A DNA stretch of 64,000 nt, from NCBI GenBank assembly GCA_039679385.1, contig JBDKVB010000138.1, positions 62,001-126,000 of the forward strand, in the 5' to 3' direction. This document shows, piece after piece, positions 1 to 64,000 of this stretch. The DNA is from Armatimonadia bacterium. GTDB taxonomy: Bacteria; Armatimonadota; Zipacnadia; Zipacnadales; JABUFB01. Each line of letters opens with the position of its first letter. The first letter of the stretch is position 1. Under the pieces are notes generated by a model. The model did not search any database. It was not told where the DNA came from and was given only the letters and a program-made list of their open reading frames with translations. The translations under genes and the position numbers were made by a program.

Positions 1-425
1 TCAGGCTGAGACTGGGAGGCGAGCCAGTCCTCCGCCATGACGAGTGCAGCGTAGTGGTCGAGCGGCCCCGGTGGGACGATCATGCCACGCGGAATCAGCC
101 TGCGCCAGCCTTGTGGTGGATGGTCCTGCAGGTAGCGCTCCCTGGCGCGGAGTGTGGTGTTGTGCTCGGGTACGACGTGAAGGGGTGCCTCGATCCCCAG
201 GGCCTGCAACTCGCCGATCACCGCTCGATGGGTCGTCCGATCGCCGACGAGCAAAGCGGCAAGGGGCCTGCCCTGCACAAGCTGCGAGACCGTCGCCGCC
301 AGTTCACTTCGGGCGACAACGGCCATCTCGAGGACGCGGCCGGATTCAGTGAGGAGGGCGAGACCGCACTTCGCGCTTCCGGGGTCAACGGCCAGCAGGA
401 GCCTGTCGGGCTCGGGGTCTGTCAT
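1..425 (-). CDS. YqgF/RuvX-like RNase H-fold nuclease, C-terminus cut by window edge
   Basis: The reading frame opens at ATG 425 and is still open at base 1, so about 141 residues are visible and the end is missing. The N-terminus has the first acidic motif of the RNase H fold (LLLAVDPGSAKCGLAL, Asp in DPG). A central EHNTTLRAR resembles the DERxTT-type motif of YqgF, and LDHYAALVMAEDWL near the edge matches the third acidic segment (D..AA..). Family members process the 16S rRNA 5' end or resolve Holliday junctions; which applies here cannot be told. The start overlaps the stop of the DUF3084 gene by four bases (ATGA), so the two are translationally coupled. The fold assignment is good; the exact function is inference. 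Confidence 0.7.
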   Translation of the reverse strand, partial: MTDPEPDRLLLAVDPGSAKCGLALLTESGRVLEMAVVARSELAATVSQLVQGRPLAALLVGDRTTHRAVIGELQALGIEAPLHVVPEHNTTLRARERYLQDHPPQGWRRLIPRGMIVPPGPLDHYAALVMAEDWLASQSQP

Positions 426-1945
426 GGGCGGCTCAGTTGCGACACGTCCAGGCGAACCAGCATCGGCTGGTCTCCCGGTGACGCGACCGGCGTGTCCTTG
501 AGCACCACGACGTTAACGCGAGCTGGACCATTGATGGCCAGTAGCTTGTCGAGCGCCGAGAGCAATTCCTCCGCGGGCACCTCGCCATAGCGTCCGGACT
601 TGGGGCTCGGGAGCATTCCTCGGTCGGCGGCGACCCGGCGCATGGCTGTGACCGTCTGCCACAGCTCGCGGAACACGTAGGCGCGGGGCAGACTCCCATC
701 GACTTCCGAGGAAAGGACCGTCTCGCCGGCCTGGAAGACGGTGCGATTCGGCGCCACCCAGAACTCGGCCGTCATCTGCTCAGCCTGGCGCTTGAAGGCG
801 CGTCCCCAGGCTCGGACGATCACCACGTAGGTGGGCGCTGCGCCGCTGCGGATGTTCTCCGCCACCTCGCGAACGATATCCGCCTCGGTGGCACGGCTGG
901 GAGGAAGACCCGGCGGGATGGGCGAGAGGACGCGGACCGCTCGCAGGTTCGGCCCGACAGCGATCCCCTGACGAACAGCGGCGGCACTCGCGAAGTTCAG
1001 AAGCTCATAGAGGATGGTCTCGAGTTGCTGCTCGCTGCGGTCGGCCTCGACGATGGCCCGAATGAGCTCCTCGCCGGGCTCGTAGGCCACGTCCTGGCCC
1101 ACCATCGCGCTCAAGGCGATCTTGTAGCGGGCGAGGCTCTCCTCGGTCTCGGCAAGCTGATCGGAGAGCTCCGTCAGATGAGCCTGGGCCTGCTCGACCT
1201 CGCGGTGCACCTTGTCGGCCGTCTGCAGTTCAGCAACGGCGCTCTGCAGCAGTTTCTGCTTGTCGGCAAGGTCGGTCTTGGCGGCCTCGAGTTGGGTCTT
1301 CGCCTCAAGGGTGTCGGACTGGGCACGGGCAAGATCGGTACGGGCGCCGGCCAGGTCGCTCTTGGACCTGGCCAGTTCGGTGTTGGCGCGAGTGACCTCG
1401 ATCTTGGCGGTGCCAAGGTCGCGCCGGGCTGTCGCCAGTCCGCTTCGGGCCACCACAAGCTGGGTGCGAGCTTTGCCCAGAGAGGTGCGGGCAAGCTGAA
1501 GGCTGCCCTGGGTGTTGTGCAGTACAGTCTGGACTGAGGCGAGGGTCTTCTGACTGGCGGCGAGCTGCTCCTCGGCCTTGAGACGGCTGAGGTTGGCAGT
1601 ACGGGCGCGGTCACGTTCCGAGCGCGCCTCCTGCTGGGTACGGCGGACCTCGGCCTGCAACTGGGGAAGACGCTGGGAGAGAGAGGAGGCCTGCTGGCGG
1701 AGATCGTCGATGCGCAGGACGGCGTCGCGGGCGTCCTGGCTGACCGCCATTGCGAACAGTAGACCGGCCAGAGGGAGCAGAGCGCCTACCGCAGCACCAA
1801 CCGCGCGTGCCGTCGTGCGCGGACGCAACCCGAACAAGGAGCGCCGACTCTTGCCCAGGCGATAGCCGATTACGTCGCCAGCCCAGGCGATCAGCGCCCC
1901 CATGACGGGAAGCAGCACAAAGGCGATTACGAGGTTTGAAAACAT
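422..1945 (-). CDS. DUF3084-type membrane-anchored coiled-coil protein
   Basis: About 507 residues. The N-terminus (MFSNLVIAFVLLPVMGALIA) is a membrane segment, followed by a basic linker, a second hydrophobic segment around residues 55-70 and a long heptad-like coiled coil (roughly residues 75-270, rich in A/L/E/K/T). A compact mixed domain follows that contains VRVLSPIPPG and a C-terminal half typical of DUF3084. This family is best known from cyanobacteria and often sits beside Lpt genes and a YqgF-like nuclease, as here. I chose ATG 1945 because it begins the hydrophobic segment and lies 45 bases after the upstream permease stop; the longer open frame upstream overlaps that permease and is rejected. 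Its role is unknown; position suggests envelope biogenesis. Confidence 0.75.
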   Translation of the reverse strand: MFSNLVIAFVLLPVMGALIAWAGDVIGYRLGKSRRSLFGLRPRTTARAVGAAVGALLPLAGLLFAMAVSQDARDAVLRIDDLRQQASSLSQRLPQLQAEVRRTQQEARSERDRARTANLSRLKAEEQLAASQKTLASVQTVLHNTQGSLQLARTSLGKARTQLVVARSGLATARRDLGTAKIEVTRANTELARSKSDLAGARTDLARAQSDTLEAKTQLEAAKTDLADKQKLLQSAVAELQTADKVHREVEQAQAHLTELSDQLAETEESLARYKIALSAMVGQDVAYEPGEELIRAIVEADRSEQQLETILYELLNFASAAAVRQGIAVGPNLRAVRVLSPIPPGLPPSRATEADIVREVAENIRSGAAPTYVVIVRAWGRAFKRQAEQMTAEFWVAPNRTVFQAGETVLSSEVDGSLPRAYVFRELWQTVTAMRRVAADRGMLPSPKSGRYGEVPAEELLSALDKLLAINGPARVNVVVLKDTPVASPGDQPMLVRLDVSQLSRP

Positions 1946-1989
1946 GGCCGCCCACTGCCATCCGACGACGTTGCGATATCGAACCTCCG

Positions 1990-3090
1990 TCAGCGGCTTG
2001 CGTCGATCAGCAGTCCGAGACCGGCTCCGAGGAGGACGATGTTCGGAAGCCACGCGGCCAGCACCGGCGACATTGCACCTTGCTGACCGAAGGCTTGCAG
2101 GAAGTTGAAGATGATGTAGTACACGAACACCAGCGCCAGGGAGATGCCGAAGCCGATGCCGGTGGTGGCACGCTGCGGCCTCATCCCCAGCGGGAAGCCG
2201 AGAACCGCAAAGCAAAGCGCGGCCCAGGGCGTCGCAATACGGATATGGTAGTGCTGCGTCAGCCAGAGGGCGCGTTTGAGCTGTTGACTCCCAGGCTTTG
2301 CGTCGGGCATCAGCTTCGCGACCTCGGCCTTGAGCTGCGCCAGGGTGTACTCCTCGGGCCGACGCTCCGATCTGCGCCCGATATCCTCCGGTGTGCGGCC
2401 GATGTCACACATCACTTCCCGCAGACGGTCCTCACGGTAGCCCTTGCCCGTGTACTGGCGATGGACCACGTTCACCAGCTTCCACTGGGTGCCGACCCAT
2501 ACCGCGCGTTCAGCCGAGAACACCTGAGCGAGCTTCCCGTTGCGGAACTCGTTGATGGTAATGCCCAGCAGTTCGCGCTTCTCCGGGTTCAGCTTCAGGA
2601 CGATGATGGCACGTTCCGGTGTGCCCTCTTCGGGGAGGAAGTAGGAGATCGGTTTCTCGATCTTCTTCTGTTTGCTCAGAAAGTCCTGCAGCATGTTGCC
2701 GGCCGTGCTGTTGCACAGGGGAGACAGTGCCTCGTCGAAGGCGAAGGTAGCTATGGCTACGATGAGGCCGCAGACCATGACCGTGATGGCCATCCGTACA
2801 AGGCTCACACCCCCGGCGCGCATCGCCACCAGTTCACCATGGTTTGACAAGGCGCCGGCGGCCATCAGCGCAGCGAAGACCGTGGCCATGGGCATCGTCA
2901 GGGCCACAACCATTGGCACGTGGAGGAAGAAGTACTTGACGGCCAGGCCCACCGGCACGCCATCACGGACGACGAGTGAGACGGCATAGGAGATCTCGCT
3001 GACGCCCAGCAGAATCGCTGTGAAAGCGCCGACGCCGACGAAGAAGGGGCCCACGAAGTGGGCGGCGATGTAGCGGTCAATGATCTTCAT
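1990..3090 (-). CDS. lptG: LptF/LptG-family permease (YjgP/YjgQ), single copy
   Basis: 366 residues, the usual length for the family. It begins with MKIIDRYIAAHFVGPFFVG, the typical juxtamembrane helix of LptF/LptG, followed by TM segments near residues 15-35, 55-80 and 100-120. A periplasmic beta-jellyroll-like stretch follows (about 130-270), then three C-terminal TM segments (about 280-365). The permease extracts lipopolysaccharide from the inner membrane together with LptB and hands it to LptC. ATG 3090 has AGGA nine bases upstream. Only one permease gene is present in the cluster, as in cyanobacteria; either it forms a homodimer or a partner lies elsewhere. LptF and LptG cannot be distinguished, so the symbol is nominal. 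Confidence 0.85.
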   Translation of the reverse strand: MKIIDRYIAAHFVGPFFVGVGAFTAILLGVSEISYAVSLVVRDGVPVGLAVKYFFLHVPMVVALTMPMATVFAALMAAGALSNHGELVAMRAGGVSLVRMAITVMVCGLIVAIATFAFDEALSPLCNSTAGNMLQDFLSKQKKIEKPISYFLPEEGTPERAIIVLKLNPEKRELLGITINEFRNGKLAQVFSAERAVWVGTQWKLVNVVHRQYTGKGYREDRLREVMCDIGRTPEDIGRRSERRPEEYTLAQLKAEVAKLMPDAKPGSQQLKRALWLTQHYHIRIATPWAALCFAVLGFPLGMRPQRATTGIGFGISLALVFVYYIIFNFLQAFGQQGAMSPVLAAWLPNIVLLGAGLGLLIDASR

Positions 3091-3129
3091 TCAGTTGCTT
3101 CCTACGACGGTCTCGGCGCTGCGCTCGGC

Positions 3130-3849
3130 TCACATCTGGAACCGCTCACCCAGATAGAACTCCCGGGCAATCGGATCGTTGGGAAGATCCTCGGACTTAC
3201 CCTGGGTGCGGATCTGGCCTTCGGACATGATGTACGCGCGGTCGGTGATCCCGAGGGTCTCGCGAACGTTGTGGTCGGTGATGAGAATGCCAATATCCTC
3301 CTGGCGCAGATGCACCACGATGTCCTGGATGTCGGCGATGGCGATGGGGTCAACGCCGGTGAAAGGCTCATCGAGGAGGATGAAGGACGGATTGGTGCAC
3401 ATGGTGCGGGCGATCTCCACGCGGCGACGCTCGCCACCGGAGAGCACGACGCCCGTGGAGTCTGCCAGGTGCAGCAGCCCCAGCTTACCCAGCAGGCTAT
3501 CGGCGCGAGCCATGCGCTCCGCCTTCGACAGGTTCTGCAGCTCCAGGATCAGCAGCAGGTTCTCCCGGACAGTCAGCCGCCGGAAGACAGAGGGCTCCTG
3601 CGCCAGGTAGCCGAGTCCACGTCGGCAGCGCAGGTGCATGGGCAGGCTGGCGAGATCGACATTGTCCAGCAGGACCTTGCCGCCCTCAGACTGCACCAGG
3701 CCAAGGATCATGTAGAACGTGGTGGTCTTGCCTGCGCCATTGGGGCCCAGCAGGCCGACGATCTCGCCGCGGTCGACGTGGAGATCGACGCCCTTGACGA
3801 CCTGTCGTCCACGGTAGGTTTTCCTGAGGCCTTCAGCTATCAGTGCCAT
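3130..3849 (-). CDS. lptB: LPS export ABC transporter ATP-binding protein LptB
   Basis: 239 residues, matching the family length. Walker A GPNGAGKTTTFYMILG is near residue 35-50, the signature LSGGERRRVEIAR near 137-150, and Walker B FILLDEPFTGVDPIA follows directly. The switch histidine lies in ITDHNVRETL. This ATPase powers the Lpt bridge. ATG 3849 is chosen because the protein then starts MALIAEGLRKTYRG like other LptB proteins; the frame is open further upstream but that part is arginine/serine-rich antisense-like sequence overlapping lptA. It is in line with lptA (37-base gap) and the permease (39-base gap), consistent with one operon. Confidence 0.93.
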   Translation of the reverse strand: MALIAEGLRKTYRGRQVVKGVDLHVDRGEIVGLLGPNGAGKTTTFYMILGLVQSEGGKVLLDNVDLASLPMHLRCRRGLGYLAQEPSVFRRLTVRENLLLILELQNLSKAERMARADSLLGKLGLLHLADSTGVVLSGGERRRVEIARTMCTNPSFILLDEPFTGVDPIAIADIQDIVVHLRQEDIGILITDHNVRETLGITDRAYIMSEGQIRTQGKSEDLPNDPIAREFYLGERFQM

Positions 3850-3886
3850 GATGGGTTTCCGTCGGTGCCGGGCAGCCCGTCGGGAG

Positions 3887-4453
3887 CTACTGCCCCTTGG
3901 GTTGTCCGCCTTCTTGAGGTGCTGCGAACTCGGCTTCGATGCGGCCCTTCGAGACCTCGACGGTGAAGTCGGCCAGGTTGATCGTGACGGTCTCGCCACT
4001 GAAGGTAGCCGGTCCGGTCTCGGGCTCGGCCGGGATCGAGGTCATCTGTCCCTGGGCACCGCCGGTAAGGGTGATGGTCTTGGCGACGCCGGTGAAGGTG
4101 GCCTGGCCCTTGCAGCTAGCGACGATACGACGCTGGACGCCTGATTCGTCGGCGCGGACGGTCACGTCAAAGGACACGGGTCCGGAGGCGACGATCTCGC
4201 TGATCTGGGTGCCACCCTTGCCCACCTTGCCGAGCATCTTCGGTGCGGTCAACATGGCCTTGTCGGGGCCGGCGACGTCAACCCGGCAGTTGCCGTTGAA
4301 GTCCCAGGTGTTGGCCTTCCAGTTGTACTTCATCACGTCGGCCGTCACCACTGCCTGCTGCGTCTTCATCTCCTGGGCCGCCATGACTGCAACGGCTGCG
4401 AGGAGAAGGCAACCGGCGGTGAAGGCGGCTACCATCAGATGCCATCGTCTCAT
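3887..4453 (-). CDS. lptA: OstA/LptA-like periplasmic protein
   Basis: 188 residues with an N-terminal signal peptide (MRRWHLMVAAFTAGCLLLAA, cleavage likely after VMAAQ). The rest is beta-rich with repeated VTADVMKYNW and AMLTAPKMLG type strands, as in the OstA-like beta-jellyroll of LptA. It ends in a Gln/Gly/Pro-rich tail (PQEGGQPKGQ). LptA forms the periplasmic bridge for lipopolysaccharide. I chose ATG 4453 because GGAG lies about ten bases upstream and a clean signal peptide begins there; an ATG at 4483 and a TTG at 4498 are possible but less well placed. Sequence similarity to classical LptA looks modest, so the call rests on both pattern and neighbours. Confidence 0.75.
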   Translation of the reverse strand: MRRWHLMVAAFTAGCLLLAAVAVMAAQEMKTQQAVVTADVMKYNWKANTWDFNGNCRVDVAGPDKAMLTAPKMLGKVGKGGTQISEIVASGPVSFDVTVRADESGVQRRIVASCKGQATFTGVAKTITLTGGAQGQMTSIPAEPETGPATFSGETVTINLADFTVEVSKGRIEAEFAAPQEGGQPKGQ

Positions 4454-4502
4454 GCTCAACACACTCCGATCCTGTGTGGTCATACTCCCTTGCGTCAACG
4501 AG

Positions 4503-5435
4503 CTATCTGCGGATCCTTGTCGTCAGACGTGCACCACCCGAGAGTGTGGCGGTCGATGCCTCGCCGTCGACCACGAGGCGGCGCCCGGTTGCCGTGAAGC
4601 CGTTGCCGGTCAGGGCCACGTCGCCGGACAGTCGGGCTTGCTGGCTTAGCTTGCCGAAGAGTGCATCGCCGGCACGAGCGCTCAGGTCGCCCCGACTGAC
4701 TCTCACGGCGTTCGTGAGATGGACTTGCTGAGCCTCGGCATTGACGTGCACCGTATCGGCCCGGGCGACATAGTCACCGCGCTGCAGTCGTGCGCCGCCC
4801 GTCAGTGTGGCCTCACGGGTCGTCAGGTGTGCCACAGCCCTGCCGGCCGTCACGTGGTAGTCCTGGTACCCCAGGGCGACCGCGCCAACCAGGGTCACTT
4901 CGCGCCCCTGGCGGTCGAAGCCAAGGTCCTTGGACTTAAGGTCGTAGTCCCCCAGCCTTGCGATGACAGGCCCCGAAGCGTGGAGGTGCTCGGCCGCCAT
5001 GTCATACACGACCTGCGAGGCCTGGAAGGCAAAGGCTTCTCTGGTGCTCTCTGCCTTCACGCCCTTCGTCAGGGTCACGAGCTTGGCATGGTAGTCGGCG
5101 ACGAATTCGGGAGCCACGAGCTGCATCTGGGCGCCATCGGCCCGGGTCAGCTCCCAGGTCACGTTCTGACCACGAGCCACCATTTGCTCGCGGTCGAAGT
5201 CCATCTTGCCGGAGCTTTTGATCTGCCAGCGCAGGTTGCCCTTCTCGTCACGGTCAGTGGCCTCCAGGCCGCTGATCTTGAGACCGGCCTGATCCGGGGC
5301 CGTCCTGGCGGCAGAGGGTGCCGTGGTCTGCACCTTCGAGCGATCCGGGTTGCGCGAAGCGACGATGCCGACCACAAGGGCCACTGCGACCATGAGAACG
5401 GCGATCAGGGCGCCGTACCGGAACCTGAACTTCAT
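4503..5435 (-). CDS. lptC: LptC-like protein with C-terminal OstA-type region
   Basis: 310 residues, longer than the roughly 190 of E. coli LptC. MKFRFRYGALIAVLMVAVAL gives a single N-terminal membrane anchor. Residues 45-180 match an LptC domain (LKISGLEATDRDEKGNLRWQ, VAPEFVADYHAKLVTLTKG). The C-terminal 120 residues repeat beta-strand pairs such as VTAGRAVAHLTTREATLTGG and VARADTVHVNAEAQQVHLTN, which look like an OstA/LptA jellyroll. So this seems to combine membrane-anchored LptC with part of the bridge. It ends 50 bases before the lptA start. ATG 5435 is chosen for the membrane anchor; upstream open frame is antisense-like. Confidence 0.78.
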   Translation of the reverse strand: MKFRFRYGALIAVLMVAVALVVGIVASRNPDRSKVQTTAPSAARTAPDQAGLKISGLEATDRDEKGNLRWQIKSSGKMDFDREQMVARGQNVTWELTRADGAQMQLVAPEFVADYHAKLVTLTKGVKAESTREAFAFQASQVVYDMAAEHLHASGPVIARLGDYDLKSKDLGFDRQGREVTLVGAVALGYQDYHVTAGRAVAHLTTREATLTGGARLQRGDYVARADTVHVNAEAQQVHLTNAVRVSRGDLSARAGDALFGKLSQQARLSGDVALTGNGFTATGRRLVVDGEASTATLSGGARLTTRIRR

Positions 5436-5496
5436 ACACCCGCCGCCTTTGCACGGTCGACGCGCTGTGCTTGTCCTGTCACTGCCCACGTCCTCG

Positions 5497-6198
5497 TCAG
5501 TCGGTGAAGCGGAACCTGAGTATCGTCCAGAGGGCTGCGAATCCGTCGCGCCAGCCGATCTTCTTGCCTTCGTGTACGCTGCGCGGGTAGTAGTGGACCG
5601 GGATCTCCACGACTCGCTGCCCGGCGCGCCGAGCACCTTTGAGGAACTTGGCGGCCAGTTCGAAATCCAGGTCAAAGCTCTCGCAGCGCAAGGTCAGGCC
5701 CTGCAGCACCTCGCGACGTGCCAGTTTGTAGCAACTTGCGCTGTCGGTCAACCCCTTGCCGAAGAGCAGGGCGAACCAGACGTTGATGGCCTGTCGCCCA
5801 AGGCTGAAGATGCTGACCGGAAGCTGCTTCCCCTCCCGCCGCAGACCCAGAACGCGCGAGCCCATGACGGCATAGACGCCCTCCTGCTCAGCGGCCTCCA
5901 GAAGCGGGAGGTAGTCCTGCGGGTCGTACTCCAGGTCAGCGTCCTGGATGATGAGGAAGTCGCCCTGAGCGGCTGCGATCCCCTTTTTGACAGAATTGCC
6001 CTTGCGCATGTTGCGGGTCTGCAAGATGACCCGCACACCGGGAGCCTCGAGAGCCTGGATCTTCTCGCGCGTCCCGTCGGTGGAGCAGTTGTCGATGAGG
6101 AGGATCTCCTTGTCCACTGGAACGGCCTGGACCCGGGCGACGATCTCCTCGATCGTGTCAATCTCGTTGTATGCCGGCATCACCACGGACAGTTTCAT
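5497..6198 (-). CDS. Family 2 glycosyltransferase (dolichol-phosphate-mannose-synthase-like)
   Basis: 233 residues. It starts MKLSVVMPAYNEIDTIEEIV, the classic GT-A family 2 opening, with IDNCSTDGT and IIQDADLEYDPQDY (metal-binding DAD near residue 90). It ends in SVHEGKKIGWRDGFAALWTI, typical of DPM1-like enzymes (HEGKKI.W.DG). Such enzymes transfer a sugar from an NDP- or GDP-sugar to polyprenyl phosphate, feeding membrane GT-C transferases; one lies two genes upstream. AAGGA sits about ten bases before ATG 6198. The sugar is unknown. Confidence 0.88.
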   Translation of the reverse strand: MKLSVVMPAYNEIDTIEEIVARVQAVPVDKEILLIDNCSTDGTREKIQALEAPGVRVILQTRNMRKGNSVKKGIAAAQGDFLIIQDADLEYDPQDYLPLLEAAEQEGVYAVMGSRVLGLRREGKQLPVSIFSLGRQAINVWFALLFGKGLTDSASCYKLARREVLQGLTLRCESFDLDFELAAKFLKGARRAGQRVVEIPVHYYPRSVHEGKKIGWRDGFAALWTILRFRFTD

Positions 6199-6222
6199 GC
6201 TGGTGTAGTCCTTGCCCTCCGG

Positions 6223-7020
6223 TCAGTCCTTCTCAGGTTCGGACCAGGTCTGCCACGGGGCATGCCCGCTCTCCCACATCTGGTTCAACGCCAGGTTGTC
6301 CTTATAGGTATCCATGGCGGTCCAGAAACCCTCGTGCTGGTAGGCCATCAACTCACCCGCCGCCGCGAGGCGTGGCAGGCAGTTGGACTCGAGTGTGTCG
6401 TCCTGTTCAAGCAGATCGAGGACCTCGCGCCGGAACACGAAGAAGCCGCCATTCACCCAGCCCTGCAGGGGCGGTTTCTCACGCAGGCCGGTCACACGGC
6501 CTCCGTCATCGAGGTCCAGGTGTCCCCACTGGGAGCAGACGCGTACTGCGGTGACCGTGGCGACCTTCCCGTGGGCCCGGTGGAAGTCGACCAGGGCCTG
6601 CGGGTTGATGTCCGCCAGGCCGTCTCCGTAGGTGGCCACGAAGTCAGGCTCGTCTTCGAGGTACTTGCGGGCGCGTCGCAGGCGTTCGCCCTTCTCGGTA
6701 TCTGTCCCGGTGGGGCACAGGGTCACCCTCCAGGGGTTGTCGCGTCGCGCGAGGATCTCCACCTCGTGGAGCCCTGCCCTGCCGCCGCTCACCTCGACAT
6801 CTGCATTCAGGTAGGGCGCATGGTGGATGAAGTAGTCGGCGATGAGGTCACCACGGTATCCCAGGAGCAGCAGGAAGTCGTTCATCCCGGCGGCCATGAA
6901 CATGCGCATGATGTGCCACACGATCGGCCGGTCCCCGACCTGGAACAGCGCTTTCGGGATTGCCGACTCCTCGGCCGACAGCCGCGTGCCTCTTCCGCCG
7001 ACGAACAGCGCCACCTTCAA
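6223..7020 (-). CDS. Sugar-1-phosphate nucleotidyltransferase, RfbF-like
   Basis: 265 residues. The signature ALFVGGRGTRLSAEE is at the N-terminus, followed by PKALFQVGDRPIVWHIMRMF, the ATYGDGLADI metal site and GWVNGGFFVFRREVLDLL. This pattern and length match glucose-1-phosphate cytidylyltransferase-like proteins that make CDP-sugars for deoxysugar synthesis. The start is TTG 7020: GGGAGG lies eight bases upstream, while the nearby ATG at 7025 is out of frame and meets a stop after two codons (ATG AGT TGA). It sits 24 bases before the GT2 gene. CTP versus another nucleotide is not proven. Confidence 0.85.
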   Translation of the reverse strand: MKVALFVGGRGTRLSAEESAIPKALFQVGDRPIVWHIMRMFMAAGMNDFLLLLGYRGDLIADYFIHHAPYLNADVEVSGGRAGLHEVEILARRDNPWRVTLCPTGTDTEKGERLRRARKYLEDEPDFVATYGDGLADINPQALVDFHRAHGKVATVTAVRVCSQWGHLDLDDGGRVTGLREKPPLQGWVNGGFFVFRREVLDLLEQDDTLESNCLPRLAAAGELMAYQHEGFWTAMDTYKDNLALNQMWESGHAPWQTWSEPEKD

Positions 7021-7045
7021 CTCATGGACCTCCCGTGCCTCGGAT

Positions 7046-8422
7046 CTACAGCAGACCCGGTGGCATGAGACTGTAGCTGCCGGCCACGTGCGCCCAGATC
7101 GCCCAGACGCTGAGGGCCGCCAGCAGAAGGGTCAGCAAGAGCGCAGGCCAGGGCGACGACTTCCCGCGGGCAAGCCCATAGAGCCCGGCAGCCAGAATCG
7201 CAGCGCCGACGGCGCTCGCACCCAGGAAGTAGCGCGCCTGTGCCTGGTAGAATACCGTATTGAACCGCAAGAAGGTAGCCAGGGTCAAGAAAAGCAGCAG
7301 AATCGCCGCTCCCCAGCAGCGGGTTCGGGCTGCAGACAGATCATCAGCCTCGACCGGCCGGGCAGCGCGGAACCGCCACCACTCCACGGCAAGCCCCACT
7401 ACCGCGAGAGCTTCCAGAGCGTAGCCGATTCTGTAGAACGCCAGCGGCATGTAGATAGTTGCCTGGCCGAACACGCCCCAGAGGCTCATCTGGGCCTGGT
7501 AGGCTACGAGGGTCCAGTAGCCGCCCCAGGTCATCCCGTGACTGAGGAAGTACTCGGGAGTGGCTCGGTCCTTGAGAAAGATCTGCTGGAAGATTCCCAT
7601 GGCCAGCGGGTCGCCATAGAGCACCAGGTTGCGGACCACCCACCATCCCCAGATCAGTCCCGTGACGAGGAGCATCAGGGCGGTGTTGGCGATCCAGGAC
7701 CCCGAGTGCGCGGTGGAGTCCGGCGACCGGCTGCCCTTGGTGAGGCTTCCGCTCACTGCAGCCAGCACCGCCAGCGGTATGAGCACGATGCCCGTGGACT
7801 TGCTCAGGAGCGCGAGGCCCAGACAGATGCCCAGATAGACCGACCGCCGGGGAGTGATGCCCTCGTGAAGGGCCTTGAGGAGCTGCCACAGGGTAAGGGT
7901 GGCCCACAGCTCAAACATCGGGTCGTTGCTCACCGAGGAGAGGATGAACAACCGGCCGGGGAGGAAGGCGAGAGCGGCTACTGCCGCCAGACGCGGCCAG
8001 AAAGCCTCACCCAAGAGATAGCGCAGAGCCTGCCAGGCGGCCAGCAAGGTGCCGACCCCGAGCAGAGCGCTCCACAGACGGGCCAGGAGAAGCCCGTGCG
8101 AACCGCCCAGCCAGGCGCACCACAGAGCGCTCAGGTAGTACAAGGGCGGCTGGTGGGCCTCGTAGTTCGCAGTGCCGGAGGCAAAGGTGGGCAGGCCCTT
8201 GCCCGAAGCGAGTTCGACGATGTAGGCCCAATGGGCCGGCTCATCTGGAGGCACGAGTTTCGGCGCCTGCGCCGGGTCCGTGGGGACGACCACCGCTGCC
8301 CCCAGGGCGAGAAGCAGGTACAGACCAATCAGGATGGCCAGAGCATATCTCGGGCCGTCGATGGGCGGCTCAGGGCTCTTTGAAGGAGCCAGGGGCTTCT
8401 GTTTGGCTTTGGACTTCTTCAT
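7046..8422 (-). CDS. Membrane GT-C/GT39-type glycosyltransferase (PMT/ArnT-like)
   Basis: 458 residues with about 10-11 hydrophobic segments. A lysine-rich cytoplasmic start (MKKSKAKQKPLAPSK) precedes TM1. The first periplasmic loop carries VPPDEPAHWAYIVELASG and YEAHQPPLYYLSALW; the acidic DEP and the HQPPLYY motif are typical of PMT/ArnT/DUF2142-type polyprenyl-phosphate-sugar transferases. The C-terminal part is hydrophobic with QARYFLGASA. It probably uses a lipid-linked sugar made by the GT2 enzyme two genes downstream to modify surface glycan or lipid A. Acceptor and sugar are unknown. It is the first gene of a minus-strand run that may extend to the window start. Confidence 0.8.
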   Translation of the reverse strand: MKKSKAKQKPLAPSKSPEPPIDGPRYALAILIGLYLLLALGAAVVVPTDPAQAPKLVPPDEPAHWAYIVELASGKGLPTFASGTANYEAHQPPLYYLSALWCAWLGGSHGLLLARLWSALLGVGTLLAAWQALRYLLGEAFWPRLAAVAALAFLPGRLFILSSVSNDPMFELWATLTLWQLLKALHEGITPRRSVYLGICLGLALLSKSTGIVLIPLAVLAAVSGSLTKGSRSPDSTAHSGSWIANTALMLLVTGLIWGWWVVRNLVLYGDPLAMGIFQQIFLKDRATPEYFLSHGMTWGGYWTLVAYQAQMSLWGVFGQATIYMPLAFYRIGYALEALAVVGLAVEWWRFRAARPVEADDLSAARTRCWGAAILLLFLTLATFLRFNTVFYQAQARYFLGASAVGAAILAAGLYGLARGKSSPWPALLLTLLLAALSVWAIWAHVAGSYSLMPPGLL

Positions 8423-8529
8423 AGCTAACCTTGCACTAAGGACTCTTAAGGACCTGTCACCAGATGTCAGGTACGAGGTGCAGAAGGCTGGTTGCCCGGT
8501 CTGCGTGAAGCCTGCCGGGCGACCTGCGG

Positions 8530-8558
8530 TTGACTTCGCTGCGGCAGCTTCGTATCAT
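8530..8558 (+). promoter_or_regulatory. Sigma70-type promoter before the Asp/Glu racemase
   Basis: TTGACT at 8530-8535, a 17-base spacer and TATCAT at 8553-8558. A start near 8565 would fall within the GGAGGG ribosome-binding site (8561-8566) of the racemase ATG at 8576, leaving almost no leader. So either transcription starts slightly earlier, or the match is fortuitous. Confidence 0.45.
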
Positions 8559-8575
8559 TCGGAGGGTGATCGTGA

Positions 8576-9340
8576 ATGAGCAAACTGATTGGGATCGTCG
8601 GCGGAATGGGCCCGAAGGCCGGCGAGAACCTGCACGCCAAGATCCTCTTGAATACGCGCGCCGTCTCGGACAGCGACCATTTGCAGGTGCTCTTGTACAC
8701 AAATCCGGCGATTCCGGACCGCAACGCCTTCCTGCGCGGTGAGGTTGAAGAGAACCCCGCCTACGAGATCCTGCGGTCGCTGCAGCTCCTGTATGGGTCC
8801 GGGGCCCGGGTGCTGTGCGTGCCCTGCAACACGGCTCACGCGCCGGCCATCTGGGAGGTCGTGGAGGCCGGGATGCCGGAGCGAGCACGGGACGCCGAGC
8901 TGCTCAACATCGTGAGTCTGACCGTGGGCCACCTGGTCCGGACCTTCCCCAGCGTTTCGCACGTGGGGATTCTTGCCACGACCGGGACCATTGCCGCCGG
9001 TGTATACCAGACGGCTTTGTCCCATCACAACGTCCGCCCGGTCGTGCCCAAGGAGACCACCCAGCGCAACGTTCAGGAAGCCGTCTTCCACCCGGAGTGG
9101 GGCGTGAAGGCGCAATCGTCACCGGTGAGCCAGATCGCGGTCGATGCCCTGCGCGCGGCCGCCGTTCGGATGATTGCTGATGGGGCGGAAGCTGTGATCC
9201 TGGGCTGCACCGAGATCCCCCTTGCCCTGACAGAGGCCGACCTCAAGGGCTTTCCACTGATCGACGCAACTGCCGTCCTCGCCCGGGAGGCCATACGCCG
9301 TGCGGCCGGGGAGGACAAGCTCATCAGCCGCCGGCGGTAG
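8576..9340 (+). CDS. Aspartate/glutamate racemase family protein
   Basis: 254 residues of the Asp/Glu racemase superfamily. It opens MSKLIGIVGGMGPKAGENL, and both catalytic cysteines are present in VPCNTAHAP (near residue 85) and ILGCTEIPLAL (near residue 205). Two-cysteine members interconvert L- and D-aspartate or glutamate without PLP. GGAGGG lies nine bases before ATG 8576. The next genes on the same strand are hydE, aspA and hydF. AspA consumes L-aspartate, so aspartate metabolism may link them, though hydE has its own promoter and a 263-base gap intervenes. Substrate is not settled by sequence. Confidence 0.88.
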   Translation: MSKLIGIVGGMGPKAGENLHAKILLNTRAVSDSDHLQVLLYTNPAIPDRNAFLRGEVEENPAYEILRSLQLLYGSGARVLCVPCNTAHAPAIWEVVEAGMPERARDAELLNIVSLTVGHLVRTFPSVSHVGILATTGTIAAGVYQTALSHHNVRPVVPKETTQRNVQEAVFHPEWGVKAQSSPVSQIAVDALRAAAVRMIADGAEAVILGCTEIPLALTEADLKGFPLIDATAVLAREAIRRAAGEDKLISRRR

Positions 9341-9429
9341 GGGTCAAGGCTCCGGCCAGGACGTCTCAAGAGAAGGCGCGGGAGCGGCCCGAACCAACGG
9401 ACGCTGCACGCCGGGATACGTAACCTGTC

Positions 9430-9459
9430 TTGACATATAACCTACCTTGTGCCTAAATT
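9430..9459 (+). promoter_or_regulatory. Sigma70-type promoter before hydE
   Basis: Perfect TTGACA at 9430-9435, an 18-base spacer and TAAATT at 9454-9459 in a locally AT-rich patch of an otherwise GC-rich region. The predicted start near 9466 leaves a leader of about 137 bases before the hydE ATG at 9604. The leader shows no riboswitch I recognise. This is the likely promoter for hydE-aspA-hydF. Confidence 0.72.
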
Positions 9460-9603
9460 CACAATACAAGAGAGGCTTGCGGCGACACCATTGTACCACC
9501 CGGTCACAAGGATCGGGAAGAAGGACCTCAGAAGAGACGGCGCAGGGAGCGGCACGGGTTGCCGCCTGAGAGTGGAGCGCCCGGACTGAGGGAGGAGCGT
9601 GTC

Positions 9604-10686
9604 ATGACTGAAGAGACCGCTGCGTCTGCCGAGACAACCGGGATTGGCGCACAGCCGGCCCCGGCCCTCGACCTGTCCGAGGAAGAGATCGCCACACTGA
9701 TCGCCTCCGAAGGTGAGGCGGCGCAGGACTTGCGCCGTCGTGCCGACGAGGTCCGTGCGGCGACGGTCGGCGATGAGGTCTTCTTGCGCGGCATTGTGGA
9801 GTTCTCCAGCCACTGCCGCTGCCACTGCCAGTACTGCGGCCTGCGAGCCGACAACGAGGAACTCGATCGGTACCGCCTGACTCCGGAGGAGATCGTTGCT
9901 GCAGCGGAGACCATCACGGAGCTGGGACTGGGCACAGTGGTCCTTCAGTCGGGCGAGGATGAGTGGTGGACAGCGGAGGAGTTGGCACAGGTCATTGCGG
10001 CGATTCGGTCGCGCACTCCGCTGGCCGTTACCCTGTCGGTGGGCGAGAGGGAGGCCTGGGAGTACCGACTGTGGCACCAGGCCGGAGCCGACCGCTATCT
10101 GCTCAAGCAAGAGACGGTGGATCCGGTAGTGTATGCTGAGATGCACCCTGGTGCGCTGCGGGAGAACCGGATTCGGTGCCTGGAGACCTTGCGGGAGATT
10201 GGCTACCAGATTGGCTCGGGGTGCCTTGTGGGGCTGCCGGGGCAGACGCCGGCGATGCTGGCTCGTGAGCTTGTGTTCATGAAGGACCTGGGGGTGCACA
10301 TGGCGGGGATTGGTCCCCTGGTTCCGCACCCTCATACGCCGCTGGCTGACCTTCCGAGTGGGTCGGCGGAGAAGACGCTGAACATGATGGCGCTGCTGCG
10401 CCTGCTGGTGCCGGACGTGATGCTTGCGGCGACGACGGCCCTGGAGACGCTGATGCCCGGCGGCCGCCTCGCGGCCCTCCGGTCGGGAGCGAATGTCATC
10501 ATGCCGAACATCACGCCGCGGCAGTACGCTGCCGCCTACGAGATCTACCCCGGGAAGAAGGCGCCGGGGATTGCCGTGACTGCCGAGGTGGAGCGGGTAC
10601 GCCAGGTGATTCAGGAAGCCGGTCGAGTTGCCTCCAGCGGTCCGGGCCACAGTCCCCGGCTGAGCGGCGCTTGCGGGCAGGCCTGA
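9604..10686 (+). CDS. hydE: [FeFe]-hydrogenase maturase HydE (radical SAM)
   Basis: 360 residues. The radical-SAM cluster motif CX3CX2C is in CRCHCQYCGLR (Cys71, 75, 78), and VVLQSGEDEWW, LLKQETVDPVVYAEMHPG and LVGLPGQTPAMLARE follow, as in HydE. HydE acts in building the diiron subcluster of the H-cluster. ATG 9604 is supported by GGAGGAG eight bases upstream; the open frame reaches back to 9559 but without a better signal. It is followed by aspA (48-base gap) and hydF. HydG, the third maturase, and the hydrogenase itself are not in this window and must lie elsewhere if the pathway is complete. Confidence 0.92.
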   Translation: MTEETAASAETTGIGAQPAPALDLSEEEIATLIASEGEAAQDLRRRADEVRAATVGDEVFLRGIVEFSSHCRCHCQYCGLRADNEELDRYRLTPEEIVAAAETITELGLGTVVLQSGEDEWWTAEELAQVIAAIRSRTPLAVTLSVGEREAWEYRLWHQAGADRYLLKQETVDPVVYAEMHPGALRENRIRCLETLREIGYQIGSGCLVGLPGQTPAMLARELVFMKDLGVHMAGIGPLVPHPHTPLADLPSGSAEKTLNMMALLRLLVPDVMLAATTALETLMPGGRLAALRSGANVIMPNITPRQYAAAYEIYPGKKAPGIAVTAEVERVRQVIQEAGRVASSGPGHSPRLSGACGQA

Positions 10687-10734
10687 TCCAGCAGGACTCA
10701 CACAGGTGGTATGCCACCCGGACGAGGCTTTGCC

Positions 10735-12156
10735 ATGTACCGAAGAGAGCACGATCTGATAGGGGAGTTGGAGATCCCGGCGGAGGCCTACTGGGGGATT
10801 CACACAGCCCGGGCGGTGACCAACTTCCCACTGATAGGGCAGCCGGTGCATCCGGAGCTGATCACGGCGCTGGCACTGGTGAAGAAGGCCTGTGCGCTGG
10901 CCAATGTGAAGGCCGGGGTCCTGGAGGAGCGGATCGGCAAGGCCATCGTTCAGGCCTGCGAGGAGATTGCCGGGAGTGAGGAGCAGCCGCCGGCGCTGCG
11001 AGACCAGTTCCCGGTGGATGCGCTTCAGGGCGGAGCGGGGACCTCGACGAACATGAACATGAATGAGGTGGTGGCGAACCGAGCCATCGAGATTCTCGGC
11101 GGCACCAGGGGCGACTATTCCCTCGTTCACCCCAACGACCATGTGAACCTCTCGCAGTCGACGAATGACGTATTCCCGACGGCGGTGAAAGTGGCGGCCC
11201 TGCGGCTGATGCGCAAGTCAGCGCAGGCGATGAGCGAACTGCAGGGAGCCCTGCAGAAGCAGGAAGCGAAGTACGCTTCGGTGCTGAAGCTGGGACGCAC
11301 CGAGATGCAGGATGCAGTGCCGATAACAGTGGGGCAAAGCTTCGCTGCCTGGGCGCAGGCGATTCAGCGCGACTGGTGGCGGCTGTACAAGATGGAGGAG
11401 CGGCTGCGCCAGGTGAACCTCGGTGGGACGGCGATTGGGACTGGGTTGAACGCGCCCCTGCGGTACGTGTATGGCGCGACGGAGATCCTGCGCGAGCTGA
11501 CCGGGCTCGGACTTGCCCGGGCGGAGAACCTGATCGACGCGACCCAGAACTGCGACCTGTTCGTCGAAGTGTCCGGGTGTGTGAAGACGGCGGCGGTGGA
11601 CCTGAGCAAGATTGCCGCCGACCTGCGACTGCTCTCCTCCGGTCCACGGGGCGGCTTCGGCGAGTTGCGACTTCCACCACGGCAAGCGGGCTCCTCGATC
11701 ATGCCCGGCAAGGTCAACCCGGTCATCACGGAGGCGGTGACCCAGTGCTCGCTGATGGTCATGGCGCACGACCAGGCGATCACTCTCGCGGCCGCCGGAG
11801 GGCAACTGGAGCTGAATGCCTTCGTGCCGCTCATCTGCCACAGCCTGCTGGAGTCGCTGGACCTGGTGACGCGGAGCGCGACGATCCTCAAAGACTTCTG
11901 CATTGCCGAGGTCGAAGTCGATGAGGAGCGGTGTCGACAGTTGCTGGAGAACAGTGCAGCGCTGGCGACGGCGCTGGTTCCGTATATTGGTTATGACAAG
12001 GCGACCGAGATTGCACGGCGAGCGGTTGCCGGTGAAGGCTCGGTACCTGAGCTCGTGCTGAAGGAAGGGCTGCTGACGCAAGAGCAGCTCGCGGCGATGA
12101 TCCATCCCGAACAGCTTACAACGCCGGGCGTGGCGGGCGACAAGGCCAGACGTTAG
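10735..12156 (+). CDS. aspA: Aspartate ammonia-lyase (fumarase/aspartase family)
   Basis: 473 residues. It starts YRREHDLIGELEIP and YWGIHTARAVTNFP like AspA, has GTSTNMNMNEVVANRA (residues 102-117), VHPNDHVNLSQSTNDVFPT (131-149) and the superfamily signature GSSIMPGKVNP (319-329). The enzyme deaminates L-aspartate to fumarate and ammonia. ATG 10735 follows GAGG by seven bases; an ATG at 10711 is less well placed. Lying between hydE and hydF is informative: an aspartase gene recurs in some hyd maturation clusters. Ammonia or the carbon product may serve the dithiomethylamine bridge of the H-cluster, which is inference. A plain catabolic role is also possible. Confidence 0.9.
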   Translation: MYRREHDLIGELEIPAEAYWGIHTARAVTNFPLIGQPVHPELITALALVKKACALANVKAGVLEERIGKAIVQACEEIAGSEEQPPALRDQFPVDALQGGAGTSTNMNMNEVVANRAIEILGGTRGDYSLVHPNDHVNLSQSTNDVFPTAVKVAALRLMRKSAQAMSELQGALQKQEAKYASVLKLGRTEMQDAVPITVGQSFAAWAQAIQRDWWRLYKMEERLRQVNLGGTAIGTGLNAPLRYVYGATEILRELTGLGLARAENLIDATQNCDLFVEVSGCVKTAAVDLSKIAADLRLLSSGPRGGFGELRLPPRQAGSSIMPGKVNPVITEAVTQCSLMVMAHDQAITLAAAGGQLELNAFVPLICHSLLESLDLVTRSATILKDFCIAEVEVDEERCRQLLENSAALATALVPYIGYDKATEIARRAVAGEGSVPELVLKEGLLTQEQLAAMIHPEQLTTPGVAGDKARR

Positions 12157-12235
12157 GGCATATCGGTCACGCTCGGGATGTTCGTGAGAGCCATATTCTG
12201 AGAAAGCGGTGAAGGGCCTAGACCCCGCATCGATC

Positions 12236-13468
12236 ATGACGAACCTGAACCAGACACCCTCCGGCGACCGGTTGCACATTGCGATCTTCGGCCGCCGCAA
12301 CGCCGGCAAGTCGAGCCTCATCAACGCGCTCACCCGTCAGGAAGCGGCGATCGTCTCGGCCGTGCCGGGCACGACGACCGACCCGGTGCGCAAGTCGATG
12401 GAGATCGTGCCCATCGGTCCCTGCGTGCTGATTGACACCGCCGGGATCGACGACGTGGGCGAACTGGGTGAGAAGCGCATCGAGAAGACGATGCGCGTGC
12501 TCGACCAGACGAACCTGGCCTTGCTCCTGCTGGATGCCGAGCAGGGCATCGATGGCTATGAGCAGGACCTTCTGGAGCAGTTCCGCCAGCGGGGAACGGC
12601 CACCATCGCCGTCGCCAACAAGATCGACGTGAACCCGGACATCTCGTCTGCCAAGGCCTGGGCCCGGGAGCGCAAGCTGCCCTTCGCCGCCGTGAGCGCG
12701 ATGACGGGCGCCGGTGTGGAGGAGCTCAAGCGGGTCATGATCGATGTGGCCCCCGACGACTTCCTCGAACCGGCGATCATCGGTGACTTGCTGAACCCCG
12801 GCGAGGTGGCGGTGCTGGTCATTCCGGTGGACAAGGCTGCGCCGAAGGGACGGCTCATTCTGCCGCAGGTCATGACGCTGCGCGATGTCATCGACCACGA
12901 CGCCTATGCGATTGTGGTGAAGGAGCGGGAGCTGCGAGCGGCCATTGAGAACCTGCAGGCGCGGCCCAAGATCGTGGTCACGGACTCGCAGGCGGTCCTG
13001 AAAGCCTCGGCGGACACCCCGCGAGACGTCATGTTCACGAGCTTCAGCATCCTGTTCGCGCGCTACAAGGGCGACCTGGAAGTGATGGCACGAGGTGCGA
13101 AGGCGCTGCGGCAGATCAAGCCCGGTGCGAAGGTTCTGATCGCGGAAGCCTGCACCCACCACCAGGTTCCGGACGACATCGGCACGGTGCAGATTCCGCG
13201 CTGGCTTCGGCAGTACGCCGGTGGCGAGATCCAGTTCGACTATGTGTCCGGCGGAGACTTCGCGGCGAACCTGGAGGAGTACGACCTGATCGTCCACTGC
13301 GGGGCGTGCATGCTGAACCGCAAGGAGATGCTGGCGCGACTGCGGCGGGCAGAGGAGGCCGGTGTCCCGATCATCAACTACGGCGTGTTCCTGGCCTTCG
13401 TCCACGGCGTCCTCGATCGGGCTCTGGAGCCCTTCCCCCTGGCGCGAATGGCGTACGAGGAGGACTGA
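12236..13468 (+). CDS. hydF: [FeFe]-hydrogenase maturation GTPase HydF
   Basis: 410 residues in three domains. The N-terminal GTPase has GRRNAGKSS (P-loop, 19-27), DTAGIDD (G3) and NKID (G4). A dimerisation domain follows, then a [4Fe-4S] domain with the HydF ligand pattern CxH-x45-HCxxC (Cys306, His308, His354, Cys355, Cys358). HydF is the scaffold that carries the diiron precursor and inserts it into apo-hydrogenase. ATG 12236 gives the usual HydF start (TPSGDRLHIAIFG); a GTG at 12209 is an alternative, and neither has a strong ribosome-binding site. The gene ends before a strong terminator-like hairpin. Confidence 0.93.
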   Translation: MTNLNQTPSGDRLHIAIFGRRNAGKSSLINALTRQEAAIVSAVPGTTTDPVRKSMEIVPIGPCVLIDTAGIDDVGELGEKRIEKTMRVLDQTNLALLLLDAEQGIDGYEQDLLEQFRQRGTATIAVANKIDVNPDISSAKAWARERKLPFAAVSAMTGAGVEELKRVMIDVAPDDFLEPAIIGDLLNPGEVAVLVIPVDKAAPKGRLILPQVMTLRDVIDHDAYAIVVKERELRAAIENLQARPKIVVTDSQAVLKASADTPRDVMFTSFSILFARYKGDLEVMARGAKALRQIKPGAKVLIAEACTHHQVPDDIGTVQIPRWLRQYAGGEIQFDYVSGGDFAANLEEYDLIVHCGACMLNRKEMLARLRRAEEAGVPIINYGVFLAFVHGVLDRALEPFPLARMAYEED

Positions 13469-13501
13469 CGGGCGAACCGTCGAGACAAGGTGAGCTGAGA
13501 G

Positions 13502-13550
13502 ACGGGCAGGGCTGTGCCGCCGAGAAGGTGGCAGCAATCCTGCCCGTTTT
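13502..13550 (+). terminator. Rho-independent terminator after hydF
   Basis: ACGGGCAGG (13502-13510) pairs with CCTGCCCGT (13539-13547), with an inner GCTG..GCC/GGTGGCAGC stem, followed by TTT. It ends the hydE-aspA-hydF run. Confidence 0.7.
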
Positions 13551-13657
13551 CGTGCCGGGATGCTGAGGGAGCGCAGGTGTCTGCGGGACAGGGCGGGAAC
13601 TGAGGAGCATGCCCGGATGGCGTGAATCCTCGACCGGGCTGGAAGGGGTCGACGCGT

Positions 13658-15649
13658 ATGTGGCTGCTCCTAGGTCTACTGACGACGGCAAGCTGGGCCC
13701 AGACGGTGGTCATGAGCTACGACTTCGAGCAGGCGAGCCAACAGTCGCCTCCGCCGGGATGGTCGATGTGGGGCGCCGAGCAGTACAAGACGCCGGCCAA
13801 CTACACCCGGGACACGACCAATCCCCAGGCCGGCCAGGCGTGCTTCCGCATCTACCATCCAGCCGGGACGGCAGGCTACGTGGTGTCCTCGCCGGAGACC
13901 GCCCTGCGGCCGAAGCGAGGCATGATCTACCGGGTCAGCTTCTGGGCGCGGACGGACAAGCCGGGACCGTCGCTGTTCTACCTCACCGGCTACGAGAGCA
14001 TCAGGCCCTTCGTCGATGGGCCCAGCCCGGGTTCGCTGACGATCAACGCGACGACGCAGTGGCAGGAGTTCAGCCTGGAGGTCCGTGAAGGCCTCGACTT
14101 CCCGGCGGACCGCAGCTCCTACGTGCTGCTCACCTTCAACGCGACTCGAGACATGGCGCTGGAGAAGACGCTGTGGATCGACAACATCGTGGTGACCGAA
14201 CGTGCCGACCCGGAACCGGTGCGGCTTGTGGATGAGAGCAAGCTGACCTATGCGCCCCTGCAGCACCGACTGAAACCGGGAGACAGCCTGGAGCTGACGC
14301 TTGATACCACCCAGCGCCTGCGAGAAGCTGCGAGCAACTGCGCCGGTGTGTCCTTCCACCGCGTGTGCGGCTTCACAGGGCACCCCTACGACCGGCAGGG
14401 GAAGTACACACTGCCTGAGGGGACTGAGACGGCGATCCGTGAGATGCACCTGCCCATGACGCGGTTCTATGGTGTGGGTGACGAGCCCTTCGGCGTCGAG
14501 GCGGGCATCGACAAGGTGGCGGAAGTCTGCGGAAAGGTGGGCATTCCGCAGGAGACCGTGGTGCTGGAGTTCGAGACCCAGGGGGCCTCGACGAAGATCG
14601 CGCCGGAGGTCTGGGCCCAGGGCGTGCGGCACTCGGTGCAGGCCGGGTACAAGTTCCACTACTGGGAGATCTCGAATGAACCCTACAGCGGGCAGTGGGG
14701 CAGCGGCGGCGCCTTTGCCACGGCTGATGACTACGTGGCGCATGTGAAGGCCGTCAGTGCGGCGATCCGTGCGGCCGACCCACTGGCGAGGATCGGAGTC
14801 GGCATCAACTCCTCGAGTACCCGGTGGGGCAACTACGTGCTCTCGCAGACCGCGGGCTGCTATGACTTCGTGGCGGCGCACCACTACTCCTCGGGCAACG
14901 TGACGAGGCGTGCCTTCGAGGACGTCGTGCTGACGGACAACTTCCGCAAGCTGGACCAGGTGCTGCGACTGAACGAACTCATCGCGACGTACAACCCCGG
15001 GCGCGACGCCTACCAGTACGACACCGAGTGGGGTGTGCACAGCGCCGGTCCTCAGGGCGAACGGGCAGACAACGTCGATCACAATGGGAACATCTGGGGG
15101 ACGGTGCATCGCGCTGTGCGGCTCATCTACTACACCTGTGAGGCGCTGCTGCGCGGTGCGAGCTCCTGGCAGATGCTGTCGGGAGTAGGCGGCCAGGGCT
15201 TCGGCGTGCTGTTCCCCAGCCGTCCGGACAGCCGGTCGCTGATCTACTGGCTGTACTACTACTTCAACCGTCACGTGGGCAAGTGGGCGCTGGAGCTGAC
15301 GGGGACGGCGCCGTGGTACACGCCGCCTGCCAGCGAGGACACCAGCGGCCGCTTCTCGGGGCCACAGACGCCGGCGCTGGCGACACTCTCGGAAGACGGA
15401 CGCTCTGTGTACCTGGTGATTGCCAATGGGTCATGGAGCAAGCCTACGAGCTGCCGCGTGAACCTGCGGAACTTCACGGTGGCCGAGGCGACCGGTGTGG
15501 TGCTGTCGAGCGCTGAGGCGGACGGCAAGCCGCTGGTGGATCGGAAGGAGGATGTGGTCTCTTCGCTGCCGGTTGTCGTGGAAGGCGGCGTGGTGAGCTG
15601 CAAGATTCCGGAGCACTCGGTGGTGTTCGTGACCTTGCAGGGACGCTGA
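13658..15649 (+). CDS. Secreted glycoside hydrolase, clan GH-A-like (GH39/GH51-like)
   Basis: 663 residues. A short signal peptide (MWLLLGLLTTASWAQ) is followed by a carbohydrate-binding-like beta-sandwich (about residues 18-185, with GYVVSSPETALRPKRG and MIYRVSFWARTDKPG as in CBM4/9/11-like modules). The TIM-barrel catalytic domain comes next. WEISNEPYSG puts the acid/base at Glu341 and QYDTEWGVHSAG the likely nucleophile at Glu457, with a C-terminal beta domain. This fits xylosidase/arabinofuranosidase-type families, but I cannot fix the family or substrate. ATG 13658 has GGAAGGGG nine bases upstream. It stands alone between terminators, so it is probably monocistronic. Confidence 0.78.
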   Translation: MWLLLGLLTTASWAQTVVMSYDFEQASQQSPPPGWSMWGAEQYKTPANYTRDTTNPQAGQACFRIYHPAGTAGYVVSSPETALRPKRGMIYRVSFWARTDKPGPSLFYLTGYESIRPFVDGPSPGSLTINATTQWQEFSLEVREGLDFPADRSSYVLLTFNATRDMALEKTLWIDNIVVTERADPEPVRLVDESKLTYAPLQHRLKPGDSLELTLDTTQRLREAASNCAGVSFHRVCGFTGHPYDRQGKYTLPEGTETAIREMHLPMTRFYGVGDEPFGVEAGIDKVAEVCGKVGIPQETVVLEFETQGASTKIAPEVWAQGVRHSVQAGYKFHYWEISNEPYSGQWGSGGAFATADDYVAHVKAVSAAIRAADPLARIGVGINSSSTRWGNYVLSQTAGCYDFVAAHHYSSGNVTRRAFEDVVLTDNFRKLDQVLRLNELIATYNPGRDAYQYDTEWGVHSAGPQGERADNVDHNGNIWGTVHRAVRLIYYTCEALLRGASSWQMLSGVGGQGFGVLFPSRPDSRSLIYWLYYYFNRHVGKWALELTGTAPWYTPPASEDTSGRFSGPQTPALATLSEDGRSVYLVIANGSWSKPTSCRVNLRNFTVAEATGVVLSSAEADGKPLVDRKEDVVSSLPVVVEGGVVSCKIPEHSVVFVTLQGR

Positions 15650-15680
15650 GAGTCGGCGCTGATTGTGGGGCAAAAGGGAA

Positions 15681-15711
15681 GGGCCAGGCTCGAAAGCCTG
15701 GCCCTTTTTTT
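15681..15711 (+). terminator. Terminator between convergent genes
   Basis: GGGCCAGGCT, a CGAA loop and AGCCTGGCCC form a 10-bp perfect stem followed by seven T. The upstream side has a short A-run (CAAAAG), so it may also serve the convergent minus-strand gene ending at 15739. Confidence 0.92.
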
Positions 15712-15738
15712 GTACGTGCAGGAGGAAAGCTGCCAGGA

Positions 15739-17433
15739 TCAGGCGTTGCCGGGAGCGACCAACTGGACGCCGAACTCGAGGTCGACGTCGATCTCGAACA
15801 GACGCCGCCAGGGCAGTGAAAGACGAGTCTCTTCGAGCTCGGCCAGGACGACGGTGCTCTTGACGTCGTCGGCCACATCCGAGCCGACCGAGACACAGGG
15901 ACGTCCCAGGAACTGGTCGATCCAGAGGTCGGAGACGGCGCTGGTGAGCCCGTCGCGCATGATCTCCTCGGCCTGGTGGTAGCTGTGGGCGAGGTCGAAG
16001 ACGCCATCGCGCAGGCCGGAACAGACGTGCTCGGCGAGACGCGGGCGAAGGCGAGCCTGATACAGCCAGTCCTCGGCGAAGCGGGTCATGAGCAGACGGA
16101 TATGGGCGCGCTCGCAGGAGATGAGTGCGTCGAGCAGGGATAGGTAACGGAGGGTTGAGAGGTCGCCCACCACATGCGCCAGATCAAAGGCGCCCTTGTC
16201 CTGCAGGGAGATCAGTCGCAGGGAGCTATGGGCCAGGGCGGCCCCCGCGCTGTTGCTGGCGGTGTTGCAGCCGGCGTAGGCCAGAAGCTGCGGAACCTGG
16301 CCGGTGGCCGAGAGCAGCTCCTGGACGAAGAGGTCATCAGCGCCGTTCGTGAAGGCCGCGTCACAGACTGCCAGGCCACGACCGGCGGCCGCTTCCACGG
16401 CTCTTGAGACGAAGGCCCGGGCGCGCTCGCGGTGGAGTCTGGCCACGGCCGGGTCGCGAAGCTCGGACGGTCCATAGGGTGTGGGTGAGTTGACGGCCAG
16501 GACCATGTCCGGCTTCTTGTCGGCGCTGTCGGCAACCTGGGCACCCACGAGTCGGATGTGGGCAGCAAGGGACTGAGTGAAGGGACGGTCCTCGCCGGGA
16601 GCCACTTGAACGTCGTCGGCGTCGGCGGTGCTCATCACCCGCACCGTCGGGACTTTGTTCATGTGCTCATGGACGAAGCGGGCCAGCAGGCATACACCCA
16701 GTTCGTCGGCGCCGGGGACGAGCATCACCCGGTCACTGACGCCCTGCTTGACGGCCTCTTCGCGCAACGCGGCCTGCTCCTGACGGTGCAGGCCCTCCGG
16801 GGCTGCTGTGTCCTGCCCCAGAACGAGGAAGTCGAGATTGCCCTCGGACACTTCACGGATTGCCCGGAGATTGATCTCCTGGTTGCGGCCGCGGACGGCC
16901 AAGTACTCGCCGAGGACGGAGGGCGGGATGTGGCGCTCGATGGCTGAGAGACGGCTGCGTTCGTCCGCTTGCTCCTTCTCGGCCACACGCCCGGCCAGGA
17001 CGGAATAGCGGACGAGGTGGCTCAGGTAGAGCGCGGCCTCGTCGGAGCTTGTGACTGTACCGAGGCGCGGCACCGTGCCGAAGGCGTAGATGGTGGCGTT
17101 CGGGCAGGCGCTGCGGACCTGAGCGAGGACGTTGAGCCGCTCCTGAGCCAGTTGGGTCCGGGTGGCGGAGGTACGAGACGCCCACAGGCCACCGTAGGAG
17201 ACCATGTCGAGGCTCAGGATGACGCAGTCGAGGCTCGTGTCGACGTGGTTGCGCAGCCACTCGCAGATCTGATCGGCATGCCCGGGCTCACGGAACCGGC
17301 CCAGCGTCTCTGCAGGTGGCGACACGAGTTCGTAGTCTACAAGCTGTGCCAGCAGACGCGGCGCCTTGGCATTGCAGGGCCGATCGTCGAGCGGCACAAA
17401 CAGCACGCGATGTGGTCGATGTCTGAGGGTCAC
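15739..17433 (-). CDS. DUF4127 family protein
   Basis: 564 residues. The N-terminal RVLFVPLDDRPCNAKAPRLL is the hallmark of DUF4127, and further family-like stretches include ILSLDMVSYGGLWASR and LAYAGCNTASNSAG. The family has no settled biochemical function. It has no signal peptide or membrane segment. The start is GTG 17433 with a weak upstream purine tract; no better start lies before the conserved LFVPLDDRP. It follows the winged-helix gene by 84 bases, and apgM is upstream of that, all on the minus strand. Confidence 0.8.
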   Translation of the reverse strand: MTLRHRPHRVLFVPLDDRPCNAKAPRLLAQLVDYELVSPPAETLGRFREPGHADQICEWLRNHVDTSLDCVILSLDMVSYGGLWASRTSATRTQLAQERLNVLAQVRSACPNATIYAFGTVPRLGTVTSSDEAALYLSHLVRYSVLAGRVAEKEQADERSRLSAIERHIPPSVLGEYLAVRGRNQEINLRAIREVSEGNLDFLVLGQDTAAPEGLHRQEQAALREEAVKQGVSDRVMLVPGADELGVCLLARFVHEHMNKVPTVRVMSTADADDVQVAPGEDRPFTQSLAAHIRLVGAQVADSADKKPDMVLAVNSPTPYGPSELRDPAVARLHRERARAFVSRAVEAAAGRGLAVCDAAFTNGADDLFVQELLSATGQVPQLLAYAGCNTASNSAGAALAHSSLRLISLQDKGAFDLAHVVGDLSTLRYLSLLDALISCERAHIRLLMTRFAEDWLYQARLRPRLAEHVCSGLRDGVFDLAHSYHQAEEIMRDGLTSAVSDLWIDQFLGRPCVSVGSDVADDVKSTVVLAELEETRLSLPWRRLFEIDVDLEFGVQLVAPGNA

Positions 17434-17517
17434 GGTAGAGGGCCCCCGTCTGTGATTGCACGCTGATAGTATTGTGCGTCGGTGTGTCTTGTGTGAGGTG
17501 GCCCGGAAGGACTCGCC

Positions 17518-18135
17518 TCACCCTGTGGGCTGGAGCGCCAACTGCCAGAAGCGCTGTTCGCCGTAGAGAGCACAGCCACGAACCACCCATTCCCGCCGTT
17601 GCGCTGCAGAAAGGGTTGCAGCCTCGTCGGCGGTGTAGGCCTGCACCTCGATGCGCTGGTCCACCGCATGGCCTCGCGCAGCGAAACGTCGCTGCAATTC
17701 CTCGCCTTGCTCATCACAGGCCATGAGCACGATGGATGGCGCCGACTCAGGCGACTCAGGCTCCAATAGAGCCAAGGCCTGGAGCCCGCTACAGTCGCAC
17801 CGCGAGAGAGTCTGGGACAGGCTCGTCGCCAGGGCTCCCGTTACACCCTCCGCCTGGAGGAGTCGATGGTGCTCCTGCAGGGAATGCAGTGCCAGCCAGA
17901 TTGCACAGGCCTTCGTGGGCCGCAACCGGCAGTGTACCTCACGTCCCGATTTCGTCAACTCCACGACACCGTGCTCATCGAGAGTCCGCAGGTGTTTGTG
18001 GGTTGGCTGGTAGGACAGGTCAATGCTGTGCGACAGGCCCAGAATCGTCACGGAGGTCCCGTAACTGCGCTTGAGAGAGCCAAGGATTTGCAGGGCTGAT
18101 TCGTAGCGCACGGGCACACCTGTCAGGCCGGACAT
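17518..18135 (-). CDS. Winged-helix (ArsR/MarR-like) regulator with degenerate C-terminal domain
   Basis: 205 residues. Residues 10-75 look like a winged helix (GLSHSIDLSYQPTHKHLRTL as recognition region, VVELTKSGREVHCRLRPT as wing). The C-terminal half (SIVLMACDEQGEELQRRF, VQAYTADEAATLSAAQRR, GCALYGEQRFW) distantly recalls nucleotidyltransferase-like domains fused to HTH domains, but lacks the GSxxxG..SD catalytic motif, so that is only a guess. It lies 35 bases after apgM and 84 before the DUF4127 gene and may regulate one of them. Ligand and target are unknown. Confidence 0.62.
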   Translation of the reverse strand: MSGLTGVPVRYESALQILGSLKRSYGTSVTILGLSHSIDLSYQPTHKHLRTLDEHGVVELTKSGREVHCRLRPTKACAIWLALHSLQEHHRLLQAEGVTGALATSLSQTLSRCDCSGLQALALLEPESPESAPSIVLMACDEQGEELQRRFAARGHAVDQRIEVQAYTADEAATLSAAQRREWVVRGCALYGEQRFWQLALQPTG

Positions 18136-18170
18136 CCCGGTAGAGTCTGGTCCTGTAGGTAGACACCGAC

Positions 18171-19430
18171 CTAGGCGCCGAACTTATGCTGCGTGCCACT
18201 GTAGTTGGTCAGCAGCGACATCACGTCGTCGCCGTGAAGGTGACCGATCGACCCCTTCGCACAGGGCCGCTCGCCATAGGCCAGGACGTCGTCGGGCCGT
18301 ACTCCGTGGCCATAGAAGGAGACCGGGATACCGTCGCCGCTGTGATCGCCGACGGTGATGGGAGTGCAGTGGTCGGCGCCGATCATCATGACCGTGCGGC
18401 TCCAGTCGAGATGCTCGAGCAGGTAGCCGACGGCCCGGTCGACCTTTCCGATGGCCTTGAGCTTGGCGTCGATGCTGGAGTCGTGCCCGCCGAGGTCCGG
18501 GGACTTGATGTTGCACAGGATGAAGTCGTGGTCCTCCCAGGCCGCTACGACAGCTTTGGCGATGGCGATCTCATCAGTATCGGCGCCACCCGTCGCGCCC
18601 TCCACATGGATCACGTCCATGTTCAGGTACATGCCGAGTCCACGGACCAGGTCGACCTCAACGATCATTGCACCCTTGAGTTCGTACTTGTGCTCGAAGG
18701 GTTCCAGATCGACGGCGGTTCCAACGCCCCGGGGAAGGGCGGCATTAGCCGGGAGCAGGCCTTCGGCCTTGCGCTGAGCGTTCACCGGGTGCTTGTCGAG
18801 GATCTCGTAAGCACGGGCCACGAACTCATTGACGACCTTCGCGCTCCGCTGGGCCTTCGGGTCGTCCTTGGCCTCGGGCAGGGGCTCGCAAGCGAAGTAC
18901 TGGATGCCCTCTCTGTGCGGGTCGACCTCACCGATGCGGTGGTCGAGGTTCTCGCCGCGCAGGACAAGCGCAGCACGGTGCTCGACGGACTCCTTGAAGA
19001 TGACCTGCACGCCGTCGATGCCGTCCTTGAGGCCGTCATTGACGGCCTTCGCGAGCTGATCGGTGCCGCTCTTGATGCGTCCCGCGCGGCGGTCGATTAC
19101 GAGACCGGTACCATCCACGGTGGAGAAGTTGCAGCGGAAGGCCAGGTCGCCGGGACGTACGTCGATGCCGACGCCCTTGGCCTCGAAGGGCCCGCGACCC
19201 CGGTAGAACTTGAAGGGGTCGTAGCCGAGGATGGCCATGTGGGCGGTGTCGCTGCCGACGGGCTTGCCGATGCCCGCGGGATGCAGGATGCCGGACTCGC
19301 CACCGGCGGCCATAGCGTCAAGAGCGGGAGTGTCAGCAGCTTCGATGGTTGTGCGTCCGCCGAGAGAGACCAGAGGGCGACCGCCCATTCCGTCACCGAG
19401 GAAGATGATTGCCTTGCAGTTCGCGGACAT
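18171..19430 (-). CDS. apgM: 2,3-bisphosphoglycerate-independent phosphoglycerate mutase, archaeal type
   Basis: 419 residues of the alkaline-phosphatase superfamily. AIIFLGDGMGGRPL gives the first metal Asp, KPVGSDTAHMAILGYDP the catalytic serine, YRGRGPFEAKGVGI the substrate loop, and IGADHCTPITVGDHSGDGIP the C-terminal metal ligands. It interconverts 3- and 2-phosphoglycerate. AAAGGAG lies about six bases before ATG 19430. The archaeal-type enzyme also occurs in scattered bacteria. The region upstream (19431-19920) has no gene, so its promoter should lie there, but I see no clear match. Confidence 0.92.
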   Translation of the reverse strand: MSANCKAIIFLGDGMGGRPLVSLGGRTTIEAADTPALDAMAAGGESGILHPAGIGKPVGSDTAHMAILGYDPFKFYRGRGPFEAKGVGIDVRPGDLAFRCNFSTVDGTGLVIDRRAGRIKSGTDQLAKAVNDGLKDGIDGVQVIFKESVEHRAALVLRGENLDHRIGEVDPHREGIQYFACEPLPEAKDDPKAQRSAKVVNEFVARAYEILDKHPVNAQRKAEGLLPANAALPRGVGTAVDLEPFEHKYELKGAMIVEVDLVRGLGMYLNMDVIHVEGATGGADTDEIAIAKAVVAAWEDHDFILCNIKSPDLGGHDSSIDAKLKAIGKVDRAVGYLLEHLDWSRTVMMIGADHCTPITVGDHSGDGIPVSFYGHGVRPDDVLAYGERPCAKGSIGHLHGDDVMSLLTNYSGTQHKFGA

Positions 19431-19763
19431 GCCGAACTCCTTTCAAGCTGTGGCCCGGAAAGCCAGAACCCCGGGGGAAGTCACAGGAACCACGGGCCTC
19501 GAGGAGACGCCGTGAGTGTGGAATGCGGAGTGCTTGTGGTGGCCTCGCCGAGCCAAGCAACTGTGCTGTGATGGGTGGCTGGGAACTGGGGAGCGTGCGA
19601 GGGCGCACAGCCGCGATTCTAATGGAGCGGGGGAGAGGAGTCAAGGAAGCGGGTCGGCACCTCACCCTCCGGCCTCTCTCGCGGCACCTCATCCCTGCCT
19701 TCGGCATCGCCTACGCACAGTGGCGAGGGGAAGAGGCAACGGCGAACGGCACCTCACCCCCGT

Positions 19764-19788
19764 CCCCTCTCCACGCAGTGGCGAGGGG
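19764..19788. repeat. Hairpin in the intergenic repeat
   Basis: CCCCTCTCCAC and GTGGCGAGGGG pair over eleven positions with one T-C mismatch around a GCA loop. There is no T-run, so it is not a terminator. Confidence 0.7.
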
Positions 19789-19800
19789 AGAACGGCAAAG

Positions 19801-19842
19801 GGCGGACGGCAAAAGGCGGACGGCAAAAGGCGGACGGCAACG
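19801..19842. repeat. Three tandem 14-base repeats
   Basis: GGCGGACGGCAAAA occurs twice in a row, followed by a third copy with a changed end (GGCGGACGGCAACG). A partial unit (ACGGCAAAG) precedes at 19792-19800. There are no spacers, so this is not a CRISPR array. Confidence 0.9.
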
Positions 19843-19920
19843 GCACCGCGCTCCGGAAGCACCGATGGGCACCGAGTCGATGCTGGACGGCGAGCCCTGG
19901 TTGCAGGGAGCCCTCGGGAC

Positions 19921-20604
19921 TCAGGCCAGCAGGTCCTCACGCACGATCAGACCATAGAGCGCGCCGGCGATGAGCTGATGGCCGGGAGCCGTCGGATGGA
20001 CGCCGTCCTCGCGCTTGATGTAGGGGGCCAGGCACCGGAGGTCCTGATAGGAGGCGCAGGCGCCGGAGAACTCGAGAGCCAGGGCCTGGTCCTCAAAGAC
20101 TCGGTAAACGTCGCACAGGTGGGCGCCCAACTGGGCTGCCGTGTCGCGAACGACAGCGGCATACTCGACGACTGCGCCGTTGCAGCCGCCCCAGCGGTCG
20201 TAGTAGTCGGTGTTCTGGGAATACCCGTGAAAGGCGTTGATGATTGGGTTGGGGGTCGTGAATACGACGGTGGCGCCGGTCTGGGTGATGCGATCGTGGA
20301 TCGTGCCCAGGCTCGCAGCGAAGTCCTCGGGAGACACGGTCTTTTCGGGCTCGTAGCGGAGGTCGTTGAGGCCAAACTCGACCACCACGAGATGCGGCTC
20401 GTGGTCCAGAACCGCCCGGCGCAGGCGAGCCAGACCCTCGACCGTGTTCTCGCCGCCGACGCCTGAGTTGATGCAGAGGACGCGCTCCTCCTGGGAAGGA
20501 CGCTGATTGAGACGGCGCTCCAGGAGGCGCGGGAAGGTGTCGTCGGCAGCCACATGGGGGATGCCCAGGGTGACGGAATCTCCGAAGCAGACAATAGTCT
20601 TCAT
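19921..20604 (-). CDS. SGNH/GDSL-family hydrolase
   Basis: 227 residues without a signal peptide. Block I is IVCFGDSVTLGIP (catalytic Ser near residue 9), block II VGGENTVEGL, block III VVEFGLNDLR and block V DGVHPTAPGHQL with the Asp-x-x-His pair. Members deacylate or de-esterify lipids, carbohydrates or other esters; the substrate is unknown. GGGGGAG lies six bases before ATG 20604. It follows the PHP gene by 37 bases and is probably cotranscribed. Confidence 0.88.
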   Translation of the reverse strand: MKTIVCFGDSVTLGIPHVAADDTFPRLLERRLNQRPSQEERVLCINSGVGGENTVEGLARLRRAVLDHEPHLVVVEFGLNDLRYEPEKTVSPEDFAASLGTIHDRITQTGATVVFTTPNPIINAFHGYSQNTDYYDRWGGCNGAVVEYAAVVRDTAAQLGAHLCDVYRVFEDQALALEFSGACASYQDLRCLAPYIKREDGVHPTAPGHQLIAGALYGLIVREDLLA

Positions 20605-20641
20605 GACGCACTCCCCCAGGATGACGCTGAAGTAGAAGTGG

Positions 20642-21490
20642 CTAGGAGGTGGCTGCGAGGGGCCATCGACCGTGCTCTCGGCCCCACTGGCGAAGGGCCT
20701 CGGCGCAGGAGTCAGGCACCTCGACCTGGCCGATGTCTACGGGCTTGGGGCCCTTGGGTCCATGGGAATCAGAGCCGCCCGTAACGATGAGTCCGAGGCG
20801 CTGAGCCATCTGAGTGTAGTAGCCGATCTGGCGCGAAGTGTGGTCCGTGTGGATTGCCTCAAGCCCGCCGAGGCCCACTCGTAGCAGGTCGCCGATGGCG
20901 CTGTCGTGGTTGAGCAGACCCGGATGAGCGATGACGGGGAGGCCTCCTGCACGTCGCACGAGCTGCACGGACTCCTCGGCCGGGTGACGGTAGCGCTCCA
21001 CGTAGGCAGGCCGCCCACGACGCAGGTACCGGTCGAAGGCCTCCTGGGGGCGGCTGACGGCGCCGCACTCAACCAGGGCGGTGGCGATATGCGGACGGCC
21101 GAAGCTCTCCCCGTTGGCGAGACTCTTGACGGCCTCGAAGTCCAGGGGGATGCCGAGAGCCTGGAGCTTGTGGACCATTTCCTCGCCGCGTTGCCAACGG
21201 GACTCACGCACGCGGGCCAGCACCTCGAGCAACTCGGGATGCTCCGGGTCGATCAGGTAGCCGAGGAGGTGCAGTTCGCGGCCGTCGTGCTCACTGCTGA
21301 TCTCCAGGGCAGGGAAGACGTCAAGGTGGTGCTTAGCGCCGGCCTTCACGCCTTCGGCGGTACCGGAGACGCTATCGTGGTCGGCGATGGCAATCGCGGT
21401 CATTCCCCGCTCAAAGGCTCGGGCCACCACCTGCGTAGGTGTGAGCGTACCATCGGAGCCCGTGGAGTGGATATGCAGATCGACCGACAT
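20642..21490 (-). CDS. PHP-domain phosphoesterase (TrpH/YciV-like)
   Basis: 282 residues. VDLHIHSTGSDGTLTP and AIADHDSVSG provide the first PHP metal motifs, FPALEISSEHDGRELHLLGY the third, then GLPVIAHPGLL and VTGGSDSHGPKG. This layout is that of nucleoside 3',5'-bisphosphate phosphatases and RNA 5'-exonucleases of the TrpH group. ATG 21490 is preferred, with AGGAAG about eleven bases upstream; a GTG at 21502 is also open but only two bases after AGGA. It heads a two-gene unit with the GDSL hydrolase. Confidence 0.85.
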   Translation of the reverse strand: MSVDLHIHSTGSDGTLTPTQVVARAFERGMTAIAIADHDSVSGTAEGVKAGAKHHLDVFPALEISSEHDGRELHLLGYLIDPEHPELLEVLARVRESRWQRGEEMVHKLQALGIPLDFEAVKSLANGESFGRPHIATALVECGAVSRPQEAFDRYLRRGRPAYVERYRHPAEESVQLVRRAGGLPVIAHPGLLNHDSAIGDLLRVGLGGLEAIHTDHTSRQIGYYTQMAQRLGLIVTGGSDSHGPKGPKPVDIGQVEVPDSCAEALRQWGREHGRWPLAATS

Positions 21491-21583
21491 GAATACGAAC
21501 ACTTCCTGAAGGGGTTGTCACGGGCAGAAGCACGGAGGAGACGCTTCGACAGCAGACGGGACACACCCCGGCATTCACACAAG

Positions 21584-21606
21584 GGGCGCGGGGATTGCCC
21601 GCGCCC
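21584..21606 (-). terminator. Hairpin after the sugar-ABC ATPase
   Basis: GGGCGCGGG and CCCGCGCCC pair perfectly around a five-base loop, 36-60 bases past the stop codon at 21642 of the minus-strand ATPase gene. The T-run is weak (CTTGTGTG on the minus strand), so termination is plausible but not certain. Confidence 0.45.
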
Positions 21607-21641
21607 TGGTCACTTCCGGTCAGCAGCTTGTATGGGCAGGG

Positions 21642-22763
21642 CTACCTGATGGTCTCCTCACCGAGCGAGCTCTCGGTGGCCTTGTCGAAGATGTGGGCCC
21701 TGCTCATGTCGATGACGACTTCGAGGTTCTGGCGCTCGACAGCTTCGGTCGAGCTATCGACACTTGCCACCAGGTTGTCCTCGCCGCAGGAAACGTAGAG
21801 GATGGACTCTGCGCCCATGGGCTCGATGACGTCGACTTCGACGGTGATGGTGTTGCCGGGCGTGGACTCGACGACCGGCGAGATAGCCTTGTCGTAGATG
21901 TCGGTGGGGCGGACACCGAAGACGACCGGCTTGCCGGCATGTTCCTGGTAGGCCGCAGCACGATCCGTCGGGAGCTCGACCTGGAAGGAGCCGGCATCGA
22001 CGAGCATCGTCCCGTTACGGGCAACGAGTTCGGCATCGACGAAGTTCATCGGAGGCGTACCGATGAAGCCTGCGACGAAGCGGTTGACGGGATGGTTGAA
22101 CAGGTCGAGCGGGGTGTCGACCTGCTGTATCACACCGTCGAGCATGACGACGATGCGATCGCCCATGGTCATGGCCTCAACCTGGTCATGGGTGACGTAG
22201 ATGGTGGTGATGCCCAGACGACGGTGAAGCTTGGTCAGCTCAGACCGGGTCTGGACACGAAGCTTAGCGTCAAGGTTCGAGAGGGGCTCGTCCATGAGGA
22301 AGACTGCGGGCTCGCGGACGATGGCACGACCGACAGCCACACGCTGACGCTGACCGCCGGAGAGTTCTTTGGGGCGACGGTTGAGCAGGGCGCCGATGCC
22401 GAGCATCTGGGCGGCATCGTCGACGCGACGCTTGATGTCCTCACGGGCGACCTTGCGGAGCTTGAGCCCGAAGGCCATGTTCTCGAAGACGGTCATGTGC
22501 GGGTACAAGGCGTAGTTCTGGAAGACCATGGCGATGTCACGGTCTTTGGGCGAGACGTTGTTGACCAAGCGGTCGCCGATGTAGATCTCGCCGTCGGTAG
22601 CTTCCTCAAGTCCGGCGACCATGCGGAGGCAGGTCGTCTTCCCGCAGCCCGAGGGGCCGACGAGAACCAGGAACTCCTGGTCTTTGATCTCCAGATTCAC
22701 ATTGCTGACAGCGACCACTTCGCCGAAGCGTTTGGTCAGGTTCTTGAGTGTGACGCCAGCCAT
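21642..22763 (-). CDS. Sugar ABC transporter ATP-binding protein, UgpC/MsmK-like
   Basis: 373 residues. Walker A VGPSGCGKTTCLRMVAG, signature LSGGQRQRVAVGRAI, Walker B VFLMDEPLSNLDAKLR and YVTHDQVEAMTMGDRIVVM are all present. A C-terminal MalK-type OB/TOBE regulatory region (residues about 240-373, with VFGVRPTDIYDKA) follows. These ATPases energise carbohydrate importers and are often shared between several systems, which fits the absence of permease and binding-protein genes here. ATG 22763 follows GGGAGG by about nine bases. Confidence 0.92.
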   Translation of the reverse strand: MAGVTLKNLTKRFGEVVAVSNVNLEIKDQEFLVLVGPSGCGKTTCLRMVAGLEEATDGEIYIGDRLVNNVSPKDRDIAMVFQNYALYPHMTVFENMAFGLKLRKVAREDIKRRVDDAAQMLGIGALLNRRPKELSGGQRQRVAVGRAIVREPAVFLMDEPLSNLDAKLRVQTRSELTKLHRRLGITTIYVTHDQVEAMTMGDRIVVMLDGVIQQVDTPLDLFNHPVNRFVAGFIGTPPMNFVDAELVARNGTMLVDAGSFQVELPTDRAAAYQEHAGKPVVFGVRPTDIYDKAISPVVESTPGNTITVEVDVIEPMGAESILYVSCGEDNLVASVDSSTEAVERQNLEVVIDMSRAHIFDKATESSLGEETIR

Positions 22764-23105
22764 CGAGCGTCTGCCTCCCAGGGGGTTGCGGGTTGAGGGT
22801 GGCGGTTCGCGGAGCCGAAGAGGCGCCGGCGCTTGCCGGTAGTGCACCCGATTCCGAGATCACGCCGCAGGTCTGCAAGCGCAAGCCAGTCATGTAGCGT
22901 GGGCACAAGCCCATCGCGGATTATAGTTTGGAGAAGGGTGGCGAGTCAACGCAGGCTCCGAGAAGCCTGCAAAGCAAGCCTCCAAGAAACGCAGGCAGCA
23001 AGCTACGCCTCGCTGGGGCTGGTGCCCGGCCACAGGAGACTGACCATCTGCCGCACCAAGACGCCGGAGCCGGCGCGAGAGCACTCTCGGGAGCAGCGTG
23101 CCCCG
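22764..23105. other. Intergenic region, 342 bases, with the ABC ATPase promoter
   Basis: No gene supported. It holds the promoter at 22920-22949 and a 7-bp inverted repeat (GCAGGCT/AGCCTGC, 22951-22970) immediately upstream of the -35 on the minus strand, a possible operator. No clear terminator for the transketolase genes was found. Confidence 0.6.
22920..22949 (-). promoter_or_regulatory. Sigma70-type promoter for the sugar-ABC ATPase
   Basis: On the minus strand TTGACT (22949-22944), an 18-base spacer and a perfect TATAAT (22925-22920). The expected start near 22913 gives a leader of about 150 bases before ATG 22763. It supports separate expression of the ATPase from the transketolase genes upstream. 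Confidence 0.78.
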
Positions 23106-24092
23106 TCACTTCTTGGCTTTGATCACCTCGAGGACGCCTGCCTTGATGTCACGGGGCAGGAGGCCAAAGACATCCATGAGCTGATCGGGCTCACCGGACT
23201 CGCCCCAGCGGTCCTGGATGCCGATGAATCGCATGGGAACCGGGCAGCGCTGGACGACGACCTCAGCTACCGCACTGCCGAAGCCGGCCATGACTTGATG
23301 CTCCTCGGCAGTGACGATGCAGCCGGTCTCCCTCGCCGCCTGCTCGATGAGGTCGGCATCGATGGGCTTGAGGGTGTGGAGGTTGATGACCCGCACCTGC
23401 AGTCCCTGCTCTGCGGCCAGCTCCTCAGCGGCGTCGAGCGAGGACTTGACCATGGGTCCGGTGGCGATGATGGTGGCGTCGGTGCCCTCGCGGAAGACCT
23501 GGCCCTTGCCGAGCTCGAAGGGCGTTTCTGCTGAGCTGATGATGGGCGTCGGCTCGCGACCGAAGCGCATGTAGATGGGACCGTAGGTGTCGGCGGCGCA
23601 ATGGACGGCCTTCTTGGTCTGCTCGAAGTCACAAGGCGAGATGACCGTCATGTACGGCAGGACTCGCATCAGGGCGATGTCCTCAAGCGCCTGGTGGGTG
23701 GCGCCGTCCGGACCGACGGAGATTCCGGCATGGGCGCCGCCGATTTTGACGTTAAGGCAGGAGTAGCAGACGGTGGTGCGGATCTGATCCCAGGCTCGAC
23801 CGGCGACGAAGACACCGTAGGTTGAGGCGAAGGGGATCTTCCCGGCGCGGGAAAGCCCGGCGCACATGCATAGCATGTTTTGCTCGGCGATTCCGGCGTC
23901 GAAGAAGCGATCGGGGTACTTCTTCCAGAACCATTCCGTGCGAGTTGACTTGGCCAGGTCGGCGTCCATGACGACGACCTGCGGGTTCGTCTCGCCAAGC
24001 TCGCAGAGGGCTTCGCCGTAGCCGTCACGAGTGGGCTTCTGGGCGAGCTCTTTGCCATACTCGTACACCAGGTGGGATGCGATCTTGCTCAT
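23106..24092 (-). CDS. Transketolase, C-terminal (pyrimidine-binding plus C-terminal domain) subunit
   Basis: 328 residues. It carries the second half of a split transketolase: TRDGYGEALCELGETNPQVV, MDADLAKSTRTE, the conserved Glu in GIAEQNMLCMCAGLSR, and a C-terminal domain (RVINLHTLKPIDADLIEQAA). It pairs with the upstream subunit to bind thiamine diphosphate and move two-carbon units between sugar phosphates. Its ATG (24092) overlaps the stop of the upstream subunit in ATGA, with GGAGGAGG about ten bases upstream, so the subunits are translationally coupled. Confidence 0.92.
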   Translation of the reverse strand: MSKIASHLVYEYGKELAQKPTRDGYGEALCELGETNPQVVVMDADLAKSTRTEWFWKKYPDRFFDAGIAEQNMLCMCAGLSRAGKIPFASTYGVFVAGRAWDQIRTTVCYSCLNVKIGGAHAGISVGPDGATHQALEDIALMRVLPYMTVISPCDFEQTKKAVHCAADTYGPIYMRFGREPTPIISSAETPFELGKGQVFREGTDATIIATGPMVKSSLDAAEELAAEQGLQVRVINLHTLKPIDADLIEQAARETGCIVTAEEHQVMAGFGSAVAEVVVQRCPVPMRFIGIQDRWGESGEPDQLMDVFGLLPRDIKAGVLEVIKAKK

Positions 24093-24925
24093 AGGGTTGC
24101 CGCCTCCTCCTGGAGCTCATGAAGGGCCGTCTCCAGCTCCTGGTCATTGGGGCACTTGCCGTGCCACTCCGCAGCGTCCTCCATGAAGGAGACGCCCTTG
24201 CCCTTGATGGTGTGGGCAACGATGACCGACGGCAGGCCCTTGAACTGCCTGGCCTCCTCGTAGGCGTCGAGGCACTGCTGCAGGTCGTGACCGTCGATCT
24301 CGATCACGTGCCAGTTGAAGGCCCGGAGCTTGGCCGGGAGCGGGTCGATGTTCATTACGTCCTGAATGCGGCCGTCGATCTGGAGTTGGTTGTAGTCGAC
24401 GACGGCGCAGAGGTTGTCGAGCTTGAAGTGGCCTCCGGCCATGTAGGCTTCCCAGATCTGGCCTTCGTCCTGTTCGCCGTCGCCCATGATGCAGTAGACG
24501 CGAGCGGGGCTTTCATCCATGCGCAAGCCGAGAGCCGTACCGACTGCGACGGACAGGCCCTGGCCCAGGGAGCCCGAGGAGACCTCCAGCCCACGGCACT
24601 TGTCGGCGCTCGGGTGGCCCTGGAGCGGGCTTCCCAACTGGCGCAGCGTGCAGAGGACGGAGTTGTCGAAGTAGCCGACCTCGGACATGATGGTGTAGAT
24701 CAGTGGCGCGACATGCCCCTTGGACCAGTAGATTCGGTCCCTGCCCTCCCAGCAGGGGTCGTCGACTCTGAAGTTGAGGTAGTTGTAGTAGAGCGCCACA
24801 GTGAAGTCGACGGCTGAGAGACTACCTCCTGGATGGCCGGACTTGGCGGCGTGGATCATCTCGAGTACGTGCCGCCGCACGTGGTTTGCGATCTTGCGCA
24901 GTCCCGGTACGGTCTTGGGGTCCAT
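24089..24925 (-). CDS. Transketolase, N-terminal (ThDP-binding) subunit
   Basis: 278 residues. SGHPGGSLSAVDFTVALYY and WSKGHVAPLIYTI are typical transketolase N-terminal motifs. The ThDP motif starts at IMGDGEQDEGQIWEA and ends near VVDYNQLQIDG. AAGGAGG lies seven bases before ATG 24925, which fixes the start. The two-subunit form is common in archaea and many bacteria. It may act in the non-oxidative pentose phosphate route or in sugar precursor synthesis. The class I aldolase gene diverges just upstream. Confidence 0.92.
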   Translation of the reverse strand: MDPKTVPGLRKIANHVRRHVLEMIHAAKSGHPGGSLSAVDFTVALYYNYLNFRVDDPCWEGRDRIYWSKGHVAPLIYTIMSEVGYFDNSVLCTLRQLGSPLQGHPSADKCRGLEVSSGSLGQGLSVAVGTALGLRMDESPARVYCIMGDGEQDEGQIWEAYMAGGHFKLDNLCAVVDYNQLQIDGRIQDVMNIDPLPAKLRAFNWHVIEIDGHDLQQCLDAYEEARQFKGLPSVIVAHTIKGKGVSFMEDAAEWHGKCPNDQELETALHELQEEAATL

Positions 24926-25111
24926 GGTGGGTCCTCCTTCCCGCAACGAAAACGTGCTCGCTTTGCGGCGAACGATTCACTATTCCCCAGAAGTCTGTAC
25001 GGCACCTTCTAGAGGTCAGAGGTGTGTGCAAGGGTCTGGGGCCTTGCGGCAGAAGGTGTGTTTGGGGTACAACGAGGAGCGTTCCTAGTTTTGCGCGCGA
25101 GGAGTAGACCG

Positions 25112-25924
25112 ATGACCGGGCATTGGCTCAGACTCAACCGGCTGTTCACCGAGGGGAAGCGGGCGATCATCGTCGCCGTGGATCACGGGGAGTTTCTCGG
25201 TCCGATCCAGGGAATGGTGGACCTGCCGTCGGCCGTGGGGCCACTGACCACTGCCGATGCGGTGCTGCTGTCGCCCGGGATGATGGGACACTGCGGGAGC
25301 CTGTTCGACCATCGCGGAGCTCCGCTGGCCATGATCCGGCTGGACTGGAACACAGCTCTTTGCGAGCAGTGGGGGTACCAGCGAGCACGGGTCGCCCAGG
25401 TGGTGACGCCCGCGGACGCCCTGGCGATGGGAGGCGATCTGTGTCTGGCGTCGCTGGCTCTGGGTGGCAGTGACGAGGAGCGGGACACGGCCGGAGTGGA
25501 CCAGTTCGCTCGCTTCGCGCGGCTCAAGCAGGAGTGCGGCCTTCCGCTTGTGGGTGAGTACTGCCCGCCGAATGCGGGGCGTCTGAACCCGGAGGACCTG
25601 CACCAGCGGGTTCTGGTCGGTTGCCGCCTGTTAGCGGAGCTCGGAGCCGACGCCATCAAGACGTACTACACCGGCGAGGCCTTCCAGGAAGTGGTCGAGG
25701 CCACGCCGGTGCCGGTGATCACACAGGTTGCGGAGCGTCTGACTACGCCGCTCGATGTGCTCAGTTTCGCTCAGAAGGCTGCAAGCAGTGGAGCCCGCGG
25801 CGTCGTTCTGGGCCGTCCCGTGATGCAGGCCGAGTACCCGGACCTCCTGCTGCGAGCCCTGGCTCGCGTGGTCAAGGAGGACGCAGACCCTGAGGAGGTC
25901 GCCTCCGAGTTGGGTCTTGCGTAG
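25112..25924 (+). CDS. DhnA/LsrF-type class I aldolase
   Basis: 270 residues. AIIVAVDHGEFLGP near the N-terminus (catalytic Asp), VGEYCPPNAGRL and the Schiff-base lysine in GADAIKTYYTGEAFQE identify the DeoC/FbaB-like class I aldolase family. VVLGRPVMQAEYPDLLLRAL closes the phosphate site. Family members cleave fructose-1,6-bisphosphate or related ketose phosphates, or condense in aromatic precursor synthesis. GAGGAG lies seven bases before ATG 25112. A weak promoter-like TTGCGG/TACAAC (25043-25072) precedes it. It is divergent from the split transketolase, so both may serve sugar phosphate interconversion. Confidence 0.85.
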   Translation: MTGHWLRLNRLFTEGKRAIIVAVDHGEFLGPIQGMVDLPSAVGPLTTADAVLLSPGMMGHCGSLFDHRGAPLAMIRLDWNTALCEQWGYQRARVAQVVTPADALAMGGDLCLASLALGGSDEERDTAGVDQFARFARLKQECGLPLVGEYCPPNAGRLNPEDLHQRVLVGCRLLAELGADAIKTYYTGEAFQEVVEATPVPVITQVAERLTTPLDVLSFAQKAASSGARGVVLGRPVMQAEYPDLLLRALARVVKEDADPEEVASELGLA

Positions 25925-25927
25925 GGA

Positions 25928-26626
25928 CTACATGGCGGTGCCCACCTGGACGATGGTGGTACCGATAAACTCGCCGTTGCGGACACGCAGGGCCTGCAGT
26001 GTCCGGGCATTGGGGCCCTGGAACTGCAGCATCAGTCCGCGCCGGTCCATCTGATCGCAGAGGCCCTCGGGGACCTCACGCGAGTCGCAGCGGACGATGA
26101 TCGCATGGTACGGCCCGGCCTCGCTCCAGCCCTGGGTGGTGTTCCCCCAGTGCACCTCCACGTTCCTCGCGCCGGTTTCGCCCAACTGCTGTATCATCGT
26201 CGCGACCTGCATCTTGGAGTTGCACAGTACGCAGACCCGCTGGCACAAACGTGCTGCGACGGCAGCCGGATAGGCGTCCGGCGGGTTGATCATCAGCACC
26301 CTGTGCTTGGGGAAGATCTGGCTTTCCTGCATGGCCAGTCCGACCATCAGCGGCGAGCAGTAGCCGTTGTCGGTGGCAGCGCTCTCCGCGTAGGGGTCGA
26401 TCCCCGCGTCCGCCGGGAGGAAGGCCTGGCGCGGAACCTCTCGCATGGCCTCAAGGACCCGCGGGTCGGTGATGCGACCACTGTGCTCGAGCCGGTCCAC
26501 CATGCGCATACGGGCTCGCAGCATCAGCGCCGACTCATTGTAGGTGCCACGGGAACAGCCGCCGAGTAACGCCAAGATTGCACAGAACACGCAAAGCAAC
26601 ACTACCGCGTACGAAGTGCGCATCAT
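25928..26626 (-). CDS. Lipoprotein homologue of isoaspartyl methyltransferase, apparently without SAM site
   Basis: 232 residues. The signal peptide MMRTSYAVVLLCVFCAILAL ends in a lipobox (LALLGGC), predicting an acylated envelope protein. The mature part aligns in outline with PCMT: ITDPRVLEAMREVPRQAFLP matches TPAVTKALRDTQRHLFVP of the next gene, and QGWSEAGPYHAIIVRCDSRE matches QGWAENAPFDGIMVTCAPED. Motif I, GTGSG in PCMT, is VLMINPPDAYPAAVAA here, so SAM binding seems lost. It may act as a substrate-binding or structural partner. ATG 26626 has GGAGG six bases upstream. It is 48 bases after the true PCMT-like gene and probably cotranscribed. Confidence 0.78.
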   Translation of the reverse strand: MMRTSYAVVLLCVFCAILALLGGCSRGTYNESALMLRARMRMVDRLEHSGRITDPRVLEAMREVPRQAFLPADAGIDPYAESAATDNGYCSPLMVGLAMQESQIFPKHRVLMINPPDAYPAAVAARLCQRVCVLCNSKMQVATMIQQLGETGARNVEVHWGNTTQGWSEAGPYHAIIVRCDSREVPEGLCDQMDRRGLMLQFQGPNARTLQALRVRNGEFIGTTIVQVGTAM

Positions 26627-26674
26627 TTTCCACCTCCCCAAGGGCTCACGCGGTCACCGTGCGTGCGCCCTTGG

Positions 26675-27442
26675 TCAGTTGTGCATCTCTCCCGTCATGG
26701 GTACGAAAAGAACAGGGATGATGGCGGTGCGGCTGACTAGACCGTTGCTCTTGCGCAGGACATACAACTGCTGCTGGTAGGGCTCACCTACCGGGATGAC
26801 CAGGATTCCTCCGTCGCGTAGTTGCTCCACCAGTGGAGTGGGTACATCCTCTGGCGCGCAGGTAACCATGATGCCGTCGAAGGGCGCGTTCTCGGCCCAG
26901 CCCTGGTAGCCGTCGCCACAGCGGACCGTCACGTTCTTGTACCCCAACTCTTTCAGTCGCCGGTCCGCCTGTGTCGCGAGCGGCTCGAGAATCTCGATGG
27001 TGAAGACCTTCTTGCAGAGGCGAGAGAGCACGGCTGCCTGATAGCCCGATCCTGTGCCGATCTCCAGGATCGTCTTCTCCGGTGTCGGCTCGATCAACTC
27101 GGTCATCAGGGCAACCATGTGAGGGGCGGAGATCGTCTGTTCGTAGCCGATGGGCAGCGCTCGGTCCTCATAGGCCACCGACCACAGCTCGGGCGGGACG
27201 AAGAGATGACGCTGGGTGTCTCGCAGGGCCTTGGTGACGGCGGGAGTGTGCAGGAAGCCCCGGGCGCACAACTGCTCCACGAGGCGTTCGCGAGCTGACT
27301 GGAGTTCGTCTGGAGACGGGGGTATGTAGGGACCGGCATCCTGAGCACGGACGCAGGAGAAGAGGGCGGCAGCGACACCTAGTACTGCCACCGCCAGCAG
27401 AGGCCGACCGACCGGTCCAAGCACAGGCCGCAGGCCCTGCAT
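26675..27442 (-). CDS. pcm: Exported protein-L-isoaspartate O-methyltransferase
   Basis: 255 residues, of which the first 35 form a signal peptide or membrane anchor (LLAVAVLGVAAALFSCVRAQ). The PCMT core follows: RHLFVPPELWSVAYEDRALP, IGYEQTISAPHMVALM, motif I LEIGTGSGYQAAVLSRL, and PFDGIMVTCAPEDVPTPL. The enzyme methylates isoaspartyl residues for repair, using SAM. An envelope location is odd because SAM is cytoplasmic; a cytoplasm-facing anchor is possible, and AALFSC could be a lipobox. GAGGGG lies eight bases before ATG 27442. Confidence 0.85.
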   Translation of the reverse strand: MQGLRPVLGPVGRPLLAVAVLGVAAALFSCVRAQDAGPYIPPSPDELQSARERLVEQLCARGFLHTPAVTKALRDTQRHLFVPPELWSVAYEDRALPIGYEQTISAPHMVALMTELIEPTPEKTILEIGTGSGYQAAVLSRLCKKVFTIEILEPLATQADRRLKELGYKNVTVRCGDGYQGWAENAPFDGIMVTCAPEDVPTPLVEQLRDGGILVIPVGEPYQQQLYVLRKSNGLVSRTAIIPVLFVPMTGEMHN

Positions 27443-27458
27443 GTCACCAGCCCCTCAC

Positions 27459-27488
27459 TTGCGTCTCGGCACAGTCCGTTACTATACT
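27459..27488 (+). promoter_or_regulatory. Possible promoter before menG
   Basis: TTGCGT (27459-27464), an 18-base spacer and TATACT (27483-27488) on the plus strand. The same TATA-like patch reads TATAGT on the minus strand, so it may also serve pcm. The leader to the menG ATG would be about 185 bases. Weak -35. Confidence 0.35.
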
Positions 27489-27679
27489 ACCCCGGAGGCG
27501 GGCCCTGTTACACCTGGAAGGGTGAGTTCGCCTCCGCCGAGGGCGGCAAGGTCCCCAGGCAACGGTGGTTCTGACCTCCGGCCGCAAGCCGAGGTTCCAT
27601 ACGGCCAGTCGCATCGGGAAGGTACGCCGAGGTCAGCGCGGCGTGTCGCCTGCAGAACTCGAAGGGTATCTACCTCGAT

Positions 27680-28381
27680 ATGAGCCGATTTCTCCACCAG
27701 ACCTTTGACGAGATTGCGCCAGGCTATGAGCGCATGAACCATGCCATGACCCTTGGGCTGGACATCCTCTGGCGCAGGGCTACGGCCAGGATAGCTGCCT
27801 CCATACCGAGCAGCCGACGGCTGGATGTCTGCACCGGCACCGCAGAGACGGCCGTGCTGCTGAAGGGGATAGCCCCGGAGCCGGAGTTGGTCGTCGGAGC
27901 CGATTTCTCGGCGCAGATGATGGCGGTGGCGAAACAGAAGCCGGAAACGACGGGGATCAGCTTCGTCGGTGCGGAAGCCGGGAACCTGCCCTTTGCCGAC
28001 GGGAGGTTCGACCTGGTGACGGTGACCCTTGCGACGCGGAATCTGGCCTCCAGCGCCGAGGGGCTGCAGGGGTGCTTCGCGGAGTTCCACCGGGTACTCA
28101 AGCCCGGCGGGCGGTTCATCAACCTCGAGACCAGCCAGCCGCCCAACCGGCTGGTTTGGTGGGGTTTTCGGCTGTACGTGGCGGCCGTCGTGCCGCTGAT
28201 GGCGTGGCTGCTGTCGGGGTTCCGGCCGGGGTACGCCTACCTGGCCCGGAGCATCCCGCGGTTTCATGACGCGGACGGGCTGGCGCAGGTGCTGCGTGAG
28301 TCGGGCTTTGCCGAGGTGTCATATCGTCGGCTGTTTCTCGGTGCGGCGGCAATCCACGTAGCGACCAAGGCGGGAAGCTGA
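27680..28381 (+). CDS. menG: Demethylmenaquinone/ubiquinone C-methyltransferase family (UbiE/MenG)
   Basis: 233 residues. It opens FLHQTFDEIAPGYERMNHAM and TLGLDILWRR, the MenG/UbiE signature. Motif I is LDVCTGTAETAVLLKG, followed by AEAGNLPFADGRFDLVTV and RVLKPGGRFINLE. The enzyme methylates demethylmenaquinone with SAM, giving the respiratory quinone. The residue after RNLAS differs slightly from the usual RNFxD. AAGGG lies about 13 bases before ATG 27680, rather far. No other quinone gene is in the window. Confidence 0.85.
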   Translation: MSRFLHQTFDEIAPGYERMNHAMTLGLDILWRRATARIAASIPSSRRLDVCTGTAETAVLLKGIAPEPELVVGADFSAQMMAVAKQKPETTGISFVGAEAGNLPFADGRFDLVTVTLATRNLASSAEGLQGCFAEFHRVLKPGGRFINLETSQPPNRLVWWGFRLYVAAVVPLMAWLLSGFRPGYAYLARSIPRFHDADGLAQVLRESGFAEVSYRRLFLGAAAIHVATKAGS

Positions 28382-28396
28382 GGCACCAAAAGGAGA

Positions 28397-28427
28397 AGCC
28401 GCCGGGAAGAGTGTCTCCGCGGCGGCT
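28397..28427. terminator. Hairpin between convergent genes
   Basis: AGCCGCCG pairs with CGGCGGCT. On the minus strand it is followed by TCTCCTTTTGG, so it probably ends the minus-strand transcript from 28466; it may also stop menG. Confidence 0.5.
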
Positions 28428-28465
28428 CGGTGGTTGCCTAGGGCGTGTCTAGTCCTCTACGGGCG

Positions 28466-29248
28466 TCAAGCGCCCAGGAGGCTGCAGACCAGCTCCACGT
28501 TGTCCTGCACCATGGTGGGGTTGTCCCCGGTGTACATCCCCAGGTTCACGATATCCGACGGCTTGATGCTCGCGTAAGCATACTCCAGGGCCTCGCGCCA
28601 GGGTCGGCGTCCGGCGCCCATGACCTTGTAGGCGATGCAGGGCTTCTGGATGTGCTGGATGACCTCGACGGCACGAGGTGTGTCGGCGGGATCGAAGCGC
28701 TCTCCCTTGCCGGCATGCACGCTCCCGCAGTTGTAGAAGCAGACCACGTGGAAGTCCGCCGGTACCCCGGCGTCGTAGACCCACCGGTGTGCCTCGGGGA
28801 TGTGGCCGGCCAATCCGGCGAGCATGCCCTTGGCGTGGATCAGGTCGACCAACTGGCGGACGCGGTCCAGGTTGCCTGCCTCATAGAGGGCGTCGATCAC
28901 GCCGCCGTGGATGTAGTAGGCGATGGCACCGTTTGCAGCAGCCTGATTGATGTTGGCCTCGTGAGTCGGCGATTCGCCGCCCATCTGGGCAAACCACTGG
29001 AGCTTGCCGCCCTCGTTTCGGTACTCGCGCAGCATCCGCCAGATGTGGGCGTCGACGCGGAGGCAGCAGGTGTTGATGCCGGCGTCCTCGCACTCGCGTA
29101 GTGTCTGCTTGATGCGGTCGACGGTGTAGTAGTCCAGCATCTCACGGTCGCGCTGCGGGTTCTGATGTGAGAAGCCGCTGAAGGGGTTGCCGCCGAGGGT
29201 CAGGCGGCCGATGGCATGGCTGCCGAAGGGCACGGTAGGGAGTGACAT
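28466..29248 (-). CDS. TIM-barrel-like protein of unknown function
   Basis: 260 residues. I do not recognise a named family. It begins VPFGSHAIGRLTLGGNPFSG, contains REMLDYYTVDRIKQTLRECE, LQWFAQMGGESPTHEANINQ and AIAYYIHGGVIDAL. It ends with PCIAYKVMGAGRRPWREALE and IVNLGMYTGDNPTMVQDNVE. The alternating helices and strands, with GG and H residues at strand ends, look like a TIM barrel, possibly related to aldo/keto reductases or sugar isomerases. ATG 29248 has GGAG seven bases upstream. It has its own good promoter and lies behind the Gfo/Idh gene in the catabolic cluster, so sugar metabolism is a reasonable guess. Confidence 0.7.
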   Translation of the reverse strand: MSLPTVPFGSHAIGRLTLGGNPFSGFSHQNPQRDREMLDYYTVDRIKQTLRECEDAGINTCCLRVDAHIWRMLREYRNEGGKLQWFAQMGGESPTHEANINQAAANGAIAYYIHGGVIDALYEAGNLDRVRQLVDLIHAKGMLAGLAGHIPEAHRWVYDAGVPADFHVVCFYNCGSVHAGKGERFDPADTPRAVEVIQHIQKPCIAYKVMGAGRRPWREALEYAYASIKPSDIVNLGMYTGDNPTMVQDNVELVCSLLGA

Positions 29249-29306
29249 TGCAGTCTCCAGGGCGTCAGGCCGGCGAGGGCTCGACGTAGTATTCGGTAAC
29301 GTGGTT

Positions 29307-29335
29307 ACTTTACTGCCTGCGCCCGCCGAGGTCAA
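29307..29335 (-). promoter_or_regulatory. Sigma70-type promoter for the TIM-barrel-like gene
   Basis: On the minus strand TTGACC (29335-29330), a 17-base spacer and TAAAGT (29312-29307). A start near 29300 gives a leader of about 52 bases before ATG 29248. Confidence 0.65.
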
Positions 29336-29353
29336 CACGGAGGACAGGCGAGA

Positions 29354-29388
29354 CCGACACCGAGAAGCCTCGGGCTCCCCGGTGTCGG
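29354..29388 (-). terminator. Hairpin after the Gfo/Idh gene
   Basis: CCGACACCG and CGGTGTCGG form a perfect 9-bp stem with an inner AGCC/GGCT stem, ten bases past the stop at 29398. There is no T-run, so it may be an mRNA-stabilising hairpin instead of an intrinsic terminator. Confidence 0.45.
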
Positions 29389-29397
29389 CAGAGGGCA

Positions 29398-30450
29398 CTA
29401 GAGAGGCAGGCTTACGCGCGTTCCGGTCCGGGCGCTCTCGTAGGCGCCGAGGATCATCCCGGTGCTGATCTTGGCGTCGCGAGCGCTGACCTGGACCTTG
29501 CCGGCCTTGTACTCGTCGAGGATATTGCGGGTGACATTGGCGATCCGCCAGCCGTGAGAAGCGGGGATCTCGGCCGGAAGGATCTGCCAGCCCTGGTCGC
29601 GCTTCTCGGACTGGAACATCTTGAGCATCGTGGCGCCCGGAGGTGGAGGGGTCCCGGTGCTGGGTCCGTCGCCGTAGTTCTCGAGGATGACGCCCTTGTC
29701 ACCGTAGATCTCGGAGGTGCTCTCGGCGGCCAGGATGACGGAGCTGTTCATGAGGAGGCCCATCTCGCCGTTCGCGAAGCGGTAGATGGCCTCACCGCTG
29801 TCATCGGCGGCGCGATGAGTGAGGATGTTGTCGATCTCAGCCATGACGCTCACCGGAGAGCCCAACATCCAGTAGAGCCAGTCGGAGGCGTGGCTGGCGT
29901 CGTCCATCCACATACCCAGGTTCTGCACCGGGTCGATGTGCCAGGCGGTATCGCCCTGGAAGGTGTCCGGGTTCAGCAGCATGCTGAGGCAGTGACGACG
30001 GCGGACGATGCCGACTCTGCCGACGGCGCCCTCAGACACGAGCTTCTTCATCTGGACATTGACCGGATCGTAGCGCATCTGGAAGGCCATGGAGAACCAG
30101 ACGCCGGCGCGGTCAACGGCCTCGATGATGCGGTCGCAGTCGGCCATAGAGAGGGCCATGGGCTTTTGCAGGATGATGTCCTTGCCGGCGGCAGCGGCTG
30201 CCTCGACAACCTCTGCGTGACGGTTGGTCTCGGCGCCGATGATGCAGAGCTGGACATCGTCGCGGCCAAGGACGTCTTCGATGATGGGCGAGTAGTCGAT
30301 CCCGAAGTTGGCGGCGCGGTTGGTGCCGCGTGACTCGCTGTGGTCCCAGCAGGCCACGAGTTCACAGTCGTCAAAGGTCTTGATGCCGCTTGAGTATGAG
30401 CCTACATGGCCGTGGGCATACCCCAGCACGGCAATCCCGAACTTGGACAT
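29398..30450 (-). CDS. Gfo/Idh/MocA-family oxidoreductase
   Basis: 350 residues. The NAD(P) fold starts FGIAVLGYAHGHVGSYSSG, and the family's Lys-Pro motif is DIILQKPMALSMADCDRII near residue 95. The C-terminal domain has WHIDPVQNLGMWMDDASHAS, where the conserved catalytic H lies. Family members oxidise or reduce sugars, inositols and related polyols. GAGGAG sits nine bases before ATG 30450. It follows the zinc dehydrogenase by 98 bases in the catabolic cluster. The Gly-rich motif (GYAHGHVG) departs from the usual GxGxxG. Confidence 0.85.
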   Translation of the reverse strand: MSKFGIAVLGYAHGHVGSYSSGIKTFDDCELVACWDHSESRGTNRAANFGIDYSPIIEDVLGRDDVQLCIIGAETNRHAEVVEAAAAAGKDIILQKPMALSMADCDRIIEAVDRAGVWFSMAFQMRYDPVNVQMKKLVSEGAVGRVGIVRRRHCLSMLLNPDTFQGDTAWHIDPVQNLGMWMDDASHASDWLYWMLGSPVSVMAEIDNILTHRAADDSGEAIYRFANGEMGLLMNSSVILAAESTSEIYGDKGVILENYGDGPSTGTPPPPGATMLKMFQSEKRDQGWQILPAEIPASHGWRIANVTRNILDEYKAGKVQVSARDAKISTGMILGAYESARTGTRVSLPL

Positions 30451-30548
30451 GGCGTGTCGCTCCTCACAGCAACGATGAGTGTCGGTTCACAACGGTCGGC
30501 TATTCGAGCAAAGGTCTCAGCGGACCTCCCCGGCCTTGCGAGCAGTGG

Positions 30549-31652
30549 CTAAGGACGACCGTTGGGGCAAAGGACGGCTTTGACTACGCGTCCCGCAGCG
30601 ACGTCGGCCAGGGCTTCGTTGGCCTGGTTGAGCTCGTAGTAGCGGCTGATGACCGAGGCCCAGGGAAAGACGCTGCGGAATCTCGCGAGAGCATGAAGGG
30701 CCTTGTACATGTGGGAGAAGTCGATCCCCCAGGTGGAGCGGACATCGAGGTGCTTGCGGTTCAGGTCATGGTGCGGATTGAAGGACACGTCGCCGGCATC
30801 GGTGTACTGGCCGGCGACCACGTAGCGGCCTGCATCGCGAGTGAGTCGCATACCCTCGGGGATCGCCTGCGGATTGCCGGTGGCCTCCAGGGTGACGTCG
30901 GCTCCGCGGCCGTCGGTGAGGTCGTGGATGCGGGCAAGCCGCTCCTGCGGCGTGGTCTGGTCGAGGTCGAGGACCACATCGGCACCGAGCTTGCGGGCGA
31001 CCTCCAGTCGCAAGGAGGGAGCCCCGATCACGATCACCTGCTGGGCTCCTGAGAGGCGTGCCAGAGCGCAGGCCATGAGCCCGACCGGACCGGAGCCCTG
31101 GATGACGATGTGGTCGCCGAGGCCGATCTGACCGCGCTCGACGGCATGGAAGGCAGTCGGGAGAGCACAGCCACCGGCGATCACCAGCTCTGGAGGCAGC
31201 GCCTCGGGCACCTTGAGGATCTTGACGCCGGGCTTGAGGCATATGAGCTCGCTCCAGCCGCCGAGGAGTCCCTCCTGCGCGCCGTAGGTGATCCCGTAGA
31301 CCTTGCGATGGGGGCAGCGGGTGGTTGCCTTCGCTACGAGACAGAACCAGCAGTTGTTGCAGGTCTCGTGGACGTCGAGGAAGGTAACCAGATCGCCCAG
31401 GGCAAGCGGGCTACCGAAGGCGTCGGTTACGGTCCCGTTGGTCTGCTCGATCGTGCCGACGTTGATGTGGCCGGGGACCAGCGGGTAGGGCGTGCCGGGC
31501 AGTTGGCCGTGGAGCAAGTGGACGTCGGTGCCGCAGACCTCCGAGTAGAGGGTGCGCAGGACGGCTCCACCGGGCTCCAGGATGGGCTCCGGGAACTCCT
31601 GCACCTGCACGGGCTGGTTGGGCGCGACGATCACAGCGGCTTTGACACTCAC
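30549..31652 (-). CDS. Zinc-containing medium-chain alcohol/polyol dehydrogenase
   Basis: 367 residues. YSEVCGTDVHLLHGQLPG provides the first catalytic-zinc Cys. CNNCWFCLVAKATTRC gives four structural-zinc cysteines, IVIQGSGPVGLMACALARL the NAD fold, and RGADVTLEATGNPQ a later MDR motif. The usual GHE segment reads GHINVG, so the glutamate after the zinc His is lost. GTG 31652 is the start, with AAGGAG nine bases upstream. It lies 27 bases after the GH127 gene, so it probably oxidises a sugar or sugar alcohol released there. Confidence 0.87.
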   Translation of the reverse strand: MSVKAAVIVAPNQPVQVQEFPEPILEPGGAVLRTLYSEVCGTDVHLLHGQLPGTPYPLVPGHINVGTIEQTNGTVTDAFGSPLALGDLVTFLDVHETCNNCWFCLVAKATTRCPHRKVYGITYGAQEGLLGGWSELICLKPGVKILKVPEALPPELVIAGGCALPTAFHAVERGQIGLGDHIVIQGSGPVGLMACALARLSGAQQVIVIGAPSLRLEVARKLGADVVLDLDQTTPQERLARIHDLTDGRGADVTLEATGNPQAIPEGMRLTRDAGRYVVAGQYTDAGDVSFNPHHDLNRKHLDVRSTWGIDFSHMYKALHALARFRSVFPWASVISRYYELNQANEALADVAAGRVVKAVLCPNGRP

Positions 31653-31679
31653 AGCACACGTCTCCTTCTGCCGGCTGGT

Positions 31680-34169
31680 TCAGTCACCCACGCGCATCTC
31701 GAGGATGCCGCCGGAGAACTTGTCCTGCAGCTTGACCTCGAGACGGATCGCGGTGGTCTCGACGGGTGTGAAGCGCAGGGAGTTGAACTGGTCGAGCTTG
31801 ACCCCGGCTTCCGAGAGAGGCTTGACGGGCTCCCAACGGTCGCCCACGCGGTAGAGGGCCGTCCAGGACTGCGGCACACGGCACTGACCGGCGCCGGTGT
31901 CGTCGAACCAGTAGACCTCGACGGAGCCGATCTTGCGCGCTTTGAGGAAGTCGAGTTGCACCCACTCGGTAGTGGCGCGATGGTCCCACCAGGTGAGGCG
32001 CGGAAGGCCCTGATCGCTGGAGCGCCTGGGGAGGACACCGTCGCAGACCGCTGCGACCGAGTCGCCGCCCCAGCAGTGGGAGGCAGTGGCGGTGAACTCC
32101 GGCTTCGCCGGCTCCTTCCAGGTCACGGCATCGGGACCGTCGCCGATCGTCGGGAAGGCGCTGATACGCAGTCGAGCGCAGCCCATCGGGATCAGCGTAA
32201 CCGTCTCGAGGGGCTCGGTGGACTTCGCCGGGCTGTCCTGGAGCTGGCCGACCATGGTGCGCTCCATCTGCCACTGCGGGAGGCGCCGGGCCTTCACGGT
32301 GAGCTGGATCGGAGCGGCATCGACGGTGAAGGGCTGACCGGGCACGGGTCCTGAGGACTTGTGGACCTCGAAGGACTGCGCCGGGTTCTGGGCATCAAGG
32401 ACCAGGCCGTAGTTCCAGGGCGTGGTCGGGTAGACTTCCATCGCCGGCCACTTGTCGGTGCCGCCGAAGCGCTGCCAGCGTTCGCCGATCTTGAGGGAGT
32501 AGGTGAGAGGGCCCCGGTCGACGGATACCGAGCGGTTGTTGGCTTGCCAGGTACGGACCTGGATCTGCATCGGCAGACGCAACTCGACGCGATCGCCCTC
32601 CTGCCAGGTGCGCTGCAGGCACAGGTAGCTGAGAGGCTTGGCGGTGACCTGGACTGCCTGACCGTTCACCGAGACGCCGGCGGCACTGCACCAACGCGGG
32701 ATGCGCAGGTAGAGCGGGAAGGAGACCTGCTGCGGTGTATGGATTGTGAAGGTGACGGTCTCGCCGAAGGGGTAGTCCGTTTCCTGGGTGATGCGGACCT
32801 TCGTGCCATCGCCGACCTGCGCCTCAACCTGACAGGCGGCGTAGAGGATTGCCGCCAGACCGTTGTCCTGGGTAGCCATCCACAGGTGCTCGGCGTAGTA
32901 GGGCCAGCCCATGGCGACGTTATGCTGGCAGCAGCGGAAGGCGTAGGGGTCGTAGGCGAACATGTTGCCCTGGTTCTGGATCAGCGGCGCCTTGTTCTCG
33001 TGGTCAAGCTGCACCTGGTTGGGTGCGACCAGATAGTGCAGCGACCTCAGGTCGGGCGTTTGTGAGGGCGGGAAGGTGTTGAAGCACATCTCCTCGCAGC
33101 GGTCGGCCCAGAGCGGGTCGCCGGTGATGGCTGTGAGGAGCTGGGCGCTGTGCATGAACTCGACGGTGGAGCAGGTCTCGTAGCCCTGACGTGGGCCTGT
33201 GTAGCCGGGACGGCAGTTCTCATCCGCGCCGAAGCCGCCACCCGGGACCTGACCGTACTGGCCCCAGACCTCATCACAGTTGCGCTCGACGAGTTGGAGG
33301 AACATGGGGTTGCCGGTCTGGACGTAGTAGTGGGCGGGCTGTCGGAAGGCCTGGCTGAGGTTGACGCCGTGCCAACTGGCGATGCCGTCGGTCCACTTGG
33401 CGCAGCGCCGCTGGATCTTGTCCACCAGGTGCAGCAGCCACTCCTCGCCTGTGCGGTTGTAGAGCCACTGGACGCTCTCCATGTTGTCACCGGCGCGGAC
33501 CGGTCCCCAGAAGCCGGCGAGGAAGTCTTCTTCGGGCTGGTTGAGCTCCCAGCGGAAGTAGTCTGCCATGAGCGTCAGGACGCGCTTGTCTCCGGTCGCC
33601 TCGTAGTAGGACTGAAGGGCGTTGAGCATGACCATGTGCGGCCACAGGTCGGGCTTGCCCTTGAGTGAGGTGAGCAGGCCACGGGGCCCAAACCAGCCAT
33701 CGTCGCGAGCACTGGCCAGGACTGCCTCGATCCAGCGGCGGGCGTTGCGGATCAGGGTCTCGTCCTTGAGGACATACCCGAGGTCGCCGTAGCCCTTGAG
33801 CCAGTAGGGGAGCTCCTCCCAGCCACTGCGGCCGTCTCCGGTCGGGTTGGCCCAGGCGCTGACCTCGAAGGGAAGAAACTGGGACAGCTCGTCCAGGTGC
33901 CCGGTCATCCCCTCAGCTTCGAGCACCAGCATATGATGCAGCCAACCCTCAGGGGTGATGCTGCCGAGGGGAAGCTTGATCAGTGGGTTTCTCACGAGCG
34001 GCGCCCGGTTCGATACGTAGAAGGAGTTGGCGCGGTTGGTCGGTGGGACAGGCACAAGGGTGGTCATGGCTGTGGCTCCCTGCTGGGCGTGACTAAGGGA
34101 TGGGCAACAGAGCACGGCACTGAGCAGCGCCACCAGTGCGAGACAACTGACGGGAGACGAGCTGGTCAT
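31680..34169 (-). CDS. Secreted GH127-like beta-L-arabinofuranosidase with discoidin-like C-terminus
   Basis: 829 residues. A signal peptide (SCLALVALLSAVLCCPSLSH) precedes a GH127/DUF1680 catalytic domain of about 600 residues (LPLGSITPEGWLHHML, YWLKGYGDLGYVLKDE). The zinc/catalytic site of GH127 is intact: Glu331 and Cys333 in GYETCSTVEF, and Cys413-Cys414 in FRCCQHN. A beta domain follows (GPLTYSLKIG), then a C-terminal F5/8-type (discoidin-like) sandwich from about residue 690 (WVQLDFLKARKIGSVEVYWF). The family cleaves beta-linked L-arabinofuranose. ATG 34169 has AGGAG seven bases upstream. The cluster may handle arabinose from plant glycoproteins or pectin. Confidence 0.9.
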   Translation of the reverse strand: MTSSSPVSCLALVALLSAVLCCPSLSHAQQGATAMTTLVPVPPTNRANSFYVSNRAPLVRNPLIKLPLGSITPEGWLHHMLVLEAEGMTGHLDELSQFLPFEVSAWANPTGDGRSGWEELPYWLKGYGDLGYVLKDETLIRNARRWIEAVLASARDDGWFGPRGLLTSLKGKPDLWPHMVMLNALQSYYEATGDKRVLTLMADYFRWELNQPEEDFLAGFWGPVRAGDNMESVQWLYNRTGEEWLLHLVDKIQRRCAKWTDGIASWHGVNLSQAFRQPAHYYVQTGNPMFLQLVERNCDEVWGQYGQVPGGGFGADENCRPGYTGPRQGYETCSTVEFMHSAQLLTAITGDPLWADRCEEMCFNTFPPSQTPDLRSLHYLVAPNQVQLDHENKAPLIQNQGNMFAYDPYAFRCCQHNVAMGWPYYAEHLWMATQDNGLAAILYAACQVEAQVGDGTKVRITQETDYPFGETVTFTIHTPQQVSFPLYLRIPRWCSAAGVSVNGQAVQVTAKPLSYLCLQRTWQEGDRVELRLPMQIQVRTWQANNRSVSVDRGPLTYSLKIGERWQRFGGTDKWPAMEVYPTTPWNYGLVLDAQNPAQSFEVHKSSGPVPGQPFTVDAAPIQLTVKARRLPQWQMERTMVGQLQDSPAKSTEPLETVTLIPMGCARLRISAFPTIGDGPDAVTWKEPAKPEFTATASHCWGGDSVAAVCDGVLPRRSSDQGLPRLTWWDHRATTEWVQLDFLKARKIGSVEVYWFDDTGAGQCRVPQSWTALYRVGDRWEPVKPLSEAGVKLDQFNSLRFTPVETTAIRLEVKLQDKFSGGILEMRVGD

Positions 34170-34242
34170 GGGAAGCTCCTGAGGGGCGACGTTGCTGGTC
34201 GAAGTGAGCCCTGACGCGCGGGCAAGAGAGCGCTGAAAGGAA

Positions 34243-34277
34243 GTGCCGCGACGCAAGGAGAACTCGCGTCGCGGCAC
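34243..34277 (-). terminator. Terminator-like hairpin between galM and GH127 genes
   Basis: GTGCCGCGACGC and GCGTCGCGGCAC form a perfect 12-bp stem, 18 bases past the galM stop at 34295. On the minus strand it is followed by TTCCTTTC, a weak T-rich tail. Some transcripts may read through to GH127. Confidence 0.6.
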
Positions 34278-34294
34278 GGTTGTTGTCGGGTGTG

Positions 34295-35434
34295 CTAGTG
34301 GGCCTGGAACCTGTAGACGGTGGTCTGGCGGTAGACTTGCCCCGGCCGCAGAACGGTGGAGGGGAAGCTCGGCTGGTTGATGGAGTCCGGGTAGTGCTGG
34401 GCCTCAAGGCAGAAGCCGTGATACTGGTTGTAGGTCACGCCCCCCTTGCCCTTGATCGAGCCATCCAGGAAGTTGCCGGTGTAGAACTGCACACCGGGCT
34501 CGGTGGTGTACATGTCCATCATACGGCCGGAGGTGAGCTCATCGACGTGTGCCGCCAGCTTCAGCCCGGTGCCACGGAGGACCAGGTTGTGGTCATAGCC
34601 GACGGGCTTGCCGCCCATCTGCGCGATCCGCTCGCCGATGCGGTGAGGCTTGGTGAAGTCGAGGGGTGTCCCGGTGACCGAAGTGATCTCGCCGGTGGGG
34701 ATGAGAGTTGAGTCTACCGGGGTGTAGTAGTCGGCGTTGAGCTCCAGCCGGTGCCGCAGGATGCCGCCGGTCTCAGCCCCGGCGAGGTTGAAGTAGGAGT
34801 GGTTGGTCAGGTTGATCGGCGTGGCCTTGTCGGTGGTCGCCCAGTACTCGATCTTGAGGGCGTCCTTGTTGGTGAGGGTGTAGACAACCGTGGACTTGAG
34901 GTTGCCGGGGTAGCCCTCTTCGCCATCCTTGCTCAGGTAGGTGAAGCGCACACTGGGACCCTCGGCAGTCATGGCCGGCGCTGCCTTCCAGACGACTCTG
35001 TTGAAGCCCTTGCGCCCACCGTGGAGGGCATTGGGCCCGTCGTTGGTGGCGAGGGTGTAGGTCTTGCCGTCGAGGGTGAAGCGACCCTTGGCGATGCGGT
35101 TGCCGACACGGCCCACGGTTGACCCAAAGTAGGGATGCTCGCCGAGGTAACCCGCGAGGCTGTCAAAGCCGAGGACGACGTCGCCGAGCTTGCTGTTGCG
35201 ATCGGGAACCCACAACTCGGTGAGCAGCGCGCCGTAGGTGATCAGCTTCGCGACGCAGCCGTTGGCGTTGGTGAGGACATAGAGGTCCACCGGTGTCCCT
35301 TCCGGTGTCTGGCCGAAGGGCATCATCTGCAGGCTGGACTTGGTCATACCGGATACCTCCGGGGCGGAGTAGGCCGATGCAACGAGGAGCACGCCGATAG
35401 CCAGCACCAGGGCGACCGTTACCGGACAACGCAT
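34295..35434 (-). CDS. galM: Exported aldose 1-epimerase (mutarotase)
   Basis: 379 residues with an N-terminal signal peptide (PVTVALVLAIGVLLVASAYS). The GalM fold shows YFGSTVGRVGNRIAKGRF, ATNDGPNALHGGRKGFNR, INLTNHSYFNLAG (catalytic His), GYDHNLVLRG and the catalytic Glu in GFCLEAQHYPDSINQP. It interconverts alpha and beta anomers of aldoses. An exported form fits extracytoplasmic sugar release by the GH127 enzyme encoded next. AAAGGA lies nine bases before ATG 35434. Confidence 0.92.
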   Translation of the reverse strand: MRCPVTVALVLAIGVLLVASAYSAPEVSGMTKSSLQMMPFGQTPEGTPVDLYVLTNANGCVAKLITYGALLTELWVPDRNSKLGDVVLGFDSLAGYLGEHPYFGSTVGRVGNRIAKGRFTLDGKTYTLATNDGPNALHGGRKGFNRVVWKAAPAMTAEGPSVRFTYLSKDGEEGYPGNLKSTVVYTLTNKDALKIEYWATTDKATPINLTNHSYFNLAGAETGGILRHRLELNADYYTPVDSTLIPTGEITSVTGTPLDFTKPHRIGERIAQMGGKPVGYDHNLVLRGTGLKLAAHVDELTSGRMMDMYTTEPGVQFYTGNFLDGSIKGKGGVTYNQYHGFCLEAQHYPDSINQPSFPSTVLRPGQVYRQTTVYRFQAH

Positions 35435-35590
35435 GGCAGTTCATCCTTTCGATGGCACAAGGCTTTTCGGAAGTCAGTGGCCGACAGTTTCCCCAAGCCC
35501 CTGAAAGGGTCCTTCCAGGATCTTGGGAAAGGTGGCGGCCCTGCGAAGAGGCAAGATGGTGTTAGCCGGCCCGGGAGGGGCCGCGAATCG

Positions 35591-35619
35591 TTGCTTTTCG
35601 CCAACCTGACCCCTATAAT
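35591..35619 (+). promoter_or_regulatory. Sigma70-type promoter for the wzy-like operon
   Basis: TTGCTT (35591-35596), a 17-base spacer and a perfect TATAAT (35614-35619). The start near 35626 gives a leader of about 27 bases with GGGAG six bases before ATG 35653. The -35 matches only TTG. Confidence 0.7.
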
Positions 35620-35652
35620 GGCGCAGGCCATACCACGTGCCGGGAGCCGCGG

Positions 35653-37188
35653 ATGAGACGAGACGAAGCGCAGAGCAAGTTCCTGTTCGGAGCCATCGCG
35701 GTGTGCCTGGCGATCGCGGTCGGTGTGGCCGTGATGCTGGCTACGAACAAGTGGACCTATGCGGTTGCGGGCTCGGTCGCAGCGCTGGGGACGATTGCGG
35801 CCCTTGCCTCGACGGAAGCGGCGCTCTACACCATCATCACGATCGCGTGCTTCGACGGGCTCATCAAGGGCATGAGTCCGGGCATGGCGAGCATGGTGCT
35901 CAAGGACGCGTACCTGGGTCTGGCCATGATGCGCTGGGTCTGGGAGGGTGTGAACAACCAGCCACGCCAATCACTGAGTTCGTCGGTGGCGCTACCGGCC
36001 TTCCTGTTCACAGCCTACTGCGTCGGGCAGATGTTCAACACGGAGACCATGAGCTGGATGCTGGCCCTTGCGGGTCTACGCTCCTGGGTCATCTGGATCC
36101 CGATCTACTTCATCACCTACGACACGATTCGGACACGCCGCCAGTTCGAGCGGATGCTGCTGTTCATCGCAGTCATCAGCGCGGGGACAGGCGTGTACGG
36201 AGTCATCCAGCACCAGATTGGCTTTGATCACCTCAGCGCCGTGTCGCCCAACTTCGGGTTCTACGACCACTTCAGGCGGGGTTCACTGATCCGCGCGCCG
36301 GGGACCTATGTGCATCCGGGAACTGCGGGTGCGGCCATGAGCTTCGCCGCCACGGTCTGCGCCGGCGTAGCCCTGGCCTCACGGGCGTTCTCGATGCAGC
36401 AGATCTCGCTGCTGGCGGCTGCACCGATCTGCCTGACGGCCCTGGCGGCCACAGGGAGCCGGTCGCCGCTGATCGGTGGCGTGGTAGGGCTGATCGTTTT
36501 CGTTGCGATGACGCGCCAGGTGCGGCTGTTCGTGGGGATGGCGGTGCTGGTTGCCATCGGGATGGGGCTATCGGAGAGACAGGCCGGACTGGCAGTATCG
36601 CAACGTTACACGCGGCAATTGCTGGGTATGCAGACGGTGATCTCGCGGGCGATCGGGCCACTATACAAAGCCGGTGACCTGCTGTCTCGATTCCCCCTGG
36701 GCACCGGCATCGCCAGCGGCACGGGTGTCGGGCGCAGTGCGGCGATCCTCGAACAGCCACTGTACGTGTCGGAGGATGCCTCCGCCTTCATCGAGAACGA
36801 GCTTGGCCGTGCCATGAAGGAGATGGGACTGCCGGGCGTTTCGCTGCTGATCTGGCTCTTGTGGAGGGCGATGAAGTCCGGGTTCGTCGGCTGGAAGCTG
36901 GGGACGGGGCGAGACCGGTGGCTTGCCAGTGGATTGATGGCCGGGGCGGTGAACCTGGCTGTACAGAACATGAGCGGTTCGGCGCTGTACCTGGCCCCGG
37001 GAGGAATCTACTTCTGGATGGCCTGTGCCCTGGCGGCCAGAGTGCCTGACTACGAGGCCACTGACCGCGAGGAGGAAGTTCCTGATCGCAGTGAGGAGGA
37101 GGCCGCAGAGTGGGACAAGCTGGCGACGCGCAGTCAGCAGCGACGTCCCTTGCCCCCGAACCTGCCCTCACGACGCCCCGGCGCCTGA
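35653..37188 (+). CDS. O-antigen ligase/polymerase-like membrane protein
   Basis: 511 residues with about ten to twelve TM segments. The large extracytoplasmic region around residues 185-220 has PNFGFYDHFRRGSLIRAPGT and YVHPGTAGAAMSF. GSRSPLIGGVVGLIVFVAMT and FPLGTGIASGTG are typical of the Wzy_C/O-antigen ligase fold. A hydrophilic C-terminal tail (YEATDREEEVPDRSEEEAAE) is cytoplasmic. Such proteins polymerise or ligate lipid-linked oligosaccharides. It heads a three-gene plus-strand run with the thymidylate-synthase-like gene (56-base gap) and a GT-C gene (14-base gap). Confidence 0.82.
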   Translation: MRRDEAQSKFLFGAIAVCLAIAVGVAVMLATNKWTYAVAGSVAALGTIAALASTEAALYTIITIACFDGLIKGMSPGMASMVLKDAYLGLAMMRWVWEGVNNQPRQSLSSSVALPAFLFTAYCVGQMFNTETMSWMLALAGLRSWVIWIPIYFITYDTIRTRRQFERMLLFIAVISAGTGVYGVIQHQIGFDHLSAVSPNFGFYDHFRRGSLIRAPGTYVHPGTAGAAMSFAATVCAGVALASRAFSMQQISLLAAAPICLTALAATGSRSPLIGGVVGLIVFVAMTRQVRLFVGMAVLVAIGMGLSERQAGLAVSQRYTRQLLGMQTVISRAIGPLYKAGDLLSRFPLGTGIASGTGVGRSAAILEQPLYVSEDASAFIENELGRAMKEMGLPGVSLLIWLLWRAMKSGFVGWKLGTGRDRWLASGLMAGAVNLAVQNMSGSALYLAPGGIYFWMACALAARVPDYEATDREEEVPDRSEEEAAEWDKLATRSQQRRPLPPNLPSRRPGA

Positions 37189-37244
37189 GCCCGACACAGT
37201 ATGTCATCGACGAGCGACACGTCAGACCGGAGGAGAGTTCGTAG

Positions 37245-38084
37245 ATGCCCTATCAGCTTCCAACACTGCACATTGAAGCAAAGACCCTGGCCGAAGGCTG
37301 GGAGAAGGCTGTTCTGGCCACCTGGGAACGAGGGGCAAGGATCCCGACCCAGTATGACAAGCCCGGTGACCCACTTAGTCGCGACGCCAGCTTGCTGCTT
37401 GCCGTCGAGGACCCTTTCGCGGAGCCGCGGATTCACCGGGCCATGCCCGGCGGGTTCGATGACCTGGAGGTGTACCGCCAGGAGGTTCTGGACGGGATCC
37501 ACGATCACTGGGTCGATCCGGCCGCGGGCAAGTGGCAGTACACGTATCACGAGCGCTTCGCCGCGTACAAGGTTCCGGGGATTGAGAAGCCGATCGACCA
37601 GATCCAGTACGTGATCGATACACTGTCCGAGGCGCCCTACTCACGCCGGGCGCAGGCAGTGATCTGGAAGGCCTGGGAAGATGCCGGGATCGACGATCCG
37701 GCCTGCCTGCAGCGGCTGTGGTTCCGGGTGTTCGATGACCCCGAGACCGGCGAGGGCAAGCTGGTTCTGGCGGCCCATATGCGAAGCAATGACGCCTACA
37801 AGGCCGCCTTCATGAACATGTACGCCTTCACCGACCTGCAGCGTGCGGTGGCAGAGCGCATCAGTGAGAACCTGGGGCGCAAGATCGGCGTTGGCCAGTA
37901 CAACCACGTGGTTGACTCCTTCCACATCTACGGCTCGTACTTCTCGGAGTTCGAGGGGTTCCTCAAGAGCGTGGAAGCCCGCACCTGGGAGCAGCGGACC
38001 TACCGGACGGAGGACATCCAGATCCTGATCGACGAGGCTCGGGAGAAGATCCGCGCGTCTCTGGAGGCAGAAGGCCGTCTCTGA
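37245..38084 (+). CDS. Thymidylate-synthase-fold protein
   Basis: 279 residues. The catalytic region is DDPACLQRLWFRVF (Cys154), in place of the common PPCH. HMRSNDAYKAAFMNMYAF carries the Arg-Ser-x-Asp phosphate motif and the Asn that reads uracil (equivalent to E. coli Asn177). VDSFHIYGSYF matches the DxHxY motif. So substrate and cysteine residues are kept, while the N-terminal region differs from ThyA. It could be the organism's dTMP synthase or a relative such as an archaeal-type or hydroxymethylase enzyme; the Asn favours dUMP. GGAGGAG precedes ATG 37245. It is oddly placed between two glycan genes. Confidence 0.8.
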   Translation: MPYQLPTLHIEAKTLAEGWEKAVLATWERGARIPTQYDKPGDPLSRDASLLLAVEDPFAEPRIHRAMPGGFDDLEVYRQEVLDGIHDHWVDPAAGKWQYTYHERFAAYKVPGIEKPIDQIQYVIDTLSEAPYSRRAQAVIWKAWEDAGIDDPACLQRLWFRVFDDPETGEGKLVLAAHMRSNDAYKAAFMNMYAFTDLQRAVAERISENLGRKIGVGQYNHVVDSFHIYGSYFSEFEGFLKSVEARTWEQRTYRTEDIQILIDEAREKIRASLEAEGRL

Positions 38085-38098
38085 AAGGTGGGCCGGCC

Positions 38099-39331
38099 AT
38101 GCGTCGTCTCCTCCCGCACCTGGTAATCGCCCTGGGGATCCTTCTCCGGCTGGCGTTGGCTCCCCACGTGAGCCATCGGGGCGATGAGAACGCGATCGGG
38201 ACGTGGCAGAACGAACTGCTGCGGTATGGCGCAGCGGAGTTCTACGCGCACTCGGGGTGCAACTACCCTCCGGTTCACCTGTATGTGGCCTGGGTGACGG
38301 GCAAGATGGCACAGGCGGCCGGGCTGGACATAAGCCCCTGCACCCTCACGTCGCGTCTGCTCCTCAAGCTGCCGCAGATCGCGGCGGACGTCGGCATCAT
38401 CTACCTGGTGTGGTTCGGGCTGCTCGGTCCGGGACTGACTGGGCGTGCGCGTCTGCTGTGGGCGGTCTTTCTGGCCTTCAACCCGGCGTGGGTGTTCTGC
38501 TCGGGCCTCTGGGGACAGGTGGATGTCCTGTGTGCGCTAGGGGTGATGGCGGCCCTGGTGGCCTTCCACCGCGGCCGGCCTGTGGTGTCTCTCTGTTGCT
38601 TTGCCCTCTCGCTGCTGGTGAAACCCCTGTACGTGATCAGCCTGCCCGTGCTGGTGATTGCGATTGCGCGCCGCTATGGTCTGCGGGCCTTTGCCCTGGC
38701 AGCACTTGGCGCGCTGGCGGTGACGGCGCTGGTGATGCTGCCCTTCAACGTGCACCAGTCGCCGCTCCTGCTGCTTCAGGTGGTTCTGCGTCCAGCCGGC
38801 GTGTTCAAGACCACGTCGCTGAACGCCTTCAACCTGTGGGCCGCTGTGGGCATGTGGAAGTCCAGCCTGCTGCCGGAGCTCGGGCTGAGCTACTTCACCT
38901 GGGGCATGATGATGCTGGCGGTCGCGTACCTGCCCACGCTTGGGCTGATCTGGCGCCATCCTACCTCGCGCCATCTCATGGCGGCGGTGACGCTGGCCCA
39001 GCTCGCCTTCTTCCTGTTCCCGACGGAGATCCACGAGCGGTATGCGTACTACGCAACCGTCCCCATCGTTGCCTGGGCTGCGCTTGATGCGCGGGTCCTC
39101 CCCTGGGCGATTCTGCTGGCCTGCAGCGCGACGCTCAACCTGCACTACCGGGTTCGTGTTCCCGGGGAGAGCACTCCGGGCATTGTCTATCTGGCTCGGC
39201 TGCATGACGCTGGTGTGACGATGTGGCTGGGCCTCGCCGCGAACCTGCTGGTGTTCGGCTTCGGGTGGCTGACTGCTCTGCGCACCCGACCGGAGACGCC
39301 TGGCGCGGTTGGTGAAGCTGCTTCCGAGTGA
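38099..39331 (+). CDS. GT-C membrane glycosyltransferase (ALG6/ALG8-like)
   Basis: 410 residues and about ten TM segments. TM1 is followed by SHRGDENAIGTWQNELLRYG with acidic residues, then SGCNYPPVHLYVAWVTGKM. FCSGLWGQVDVLCALGVM and LLVKPLYVISLPVLV resemble ALG6/ALG8 and related transferases, and FPTEIHERYAYYATVPIVAW carries the HERY motif of that group. It likely moves a sugar from a polyprenyl-phosphate donor at the outer face. ATG 38099 has AAAGGTGG upstream. Confidence 0.82.
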   Translation: MRRLLPHLVIALGILLRLALAPHVSHRGDENAIGTWQNELLRYGAAEFYAHSGCNYPPVHLYVAWVTGKMAQAAGLDISPCTLTSRLLLKLPQIAADVGIIYLVWFGLLGPGLTGRARLLWAVFLAFNPAWVFCSGLWGQVDVLCALGVMAALVAFHRGRPVVSLCCFALSLLVKPLYVISLPVLVIAIARRYGLRAFALAALGALAVTALVMLPFNVHQSPLLLLQVVLRPAGVFKTTSLNAFNLWAAVGMWKSSLLPELGLSYFTWGMMMLAVAYLPTLGLIWRHPTSRHLMAAVTLAQLAFFLFPTEIHERYAYYATVPIVAWAALDARVLPWAILLACSATLNLHYRVRVPGESTPGIVYLARLHDAGVTMWLGLAANLLVFGFGWLTALRTRPETPGAVGEAASE

Positions 39332-39369
39332 AGGCAGTCTGTGCATCCAGGCGCCGGGTGTGGTAAGGC

Positions 39370-39939
39370 TCACACCTGGCGCTCGCGGCCGATGAGGGAG
39401 AGGAACTCGGAGCGCGTGGCGTCCGATCCGTGGAAGCTCCCGAGGACCGAGGAAGTCGTCATCAGCGAGTTCTGCTTCTCGACCCCGCGCATCATCATGC
39501 ACAGGTGGCGTGCCTCGATGATCACGCCGACGCCCTCTGCGCCAATCTTCTCCATGAGGGACCGGGCGATCTGCTCGGTGAGCCGCTCCTGGATCTGCAG
39601 GCGCCTGGCGTAGAGATCGACGAGACGGGCGATCTTGCTGACCCCGAAGACTTTGCCCCGGGGGATGTACCCCACATGGCAGCGACCGTAGAAGGGCAGC
39701 ATGTGGTGCTCGCAGAGGCTGTAGAGCTCGATGTCACGCACGATGACCATGTTGTTGGTCTCCTGCGTGAAGATGGCGTTGTTGATGATCTCGTCGATGT
39801 CCTTGCGGTAGCCGGAGGTCAGGAACTCCATCGACCGCGCGACACGCGAAGGGGTCTTGAGCAGTCCCTCGCGGTCTGGGTCTTCCCCCAGTTCCACCAG
39901 CAACTCACGGACTAGTCGTTCCACTTTCGCATGGTCCAT
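39370..39939 (-). CDS. folE: GTP cyclohydrolase I
   Basis: 189 residues. The zinc motif [20 protein letters not shown] holds Cys and His ligands, [20 protein letters not shown] is the core, and [20 protein letters not shown] gives the third ligand Cys. The enzyme converts GTP to 7,8-dihydroneopterin triphosphate, the first step in folate synthesis. ATG 39939 follows GGGAGG by seven bases and overlaps the folK gene by 35 bases. It is last in the minus-strand folate run. Confidence 0.95.
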
Positions 39940-40492
39940 CCTGGACCCTCCCAAAGGTCTGCTTGTGTTCGTCGCAGCAGGGCAACAGTCTCCTGCGCAG
40001 CTCCTGCGTGAAGTCCGTCAGCGGTGTCATGCCCTGGTGCGTGAAGCTCGCGGCGATCCAGGCCAGGGGCTGCTCATCGGGTGGCAGCACGAGGTCTGGA
40101 GCGAGTTCGTGAAGTGGCACGGCGAGGAAGGGGCGGCTGCGCAGGTCGGGGTCGAGGACCTGCACCCGGGCCTCCTCACCGAGGGTCTCCACGTAGACCA
40201 CCACGTCCAGATCGATGGTTCGCGCAGCATAGCGGTCGGTTGTGCGGCGTCTGCCCAGGGCATGCTCAATCGGGCGCAGGACTTGCGTCTTGAGCTGGTC
40301 CGGGGAGAGAGGCGTGTCTATCTCGACCACCCCGTTGTAGAAGTCGGGTTGCTCGGGTCGGCCCAGCGCTGCGGTCTGGCAGAAGGTGGAGACAGCGACC
40401 AGACGCACCTGCTCGCTCAGTAGCCGGAGCGCCGCACCGACCTTGCACGCCGGGTCGAGATTCGACCCCACTCCCACGAACACCCGCGCCAC
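39905..40492 (-). CDS. folK: HPPK, 6-hydroxymethyl-dihydropterin pyrophosphokinase
   Basis: 195 residues. [20 protein letters not shown] opens the protein; [19 protein letters not shown] and [18 protein letters not shown] (the metal DxD) follow. [20 protein letters not shown] matches the HPPK C-terminal motif. It transfers pyrophosphate from ATP to hydroxymethyl-dihydropterin. The tail after residue 150 is longer than usual and contains the folE ribosome-binding region. The ATG lies one base after the folB stop. Confidence 0.94.
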
Positions 40493-40493
40493 T

Positions 40494-40847
40494 CTAGTCT
40501 CGCCCCCGCAGGATGCGCACCCCTACATTCCGAGCAAAGCGCAATGCAGAAGGCTTCATGACGGTGACCTCGACCGAGTTCACGTCCGGGTGCTGCAGGC
40601 AGAGCCCCGCGATGGCCTCTGCCAGGGCCTCTACGAGCTGGAAGCCGGAAGCCTCGGCCAGGGCGTAGACGGCCTTCTTGATCGCGCGGTAGTCGACGGC
40701 ATCCTCAAAGCGGTCGCTCTGCCCGGCCTTGCGCGTGTCGGTGTAGAGGGTGATGCTGACGAGCACGTCCTGCTTCTCGCGGCGCTCCTCAGCGCTGATG
40801 CCAAGGACGCAGCGAACGAGCAAGCCTTCGATCAGCAGGGCATCCAT
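40494..40847 (-). CDS. folB: Dihydroneopterin aldolase
   Basis: 117 residues, the usual length. MDALLIEGLLVRCVLGISAE with EERREKQDVLVSI is the FolB start, EDAVDYRAIKKAVYALAEAS holds the substrate region, and LVEALAEAIAGLCLQ with the conserved Glu follows. VEVTVMKPSALRFARNVG (catalytic Lys) completes it. FolB converts dihydroneopterin to hydroxymethyl-dihydropterin. ATG 40847 is 37 bases past the SDR gene. Confidence 0.93.
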   Translation of the reverse strand: MDALLIEGLLVRCVLGISAEERREKQDVLVSITLYTDTRKAGQSDRFEDAVDYRAIKKAVYALAEASGFQLVEALAEAIAGLCLQHPDVNSVEVTVMKPSALRFARNVGVRILRGRD

Positions 40848-40884
40848 GGGCACTCTCCCTGGAGTGAGGAAAGGGTGCGGTCGG

Positions 40885-41622
40885 CTACGTCTGCTCGCGC
40901 AGATGCCGACCTCCGTCGACGTAGAGGACCTGGCCTGTGATGAAGGGACTCCTGAGCAGGAAAAGTGCGGCGTCTGCGATGTCCTCGGCTGAGCCATAGC
41001 GCTGCAAGGGTAGCGAAGGAGCCAGCCTGGCGAGATAGCTTGCGTCCTGGCCGGGCGGCGGCAGGATCAGCCCCGGAGCGACGGCGTTGACCCGGACCTT
41101 CGGCGCGTACTCCAGGGCCGTCATTCGCGTGAGCACGTGGAGCAGGTGCTTGCTGAGGATGTAGGCCACATGCTGCCAGTCGTACCCGTGTACACGGCTG
41201 TCCAGCAGGTTCACGACAGCGCCCTCGCGGTCCTGGGCGGCGAAGTGGCGACTGAGGACGAAGGGAGCCCAGGCGTTGACGGCGGCGTTTGCGGTGACGT
41301 CGTCGAAGGTGACGTCGCCCAGGGTGCTGGGATCGAAGATCGAAGCGTTGTTGAGGAGCAGGTCCAGGGGACCGGCTGCCTCCAGCGCCCGGACGATGAG
41401 GTCCTCAGCTTCCTGCGGGTTGCTGAGGTCGGCCTGCACGGTCCAGGCCTTCGCTCCCAGGCCCTGCAGGTGCTCACACAGTTCGGCAGCGGCGTTGCCG
41501 GAGGAGTTGTAGTGGATCACGATTCCGGCGCCCTGCGCTGCAAGGGCAAGGCACAGGGAGCGCCCGAGTCGCTGTGCGCCTCCGGTTACGAGAGCGGTCT
41601 TGTTGGCCAGGCTGTTCGGCAT
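40885..41622 (-). CDS. folM: PTR1/FolM-type pteridine reductase (SDR family)
   Basis: 245 residues. TALVTGGAQRLGRSLCLAL has the TGxxxRxG variant of pteridine reductases. The active site is LLDSRVHG then YILSKH, with Asp in place of the usual SDR serine, exactly 13 residues before Tyr, as in Leishmania PTR1 (Asp181-Tyr194-Lys198). DGGRHL ends the protein. PTR1-type enzymes reduce dihydropterins and dihydrofolate. Sitting upstream of folB-folK-folE, it may be this organism's dihydrofolate reductase. The substrate is inferred. Confidence 0.88.
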   Translation of the reverse strand: MPNSLANKTALVTGGAQRLGRSLCLALAAQGAGIVIHYNSSGNAAAELCEHLQGLGAKAWTVQADLSNPQEAEDLIVRALEAAGPLDLLLNNASIFDPSTLGDVTFDDVTANAAVNAWAPFVLSRHFAAQDREGAVVNLLDSRVHGYDWQHVAYILSKHLLHVLTRMTALEYAPKVRVNAVAPGLILPPPGQDASYLARLAPSLPLQRYGSAEDIADAALFLLRSPFITGQVLYVDGGRHLREQT

Positions 41623-41689
41623 CCGGTGTTCCTCTCAGACGGCTCGCTGCGTCATGGCCGCCGGGACAAGGTCGGTGTGTGAGTGCGGG

Positions 41690-43138
41690 TCAGGGCCTGG
41701 GCTGCGGCGGTCTCCTCGGCTGCGGCTTCGGTGAGGCCCCCAGAGGCAGCGGCAAGGTGCGACGGTCCTCAGAGGGGTAGTCAACGAACTCCCTGGCTCC
41801 GCGCATGTAGTCGTTGGTGTCGCGCATCCAGGTGTCCAGGCGCTCGCGCATCTGGGTGAGGACCGTGGCGCTGCCGGGGTCCTCCGCCAGGTTGTTGAAC
41901 TCGTTGGGGTCACGGGTCAGGTCGTAGAGTTCCTCCCGCGGTCGCGGCCGGCCGGAGTTCCAAAGCGTGATGCCGGTGTCCTCGGCGGTCTCTTCCTCCG
42001 GCAGCTTGGGTCCCGCACGCAGGCCGTAGTTGCGGATGTACTTGTACTGGCGGGTCCTCACGCAGCGCATCGGGTCGTAGTCGTCGTGGTAGTTGCGCTC
42101 GGCGAAGATGGCGTCTCTAGGTGTGTACTCGCCGCCCAGGACTGCCGGGGCGAAGCTGCGTCCCTGGATTGCGGCGGAGGCAGGGATCCCAAGCGCTTCC
42201 AGTTGCGATGGCAGCAGGTCAAGGTTGCTAAGCAGGTGGTCGCAGGTTGTGCCGGGCTTGAGACGTCCCGGCCAACGCATGAGGAGGGCGGTCAGCAGGC
42301 CCGGATCGTACAGCGTGCTCTTGGCGCGCGGGAAACCCACCCCGTGATCGGTGGTGAAGATCACCCAGGTGTTTTGGTCCAGTCCTGTCTCGTGCAGGCA
42401 GGCGAGGATGCGCCCGAACTGCTCATCCATGAAGGAGACCGATCCGTAGAAAGCGGCCAGGCTGTTCCGGACGAAGGGGATGTCGCCCTGGAAGGGGAGA
42501 GGTGTGACCTCCGCCGGGTTGTAGCGTCCCTGGAACTCGGGCCGGTCCCAGGGAGCATGCACTTCCTGGGTGTAGGCGTTCAGGTAGAAGGGCCCCTTGG
42601 TGCGGTCGAAGCGCTTGAGGAAGTCACAGACCTCGTCGGCGATTCGGTCTGCCGTGCGTGGCCCGAGCTTGGTCTCCTTGTAGGCGTAGGGGTTCGGACC
42701 GACGCGTTCGTGCTGGCCGCCAAGGTTGGCGGTGTAGTACCCGGCGTCGTTGAAGTAGTCAACGACGGTCCTCTCGGTCTCCGGCAGGCTCCAGCCCTTG
42801 TTGGCGAGGCCGATGAGGCCGTTGCTGTGGGCATAGCGTCCAGTGACGATGCACCCTCGCGAAGGGCTGCAGGGAGTGGAGCCACAGTAGTAGTTGGTGA
42901 AACGCACGCCCTCGGCAGCGAAGGCGTCAAGGTTCGGGGACTTCACGTTGGGCCAGTTGTAGCAGCTCAGGGCGGTGCCGAGGTCGTGGCAGATGAAGTA
43001 CAAGACGTTCGGACGCTGTGAAGAGGGGACTGTCGGGGCCGGCTGTGCAAGGGCCGGCGTGGGCACCTGGGCAAGCTGTGCTGCCGCAACGGCGGTTGCG
43101 CCCTGTAGACCTGCTCGCATAAAGTCTCGTCGGTCCAT
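41690..43138 (-). CDS. Exported sulfatase, Cys-type
   Basis: 482 residues. A twin-arginine-like leader (MDRRDFMRAGLQGATAVAAA) starts it. RPNVLYFICHDLGTALSCY gives the N-terminal metal site, and PCSPSRGCIVTGRY holds Cys90 in the CxPxR sulfatase motif, converted to formylglycine by a maturase not seen here. WVIFTTDHGVGFPRAKSTLYD supplies metal ligands; a C-terminal Pro/Arg tail (SPKPQPRRPPQPRP) follows. It probably desulfates a polysaccharide. GGGAGG is five bases before ATG 43138. It is in line with the folate run but unrelated in function. Confidence 0.9.
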   Translation of the reverse strand: MDRRDFMRAGLQGATAVAAAQLAQVPTPALAQPAPTVPSSQRPNVLYFICHDLGTALSCYNWPNVKSPNLDAFAAEGVRFTNYYCGSTPCSPSRGCIVTGRYAHSNGLIGLANKGWSLPETERTVVDYFNDAGYYTANLGGQHERVGPNPYAYKETKLGPRTADRIADEVCDFLKRFDRTKGPFYLNAYTQEVHAPWDRPEFQGRYNPAEVTPLPFQGDIPFVRNSLAAFYGSVSFMDEQFGRILACLHETGLDQNTWVIFTTDHGVGFPRAKSTLYDPGLLTALLMRWPGRLKPGTTCDHLLSNLDLLPSQLEALGIPASAAIQGRSFAPAVLGGEYTPRDAIFAERNYHDDYDPMRCVRTRQYKYIRNYGLRAGPKLPEEETAEDTGITLWNSGRPRPREELYDLTRDPNEFNNLAEDPGSATVLTQMRERLDTWMRDTNDYMRGAREFVDYPSEDRRTLPLPLGASPKPQPRRPPQPRP

Positions 43139-43332
43139 GGCAGCCTCCCAGACTGGTCAGGAATCACCTCAAGGAATTCGCGGACTGTCACCGCGTCTCC
43201 TTCTGCGGAGGGCCGGCATGAGCCCGGCAGGAGATGGAGGTTGGCCGGAGAACCTTGAATCATCCAGCACGTCACTTCGGTTCAGTTGTCGTCCTGATGC
43301 GCCCAGGTTCATACCTGCAAGGAGGGACAGCG

Positions 43333-45336
43333 ATGCGCGCGAAGTGGTTGTGGCTTTGTGTGGTTCTGGCGGCGATCGTGTTGGCGACCCTGGTTGTGCC
43401 GGCCTCGGCCCAGACGGGGTACAAGACGAAGCATGTGTTCGTTGTCGTCATGGATGGGGTCCGCTGGATGGACACTTTCGGCGATCCCGAACACCAGTTC
43501 ATCCCACACCTGTACAAGGACCTGCGGCCCCTGGGTACCCTCTTCACGAACTACTACGACCGGGGCATCACCGTCACTCGTCAGGGGCATAGTACGATCG
43601 CCTCAGGAACCTGGCAGATGGTCCCGAACGGCGGCCCCCGGGTGACCCGCCCGACGTTCTTCGAGTACCTCCGAGATGAGAAGGGGATTGCGCCCACGAA
43701 GGCCTGGGCGGTCTTCGGCAAGGCCGAGTACTCCTTCCTGCCTTACAGCTCCCATCCGGCTTACGGGGAGAAGTTCGCCTGCTCGCACATCAACGGCGGA
43801 GGCAAGGACAACCCGGTCAACGAAGCCAGCGCCGAGGGCGACGTGGGCGTCCTGAACAAGGTTGTCGAGGTGATGAAGCAGGACCAGCCGGACCTGATGC
43901 TCATCAACTTCGGCTACACGGACCATTCCGGACACATCGCCAAGGATATCCTGGAGTACCAGGAGGCCGTCCGCAACTGCGACGAGCAGTTCTGGAAGCT
44001 GTGGAGCGCCATCCAGGCCGACCCGTACTACCGCGACACCACGACGGTGTTCTTCACCAACGACCACGGGCGACATGATCGGGACTTCCACAGTCACGGC
44101 GACCATTGCCCAGGATGCGAGCACATCATGCTGCTGGCGATTGGGCCAGATACCAAGCCCGACACGGTGGTCAGCAAGGAGACGCTCGAGATCGACATCG
44201 CGCCCACTGTTGGAGAGTTGCTGGGGTTCCAGACGCCGTTGTCGACCGGGAGCGTCATCACCGAGGCGCTGACCCAGTACCTGGGTGTCAACCAGAAGCA
44301 GGCAGTGACGGAGGCAGGGCGACAGGCGGTGGCGATGGAGAAACTGGCCGATCGCGACCTGGTGAGGGTGGCGGCTGATCACGCTCTGGCGACCTGGAAG
44401 GCTGCGGAGGTTCCGGTGACGCTGGACGCCGATCTGCTGATGCACGGGATGCTCCGGGCCCATGCCGAGACCAAGGACGAGAAGTACCTGGACTACGTCC
44501 GCCAGTGGGTCGATGCGCACAAGTCGGACACGCAGGCACTGGTGGTGAACGTCATCGTCGATATGCCGCAGACCGTCCGGCAGCAGTACATGCCGATCGC
44601 AAAGCGGATGGCTGAGGCGCTACTGGCCCTGAAGCCCGAGGAGCTAACGCGCTTGGATGGACTGCTGGCCGGTGGGGCGCTGGGGCGCATGAAGGCGGCC
44701 ACGCAGGAGGCGAGATTCGGAGAAACGGGGCTGACGCTGGTGAAGGCCGCTGTGGAGAAGGCGGGCCCCACGGTCAAGGACGGCCTGGCATACTCGACGG
44801 ACCTGTACGCGCTGGCGACGGCCGCGAGCCCGTACTCGCAGGAGGAGGCGATCCGGAAGGCCTTCACCGTGAACCTGTTCCGAGCGCTTCGGGGGATGAA
44901 GGAGCAGGGCGTCCTGTGGTCCGATGCGACGGCTTCCGTGATCAACATCGCCGCGGTGCTGGCCTCGCAGCGTGGAAACCTCCTGAAAGAGTACGCGGAA
45001 CTGAAGGCCGGCGTGGCCTTCCCGGCGGAGATCGAGAAGATGACGGTGCCGGAGGCGACGGCACTGTTCGACGGCGAGAAGCCGGCAGCCCCGCGACGGC
45101 AGATCATCACGACCATCTTCCAGCGCGGCAAGCAGGGGATGCAGTTCAGCCGCGATATGCTGCGGTATGGGGTGGACGCGACCGGTGCTTACGGAGATGG
45201 CTCAATGCTGGCCCAGGGCGGCTTCCTGGTCGCCTATCAGAAGCTCCCCTGGCGCTATGACGGGAACACCTGGCCTGGGACCAAGCCGGTATCAGTGGGG
45301 ACGGTCGATATGGGTCCCAGGGGCGGCGATAAGTAG
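43333..45336 (+). CDS. Exported alkaline-phosphatase-superfamily protein with large C-terminal helical region
   Basis: 667 residues. A signal peptide (WLWLCVVLAAIVLATLVVPA) leads into an AlkP/sulfatase-like domain: VFVVVMDGVRWMDTFGDP, a putative nucleophile Thr in VTRQGHSTIASGTWQM, DHSGHIAKDILEYQEAVRNC, and FFTNDHGRHDRDFHSHGDHC. The pattern fits nucleotide pyrophosphatase/phosphodiesterase or sulfatase-like enzymes without a CxPxR Cys. Residues 310-667 form an alpha-rich extension I do not recognise. AAGGAGGG precedes ATG 43333. It is divergent from the sulfatase gene. Confidence 0.78.
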   Translation: MRAKWLWLCVVLAAIVLATLVVPASAQTGYKTKHVFVVVMDGVRWMDTFGDPEHQFIPHLYKDLRPLGTLFTNYYDRGITVTRQGHSTIASGTWQMVPNGGPRVTRPTFFEYLRDEKGIAPTKAWAVFGKAEYSFLPYSSHPAYGEKFACSHINGGGKDNPVNEASAEGDVGVLNKVVEVMKQDQPDLMLINFGYTDHSGHIAKDILEYQEAVRNCDEQFWKLWSAIQADPYYRDTTTVFFTNDHGRHDRDFHSHGDHCPGCEHIMLLAIGPDTKPDTVVSKETLEIDIAPTVGELLGFQTPLSTGSVITEALTQYLGVNQKQAVTEAGRQAVAMEKLADRDLVRVAADHALATWKAAEVPVTLDADLLMHGMLRAHAETKDEKYLDYVRQWVDAHKSDTQALVVNVIVDMPQTVRQQYMPIAKRMAEALLALKPEELTRLDGLLAGGALGRMKAATQEARFGETGLTLVKAAVEKAGPTVKDGLAYSTDLYALATAASPYSQEEAIRKAFTVNLFRALRGMKEQGVLWSDATASVINIAAVLASQRGNLLKEYAELKAGVAFPAEIEKMTVPEATALFDGEKPAAPRRQIITTIFQRGKQGMQFSRDMLRYGVDATGAYGDGSMLAQGGFLVAYQKLPWRYDGNTWPGTKPVSVGTVDMGPRGGDK

Positions 45337-45382
45337 GGATCGGCCTCGGGTAGACCACAGGAAGCAGCGAGTAGTGACGCAA

Positions 45383-45413
45383 GGGCGCGATCTCCACAGG
45401 GGAGGTCGCGCCC
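45383..45413. terminator. Hairpin between convergent genes 43333-45336 and amt
   Basis: GGGCGCGATCTCC and GGAGGTCGCGCCC pair over 13 positions with one G-T wobble around ACAGG, followed by TCTTGC. The weak T-tail makes the direction uncertain. Confidence 0.6.
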
Positions 45414-45446
45414 TCTTGCTGTGTGTGGCCTCACGGGAGGCCGGGG

Positions 45447-46811
45447 TTAGTGGGAGCCTGTCTCGCTGGGGCTGAGCTCGGGCCAGTAGGCGTACTCGCC
45501 ATGCTGGCTCACGTCCAGACCGAGCTCCTCCTCCTCAGGGCTGACACGCAGACCGGCGACGAGGTCGATGGCCTTGAGGATGACAACCGAGGCAACGAAG
45601 CCGTAGACGAAGACCACAGCGATGGCCAGCACCTGCACGAGGAACTGCCGCGGGTTGCCGTAGAGCAGACCATCCGCCCCGGCGGGGTTGACCAGCTTCT
45701 GCGAGAAGATGCCGGTGGCCAGGGCTCCCCAGATTCCGCCCATTCCGTGGCAGGCGAAGACGTCAAGCGTGTCGTCCAGGGAAGTGCGGTTGAGCAGGAC
45801 GCAGGTGAAGTTGCACACCAGTCCGGCGACCATCCCGATCACGATGGCGGCGGAGACGTCAACGAACCCGGCGGCCGGAGTGATGGCGACCAGCCCGCAG
45901 ACGGCGCCGATTGCCGCACCTGTGGCGCTTGGCTTGCCGGTCAGGTACCAGTCCACAGCCATCCAACTCAGGGTGGCGAAGGCGGCAGCGATGTTGGTGG
46001 TCACGAGGGCATTCACGGCCACGCCATTGATCGCCAGCGCACTGCCCGCGTTGAAGCCAAACCAACCGAACCAGAGGAGCGCGGCACCGAGGATCGTGTA
46101 GGGAACGTTGTTCGGGTGCTGGGTCTCGCCCTTCACGTGGCGTCGACCGATGACCAGGGCCGAGGCAAGGGCTGAGGTTCCGGCGAGGATGTGGACTACC
46201 GTTCCGCCGGCGAAGTCGAGGGCACCGAGATTGCGCAGCCAGCCGCCGACGCCCCAAACCCAGTGAGCAACAGGCGCGTAGACCAGCGTCGCCCATACGA
46301 CGATGAACATGATAAGGGAGCGGAACTTGATGCGCTCGGCGAAGGCACCGATGATGAGTGCCGGGGTGATGGCCGCGAACTTGAGTTGGAAGAAGTAGAA
46401 GGCGGAGGCGGGGATGGTCGCGGCATAGTTCGTGTCGGGTGCACCGTCAACGCCCCGCAGCAGGAAGTGCTTGAGGCTCCCGATGAGGCCCAGACCGCCG
46501 ACTGAGGGTGCGAAGGCCAAGCTATAGCCCCACAGCGTCCAGACGGCGCTGGCGACGGCGAAGATCGTCAGGCATTGCACGATGGTCGAAGCGACGTTCT
46601 TGCGGCGGACAAGCCCTCCGTAGAAGAAGCCCAGTGCCGGCGTCATCAGCATGACCAGGACCGCCGCCACGCAGACCCAGGCCGTGTCTGCGGGGTTGAG
46701 CCCCTGGACGCCCTGCGCTGAGTTGGGCAACTCCCAGCGGCTCAGATAGGCCAGGGATACTGCCAGCGTGACTGTGAGCGTCCCGATGATGAGCATCTTT
46801 GTTCGTCGCAT
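45447..46811 (-). CDS. amt: Ammonium transporter
   Basis: 454 residues with the eleven-TM Amt plan after a cleavable or first hydrophobic segment. DTAWVCVAAVLVMLMTPALG starts the core, DFAGGTVVHILAGTSALASA carries the first pore His and VFACHGMGGIWGALATGIFS the second. The C-terminal tail (RVSPEEEELGLDVSQHGEYA) is the PII-responsive region. No glnK lies beside it in the window, although a C-terminal PII site suggests one elsewhere. The start ATG 46811 begins MRRTKMLIIGTLTVTLAVSL. Confidence 0.94.
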   Translation of the reverse strand: MRRTKMLIIGTLTVTLAVSLAYLSRWELPNSAQGVQGLNPADTAWVCVAAVLVMLMTPALGFFYGGLVRRKNVASTIVQCLTIFAVASAVWTLWGYSLAFAPSVGGLGLIGSLKHFLLRGVDGAPDTNYAATIPASAFYFFQLKFAAITPALIIGAFAERIKFRSLIMFIVVWATLVYAPVAHWVWGVGGWLRNLGALDFAGGTVVHILAGTSALASALVIGRRHVKGETQHPNNVPYTILGAALLWFGWFGFNAGSALAINGVAVNALVTTNIAAAFATLSWMAVDWYLTGKPSATGAAIGAVCGLVAITPAAGFVDVSAAIVIGMVAGLVCNFTCVLLNRTSLDDTLDVFACHGMGGIWGALATGIFSQKLVNPAGADGLLYGNPRQFLVQVLAIAVVFVYGFVASVVILKAIDLVAGLRVSPEEEELGLDVSQHGEYAYWPELSPSETGSH

Positions 46812-46956
46812 GGCGCATCAATCTCCTGAGGTCGAGTCGAAGCTGAGAGGCACGGCGAGCTAACAGGCCCGATGATAGCGTCGCGGTGTTTCCGGCTCTT
46901 TTCACAGTGCGAGAGATCAGGAGAAAGGCTGCTGCCGTCTGCACGGAGAGACGAAA

Positions 46957-46985
46957 GGGCCCGGCACACAAGGTGTACCGGGCCC
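46957..46985 (-). terminator. Terminator after the SLBB giant gene
   Basis: GGGCCCGG and CCGGGCCC form a perfect stem with an inner CACA/TGTG stem. On the minus strand it is followed by TTTCGTCT, 26 bases past the stop codon at 47012. Confidence 0.72.
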
Positions 46986-47011
46986 TGGAGGTCTTGGCGA
47001 CCGGCCTTCGA

Positions 47012-50000
47012 CTAGAAGAGGCCGAAGATGTCGTTGAGACTCCCCAGCATGTAGATGGCGTCGCGGATCAGGTTCCAGCCCAGTCCGCGCTTGGCCTTGG
47101 GGTAGGGGACGTAGATGATGTCTCCCGCCTTGACCTTGACGGGCTCGGGTGCCTTGCCCTGGGTGACGGCGCTGAGGCTGAAGTTGATGCGCTCCGAGGT
47201 GGCGTCCGGGCGCCGCCGGATGATGGTGATGTTGGCGCCGCTGGCTGCCGGGATCGGGTTGCCGGCGGCCGCTAGAGCATCGAGGATGTCCCAGTCGGGC
47301 TGCGCCGCATAGGCGCCCGCACGGCCGACTGCGCCGAGAACGTAGAGGTCGTCCAGCCTCGGCACAACCACCACGTCGCCGGGCTCGATCTTGACGTTCT
47401 GGCTCATGTCGCCTTCGTCCATGAGCAGCTTGAGGTCCTTGTACATCGGCGGCTCATCGCCGCGGAAGATCGTGATGCGGGTGAGGTCGGCCGCCGGAGT
47501 CGGCGCCAGAGCGGTGACGACCCGCAGCAGATCCTGGCTGCTGGGCTCGCGGACATTGACCGGACCGACGCGGCCGAGGGCACCCAGGAACATGGCATCG
47601 TGGGCGCTATCCTTCGGGACGTAGACGTAGTCGCCGGGCTCGAGGACGAGGTTCTGGGTCAGGTCGCCCTTCTCGACCAGGTTGCGGTAGTTGCGGACGA
47701 TCGTCTCGCCGTTGCGGTAGACGGTGACCTGCTCGGTGTCGCTGTTGGCATCAGGCGAGGCGAGAGGCAACAGGTGGGCGAGGTCGCGCTGCCGGAACTG
47801 GTGGATGTTCAGCGCTCCCGGGCGCGCTACCTGGCCCATGAAGACCACGGTGTCGGTGGACTCGGGCACGAACACAACGTCGCCCGCCTGCAGCGTCAGG
47901 TTCTGGGTCAGGTCGCCCTCTTCGCGGAGCTTCTGCAGGTCGCGGACGATCTTCTCAGTGCCGCGGTAGACGGTGACCTGGCTCAGGTCGGCGGTGGCGA
48001 CCAGGGGTCCGGCCAAAGTGACGGCGCTGAGCAGGTCCGGAGACTGGCCGAGGGCCAGAGGCAAGGTGCCCTGCCGGTTGACCTGCCCGCTGATGATGAT
48101 GCCGCCGGTGGCCGGCTGCTCAGGCACCAGCACGCGGTCGCCATCCTGGAGTTCGGTTGTCTGCGAGCCATCGCCCTTCTCGAGGTAGGCGCGCAGGTTG
48201 TAGGTGGTAGCGGTGGCGCCACGGTAGAGGATGATCCGACTCAAGTCGGCCGTGGGCAGCGGACTCGCGCTGACGACGAAGCTCGCGAGGTTGCGCTGCT
48301 CTGCGGTCACCAGCTCCGCCGTGCCGGTGCGCTGGACCGATCCGGTGACGAGGACCGTTGTGGTATCCAGGCCGGGGACGAAGACGCGGTCGCCAGGCAG
48401 CAGCGGCACATTCCGCGGCAGATCACCACCCGAACGCAGGGCGGAGAGGTCGTAGGTAAGCTGCTGATCGCCGCGATAGACAATAACCCGGCGCAGGTCG
48501 GCCGTGGGCAGCGGAGACGCCGCGCTGATGACCTCGGCGAGATCGGCACGCTCGGGATCGGGCACGCCGATGCTCCCGGCTCGCGCGACTGCGCCGGTGA
48601 TCATGGCCGTCTCGCGGTCATAGGGGATGAGCACGACGTCGCCGTCTTCGAGCTCCAGGGTCTGGGTCTTGTCACCCTTCTGCAGGTAGGCGAAGACGTC
48701 GCGGGTGATCGTCTGGTTGCCGCGCAGGACGCTGACCTTGCGCAGGTTGGCGTAGGGCAGCGGCGAGGCCATCTGCACGATCCGCACGAGGTCGCGGGCT
48801 TCCTTCTCGCCCAGGGCTGCAGCGCCGAGGCGCCCAGCAGCACCGGCAATGAGGATCCTATCCTCGAAGGCCGGGATCTTGACGATGTCGCCGTCCTGCA
48901 GCAGCATCGTCTGGGACAGGTCGCCGGTGTCGTAGAGCTTGCGCAGGTCGCGGACGATCGTCTGATCGCCACGGTAGATGGTGACCTTGGACAGGTCGGC
49001 GTTCGGCGTCGGTCCGGCGAGGACGACGACCCGCATCAGGTCGCGTTGCTTGTCCTCGTAGAGCTGCAGTGTCCCGGCGCGGACCACGGCGCCCATGACA
49101 AGGACCGTGCTTTCGCCGCGCGGCACAACCACCACATCGCCGTCTTCGACCTGCAGGGTGTGCTGCGGCAAGGCGGTGTCGATGTAGGCCTTGATGTCGC
49201 GGGTAGTGGTGAGGCCACCGCGTCGGACGGCCACCTTGCTCAGGTCGGCATTGGGAAGAGGACCGGCAGCAGAGACCAGTCGGGCCAGGTCGCGCTGCTT
49301 GTCATCGATCAGGTTGATCAGACCGGGTCGGCCGAGGGCCCCGGTGAGAAGGACGGTGTGGATCTGGCGCGGCGGCACGGTGATGATGTCACCCGGCTGG
49401 AGTTCCATGGTCTGGGAGCGATCGCCGCCCTCAACCATCGCGCGCAGGTTGCGAACCGTCTTCTGCTCACCGCGGAAGATTGTCACGTGCTCCATGTCGG
49501 CCATGGCAGTCGGTCCGGCGGCGAGTACGAGAGAGATGAGGTCGCGGTCGAGGCCCTCATAGAGGCGGACGACGCCACCGCGGTTCAGGGCACCGGTGAT
49601 GAGGATGCTGTCCTCGACCATCGGGACGCGGACCATGTCGCCGTCTTGGAGCCGCAGTGTCTGGCGAGCATCCCCCTTGTCCAGGTAGTCGCGGACGTTC
49701 ACCACGATCTTCTCTGCGCCGCGGGTGACGGTGACCCTGGACAGGTCGGCGACTCCCAGCGGCCCGGAGAGGAGGATGAGCTTGGACAGGTCGCGCTGCT
49801 CGTCGCCGATCAGGCGGACGATGCCGCTCCGCTGTACGGCGCCGGTGAGGACCACGCTCTCCTCGATGGGCGGGACGTAGATGACGTCGCCGTCCTCGAC
49901 CTCGATGCTCTGCTGGAGGTCGCCCTTCTCAAGCGCGGCCTTCATGTCGCGCACGATGGTCTGGCCGCCGCGGTAGATGGTGACCCGAGACAGGTCGGAC

Positions 50001-51544
50001 ATGGCCCCGGCACCGGCGACGGTGATGACCCGCAGCAAGTCGTGCGGGTCCTTGCGCAGGACCTGAAACACGCCCTGGCGGGCGAGCATGCCAGTAAGGA
50101 GGACCGAGTCGACCTCCAGCGGTGGCACCATGACCATGTCGCCGGGTTCGAGGTCGAGGTTCTGGCTCAGGTCGCCGGTGTCCATCATGGCCTTGAGGTT
50201 GCGCACGAGAGCCTGGTTGCCGCGGTAGACGGTGACGCGGGTCAGGTCGGACTGGGCGACCGGTCCGGCGAGGGTGATGACCCGTAGCAAGTCACGCTGG
50301 TCGACGCCTCGCAGTGGGAAGATGCCGGTTCGGCCCAGTACGCCAACGAGGAGCACGTTCTGGCCCTCGCCACGGGGGATGAGCAGGACATCGCCGGGCT
50401 GGAGGTTGAACTCAGCCGGAGCCGTCCCCTTGTCCATGAAGGTCTGCAGGTCGACCGTGATGCCCTTGCCGTTGCGGATGATCTGGGCCTGGGAGAGGTC
50501 ACCGGTGGGGAGTGGACCTCCGGCCTGCGCAAGAGCCTGGAGGACGGGCACGGCGCCACCCGCCGGGAGGACCCAGGGCGTCCGCACCTGGCCCACCACA
50601 GCGATGCCGCCGGTCTGCGGAACGACGAGGACGTCGCCGCCCTGCAGCTTGCGGTTCTCGGTAGTGTCGCCGCCCTGGAGGAGCTTGCCCAGGTCAATCT
50701 GAACGGGCTCGGAACCCTCGCGCAGGAGCAGGGCACGCGTGCGGTCGGCAACCGGTGTGAAGCCCTGGGCGACCCGCAGCGCGTCGAGGACCGTCACGTC
50801 CTGCCCCACGGGCAGCAGGACAGTTCCGGGGTTGCGGACCTCGCCGAAGATGGAGATCTCCTCGCGCACTCGCGGGGCGAAGATGGTATCGCCATACTCG
50901 AGCCTGTGCTCGATGGGAAGCGGACCCTCGCCGCGAAGACCGCTGCAATCAACCTCGACCGGCTGGCCGCCGGGATGGGTGAGACGGATGCGGCGCAGGT
51001 CGGCGTAAGGTCCGGGTGGGACTGCGGAAAGGGCGTCGACGAGGGTGGCTCCGAAGGGCAAGGTTACGGCGCCGGTGCGCATCATCTCACCGGAGAGGTA
51101 TACCTTGCGCACGGAGGAGAGTTCGTTGAAGGTGATCGTGACCTGCGGGTTGCGCAGGATCTGGCGCAACTTGGTGGTGACCAGTTGCTCGGCTTCGTGG
51201 ATGGTGAGGCCGCGCAGGGTGATCTGGCCGACGATGGGCATGGCTATGGAGCCCGCCGGGCCGATCGCAAAGGTGCCGGACTGCGTGGGCTCGCCGAAGA
51301 CGACGAGCTGGATGACGTCGCCGGGGCTGAGGCGGTACCCCGCATCGACGGTGAGACGAGGAGAAGACAGCGGCCCGGGATGCGCCCCCGTAGTTGCGGG
51401 GTCGATCGAGCGCTCGGAGGGGAGAGCCCCGTAACCCCCCTGGGAATCGGTCTTGAGACCCGCCGCCGGCGCCAGGGTCGCTATGCCAGACAGGACAGCG
51501 ATTGCGGCGGCCAAGCGGAACAGGGGGATCAGCTTACGCGACAT
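47012..51544 (-). CDS. Giant Wza-like polysaccharide export protein with about 16 tandem SLBB domains
   Basis: 1510 residues, about four times a usual Wza. MSRKLIPLFRLAAAIAVLSG with cleavage near PAAG is a signal peptide and has no lipobox Cys. Residues 69-140 are the polysaccharide export sequence (GYRLSPGDVIQLVVFGEPTQ, VTTKLRQILRNPQVTI). From about 145 to 1484, 16 SLBB units of about 82 residues follow, each with VLLTGALGRPGxxxL, RDLLRVITLAG, ADLSRVTVYRG, VRDLKALxEKGDLSQ and LxxGDVVxVP. The C-terminus (GLGWNLIRDAIYMLGSLNDI) could be an amphipathic membrane helix. It probably forms a ring stack for glycan export. GGGAGG lies eight bases before ATG 51544. A stacking height is inference. Confidence 0.9.
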   Translation of the reverse strand: MSRKLIPLFRLAAAIAVLSGIATLAPAAGLKTDSQGGYGALPSERSIDPATTGAHPGPLSSPRLTVDAGYRLSPGDVIQLVVFGEPTQSGTFAIGPAGSIAMPIVGQITLRGLTIHEAEQLVTTKLRQILRNPQVTITFNELSSVRKVYLSGEMMRTGAVTLPFGATLVDALSAVPPGPYADLRRIRLTHPGGQPVEVDCSGLRGEGPLPIEHRLEYGDTIFAPRVREEISIFGEVRNPGTVLLPVGQDVTVLDALRVAQGFTPVADRTRALLLREGSEPVQIDLGKLLQGGDTTENRKLQGGDVLVVPQTGGIAVVGQVRTPWVLPAGGAVPVLQALAQAGGPLPTGDLSQAQIIRNGKGITVDLQTFMDKGTAPAEFNLQPGDVLLIPRGEGQNVLLVGVLGRTGIFPLRGVDQRDLLRVITLAGPVAQSDLTRVTVYRGNQALVRNLKAMMDTGDLSQNLDLEPGDMVMVPPLEVDSVLLTGMLARQGVFQVLRKDPHDLLRVITVAGAGAMSDLSRVTIYRGGQTIVRDMKAALEKGDLQQSIEVEDGDVIYVPPIEESVVLTGAVQRSGIVRLIGDEQRDLSKLILLSGPLGVADLSRVTVTRGAEKIVVNVRDYLDKGDARQTLRLQDGDMVRVPMVEDSILITGALNRGGVVRLYEGLDRDLISLVLAAGPTAMADMEHVTIFRGEQKTVRNLRAMVEGGDRSQTMELQPGDIITVPPRQIHTVLLTGALGRPGLINLIDDKQRDLARLVSAAGPLPNADLSKVAVRRGGLTTTRDIKAYIDTALPQHTLQVEDGDVVVVPRGESTVLVMGAVVRAGTLQLYEDKQRDLMRVVVLAGPTPNADLSKVTIYRGDQTIVRDLRKLYDTGDLSQTMLLQDGDIVKIPAFEDRILIAGAAGRLGAAALGEKEARDLVRIVQMASPLPYANLRKVSVLRGNQTITRDVFAYLQKGDKTQTLELEDGDVVLIPYDRETAMITGAVARAGSIGVPDPERADLAEVISAASPLPTADLRRVIVYRGDQQLTYDLSALRSGGDLPRNVPLLPGDRVFVPGLDTTTVLVTGSVQRTGTAELVTAEQRNLASFVVSASPLPTADLSRIILYRGATATTYNLRAYLEKGDGSQTTELQDGDRVLVPEQPATGGIIISGQVNRQGTLPLALGQSPDLLSAVTLAGPLVATADLSQVTVYRGTEKIVRDLQKLREEGDLTQNLTLQAGDVVFVPESTDTVVFMGQVARPGALNIHQFRQRDLAHLLPLASPDANSDTEQVTVYRNGETIVRNYRNLVEKGDLTQNLVLEPGDYVYVPKDSAHDAMFLGALGRVGPVNVREPSSQDLLRVVTALAPTPAADLTRITIFRGDEPPMYKDLKLLMDEGDMSQNVKIEPGDVVVVPRLDDLYVLGAVGRAGAYAAQPDWDILDALAAAGNPIPAASGANITIIRRRPDATSERINFSLSAVTQGKAPEPVKVKAGDIIYVPYPKAKRGLGWNLIRDAIYMLGSLNDIFGLF
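47093..51112 (-). repeat. Array of about 16 tandem SLBB-coding units
   Basis: Coding repeat of about 246 bases per unit inside the export gene. Units 4 to 15 (from the N-terminus) are nearly equal in length and close in sequence; the first three and the last diverge. Each unit ends in a GDxVxVP turn. At DNA level the segment encoding RVTVYRG and DLSK recurs (for example GACCTGxGCAAGGTC-type blocks), hinting at expansion by internal duplication. Confidence 0.88.
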
Positions 51545-51906
51545 GCCTGCGTCCTCCCGGTGTGTGCAACGGCATCGGCAGAGTGGATGCGTCACCACCA
51601 CACGCGCCACAGGTATGGAGCCTCGCTGCTCCGCGGCCATCCTGGAGCAACCAGCAGACCTTGCGGCAGGCACCAAGAACAGGTGTGCCCTGCGGAGGCC
51701 ACAACGTCGGAATTGTATGGGCTTTGGGGGGACAAGTCAAGGAAGCGCCGGCAAGGGGCACCTTGCCCCTGCCTTGGCCTCCTCCCGGGGACAAGCCTGC
51801 GCTGACAGAGGGCTTCCGGCTCGCGGCCCTGGAGGAGGAAAGCGCGCGGAGACGGGGAATATGCGCCTCAAGCACCAGCAGATGCACCTTCGGGAGGCTG
51901 TGGACC
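51545..51906. other. Divergent intergenic region, 362 bases
   Basis: No gene supported between the SLBB giant (minus) and the DegT aminotransferase (plus). It contains the minus-strand promoter at 51712-51740 and an imperfect hairpin at 51752-51775 (GGCAAGGGGC/GCCCCTGCC). I saw no convincing plus-strand promoter, only the GGGAGG before ATG 51907. Confidence 0.6.
51712..51740 (-). promoter_or_regulatory. Sigma70-type promoter for the SLBB giant
   Basis: On the minus strand TTGACT (51740-51735), a 17-base spacer and TACAAT (51717-51712). A start near 51705 gives a leader of about 160 bases before ATG 51544. This long leader could hold regulation, but I see no known riboswitch. Confidence 0.75.
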
Positions 51907-53178
51907 ATGTCTGAGAAACTCGCAATCGACGGCGGGACCCCCGTCAACAGTCAGCCCTTCCCACCGTGGCCCTACTTCACGGAAGAGATGATCCAGGCGG
52001 CCATGGAGCCCCTGCGCACTGGGAAGGTCAACTACTGGACCGGCAAGGCCGGGATGGAGTTCGAGCAGAAGTTTGCCGACTGGGTCGGCACGAAGTTCGG
52101 AATCTCGACCACTAACGGGACAAGTGCCCTGCACGTAGCTCTGGCGGGGCTTGGCATCGGCCCCGGCGACGAAGTGATCACGCCTTCGTATACCTTCATC
52201 GCCTCGAGCTTCTGCGTGCTCCAGGCGGGCGCTGTCCCTGTGTTCGCTGATGTGGACCGCGAGACGCACACCATCTCCCCGGAAAGCATCGAGGAGAAGA
52301 TCAGCTCCCGCACCAAGGCCATCATTGCCGTCCACCTGTATGGTGTGATGTGTGATATGGGCCCGATCCTGGAGATCGCCAAGAAGCACAACCTGTACGT
52401 GATCGAGGACTGTGCGCAGGCTCACGGTGGCGTGTACAAGGGCAAGAAGGCGGGCTCCCTGGGCCACTGCAACGCCTTCAGCTTCTGTCAGTCCAAGCAC
52501 TTCACCACCGGCGGCGAGGGTGGCTGCACGGTGACGGACAACGAGGACGTTGCCTGGACCTGCCGCTCCTTCCGGGACCACGGCTATGACGTATCCGAGC
52601 GGCTGAGGCTGCTGGAGATGGAGGCCAAGCTTCCGTATATCCACAAGATGTGGGGCTACAACTACCGGATGACGGAAATGCAGTCGGCGATCGGCCTGGA
52701 GTGCCTGAAGATTCTCGACTCGTGGAACCTGGCGAACCGGCGTCGCAACGCGGCCATCCTGGACGAGGCGCTGGAGGACGAGCCCTACATCTGGCGGCTG
52801 CCGCTGAACACGGCCGAACGTCAGAATGCCTACTGGCTGTACCCGATCGTCTTGGACACCGACCGGCTGACGGTAGACGCGCGCCAGTTCTTCAAGGCAG
52901 TGGACGCCGAGGGCGTTCCGGCCGGTCCGGTCCTGTGGCCCCAGTGTTACAAGGAGAAGGCGTATCAGGACCACGTGGGTCCCAGCCACCTGCAGTACCC
53001 CTTCCGCGACCTGCATACGCGGCCTGAGGCGGTCAACTACACCAAAGAGCATTGCCCGAACGCTGCCTGGCTGGAGGAGCGGACCTTCTTCACCAGCCTG
53101 CACCCGACCTACGAGGCGTCGCACATGGAGCGCATCGCCGAGGCCATTCGTAAGGTGGGTAAGGCCTACAGCAAGTAG
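51907..53178 (+). CDS. DegT/DnrJ/EryC1-type sugar aminotransferase
   Basis: 423 residues. The PLP-dependent fold is shown by GISTTNGTSALHVALAGLGI, EVITPSYTFIASSFCVLQAG, VDRETHTISPESIEE, IIAVHLYGVMCDM and VIEDCAQAHGG. The Schiff-base lysine is in FSFCQSKHFTTGGEGG, and YNYRMTEMQSAIGLECL follows. Members add an amino group to keto-sugar nucleotides for surface glycans or antibiotics. GGGAGG lies nine bases before ATG 51907. It diverges from the giant export gene, which supports a surface-glycan role; the exact sugar is unknown. Confidence 0.9.
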   Translation: MSEKLAIDGGTPVNSQPFPPWPYFTEEMIQAAMEPLRTGKVNYWTGKAGMEFEQKFADWVGTKFGISTTNGTSALHVALAGLGIGPGDEVITPSYTFIASSFCVLQAGAVPVFADVDRETHTISPESIEEKISSRTKAIIAVHLYGVMCDMGPILEIAKKHNLYVIEDCAQAHGGVYKGKKAGSLGHCNAFSFCQSKHFTTGGEGGCTVTDNEDVAWTCRSFRDHGYDVSERLRLLEMEAKLPYIHKMWGYNYRMTEMQSAIGLECLKILDSWNLANRRRNAAILDEALEDEPYIWRLPLNTAERQNAYWLYPIVLDTDRLTVDARQFFKAVDAEGVPAGPVLWPQCYKEKAYQDHVGPSHLQYPFRDLHTRPEAVNYTKEHCPNAAWLEERTFFTSLHPTYEASHMERIAEAIRKVGKAYSK

Positions 53179-53216
53179 CGGGCTCACGCATCCCGACTAC
53201 CTGACGCGAACATGCG

Positions 53217-53250
53217 AGAGCCGTAGCACCTTCGGGCGCTACGGCTCTTT
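53217..53250 (+). terminator. Terminator after the DegT gene
   Basis: AGAGCCGTAGC and GCTACGGCTCT form a perfect 11-bp stem followed by TT and a T-rich tail. Confidence 0.75.
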
Positions 53251-53272
53251 CGGTTGTCTGGAAGAGGCGGAA

Positions 53273-53635
53273 CTAGCGAGTACGGAGCCAGGTTCGCCCG
53301 GCGACCCAGAGGCTGAGCAGGTAGGTCAGGGCCACGGAGTGGAAGAGCCAACCGGCTGCGACGCCCTGCAACTGGCCGAGAAGGTCTGCGAGGGCCAGCG
53401 AGCAGAGCGCAATCAGGAGCAGGTCGGCAACGCGCTGCCGTCCGCTGCGAGGCGATGATATGGCCATGCTGAGGAGGAGCACAGCGTAGGCGATGCCCAG
53501 CAGCGCACCGAGCACCCAGCCAATCAGGTCCGCGGTCTCGCCGCCCAGTTTGAAGGCGTAACCGCGGATCGCCATGGCGCCCAGCAGCGGGCATAGCAAG
53601 ACAGGCAAGAGGAAGCGGAGCAGGCGTGCAATCAT
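53273..53635 (-). CDS. Small four-helix membrane protein of unknown function
   Basis: 120 residues and about four hydrophobic segments: FLLPVLLCPLLGAMAIRGYA, IGWVLGALLGIAYAVLLLSM, ADLLLIALCSLALADLLGQL and WLFHSVALTYLLSLWVAGRT, separated by short basic loops. I do not recognise the family. There is no clear ribosome-binding site before ATG 53635. It follows the ABC permease by 63 bases on the same strand and may be an accessory of that exporter. A longer antisense-like frame over this stretch is rejected. Confidence 0.6.
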   Translation of the reverse strand: MIARLLRFLLPVLLCPLLGAMAIRGYAFKLGGETADLIGWVLGALLGIAYAVLLLSMAISSPRSGRQRVADLLLIALCSLALADLLGQLQGVAAGWLFHSVALTYLLSLWVAGRTWLRTR

Positions 53636-53698
53636 TGGTCGACGACAACCATTCTTGTCTGGCGGCGGCCTTGCGATGATGGGCCGTCTGTGGGCCTG

Positions 53699-55342
53699 TC
53701 AGTCCTCGCCGGGCTGGAAACGGCCGAGCGCCCAGTTCCCCAGGAGCATGATGACGAAGGCCACGGGGAGTAGTCCCGCGTTGCCAAGGAGGCCCAGGAG
53801 CAGTCCCGGTAGGGCGAAGGCCATCCCCATGGCTACCAGTATCAGGCAGGGCATCAGGGCCAGGCCGACTCCGAAAGTGTGGAGCAGGCCGCCCAGGAAG
53901 CGCTGGCCGGGATCGGTGGAGTTCGGGAAGATGCAGGACACCACGGCGCCTACGAGGCCGCTGGTGATCGACCCCAGAGGCAGACAGCAGGCGACGGCGA
54001 CAGACAGGTGGACTCCCCGCAAGGGGTGTCCGAGCCAGAAGCAGAGCATCCCGCCCAGCAGAAGCGCCGAGTGAAGCAACGCACGCGGCGCAGTCAGACC
54101 CAGAAGCTGCCGAGAGGCGGTGATCGGGAAGGTCCGCAGGAGCGTAATGTGAGTCAGCTCGCTTCTGAACCGCAGTCCCTGGAAGCTTGAGGACAAGAGC
54201 AGGACGTAGGCGGCGGCCGGTCCGGGCAAGCTCCGAAGAAGGAGCTCGTCGCCCGACATCAGGCGCGCCAGGAAGGCAAGCCCCACCATCACCACGAGCC
54301 AGGCTCCCCACTGCCAGCGGTTGGCGTGGGCTGTCTCGGCGATCAGCTTGTAGGGAAGTGCCAGAGACGGCTCTCGCCACCGCAGGATCAGGCTCCGGCG
54401 GCTGAAGGACCCCTCGCGCAGTGATTCCCCGGTCATGCGCTCGATGTCCTGGGAGCGTGCGGCAGCGCGCATCCGGGCCACACGTGCCGAGTGCTCAAGG
54501 GTTGCCTCGGCGACATCGCGGTCCAGGACGCAGACCCCCACTGTACACGCCGCGGCCAGGAGAAGCAACAGGCTCATGCTCGCCGCAGGACTGGAGAACA
54601 GCGGATGCCCCTCACCCGTCACGAAGGCTGCCACGGCCAGCAAGGGCGTGAGCAGGTAGCTGTAGGGAGGATGCGAAAGCACCGCCATGACCGCCGCCGG
54701 TCCCGACTCCTCGCCGAAGACCACGTATCCGCCACCCCACAGGAAGGCCACTCCGACCACCCAGACGACGACACGGACCGCACCCTTGGATATGCCGAGG
54801 ATCGCCTGCACATTCGTCAGCAAGAGCTCGATGATTCGGGCCAGATTCACAGCAAAGAGCATATAGAGGCCGGCGGCTATCCAGACGAGGACCATCCGGC
54901 CCACTGAGGCCTCCCGCATGACCAAGCCCATAGCCAGCGGTGTGAGGAAGACCACGACGATGCCTACATCTGCCAGCATCACCAGGGCGTCGAGGCCGAC
55001 GCGGAAAGCCACTACCAGCCGCCGGGGGATGGGAGTGGGGAACAGGAAGTCGTAGTCGGCAGCGGGGAAGCTGAAGACGGCGCCCTCAAAGCCACGCTCG
55101 ATCGATCCGAGGGTGAAGACGATCAGTAGTACGATCAGACCGAGCCGCACCTGGTCGACCGGCAGCGCTGGGACAGGTACTGCACCGTGCGGACCCATGA
55201 AGCGCGTCATTGCCACCGAGGCGAAGCTCGCGCCGACCCAGAGGAGGAAGAACAGGGTGACGATGAGACGCTTCGGGCTGCTCACCAGCGACAGGAGCCC
55301 GTTCTTGAGCAAATGTAGACGCAGGTAGATCAGGGCTGCCAT
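53699..55342 (-). CDS. ABC-2-like exporter membrane protein
   Basis: 547 residues. Two hydrophobic halves, each with several TM segments: SPKRLIVTLFFLLWVGASFA and LALPYKLIAETAHANRWQWG, and later LLVAVAAFVTGE and LGGLLHTFGVGLALMPCLIL. The motif YDFLFPTPIPRRLVVAFRVG after the first TM cluster is typical of ABC exporter families of the PF16962 type. It pairs with the ATPase encoded immediately upstream (stop and start abut as TGA-ATG). The substrate is unknown; it could export a lipid, drug or peptide. Confidence 0.78.
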   Translation of the reverse strand: MAALIYLRLHLLKNGLLSLVSSPKRLIVTLFFLLWVGASFASVAMTRFMGPHGAVPVPALPVDQVRLGLIVLLIVFTLGSIERGFEGAVFSFPAADYDFLFPTPIPRRLVVAFRVGLDALVMLADVGIVVVFLTPLAMGLVMREASVGRMVLVWIAAGLYMLFAVNLARIIELLLTNVQAILGISKGAVRVVVWVVGVAFLWGGGYVVFGEESGPAAVMAVLSHPPYSYLLTPLLAVAAFVTGEGHPLFSSPAASMSLLLLLAAACTVGVCVLDRDVAEATLEHSARVARMRAAARSQDIERMTGESLREGSFSRRSLILRWREPSLALPYKLIAETAHANRWQWGAWLVVMVGLAFLARLMSGDELLLRSLPGPAAAYVLLLSSSFQGLRFRSELTHITLLRTFPITASRQLLGLTAPRALLHSALLLGGMLCFWLGHPLRGVHLSVAVACCLPLGSITSGLVGAVVSCIFPNSTDPGQRFLGGLLHTFGVGLALMPCLILVAMGMAFALPGLLLGLLGNAGLLPVAFVIMLLGNWALGRFQPGED

Positions 55343-56128
55343 TCAGGGCGTCTCCGGCCTGTCTGTGAGAGCCAGGAAGATGTCCTCCAGGGAGACGTCG
55401 TCTCCCATGCGCGTACCGGCGCGCAACTCCTCGAGGTTGCCGGCGGCTATGACCGTTCCGTGATCGAGGATCAGGACGCGGTGACACAGGTGCTCGACGG
55501 TGTCGAGGATGTGTGAGCTGACCAGAACGGCGGCTCCCGCGGCGGCGGAGCTGACCATCATGTCCCGGATCATCCGCTGGCCGGCCGGGTCGATGCCGAT
55601 GAGCGGCTCATCGAACATGAACAGGCGGCTGGAGTGCATGAAGGCGCAGGCGACGGCCACCTTCTGCTTCATGCCCTTGGAGAGGGTGGTGATCAGGGCG
55701 TCCTTCTTGTCCCACAAGTCCAGTCGCTGGAGCAGGCCGTCGGCACGGCTGTCGAAGTCGCCGGTCTCGCCGTAGGCCATGTGGATGAAGCGGAGGTGCT
55801 CGCGGACGGTGAGCAGCTCGTACAGGTTCGGCGTCTCGGGCACCAGCGAGAGGGCGAGCTTTGCCTCCCGGGTCTGAGTGGCCAGGTTGTAACCGGCGCA
55901 GTAGATGTCACCGGCGGTCGGTCTCAGAACACCGGCGATGCAGCGCAGGACCGTGGTCTTGCCCGCACCGTTGGGGCCGATGAGGCCGACGATCTCGCCA
56001 GGCCCTACGGCAAAGGAGACGTTCTGGACGGCCGCAAAGTCACGGTAATACTTGTCCAGGCCGTTGACGGCCAGCAGAGGCGGCGGGAGTGGTGCAGCAG
56101 GCTGCACGGTGTCCGCGAAGTAGCTCAT
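55343..56128 (-). CDS. ABC-2 exporter ATP-binding protein
   Basis: 261 residues. LLAVNGLDKYYRDFAAVQNV starts the NBD, Walker A is IGPNGAGKTTVLRCIAG, signature LSKGMKQKVAVACAFMHSSR and Walker B FMFDEPLIGIDPAGQRMIR. The LSKGMKQKV form is typical of CcmA/Yht-type ABC-2 exporters. SHILDTVEHLCHRVLIL follows. Its stop codon abuts the start of the permease gene. ATG 56128 is preceded by a weak purine tract (AGGGGC). Confidence 0.9.
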   Translation of the reverse strand: MSYFADTVQPAAPLPPPLLAVNGLDKYYRDFAAVQNVSFAVGPGEIVGLIGPNGAGKTTVLRCIAGVLRPTAGDIYCAGYNLATQTREAKLALSLVPETPNLYELLTVREHLRFIHMAYGETGDFDSRADGLLQRLDLWDKKDALITTLSKGMKQKVAVACAFMHSSRLFMFDEPLIGIDPAGQRMIRDMMVSSAAAGAAVLVSSHILDTVEHLCHRVLILDHGTVIAAGNLEELRAGTRMGDDVSLEDIFLALTDRPETP

Positions 56129-56243
56129 CGAGCGCCCCTGAGCATCCCGGGGGCACCCAGGGAGGCTGCCCCGCAAAGGGATGAGAGAGTGCGTTGCCGG
56201 GAAGACAAGGCGCTGGTCCGGCACGATGGCCTGCAGGTCATGC

Positions 56244-58598
56244 TCAGTGGACCTCCACTTCGCGCAGACGGATCATGTTGTCGCCGGCGCAGCCGGTGGT
56301 GAACACAACGCGCAGAGCCCCGGTAGTGACCGGGGCGAAGTTGAGGGTCGGGCGTAGCTGGGCGTTGTCGGTGACGGCTGCCACCGTACGCCACTTACCC
56401 TCTTGCTGCACCTGGACCTCGAGCCCGCGGGCGAGGTAGATGGTGTCGCCCTCCGGGTCGAAGAAGTAGAGTTTGACCTGCTTCACCGTCTGCGGGGCGG
56501 AGAAGTCGAGTTGGAGCCAGTGGGGCGGGTCTGAGTAGTCCGAGAGCCACCGGCTGCTCTGACTGGTGGTCACCAGGCCGTCGATGGCGTTGTCCGGCGC
56601 GTTCCCGCTGAAGATGGAATCGGCGGAGGCCACGGTGCCCTTGGAGGACAGGGCGAGGTTGTCGGGGACTTGCGTTCCCGGGCTAGGCCACGAGCTGAAG
56701 TCCTCCAGTCGGCGTCGAATCTGGTCGCCCTGCAGGGAGCGCGGGCTGCGGTTCTTGGCGATGCAGAGTGCGGCCGCACAACCCGCAGCTTCGCCGATGG
56801 GCATAGTGGTTCCCATCACGCGGACTGAGCCATGAGCCACGTGGTCGGCACTGATGCAGCGACCGGCCACCAGGAGGTTGGCGATCTTCTTGGGCACCAG
56901 GCAGCGGTAGGGTATCTCGTAGGAACGACTCAGGTGGATTCCGGCCGCGTCGCCGGTACCATCGGCGGCATGGATGTCGATGGGGTAGAAGCCGCGGCTG
57001 ATGGCGTCGCGGAAGGTCGCGCCCTGCAGGACATCTTCGCCCGTGAGGACGTACTCGCCGACGATGCGGCGGCTCTCGCGGACTCCTATGAACTCGGCGC
57101 TCTGCAGCAGGTAGCAGCCCTCGCAACCGGGCACGTACTTGCGGTAGAAGTCGACGAGCTGGAGGGCCTCCCGCTGGGCCTCAATATGTGAGTAGGTGAG
57201 GTCATCGACCTTGAGGCCGCTGACCTGCGGGATGTTGATGGAGTTGATGTTGGCGACGCCGTGCTCGCCGAGGATGACGGGCTGGATCGCGGCGCCGCCT
57301 GCGAAGCGGGTCGTCAGACCGCCCTCGGCACGAGCCTTCGCAACGAGGTCCGGCAGCTTGGGGCGCGCCGGAAGCAGCTTCGTGGTGTCAACGTTGCCGA
57401 GGAGAAACACGAGCGTCTGGGTCTGCGTCTCTTCGTCTCTGCCACGGCCGATCTCGAAGGGTGCTCCGGCCCAGGCTGCGACGTCACCATCACCGGTGCA
57501 GTCGATCACGATGCGCGAGAGGATTGCCTGAGGACCGGACTTGCCCTCGACCATCACGCCGCGGATCACGTTGTCGCGCACGATGGCGTCGACGGCGGTC
57601 GTGTAGAGCATGAGTTTCGCGCCGGACTCGCGGACCATGTCGAGGAGCACGACCTTCATGATCTCCGGGTTCCACATCTCGGCCGTGCCGCCGACCTGTT
57701 CGAGGCGCTTGAGGAACTCGGCCACGATGCCCTCGTTGAGCTCCTTGCGGAAGGCAGGGGGCACCAGGCCGGTCGTCGCCATGCCGCCGAGGGAACCGGC
57801 GCGCTCGATGAGCAGGGCGTCTGCGCCCATCCTGGCAGCGGTGACGACGGCGGCCACTCCGGCCAGTCCGCCACCGACGACCAGGACTTCGGGGTTCGCG
57901 ACAACGGGCGCATCCACGACCCGGCGGACCTTGCCCTTGTCGGTCAGAAGCTCGGCAACGCTCTCGACGGCCGGGGTTCGGAGCGGCTGAGGACGCGGAC
58001 GGACCCGATAGGCGGCATCCTCGCGGGCTCTGGTGGCCCGGATTGCGGCGACGTCAGCGCCGGTCAGGCGGACGTTGTCCAGCACGATCCGGGAGGCCTG
58101 AGTGCGACGGCCACTGTCGAGTCTGAGACCGAGCGCCGTCATGGCGGCGGTATCCACTCCGGCAGCCTGGACGTCAGCCACCGGCACCCGAACCGTCGTC
58201 CAGGCACCCGGTGGAAGGCTGAGCGGAAGCGTGTACTCCTTCGCCGAGGAGCGGGCGAAGAGGACGAGTTGCAGTGGCGCCTCGTCCAGATTGTACACGT
58301 CGAGAAGTAGCTGCTGGTAGGGCCGCCAGTCGCAGTAGCGCAGACCACCGCGGACGCTGGTGGCGGAGAACTGCGGCGGCGTCTCCAGTGAAGGATGGCC
58401 GAACAGGCGCACACGCATGGCCCCGCTGCCCTCGGTGCGAGGTTCGGTGACGGGCTCGGCCATGGCTGAGCGGAGGTTGCCGATGAATTCGTCGACCTGC
58501 GGTCGGTTGTCGAGACCGGAGATCAGGGAGACCTCCTCCGCGGCGCCGGCCGCAGTCATGAGAAGGAAACCCAGAAGGTACGCCGTCATAGTTCGCAT
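56244..58598 (-). CDS. Exported FAD-dependent oxidoreductase with discoidin-like C-terminus
   Basis: 784 residues. A signal peptide (MTAYLLGFLLMTAAGAAEEV) is followed by a beta-rich domain (about 30-190). The FAD/Rossmann motif VLVVGGGLAGVAAVVTAARM is near residue 235, then LGGMATTGLVPPAFRKELNE and IVIDCTGDGDVAAWAGAPFE, typical of the FAD_oxidored (PF12831) group. From about residue 650 an F5/8-type C domain follows (NLALSSKGTVASADSIFSGN, LQLDFSAPQTVKQVKLYFFD). The group is common in planctomycete- and armatimonad-type genomes, with unknown substrates, likely carbohydrate-linked. GGGAG is close before ATG 58598. Confidence 0.84.
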   Translation of the reverse strand: MRTMTAYLLGFLLMTAAGAAEEVSLISGLDNRPQVDEFIGNLRSAMAEPVTEPRTEGSGAMRVRLFGHPSLETPPQFSATSVRGGLRYCDWRPYQQLLLDVYNLDEAPLQLVLFARSSAKEYTLPLSLPPGAWTTVRVPVADVQAAGVDTAAMTALGLRLDSGRRTQASRIVLDNVRLTGADVAAIRATRAREDAAYRVRPRPQPLRTPAVESVAELLTDKGKVRRVVDAPVVANPEVLVVGGGLAGVAAVVTAARMGADALLIERAGSLGGMATTGLVPPAFRKELNEGIVAEFLKRLEQVGGTAEMWNPEIMKVVLLDMVRESGAKLMLYTTAVDAIVRDNVIRGVMVEGKSGPQAILSRIVIDCTGDGDVAAWAGAPFEIGRGRDEETQTQTLVFLLGNVDTTKLLPARPKLPDLVAKARAEGGLTTRFAGGAAIQPVILGEHGVANINSINIPQVSGLKVDDLTYSHIEAQREALQLVDFYRKYVPGCEGCYLLQSAEFIGVRESRRIVGEYVLTGEDVLQGATFRDAISRGFYPIDIHAADGTGDAAGIHLSRSYEIPYRCLVPKKIANLLVAGRCISADHVAHGSVRVMGTTMPIGEAAGCAAALCIAKNRSPRSLQGDQIRRRLEDFSSWPSPGTQVPDNLALSSKGTVASADSIFSGNAPDNAIDGLVTTSQSSRWLSDYSDPPHWLQLDFSAPQTVKQVKLYFFDPEGDTIYLARGLEVQVQQEGKWRTVAAVTDNAQLRPTLNFAPVTTGALRVVFTTGCAGDNMIRLREVEVH

Positions 58599-58685
58599 AG
58601 AGTGCTCCCTGGACTGGTAACATCTGCCCGAGTGAGAGGATAACCTTCGCCGCCCGATATGCGCAAGCCTCCCGGGGGCTGTGGC

Positions 58686-58714
58686 TTGACGCCTCCGGTG
58701 CTTTCGTGTAGCCT
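58686..58714 (+). promoter_or_regulatory. Possible promoter for the DUF6785-like transporter
   Basis: TTGACG (58686-58691), a 17-base spacer and TAGCCT (58709-58714), a weak -10. A start near 58721 is followed within 13 bases by GTG 58734. Confidence 0.42.
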
Positions 58715-58733
58715 TTGCCCGGGGTGAGGCACC

Positions 58734-60692
58734 GTGTCTGAGACGCTCCGCAAGGACCCGCCGACGGCCGATTCCGCGCCAGCCTCCGTCACTCCGAGAG
58801 CAGTGTGCCTCGGCGTGGTGTCCATTGTTGCCGTAGTGTTCTTCATCCACTGGGCCGAGCTTGTGCTGGGCGGCTCACGCGGGCACACGGCAATGGCCAA
58901 CACCAGCATCCCCGTTGGTGCCTTCACCTCCCTGGTAGCCCTGCTGGGTCTGAGTCGACTGCTTGGGCGGCTTGCTCCTCGCCTGCGCCTGAGCGAGTCC
59001 GAGTTGGTCGTCGTCTACTGCATGACCGCAGTGGCCAGCGTGCTGGCCTCCTCCGGCGCAATCCACTTCATCGTACCCGCCATCGCCGCTCCCTATCACT
59101 TCGCTTCGGCGGAGAACAACTGGGAGGCCCTCTTCTACCGGTACATTCCGGGATGGATCGGCCCCACGGACGAGAGGCTGCTGAACCGCTTCTTCGATGG
59201 CGGTGAGGCGGTGCCCGTCAGTATCTGGCTGGGCCCCTCGGTCGTGTGGTGCGGGTTCATCCTGGCCTGGGCGCTGTGCAGCCTGAGCATGGCGGCGATT
59301 GTGCGTCGCCAGTGGGTCGATAGCGAGCGACTGACCTTCCCGACGGTGTACGTGCCGCTGAGCATGACGGCGGAGGATGGGGCCTTCTGGCGCAACAAGC
59401 TGGCCTGGATCGGGATTGCGATTCCCTTCCTGATCGGGACGCTGAACACCCTCAACCTGAACTTCCCGTCGATTCCGAAGCTGGAAGTGCGCAACATCGA
59501 CCTGTCGAGCAGCTTCAAGGACCAGCCCTGGAACGCCATGGGTGGGCTGTCGGTGTCCTTCTATCCCTTCGTGGTCGGGATCGCTTTCTTGCTGTCGAGC
59601 GAGGTCACCTTCTCGTGCTGGTTCTTCTTTCTGATGACGAAGCTGGTGCGGGTCATGGGGGCGGTGTTCGGGATTTCGGACTGGGGTACGACCAGCGCTT
59701 CCCGCTTCCCCTTTGAAGATCAGCAGGGAGCCGGCGCCTTCCTGGCGCTGACGGTACTGGCCCTGTGGATCGGTCGCAAGGAACTGCGGAAGGCCATCTC
59801 GGCGGCTTTCCAGTGGGGACAGGAGGAGGAAGAGGACACCCCGCGGTGGCCCGTGTGGGGTTTCCTGGCCACCTTTGCGGCGATGCTGGGGTTCTGCCGG
59901 GCAGCCGGGATGAGCTGGGGCATTCCGCTCGCGCTGCTGGGGCTATCACTCGCGTATCTGGTTGCGGCGACGCGGATTCGGGCAGAGACGGGCAATGCCT
60001 GGCTGTTCGGGCCTCGGGTCGATCCGCAGACACTGGTGGTCACCACTCTTGGGTCACGCAACATCATGCCCCAGGATCTGACCATCATGGCGTATCTGTC
60101 GAGCATCGCCAGCTTTGACCTGCGGTGCGTGACGATGCCGCATCAACTCGACGCCCTCAAGATCGCCGAGGCCCGCCACATCCCCCGGGGCAAGCTGACC
60201 TGGGCGCTGGCGCTCGGCCTCGCGATAGGGATTCCCGTGGCCTTCTGGGGTGCGCTGCTTGTGTGGCACAACATCGGCGCTCTGTCGAAGGCGGACACCT
60301 GGCGGACGCTGATGGGGAAGGCGCCCTTCGACCGTCTGCAGGGCTATCTCGTGGCACCGCAGCCGCCTGACTTGTTGGGGCTGGTGTTTGTGGGCTGTGG
60401 GCTGCTCTTCACGGTGTTCCTGTTCGCCATGCGGAGCAACCTGATGGCCTGGCCCTTCCACCCCGTGGGCTATGCCATCGCCAACACTGGGAGCATGCGG
60501 AACCAGTGGTTCCCCTTCCTGCTGGCCTGGGTGGCGAAGACGACCATCCTGCGCTATGGCGGCCCGCAACTGTACCGGCAGGTTCTGCCGTTCTTCCTGG
60601 GCCTGGTGGTCGGCGACTTCCTCAACGGTGGCCTCTACACCCTGATCGCCTGCTTCATCCCCAGCATGCACGTCTACCCGGTAAACTGGTAG
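58734..60692 (+). CDS. DUF6785/6784-like multi-pass membrane transporter
   Basis: 652 residues with about 13-15 TM segments. The first lies at VCLGVVSIVAVVFFIHWAEL; SELVVVYCMTAVASVLASSG and LVVATRIRAETGNAW-like segments follow. WAELVLGGSRGHTAMANTSI and GSRNIMPQDLTIMAYLSSIA are characteristic loops, with FHPVGYAIANTGSMRNQWFP near the end. I recall this family (DUF6785/DUF6784, distantly like oligopeptide transporters) from Planctomycetota- and Armatimonadota-type genomes; its substrate is unknown. GTG 58734 has GGTGAGG four bases upstream. It is divergent from the FAD oxidoreductase. Confidence 0.72.
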   Translation: MSETLRKDPPTADSAPASVTPRAVCLGVVSIVAVVFFIHWAELVLGGSRGHTAMANTSIPVGAFTSLVALLGLSRLLGRLAPRLRLSESELVVVYCMTAVASVLASSGAIHFIVPAIAAPYHFASAENNWEALFYRYIPGWIGPTDERLLNRFFDGGEAVPVSIWLGPSVVWCGFILAWALCSLSMAAIVRRQWVDSERLTFPTVYVPLSMTAEDGAFWRNKLAWIGIAIPFLIGTLNTLNLNFPSIPKLEVRNIDLSSSFKDQPWNAMGGLSVSFYPFVVGIAFLLSSEVTFSCWFFFLMTKLVRVMGAVFGISDWGTTSASRFPFEDQQGAGAFLALTVLALWIGRKELRKAISAAFQWGQEEEEDTPRWPVWGFLATFAAMLGFCRAAGMSWGIPLALLGLSLAYLVAATRIRAETGNAWLFGPRVDPQTLVVTTLGSRNIMPQDLTIMAYLSSIASFDLRCVTMPHQLDALKIAEARHIPRGKLTWALALGLAIGIPVAFWGALLVWHNIGALSKADTWRTLMGKAPFDRLQGYLVAPQPPDLLGLVFVGCGLLFTVFLFAMRSNLMAWPFHPVGYAIANTGSMRNQWFPFLLAWVAKTTILRYGGPQLYRQVLPFFLGLVVGDFLNGGLYTLIACFIPSMHVYPVNW

Positions 60693-60702
60693 GCGCGAGC
60701 TG

Positions 60703-60963
60703 TCAGAGCGCCCTGACCTCGCAGGTTGCCCCGGCGTCCTCGAGAGTCTGCGCGGCGACCTTCGCTTCCTGCTGGGTGGCGAAGCGGGCAAGCTGGACCG
60801 GCGTGCGGCTGAGGAGTGCCCTGGCCTGCTTGAGGGGAAGGGCGGTAACACTTTCGATGGCGGCCAGTACGGGCGCCTGCGGACCGCCTCCGAAGAGCTT
60901 CGACAGGAACCCTCCGGCCGGCGGAACACTGGTGATGATGACGGCCCACTGCTGTTCGGGCAT
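60703..60963 (-). CDS. Small protein resembling the C-terminal domain of ribosomal protein L7/L12
   Basis: 86 residues. The tail (VLAAIESVTALPLKQARALL, SRTPVQLARFATQQEAKVAA, QTLEDAGATCEVRAL) follows the L7/L12 C-terminal pattern (IRELTGLGLKEAKDLV..P..I..GV.K.EAE.IK..LE.AGA.VE). The N-terminal 30 residues are not the L7/L12 dimerisation domain. So it is a stand-alone CTD-like protein, not the ribosomal stalk. Function is unknown. ATG 60963 has GGAG about twelve bases upstream. The gene opposes the DUF6785-like gene, with ten bases between stop codons. Confidence 0.62.
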   Translation of the reverse strand: MPEQQWAVIITSVPPAGGFLSKLFGGGPQAPVLAAIESVTALPLKQARALLSRTPVQLARFATQQEAKVAAQTLEDAGATCEVRAL

Positions 60964-61178
60964 GGCTGATCCGGACTCCTTTCGTCCCCCGAGAGAAGGG
61001 CTGCTCTCTTCGCCGTCGGTGGCGGCTGAACCTGCATCCATCGTGGTGTCTTGAGAGGAGGCAGGGGGACAGGCCGTCGGGAGGGAACAGGCACAGGCCT
61101 GCACGCCTGAGGTGGTACTTGCCTGAGACAGGAGCTGTGCGCAGGCAGGCGAATCGAAGCTGTGGGGAGATGATCGAC

Positions 61179-62180
61179 ATGGGCGAGAAGCTCGGAGTTG
61201 CCGTGATTGGCCTGGGAATGATGGGCGAGCGGCACGCGCGCATCTGGTCTGAACTACCGCAGACGAAGCTGGTCGCGGTCTATGACCTTGTGCCGGAGAG
61301 GTCGCGAGAGGTCGCTGCGCGTCTGGGAGCTGAGGCGGCTGAGAGCCTGGAAGCTGTGCTTGCCAGGCCTGACGTGCAGATTGTGAGCGTGTGCACCGAC
61401 GACCAGTCGCATGTGGAGCCCTGTGTGAAGGCGGCTCAGGCGGGCAAGCACGTGCTGGTGGAGAAACCGCTGGCGACGAGCATCGAGGACTGCGACAAGA
61501 TACTGGGGGCCTTCGGCGAATCCGGAACGAAACTGATGGTCGGGCATGTCGTGCGCTTTGACCCGCGCTATGCCACTGCGAAGCAGGCGATTGCGGACGG
61601 TGAGGTCGGCGACATCATCCAGGCCTTCGGTCGGCGCAACAACATCGTGGCCTCCGGACGACGCATCGCCCCGCGGACCTCGGTAGCCTACTTTCTGGGA
61701 GTCCACGACATCGACATCCTGCGCTGGTTCGTGGGCTCGGAGATCGTGCGCGTGTATGCCGAGTCGTGCAGCAAGGTCCTCGCGGACGTCGGCTCGGAGG
61801 ACACGATCTTCACGGTGATGAAGTTCGCCAACGACGCCGTGGGTTGCCTCGAGACCTGCTGGGTCGTGCCGGAGGGAGTGGCGAACACCCTCGATGCGCG
61901 GATGGAAGTTGTCGGGACCGCAGGGCGTGTTGCGGTCAGGGTCGGAGACGAGTCCTGTGATATCTCCTCGCAGCAGCGGACACGGCGGCCGGACATCGCC
62001 TACGGTATGCTGATGCTCGACCAGCAGTACGGAGCCCTGCGAACGCAGTTGGAGCACTTCGCCGACTGCGTGATCAACGACAAAGAGCCGCTGGTGAGCT
62101 GCGAGGATGCGCGAGCCGCTGTCGCCGTGGCTGCGGCGATCCACCGATCTCTGGACACGGGCGCTCCGGTGACGCTGTAA
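61179..62180 (+). CDS. Gfo/Idh/MocA-family oxidoreductase
   Basis: 333 residues. The NAD(P) motif is VAVIGLGMMGERHARI, GKHVLVEKPLATSIEDCDKI gives the EKP motif, and MVGHVVRFDPRYATAKQAIA is typical. SVAYFLGVHDIDILRWFVGS supplies the catalytic His region. It acts on a sugar, inositol or related substrate. ATG 61179 is chosen because GGGGAG lies nine bases upstream; ATG 61170 overlaps that signal. It is followed by rdgB (49-base gap). Confidence 0.9.
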   Translation: MGEKLGVAVIGLGMMGERHARIWSELPQTKLVAVYDLVPERSREVAARLGAEAAESLEAVLARPDVQIVSVCTDDQSHVEPCVKAAQAGKHVLVEKPLATSIEDCDKILGAFGESGTKLMVGHVVRFDPRYATAKQAIADGEVGDIIQAFGRRNNIVASGRRIAPRTSVAYFLGVHDIDILRWFVGSEIVRVYAESCSKVLADVGSEDTIFTVMKFANDAVGCLETCWVVPEGVANTLDARMEVVGTAGRVAVRVGDESCDISSQQRTRRPDIAYGMLMLDQQYGALRTQLEHFADCVINDKEPLVSCEDARAAVAVAAAIHRSLDTGAPVTL

Positions 62181-62229
62181 CCGACCGGGCCAGGTGGGTG
62201 TCTTAACGCCCCGCAGGAGAGGACGCACA

Positions 62230-62841
62230 ATGACGGAACAGGGAAAGCCTGGGGTGCGCCGGCTGGTTGTGGCAACGCGCAACGAGGGCAAGCGGAAGGA
62301 ACTGGCGGAGCTCCTCGCCGACCTGGGAGTAGAGGTGCTGTCCTTGGCCGACTTCCCGGAGGCGCCGGAGGTGGAGGAGCCCTACGAGACCTTCGCCGAG
62401 AACGCTGCTGAGAAGGCGACCGTGATTGCCCGCGAGACCGGCGAGTGGGCTGTGGCGGATGACAGCGGTCTTGTGGTTGATGCGCTCGGTGGCGAGCCAG
62501 GGGTGCACTCCAGTCGCCTTGCGGCCACGGATGCTGAACGAATCGCCTGGATTCTCGGGCACATGGCACAGGTGGCGGAGGAGAGTCGGCAGGCCCACTT
62601 CACTTGCGTCGTCGCGCTGGCCTCGCCGGAGGGTCTGGTCGGCGAGTGGGAAGGTGCGGTGCAGGGCACTATCGCGCAAGAGCCTGCGGGGACGGAAGGC
62701 TTTGGGTTTGACCCCGTGTTCTACTACCCGCCGGCCGGAAAGACCTTCGCGCAGATGTCACGGCAGGAGAAGAGTGCTGTGAGTCACCGCGGTCGGGCCC
62801 TGGTTCGCTTCCGGGAGGCTTTCGGCGCCTTCTGCGAGTAG
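62230..62841 (+). CDS. rdgB: XTP/dITP diphosphatase (RdgB/HAM1)
   Basis: 203 residues, the usual length. VVATRNEGKRKELAELLADL, TFAENAAEKA, AVADDSGLVVDALGGEPG and VHSSRLAATD are classic, as is EGFGFDPVFYYPPAGKTFAQ. It removes non-canonical purine triphosphates. AGGAG lies about eleven bases before ATG 62230. In line with the Gfo/Idh gene upstream and PspA downstream. Confidence 0.95.
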   Translation: MTEQGKPGVRRLVVATRNEGKRKELAELLADLGVEVLSLADFPEAPEVEEPYETFAENAAEKATVIARETGEWAVADDSGLVVDALGGEPGVHSSRLAATDAERIAWILGHMAQVAEESRQAHFTCVVALASPEGLVGEWEGAVQGTIAQEPAGTEGFGFDPVFYYPPAGKTFAQMSRQEKSAVSHRGRALVRFREAFGAFCE

Positions 62842-62992
62842 GCAAGTGAGACCGAATCCCGGCGGAAGGGGCCATCGGGGCATCTGCTAAGCAGGATTCA
62901 AGAGGTCGCGAAGAGAATTCCCTTGTATCGAGCGGCTGCCCCCGGGTGGGCGCGCCGTCTGATTGTGGATACAACGAAGGAGACCAACTCGC

Positions 62993-63835
62993 ATGTGGAA
63001 CCGCATCAAGCGGCTGTTTCGCGCTATGTTCGGCTGGCTCATTGGTGGGGCCGAGAATCCCGAACTGGTCCTGCGCCAGCTTCGCGACGACCTGCGCAAC
63101 AAGATCCCGGAGCTGAACCGGCAGGTGGCCGAGGTTATCAAGCACGAGAAGATGCTCGAGATGCAACTGGAGCGGCAGACCCAGACCGTCGTCACCTTGC
63201 AGCCGCAGGTGGAGGCCGCTGTGAAGGCCGGGCCGGGGCGTAAGGAGGCTGCGAAGGCGTTGATCGTGCAGCTCCAGTCCTCCCAGGCCGAGATGGCAGA
63301 GACGCAGGCGGCCCTTCAGAAGGCGAAGGAGAACTCGGCCCAGATGCTGCAGATGCGCACGGCCTTCGAGCAGAAGGTGCGTCAGCAGATGCAGGAGGCC
63401 ATGCGCCAGATCTCGCGGTACAAGCGTGCCGAGGCCGAGAAGGAAATGGCCGAGATCATGGGGAGCTTCGAGGTTGGGGATGAGGCCGACGAGCTCCAGC
63501 GGATGACAGAGAAGGTCGACGAGAAGTTGGCACGGGCGGAGGCCCGGCTGCAGGTCTCGTCCTCGAGCGTCGACAACCAGATCGCCCAGATCCAGGTGGA
63601 AGCGTCGACCGATTCCGCCGAACTGGCCTACCAGGAGTACCAGCGTCAGCTCGGCCTGACTCCGGAGACCCCTGCGGCGGAGCAGCCGGCCAAGACGATG
63701 GAGGCGATTCCAGTGGCTCCTGCGACGCCGCCTGCAGCGCCACCGGCAGCACCGCCTCCGGGCCAGAAGCGGGAGGAAGCCCAGCAGGATGTGAACTGGG
63801 CTCAGCAGAACACGGACTCCCAGCAGCAGCAGTAG
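62993..63835 (+). CDS. pspA: PspA/IM30-family membrane-protection protein with Pro/Ala/Gln tail
   Basis: 280 residues. MWNRIKRLFRAMFGWLIGGA is the amphipathic membrane-binding helix, PELVLRQLRDDLRNKIPELN follows, and a long coiled coil runs to about residue 215. The C-terminal 65 residues are an unusual extension rich in Pro/Ala (PVAPATPPAAPPAAPPPGQ) that ends in QQDVNWAQQNTDSQQQQ. PspA-type proteins oligomerise on stressed membranes. Classical members are about 220-230 residues. AAGGAG lies ten bases before ATG 62993. No PspF or PspC partner is in the window. Confidence 0.88.
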   Translation: MWNRIKRLFRAMFGWLIGGAENPELVLRQLRDDLRNKIPELNRQVAEVIKHEKMLEMQLERQTQTVVTLQPQVEAAVKAGPGRKEAAKALIVQLQSSQAEMAETQAALQKAKENSAQMLQMRTAFEQKVRQQMQEAMRQISRYKRAEAEKEMAEIMGSFEVGDEADELQRMTEKVDEKLARAEARLQVSSSSVDNQIAQIQVEASTDSAELAYQEYQRQLGLTPETPAAEQPAKTMEAIPVAPATPPAAPPAAPPPGQKREEAQQDVNWAQQNTDSQQQQ

Positions 63836-64000
63836 CCACGACCCCGGGCGGATGGCCCGGCTGAGGGTGGAGAGCACTTCGCGCCCGGACCTGGTCTGCG
63901 GTCCTTGTCTGCCGCATCGGGTCCGGGCGTTGCAGCTTTGAGAGGAAGGGTGCCGAGAGCGTCTATCTTCGCGAAGGGAGCGGGCGAAGGCCCGGTGGAC
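63836..64000. other. Window-end stretch, 165 bases, no supported gene
   Basis: A short 6-bp hairpin (CCGGGC/GCCCGG, 63844-63860) follows the pspA stop without a T-run. A GTG at 63950 opens a frame to the window edge (17 codons), but its purine tract abuts the start codon, so I do not call it a gene. Confidence 0.5.

Follow-up and report, generated by a model that had tools for sequence, protein, structure and literature searches.

A predicted exported isoaspartyl methyltransferase and a rare pseudoenzyme-like twin encoded in tandem in Armatimonadota

Introduction

Why would a bacterium encode, side by side and each behind a predicted export leader, one isoaspartyl methyltransferase (PCMT) homologue with all of its motifs intact and another whose SAM motif has been replaced? 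The question is raised by two genes, hereafter A (upstream) and B (downstream), found in the window, i.e. the whole stretch of 64,000 nucleotides of an Armatimonadota genome analysed here. The original prediction, made from the letters of this DNA, described them as an exported enzyme followed by a lipoprotein pseudoenzyme, and regarded the presence of such proteins in the envelope as unusual.

Results

Two PCMT homologues in a two-gene unit

Gene B starts 48 bp downstream of A on the same strand. Since the UbiE-type methyltransferase gene upstream of A runs in the opposite direction and the aldolase gene beyond B is convergent, A and B stand alone as a two-gene unit. The features of the locus are as follows.

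25022-25924, forward strand: DeoC/LacD-type aldolase gene, a convergent neighbour outside the pair (domain search)
25928-26626, reverse strand: gene B, predicted lipoprotein pseudo-PCMT of 232 residues (ORF, Pfam, A-B alignment, model)
25964-26506, reverse strand: segment of B matching Pfam PCMT, residues 41-221 (Pfam)
26138-26143, reverse strand: Asn-Thr of B, replacing Asp-Gly (alignment)
26273-26293, reverse strand: MINPPDA of B (in LMINPPDAY), replacing motif I EIGTGSG (alignment)
26351-26368, reverse strand: NGYCSP of B, replacing QTISAP (alignment)
26555-26566, reverse strand: predicted lipobox LGGC of B, Cys24 (PS00013-type pattern)
26638-26674, reverse strand: inverted repeat CCAAGGGC..GCCCTTGG between the stop of A and the ribosome-binding site of B (fold prediction)
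26675-27442, reverse strand: gene A, PCMT with intact motifs and predicted export leader, 255 residues (ORF, Pfam, NCBIfam)
26909-26914, reverse strand: Asp-Gly of A contacting SAM, intact (residue roles as given in the available text of PMC11522691)
27044-27064, reverse strand: SAM motif I EIGTGSG of A, intact (alignment)
27122-27139, reverse strand: QTISAP substrate motif of A, intact (alignment)
27353-27364, reverse strand: lipobox-like LFSC of A (in ALFSC), Cys30 (PS00013-type pattern)

Folded as a 64-nt segment, the intercistronic inverted repeat gives a z-score of -3.4; it has no T run. The hairpin is strong in the window and missing from the other A-B pair that we found, in genome G009 of another family of the same order (z -0.34), and was discarded as a conserved element. 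A promoter search found none. Elsewhere in the window, positions 28466-29398 of the reverse strand hold an ORF of 310 residues with no Pfam match at E 0.001.

Gene A scores 221.2 bits against Pfam PCMT (cut-off 20.3) and 252.8 bits against the NCBIfam equivalog PRK00312, above its cut-off of 188. The GTGSG that it had been said to keep is there, within EIGTGSG, as is QTISAP. With an equivalog score and Thr, Ser, motif I and Asp-Gly all as in a functional isoaspartyl methyltransferase, A has every residue for methylating isoaspartyl sites and is predicted from its sequence to be active. Its leader does not come from a wrong start: ATG 27442 has GAGGGG upstream, and no in-frame ATG, GTG or TTG occurs between codon 18, which is part of the hydrophobic stretch, and codon 55, which already belongs to the PCMT domain.

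Gene B, whose best start is ATG 26626 behind GGAGGTGG (TTG 26641 being unlikely), is a true PCMT homologue, and the resemblance is not due to chance. It scores 81.7 bits against Pfam PCMT (PF01135), well above the cut-off of 20.3, over positions 5-193 of the 210 of the profile, and it aligns with A over 196 columns with 32% identity (2e-25). The AlphaFold models of A (pLDDT 90.8, pTM 0.84) and B (pLDDT 90.2, pTM 0.83) were built on alignments of PCMT relatives and are not independent of homology. Solved PCMTs rank best in the VIA-align search with the model of B (Z 20-26; Z 24.9 to 25.6 for the first five). The profile, the alignment with A and the structural matches together eliminate the idea that B is unrelated to PCMT, and the original claim that it aligns across the whole fold holds. 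Pfam gave nothing of weight for B except PCMT, and NCBIfam only PCMT-type methyltransferase models, each below its cut-off (PRK00312, 88.2 vs 188; TIGR00080, 85.7 vs 159.05). B lacks both the equivalog score and the motifs of a functional isoaspartyl methyltransferase: the contact residues are changed from Thr to Gly, Ser to Cys, Asp to Asn and Gly to Thr, and motif I reads MINPPDA, which includes the NPPDA noted at the outset. A weaker structural match to B (Z 18.8) is PCMTD1, which we take to be a human ubiquitin-ligase component. Its presence in CRL5 (PDB 9oma) offers a parallel to B, that of a PCMT fold recruited into another machine.

Predicted export and lipid anchoring

The lipobox test combined a PS00013-type pattern with a start codon and a suitably placed basic residue. 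We call A-nearer the sequences whose phmmer score to A exceeds that to the cytosolic copy of the same genome, a class that includes a few leaderless rows from other taxa. The pattern was found in 18 of the 44 A-nearer ORFs (22 if Pro is allowed) and in none of the 49 cytosolic-type ORFs. Both window proteins match it, A at Cys30 and B at Cys24, and both have the charged start, with Arg before the hydrophobic stretch, and the lipobox Cys of bacterial lipoproteins. Gene B had been singled out as the lipoprotein of the pair; because A fits the pattern too, A is probably also one, and both proteins are predicted to be exported and lipid-anchored. The B protein of G009 fails the pattern, the Cys of its lipobox-like LGGC being at -4.

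The loss of conserved residues in B

Conserved columns were counted in an alignment of window B, G009 B and 87 other PCMTs; L041, L121 and L122, which are masked or partial, were left out before the tree, and L120 also before the counts. Among the 55 columns with at least 90% conservation in the 87 PCMTs, window B keeps 24 and G009 B 26, whereas none of the 87 keeps fewer than 47. We defined a site set of 12 SAM- or substrate-contact columns, eight of which we assign to these contacts as an assumption of our own. The other four, Thr/Ser/Asp/Gly, are named in the available text of PMC11522691. Window B keeps 0/12 of these cofactor and active-site columns vs 24/43 of the remaining conserved ones (Fisher p 0.0005). 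For G009 B, the values are 3/12 and 23/43, a difference that is not significant (p 0.11). All four of Thr/Ser/Asp/Gly are present in 37/40 A-nearer and 45/47 cytosolic-type rows, vs none of the four in window B and one in G009 B; Glu and the three Gly of motif I occur in 40/40 and 46/47 of these rows. These losses suggest that B is no longer catalytic. The tandem of an enzyme-like and a pseudoenzyme-like PCMT, both with predicted export leaders, is thus borne out.

Substrate residues have also changed in three A-type exported PCMTs from family f6 of the order (L010, L022 and L041). In these proteins the SAM motif is kept, but other residues stand in place of the substrate Thr and Ser: Met/Ile in L010 and Leu/Tyr in L022, while L041 reads QVLYAP. 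Isoaspartate binding may thus have been lost a second time, independently of B.

The spread of A-type copies

PCMT matches were found in 39 of the 41 genomes of this Armatimonadota order, and 30 of the 41 have an A-type copy. A-type and cytosolic-type copies separate in the tree with few exceptions, and the predicted exported A-type copies are a conserved group across the order, with intact motifs. In two other phyla, the best matches to A, which are the best-scoring loci and not a random sample, have a hydrophobic leader in 23/30 and 13/29 loci, the lipobox pattern in 5/30 and 5/29, and both motifs intact in 30/30 and 27/29. Exported PCMTs with intact motifs thus seem to be common, and a literature search, thin on subscription papers, found no title or shown abstract on them. 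Given this spread, the oddity of the locus is B and not the export of A, and the original view, in which export of a PCMT was already surprising, is not supported.

No gene partner of A is common across the order, and neighbours are shared at the family level only. Four f6 genomes have a gene for a Lon-like protease (LonB/LonC domains) next to their exported PCMT (L133:4931-7567, L123:1023-3479, and also in L124 and L041), which suits a role of the exported PCMT in protein quality. In G007, the exported PCMT has a Cpn60 chaperonin gene (L132:7367-9007) as its neighbour, and related genes occur in the examined stretches of G008 and G029. Two single cases may be added: L041 (G008) holds a further tandem of two A-type PCMTs, kin to A and not to B and partly unreadable, and L120 (G007:C202), which sits on a long branch, is an A-type PCMT that combines intact motifs with a hydrophobic stretch at the N-terminus and a long linker.

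The rarity and origin of B

B-type copies were found by profile search in two of the 41 genomes of the order and two of the 291 Armatimonadota genomes, in two families, and fragmentary genomes may conceal more of them. As the two B proteins themselves served to build the profile, the scores that they reach with it (445 and 455 bits) prove nothing; the next best match in the phylum has 119 bits. No B was found among 395 genomes of a second phylum, that of G293, where the best match (116 bits) is at the level of ordinary PCMTs. It had been proposed to look for the pair in other genomes, and in G009 a B with site losses does lie directly downstream of its own A. In G002 and G003, which belong to the family of the window, A and the aldolase gene are immediate neighbours and B is missing.

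The two B group together in the tree with a support of 83/87. They are also its longest branches (5.9 and 7.6), and neither alternative is rejected in the AU test, whether window B is placed next to the A of its family (p 0.07) or G009 B next to its own A (p 0.16), so that the grouping may be an artefact. The two proteins share eight rare residues vs 2.7 expected (p 0.005, in a shuffle that ignores relatedness), six of which are in the loops of the old pocket, vs 19 of the 50 columns that are rare in both (p 0.04, with loops delimited after the fact). These loops share derived residues such as SREVPE. Of such rare residues, window B has none in common with its own A and G009 B has three, and window B is 26% identical to G009 B and 29% to A. 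We favour, without regarding it as proven, a single origin in one old, retained pseudoenzyme lineage with losses. A recent origin of B by copying of the A next to it was set aside, as no rare residue is shared, yet the AU test keeps this grouping (p 0.07). The third-position GC of B (0.845) is like that of neighbour genes and its codon-position GC is gene-like; when A was left to decay neutrally to 32% identity, only three of 300 simulated runs remained free of stops. The frame of B is thus intact against the neutral expectation, and constraint may still have been lost recently.

Discussion

Gene A is like the cytosolic PCMT/PIMT (PF01135; E. coli Pcm, 3lbf) in all motifs and exceeds the NCBIfam cut-off, and B has the same fold by homology and model. 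In contrast to these enzymes, A and B carry predicted export leaders, and B is without the SAM and isoaspartate residues. A closer parallel is CI-PIMT, a supernumerary subunit of complex I in Paracoccus denitrificans, which is 29% identical to the free PCMT copy of its cell, has lost Thr/Ser/Asp/Gly and shows no cofactor density (PMC11522691, available text). It is like B a PCMT paralogue without any of the four contacts, but it sits on the hydrophilic arm of complex I, whereas B, a predicted lipoprotein, is encoded next to a twin with intact motifs and a predicted export leader. The leader and lipobox of B tend to speak against such a place for it. In Rhodopseudomonas palustris, RPA2580, a PCMT paralogue without the substrate residues that is stated to be inactive (PMC11522691), is required for survival in growth arrest (PMC5705917); the accessible portions of both papers do not mention an export leader, a lipobox or a twin in tandem for it. 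Polypedilum vanderplanki has kept duplicated PIMT genes, most of them inactive in assay (PMC7565475). These are insect proteins with a SAM motif reported present, in contrast to the lost motif I of B, and envelope export is not discussed in the accessible text. Inactive PCMT paralogues are therefore known, and these sources, as far as their text is available, describe none that is an exported lipoprotein and has an active twin, likewise exported, next to it.

We tentatively favour, at slightly below even chances, the reading that A and B form a two-gene envelope unit in which B is a non-catalytic lipoprotein, most likely protein-binding, that serves A. In this unit, A would be an exported PCMT for envelope proteins, methylating their isoaspartyl sites. 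B would have been born by duplication of an exported PCMT, would then have lost SAM and isoaspartate binding, and would have been retained as a non-catalytic lipoprotein with its old pocket remodelled. It might be a partner subunit that holds, recruits or tunes A at the membrane or, alternatively, it might bind damaged envelope proteins and feed them to A. In view of the tandem order and the shared leaders, A is the partner to consider first for B, and CI-PIMT, RPA2580 and the Polypedilum PIMTs, as described in the available texts, give precedent for a dead PCMT being retained as a protein-binding module. Since B is present in so few genomes, A would work without it in most. Homology, tandem order in two families, predicted leaders, loss of site residues and an open frame can be read from the genes; export, lipid anchoring, the loss of catalysis and the single origin are inferences, and the physical pairing of A and B is our guess. 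Against this reading stand the rarity of B, the long branches and the AU tests that leave the grouping of the two B in doubt, the losses of G009 B, which are not significantly concentrated in the site, and the identity of window B to G009 B, which is no higher than that to A.

The link with A could also be one of descent only, if B has been repurposed as a structural or adaptor protein of another envelope complex. We regard this as rather unlikely. In its favour, CI-PIMT has taken a comparable path, being a bound subunit of complex I with the same four residues lost (PMC11522691, available text); the structural search with B places its chain 8qby_t near the top (Z 25.6, level with ordinary PCMTs), and the divergence of B in the tree far exceeds that of A. 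Against it, B immediately follows A in both genomes, which suits a link between them, and their unit holds no other gene. That B is a relic, either a duplicate on its way out or one of two independent duplicates decaying in parallel, would fit its rarity, its absence from G002 and G003 and the separate duplications that the AU test does not reject. It seems improbable for a gene with a complete frame, a ribosome-binding site, a lipobox and gene-like codon positions, when so few neutral runs stay open and the two B share rare residues.

The kept fold of the model and the derived residues common to both pockets, SREVPE among them, could point instead to a different enzyme or a sensor with a remodelled pocket that binds another small molecule, but we recognise no catalytic residue pattern in B and the domain searches return nothing of weight beyond PCMT-type models, which leaves this a quite improbable reading. 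It would do away with the SAM problem if the leaders were not export signals and both proteins faced the cytoplasm on an N-terminal anchor. This we consider very improbable, given the Arg before the hydrophobic stretch and the lipobox-like Cys in both proteins, the presence of the lipobox pattern among A-nearer ORFs vs its absence from cytosolic-type ones, and the clear lipoprotein-like leaders in other phyla.

For A to act at the place to which its leader directs it, SAM would have to occur outside the cytoplasm, and we know of no established case of this. A bold extension of our preferred reading, which we think unlikely as a whole, is that several phyla repair isoaspartate outside the cytoplasm by means of a periplasmic or lipid-anchored PCMT, with SAM, or an enzyme already loaded with it, present in the envelope, and that two Armatimonadota families add a pocket-remodelled pseudoenzyme lipoprotein as a subunit that selects or presents aged envelope proteins. 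The intact motifs in 30/30 and 27/29 loci of two phyla make the question of extracytoplasmic SAM testable in easier species. B itself would be a natural dead twin in which to ask, as with CI-PIMT and RPA2580, what the PCMT fold does without its chemistry.

Follow-up and report, generated by a model that had tools for sequence, protein, structure and literature searches.

A gene on the minus strand of a 64,000-nucleotide stretch of DNA from an Armatimonadota bacterium (referred to here as the window) encodes a giant OPX protein of 1510 residues (47012..51544; ATG at 51544, stop at 47012) in which a single Poly_export (PES) domain is followed by exactly 16 SLBB units. Tandem multi-SLBB architecture is in itself already known, with proteins of 1–14 SLBBs published (PMC9603273). 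What is new is that a count of 16 is stable in three separately amplified paralogues, that the array derives from a five-unit protein, that no short OPX protein is apparent in the genome, and that TamB and MlaD have lengthened in parallel. The giant is probably an OPX conduit for Wzx/Wzy-type export built from about 17 stacked rings.

The domains were assigned with sequence profiles. The PES domain (residues 67–139; 51128..51346, minus strand) matches PF02563 with 68.5 bits against a cut-off of 28 (E 5.8e-19) and is connected to Wza by phmmer (E 1e-15). The Pfam model SLBB_2 finds 16 stretches in the protein (E 1.5e-96), whereas the older SLBB model PF10531 recognizes only 6 of the 16 units. 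Searching with a profile of the giant's own units gives 16 contiguous units over residues 142–1480 without a gap, each with E ≤ 9e-22, these values being self-inclusive and those from Pfam independent. Unit borders were placed at a recurring unit end, GD-x-hydrophobic-x-x-P; cutting there leaves one unit within the N-terminal part and fifteen after it with nothing intervening, a period of 81–86 residues, and a mean pairwise identity of 39% among units 3–14. The initial annotation had read one PES domain and about 16 SLBB units in 1510 residues and had proposed counting them with PF02563 and PF10531; its reading stands, with the PES domain found as expected and the full count supplied by SLBB_2.

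The two ends of the protein are also informative. The protein probably begins with an ordinary Sec (SPI) signal peptide that has no lipobox cysteine (approximately residues 1–28; 51461..51544, minus strand), and the sole cysteine is residue 200, with none near the N-terminus, so the loss of the lipobox noted earlier is confirmed. Residues 1481–1510 (47015..47104, minus strand) are predicted to form an amphipathic helix (hydrophobic moment 0.48, shuffle p 0.017), and the C-terminal tails of relatives resemble this one. No match to Wza_C (PF18412) appeared in the Pfam search at E values up to 10. The XrtA/PEP-CTERM OPX model TIGR03027 scores 305 bits against a cut-off of 180, a sum inflated by 11 repeated stretches.

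Several artifactual explanations were rejected. Both Pfam and the own-unit profile resolve the 16 SLBB units, which disposes of a chance or low-complexity repeat, and an assembly artifact is countered by the divergence of the units and by orthologues in the family's other assemblies, which at about 59% identity match it in both the number and the order of the 16 units. Pfam matches to JmjC/cupin models were taken as spurious, as they are short and lie over the GD-x-hydrophobic-P motif of the SLBB units, several of them exceeding the cut-off solely as repeat sums. The plus strand of the gene interval is interrupted by stops, and a plus-strand frame of 895 residues antisense to the repeat array (47600–50287) was taken as the shadow of a GC-rich gene.

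With its Poly_export domain, SLBBs after the PES, SLBB beta-grasp fold, and PCP partner in the genome, the protein is a member of the OPX superfamily. It is filed as an OPX protein only and not under OPX Class 1, because the lipoprotein signal of that class is absent, there being no cysteine near the N-terminus. Like E. coli Wza (OPX Class 1; PDB 2J58, 9R60), it runs from PES through SLBB units to a C-terminal amphipathic helix, which the initial annotation had mistaken for a difference from Wza, and it shares the SLBB fold and, for one modeled pair, the packing of neighboring units. Unlike Wza, which has two SLBBs and an N-terminal lipoprotein signal, the giant has 16 and no lipobox, leaves the Wza_C profile unmatched, and is encoded outside a capsule operon. 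The supposed limit of two or three SLBBs in known relatives proved wrong or overstated, since the published Poly_export-SLBB(1–14)-Wza_C proteins share the many-SLBB architecture and Armatimonadota OPX proteins examined elsewhere in the phylum have 3–11 units; the 16 seen here lies above the reported range. That survey counted SLBBs with PF10531 (PMC9603273), and the published counts may be too low because this model detects so few of the giant's units. Class 3 OPX proteins such as M. xanthus WzaB (PDB 9N9A; PMC9601211, PMC9603273) likewise combine PES and SLBB with no Wza_C match, but they are short (median 256 residues) and have a beta-barrel partner, whereas the direct neighbors of the giant's gene encode a DegT enzyme and an ammonium transporter.

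How an array of this size arose can be approached by comparing the source genome with three others of the same GTDB family (G001, G002, G003), which together contain three giant paralogues: A (the protein at 47012–51544), B, and C. Wherever the whole gene is readable, the count is 16 (A in G002 and G003, B in G002 and G003, C in G002 and G001), with the exception of C in the source genome, which has 13. In a tree of individual units, internal units cluster by paralogue, with support of 100/99 for A4–15, 97/97 for B2–14, and a weaker 94/78 for most internal units of C, and within each paralogue most units group by array position across genera; the alignment has few columns and the bootstrap is unsettled. 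Because the units cluster first by paralogue and then by position, each paralogue's array apparently underwent its own amplification or homogenization ahead of the divergence of the genera and has stayed almost fixed from then on. The source-genome C, in which units 4, 5, and 6 pair with units 9, 10, and 11 as a block duplication, has a different history.

Five-unit OPX proteins of 560–579 residues from neighboring Armatimonadota families (L056, L061, L062) show the starting point of array A. They are unit-by-unit homologues of A with a similar tail. Against profiles of the A units, their units 1, 2, 3, and 5 correspond to unit 1 (residues 142–224; 50873..51121), unit 2 (225–309; 50618..50872), unit 3 (310–390; 50375..50617), and unit 16 (1396–1480; 47105..47359), all on the minus strand and all delimited by the unit profile; the mapping of unit 2 is ambiguous in one of the three relatives. 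Unit 4, which is single in these proteins, finds its best match in A4–15 (391–1395; 47360..50374, minus strand), with 82–105 bits. By this mapping, giant A came from a five-unit ancestor through roughly twelvefold multiplication of unit 4. Another OPX type is also common in the Armatimonadota: proteins of about 900–1,150 residues, usually extended N-terminally ahead of the PES and carrying 8 SLBB units (up to 11), of which the next-to-last are weak (L024–L029, L031, L032, L044–L050, L060, L063). Five-unit and 8-unit OPX proteins are found together in one order, often in one genome, so that unit number is not a strict ruler.

The nearest named relatives are Armatimonadota MAGs, one labeled Candidatus Zipacnadia, a class of uncultured sediment bacteria (PMC10290634); an alignment-based scan found two relatives. 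The source genome has a size of 5.6 Mb and is 97% complete. Exactly two Poly_export proteins were detected in it, both giant; the second, with 1251 residues, a GTG start, and 13 SLBB units, lies on contig 117 (L009:2016-5771). In an assembly that is not quite complete, these are the only Poly_export proteins detected, and thus OPX-dependent export in this organism, if running, must use giant OPX proteins. The genome also encodes two Wzz-type proteins (PCPs), which at 654 and 706 residues are of ordinary length and have BY-kinase/autokinase-type ATPase domains; one of them adjoins a Wzx-type flippase and a glycosyltransferase. The search for the same architecture in other genomes, which the initial annotation had suggested as a check, gave 3–11 units elsewhere in the phylum and 16 wherever a whole giant could be read in the other genomes of the family. 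The conserved count, the amplification of a single unit, the confinement of the genome's OPX proteins to giants, and the joint lengthening of TamB and MlaD go beyond that annotation.

Gene A itself is located outside any polysaccharide cluster. Its divergent neighbor encodes a DegT/DnrJ/EryC1 sugar aminotransferase (51907..53178, plus strand; PF01041, E 5e-100) with no proven OPX link, and its downstream neighbor an ammonium transporter (45447..46811, minus strand; PF00909, E 1.6e-124) that is not part of the system. In the relative G002, the genes after giant paralogue B on its strand encode a PCP-like protein (similar to TIGR03007, with a score under the cut-off), a BY-type kinase, a Wzx-type flippase, and a Wzy_C protein, and the C giant lies near a bacterial sugar transferase (PF02397). 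Elsewhere in the window are LPS-export genes (1990..5435, minus strand) for an LptF/G-like permease (208 bits, under the cut-off of 240), LptB (345 bits), and a 310-residue LptC/LptA-like protein (LptC, 53.6 bits), the latter two over cut-off, and because of these genes the organism is very likely a diderm with an LPS-type outer membrane. A further 182-residue gene among them (3887–4435) matched no NCBIfam model.

Structure prediction brings the units closer to Wza. In an AlphaFold2 model of units 4–9 (pLDDT 73.8, pTM 0.34), a single unit superposes on the Wza-family chain 7xfd at 1.3 Å over 81 residues (VIA-align, Z 15), so that the SLBB fold is well supported for the modeled units (Z 12.8–15 against Wza chains), as the initial annotation had supposed for the repeats in general. 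Two adjacent modeled units superpose on Wza SLBB1 and SLBB2 over 162 residues at 4.0 Å (VIA-align, Z 12.8–14.0). In the model this packing, which holds for one pair, is the arrangement that extending a Wza-like stack would require. It makes the long stack envisaged in the annotation plausible, and a stack of 16 rings is not thereby shown. The PES-containing model is poor (pLDDT 59), yet Foldseek ranks Wza first. Given the low pTM and the poor PES model, the global shape of the giant is a prediction only.

In the most likely arrangement, several chains would stand side by side, as in octameric Wza, with each domain forming one ring. The PES ring would face the inner-membrane co-polymerase (PCP), the 16 SLBB rings would line up as a long conduit through the periplasm, and the amphipathic helices at the C-terminus would touch or cross the outer membrane. 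At the roughly 3 nm per ring of Wza, 17 rings would make a conduit of about 50 nm, compared with about 10 nm in Wza. Oligomerization, straight stacking over all 16 units, direction, and the exported polymer are inferred. Counted in favor of this conduit are the PES with 16 SLBBs, the Wza-like pair packing, the two PCPs beside two giants as the only Poly_export proteins found, the Wzx/Wzy operon of paralogue B, the five-unit mapping, the three 16-unit paralogues, the long TamB and MlaD, and the LPS-export genes; counted against it are the pTM of 0.34, the poor PES model, the unmatched Wza_C, the position of gene A outside a polysaccharide cluster, the unlengthened efflux adaptors and most TolC-like proteins, and a unit number that is no strict ruler.

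The SLBB domain was named after soluble-ligand binding, and the array might instead act as a glycan- or peptidoglycan-binding chain, flexible or superhelical in shape, that tethers the envelope and makes no ring-stacked channel. The lack of confidence in the long-range geometry (the same pTM) and the isolation of gene A from polysaccharide genes would suit such a tether. It is nonetheless unlikely, given the presence of a PES, the finding that the giants are the only OPX-type proteins in a genome that also has two PCPs, the place of paralogue B in a Wzx/Wzy operon, and a neighboring unit pair that packs like Wza.

The ring-stacked conduit carries a consequence for the depth of the envelope. 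Rings of Wza measure about 30 Å each and its periplasmic part about 100 Å (PMC9601211), and the solved Wza-Wzc complex is about 360 Å long, of which Wza accounts for 140 (PMC12881504). The E. coli periplasm is about 26 nm deep (PMC11014939). Seventeen rings, at about 51 nm, exceed this, which leaves a deep envelope, a bent stack, or no stack at all. Other trans-envelope proteins were measured for this reason. TamB, taken as stop-to-stop frames so that true genes are slightly shorter, has 4,300 residues in G002 (L064:1684-14583) and 4,365 in G001 (L066:3704-16798), the longest in the phylum sample, and at least 2,882 in the source genome, where the contig ends (L065:1-8646); most intact members of the order have about 1,750, and the rest of the phylum sample reaches 2,910. 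Likewise, MlaD frames with a C-terminal barrel-like region (L067:1355-3745, L068:2800-5463, L069:1113-3848) have 797–912 residues in the family versus mostly 490–610 in the class (outliers 658, 672, and a few shorter). The surplus, about 250–350 residues over two other order members, sits within the stalk that links the MCE domain to the conserved C-terminal barrel-like region. In a model, a 419-residue Veillonella MlaD of like build spans 23.5 nm of a 24.2-nm periplasm (PMC10665443). The PCPs and the Omp85 protein beside TamB (641 residues) are of normal size, which rules out a general inflation of genes.

Other rulers do not follow. Efflux adaptors show no lengthening, with frames mostly of 540–760 residues in the family versus 510–720 in the order, and TolC-like proteins in the family are mostly of unremarkable length, which disfavors a uniformly deep periplasm. 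TonB_C went undetected in 39 of the 46 genomes of the class, all four of this GTDB family included. Across the phylum, OPX and TamB lengths give a family-level Spearman coefficient of 0.77 (0.74 without this GTDB family), a value not relied on, having been obtained after a post hoc omission of OPX frames of ≥ 850 residues outside the family (N-extended, mostly 8-unit); when each genome was represented by its longest OPX, the coefficient from family means, this GTDB family excluded, was 0.34 (p 0.10). Genomes in which a contig end truncated TamB were also removed by hand.

That the length of the giants matches an unusually deep periplasm in this GTDB family is thus a tentative reading, held at somewhat short of an even chance. 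Marginally less secure is the fuller version, in which the periplasm, at some 50 nm or more, would have about two to three times the depth of that in relatives, and several machines spanning the envelope would have been re-scaled together: the OPX proteins by amplification of SLBB rings to 16 in each of three paralogues, TamB by growth to about 4,300 residues, and MlaD by a stalk some 250–350 residues longer. With the efflux adaptors and TolC-like proteins speaking against it, a deep periplasm is possibly the case, a testable possibility rather than a conclusion.

The unlengthened adaptors are what would be expected if the periplasm were of normal depth and the extra rings pointed outward, making a stalk on the cell surface that projects past the outer membrane or crosses a surface layer. 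Such a stalk is quite improbable, as the membrane-seeking helix is C-terminal to all SLBB units, as in Wza, and TamB and MlaD, which lie inside the envelope, are also longer. The recurrence of 16 and its numerical coincidence with the Wza octamer (16 = 2 x 8) could suggest one chain closing into one or two pseudo-octameric rings as a single-chain channel, an arrangement made very improbable by the axial, Wza-like packing of the modeled pair and by the 13 units of the source-genome paralogue and the 4, 5, or 8 of relatives.

How export channels span the space between two membranes, and whether the size of trans-envelope machines follows the depth of the envelope, are questions hard to address when most studied bacteria have similar periplasms. 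The E. coli counterpart uses the SLBB module twice, and the OPX proteins of the source bacterium use it 13 to 16 times; multiplication of one unit about twelvefold within a conserved frame illustrates a route by which such channels can be lengthened. If the stacking model is true, the family would provide natural OPX channels of 13 and 16 units, with five-unit relatives for comparison, together with a sharp prediction of envelope depth that could be checked by one tomogram. The giant OPX proteins and the long TamB and MlaD hint that the envelope of these bacteria is unusually deep.
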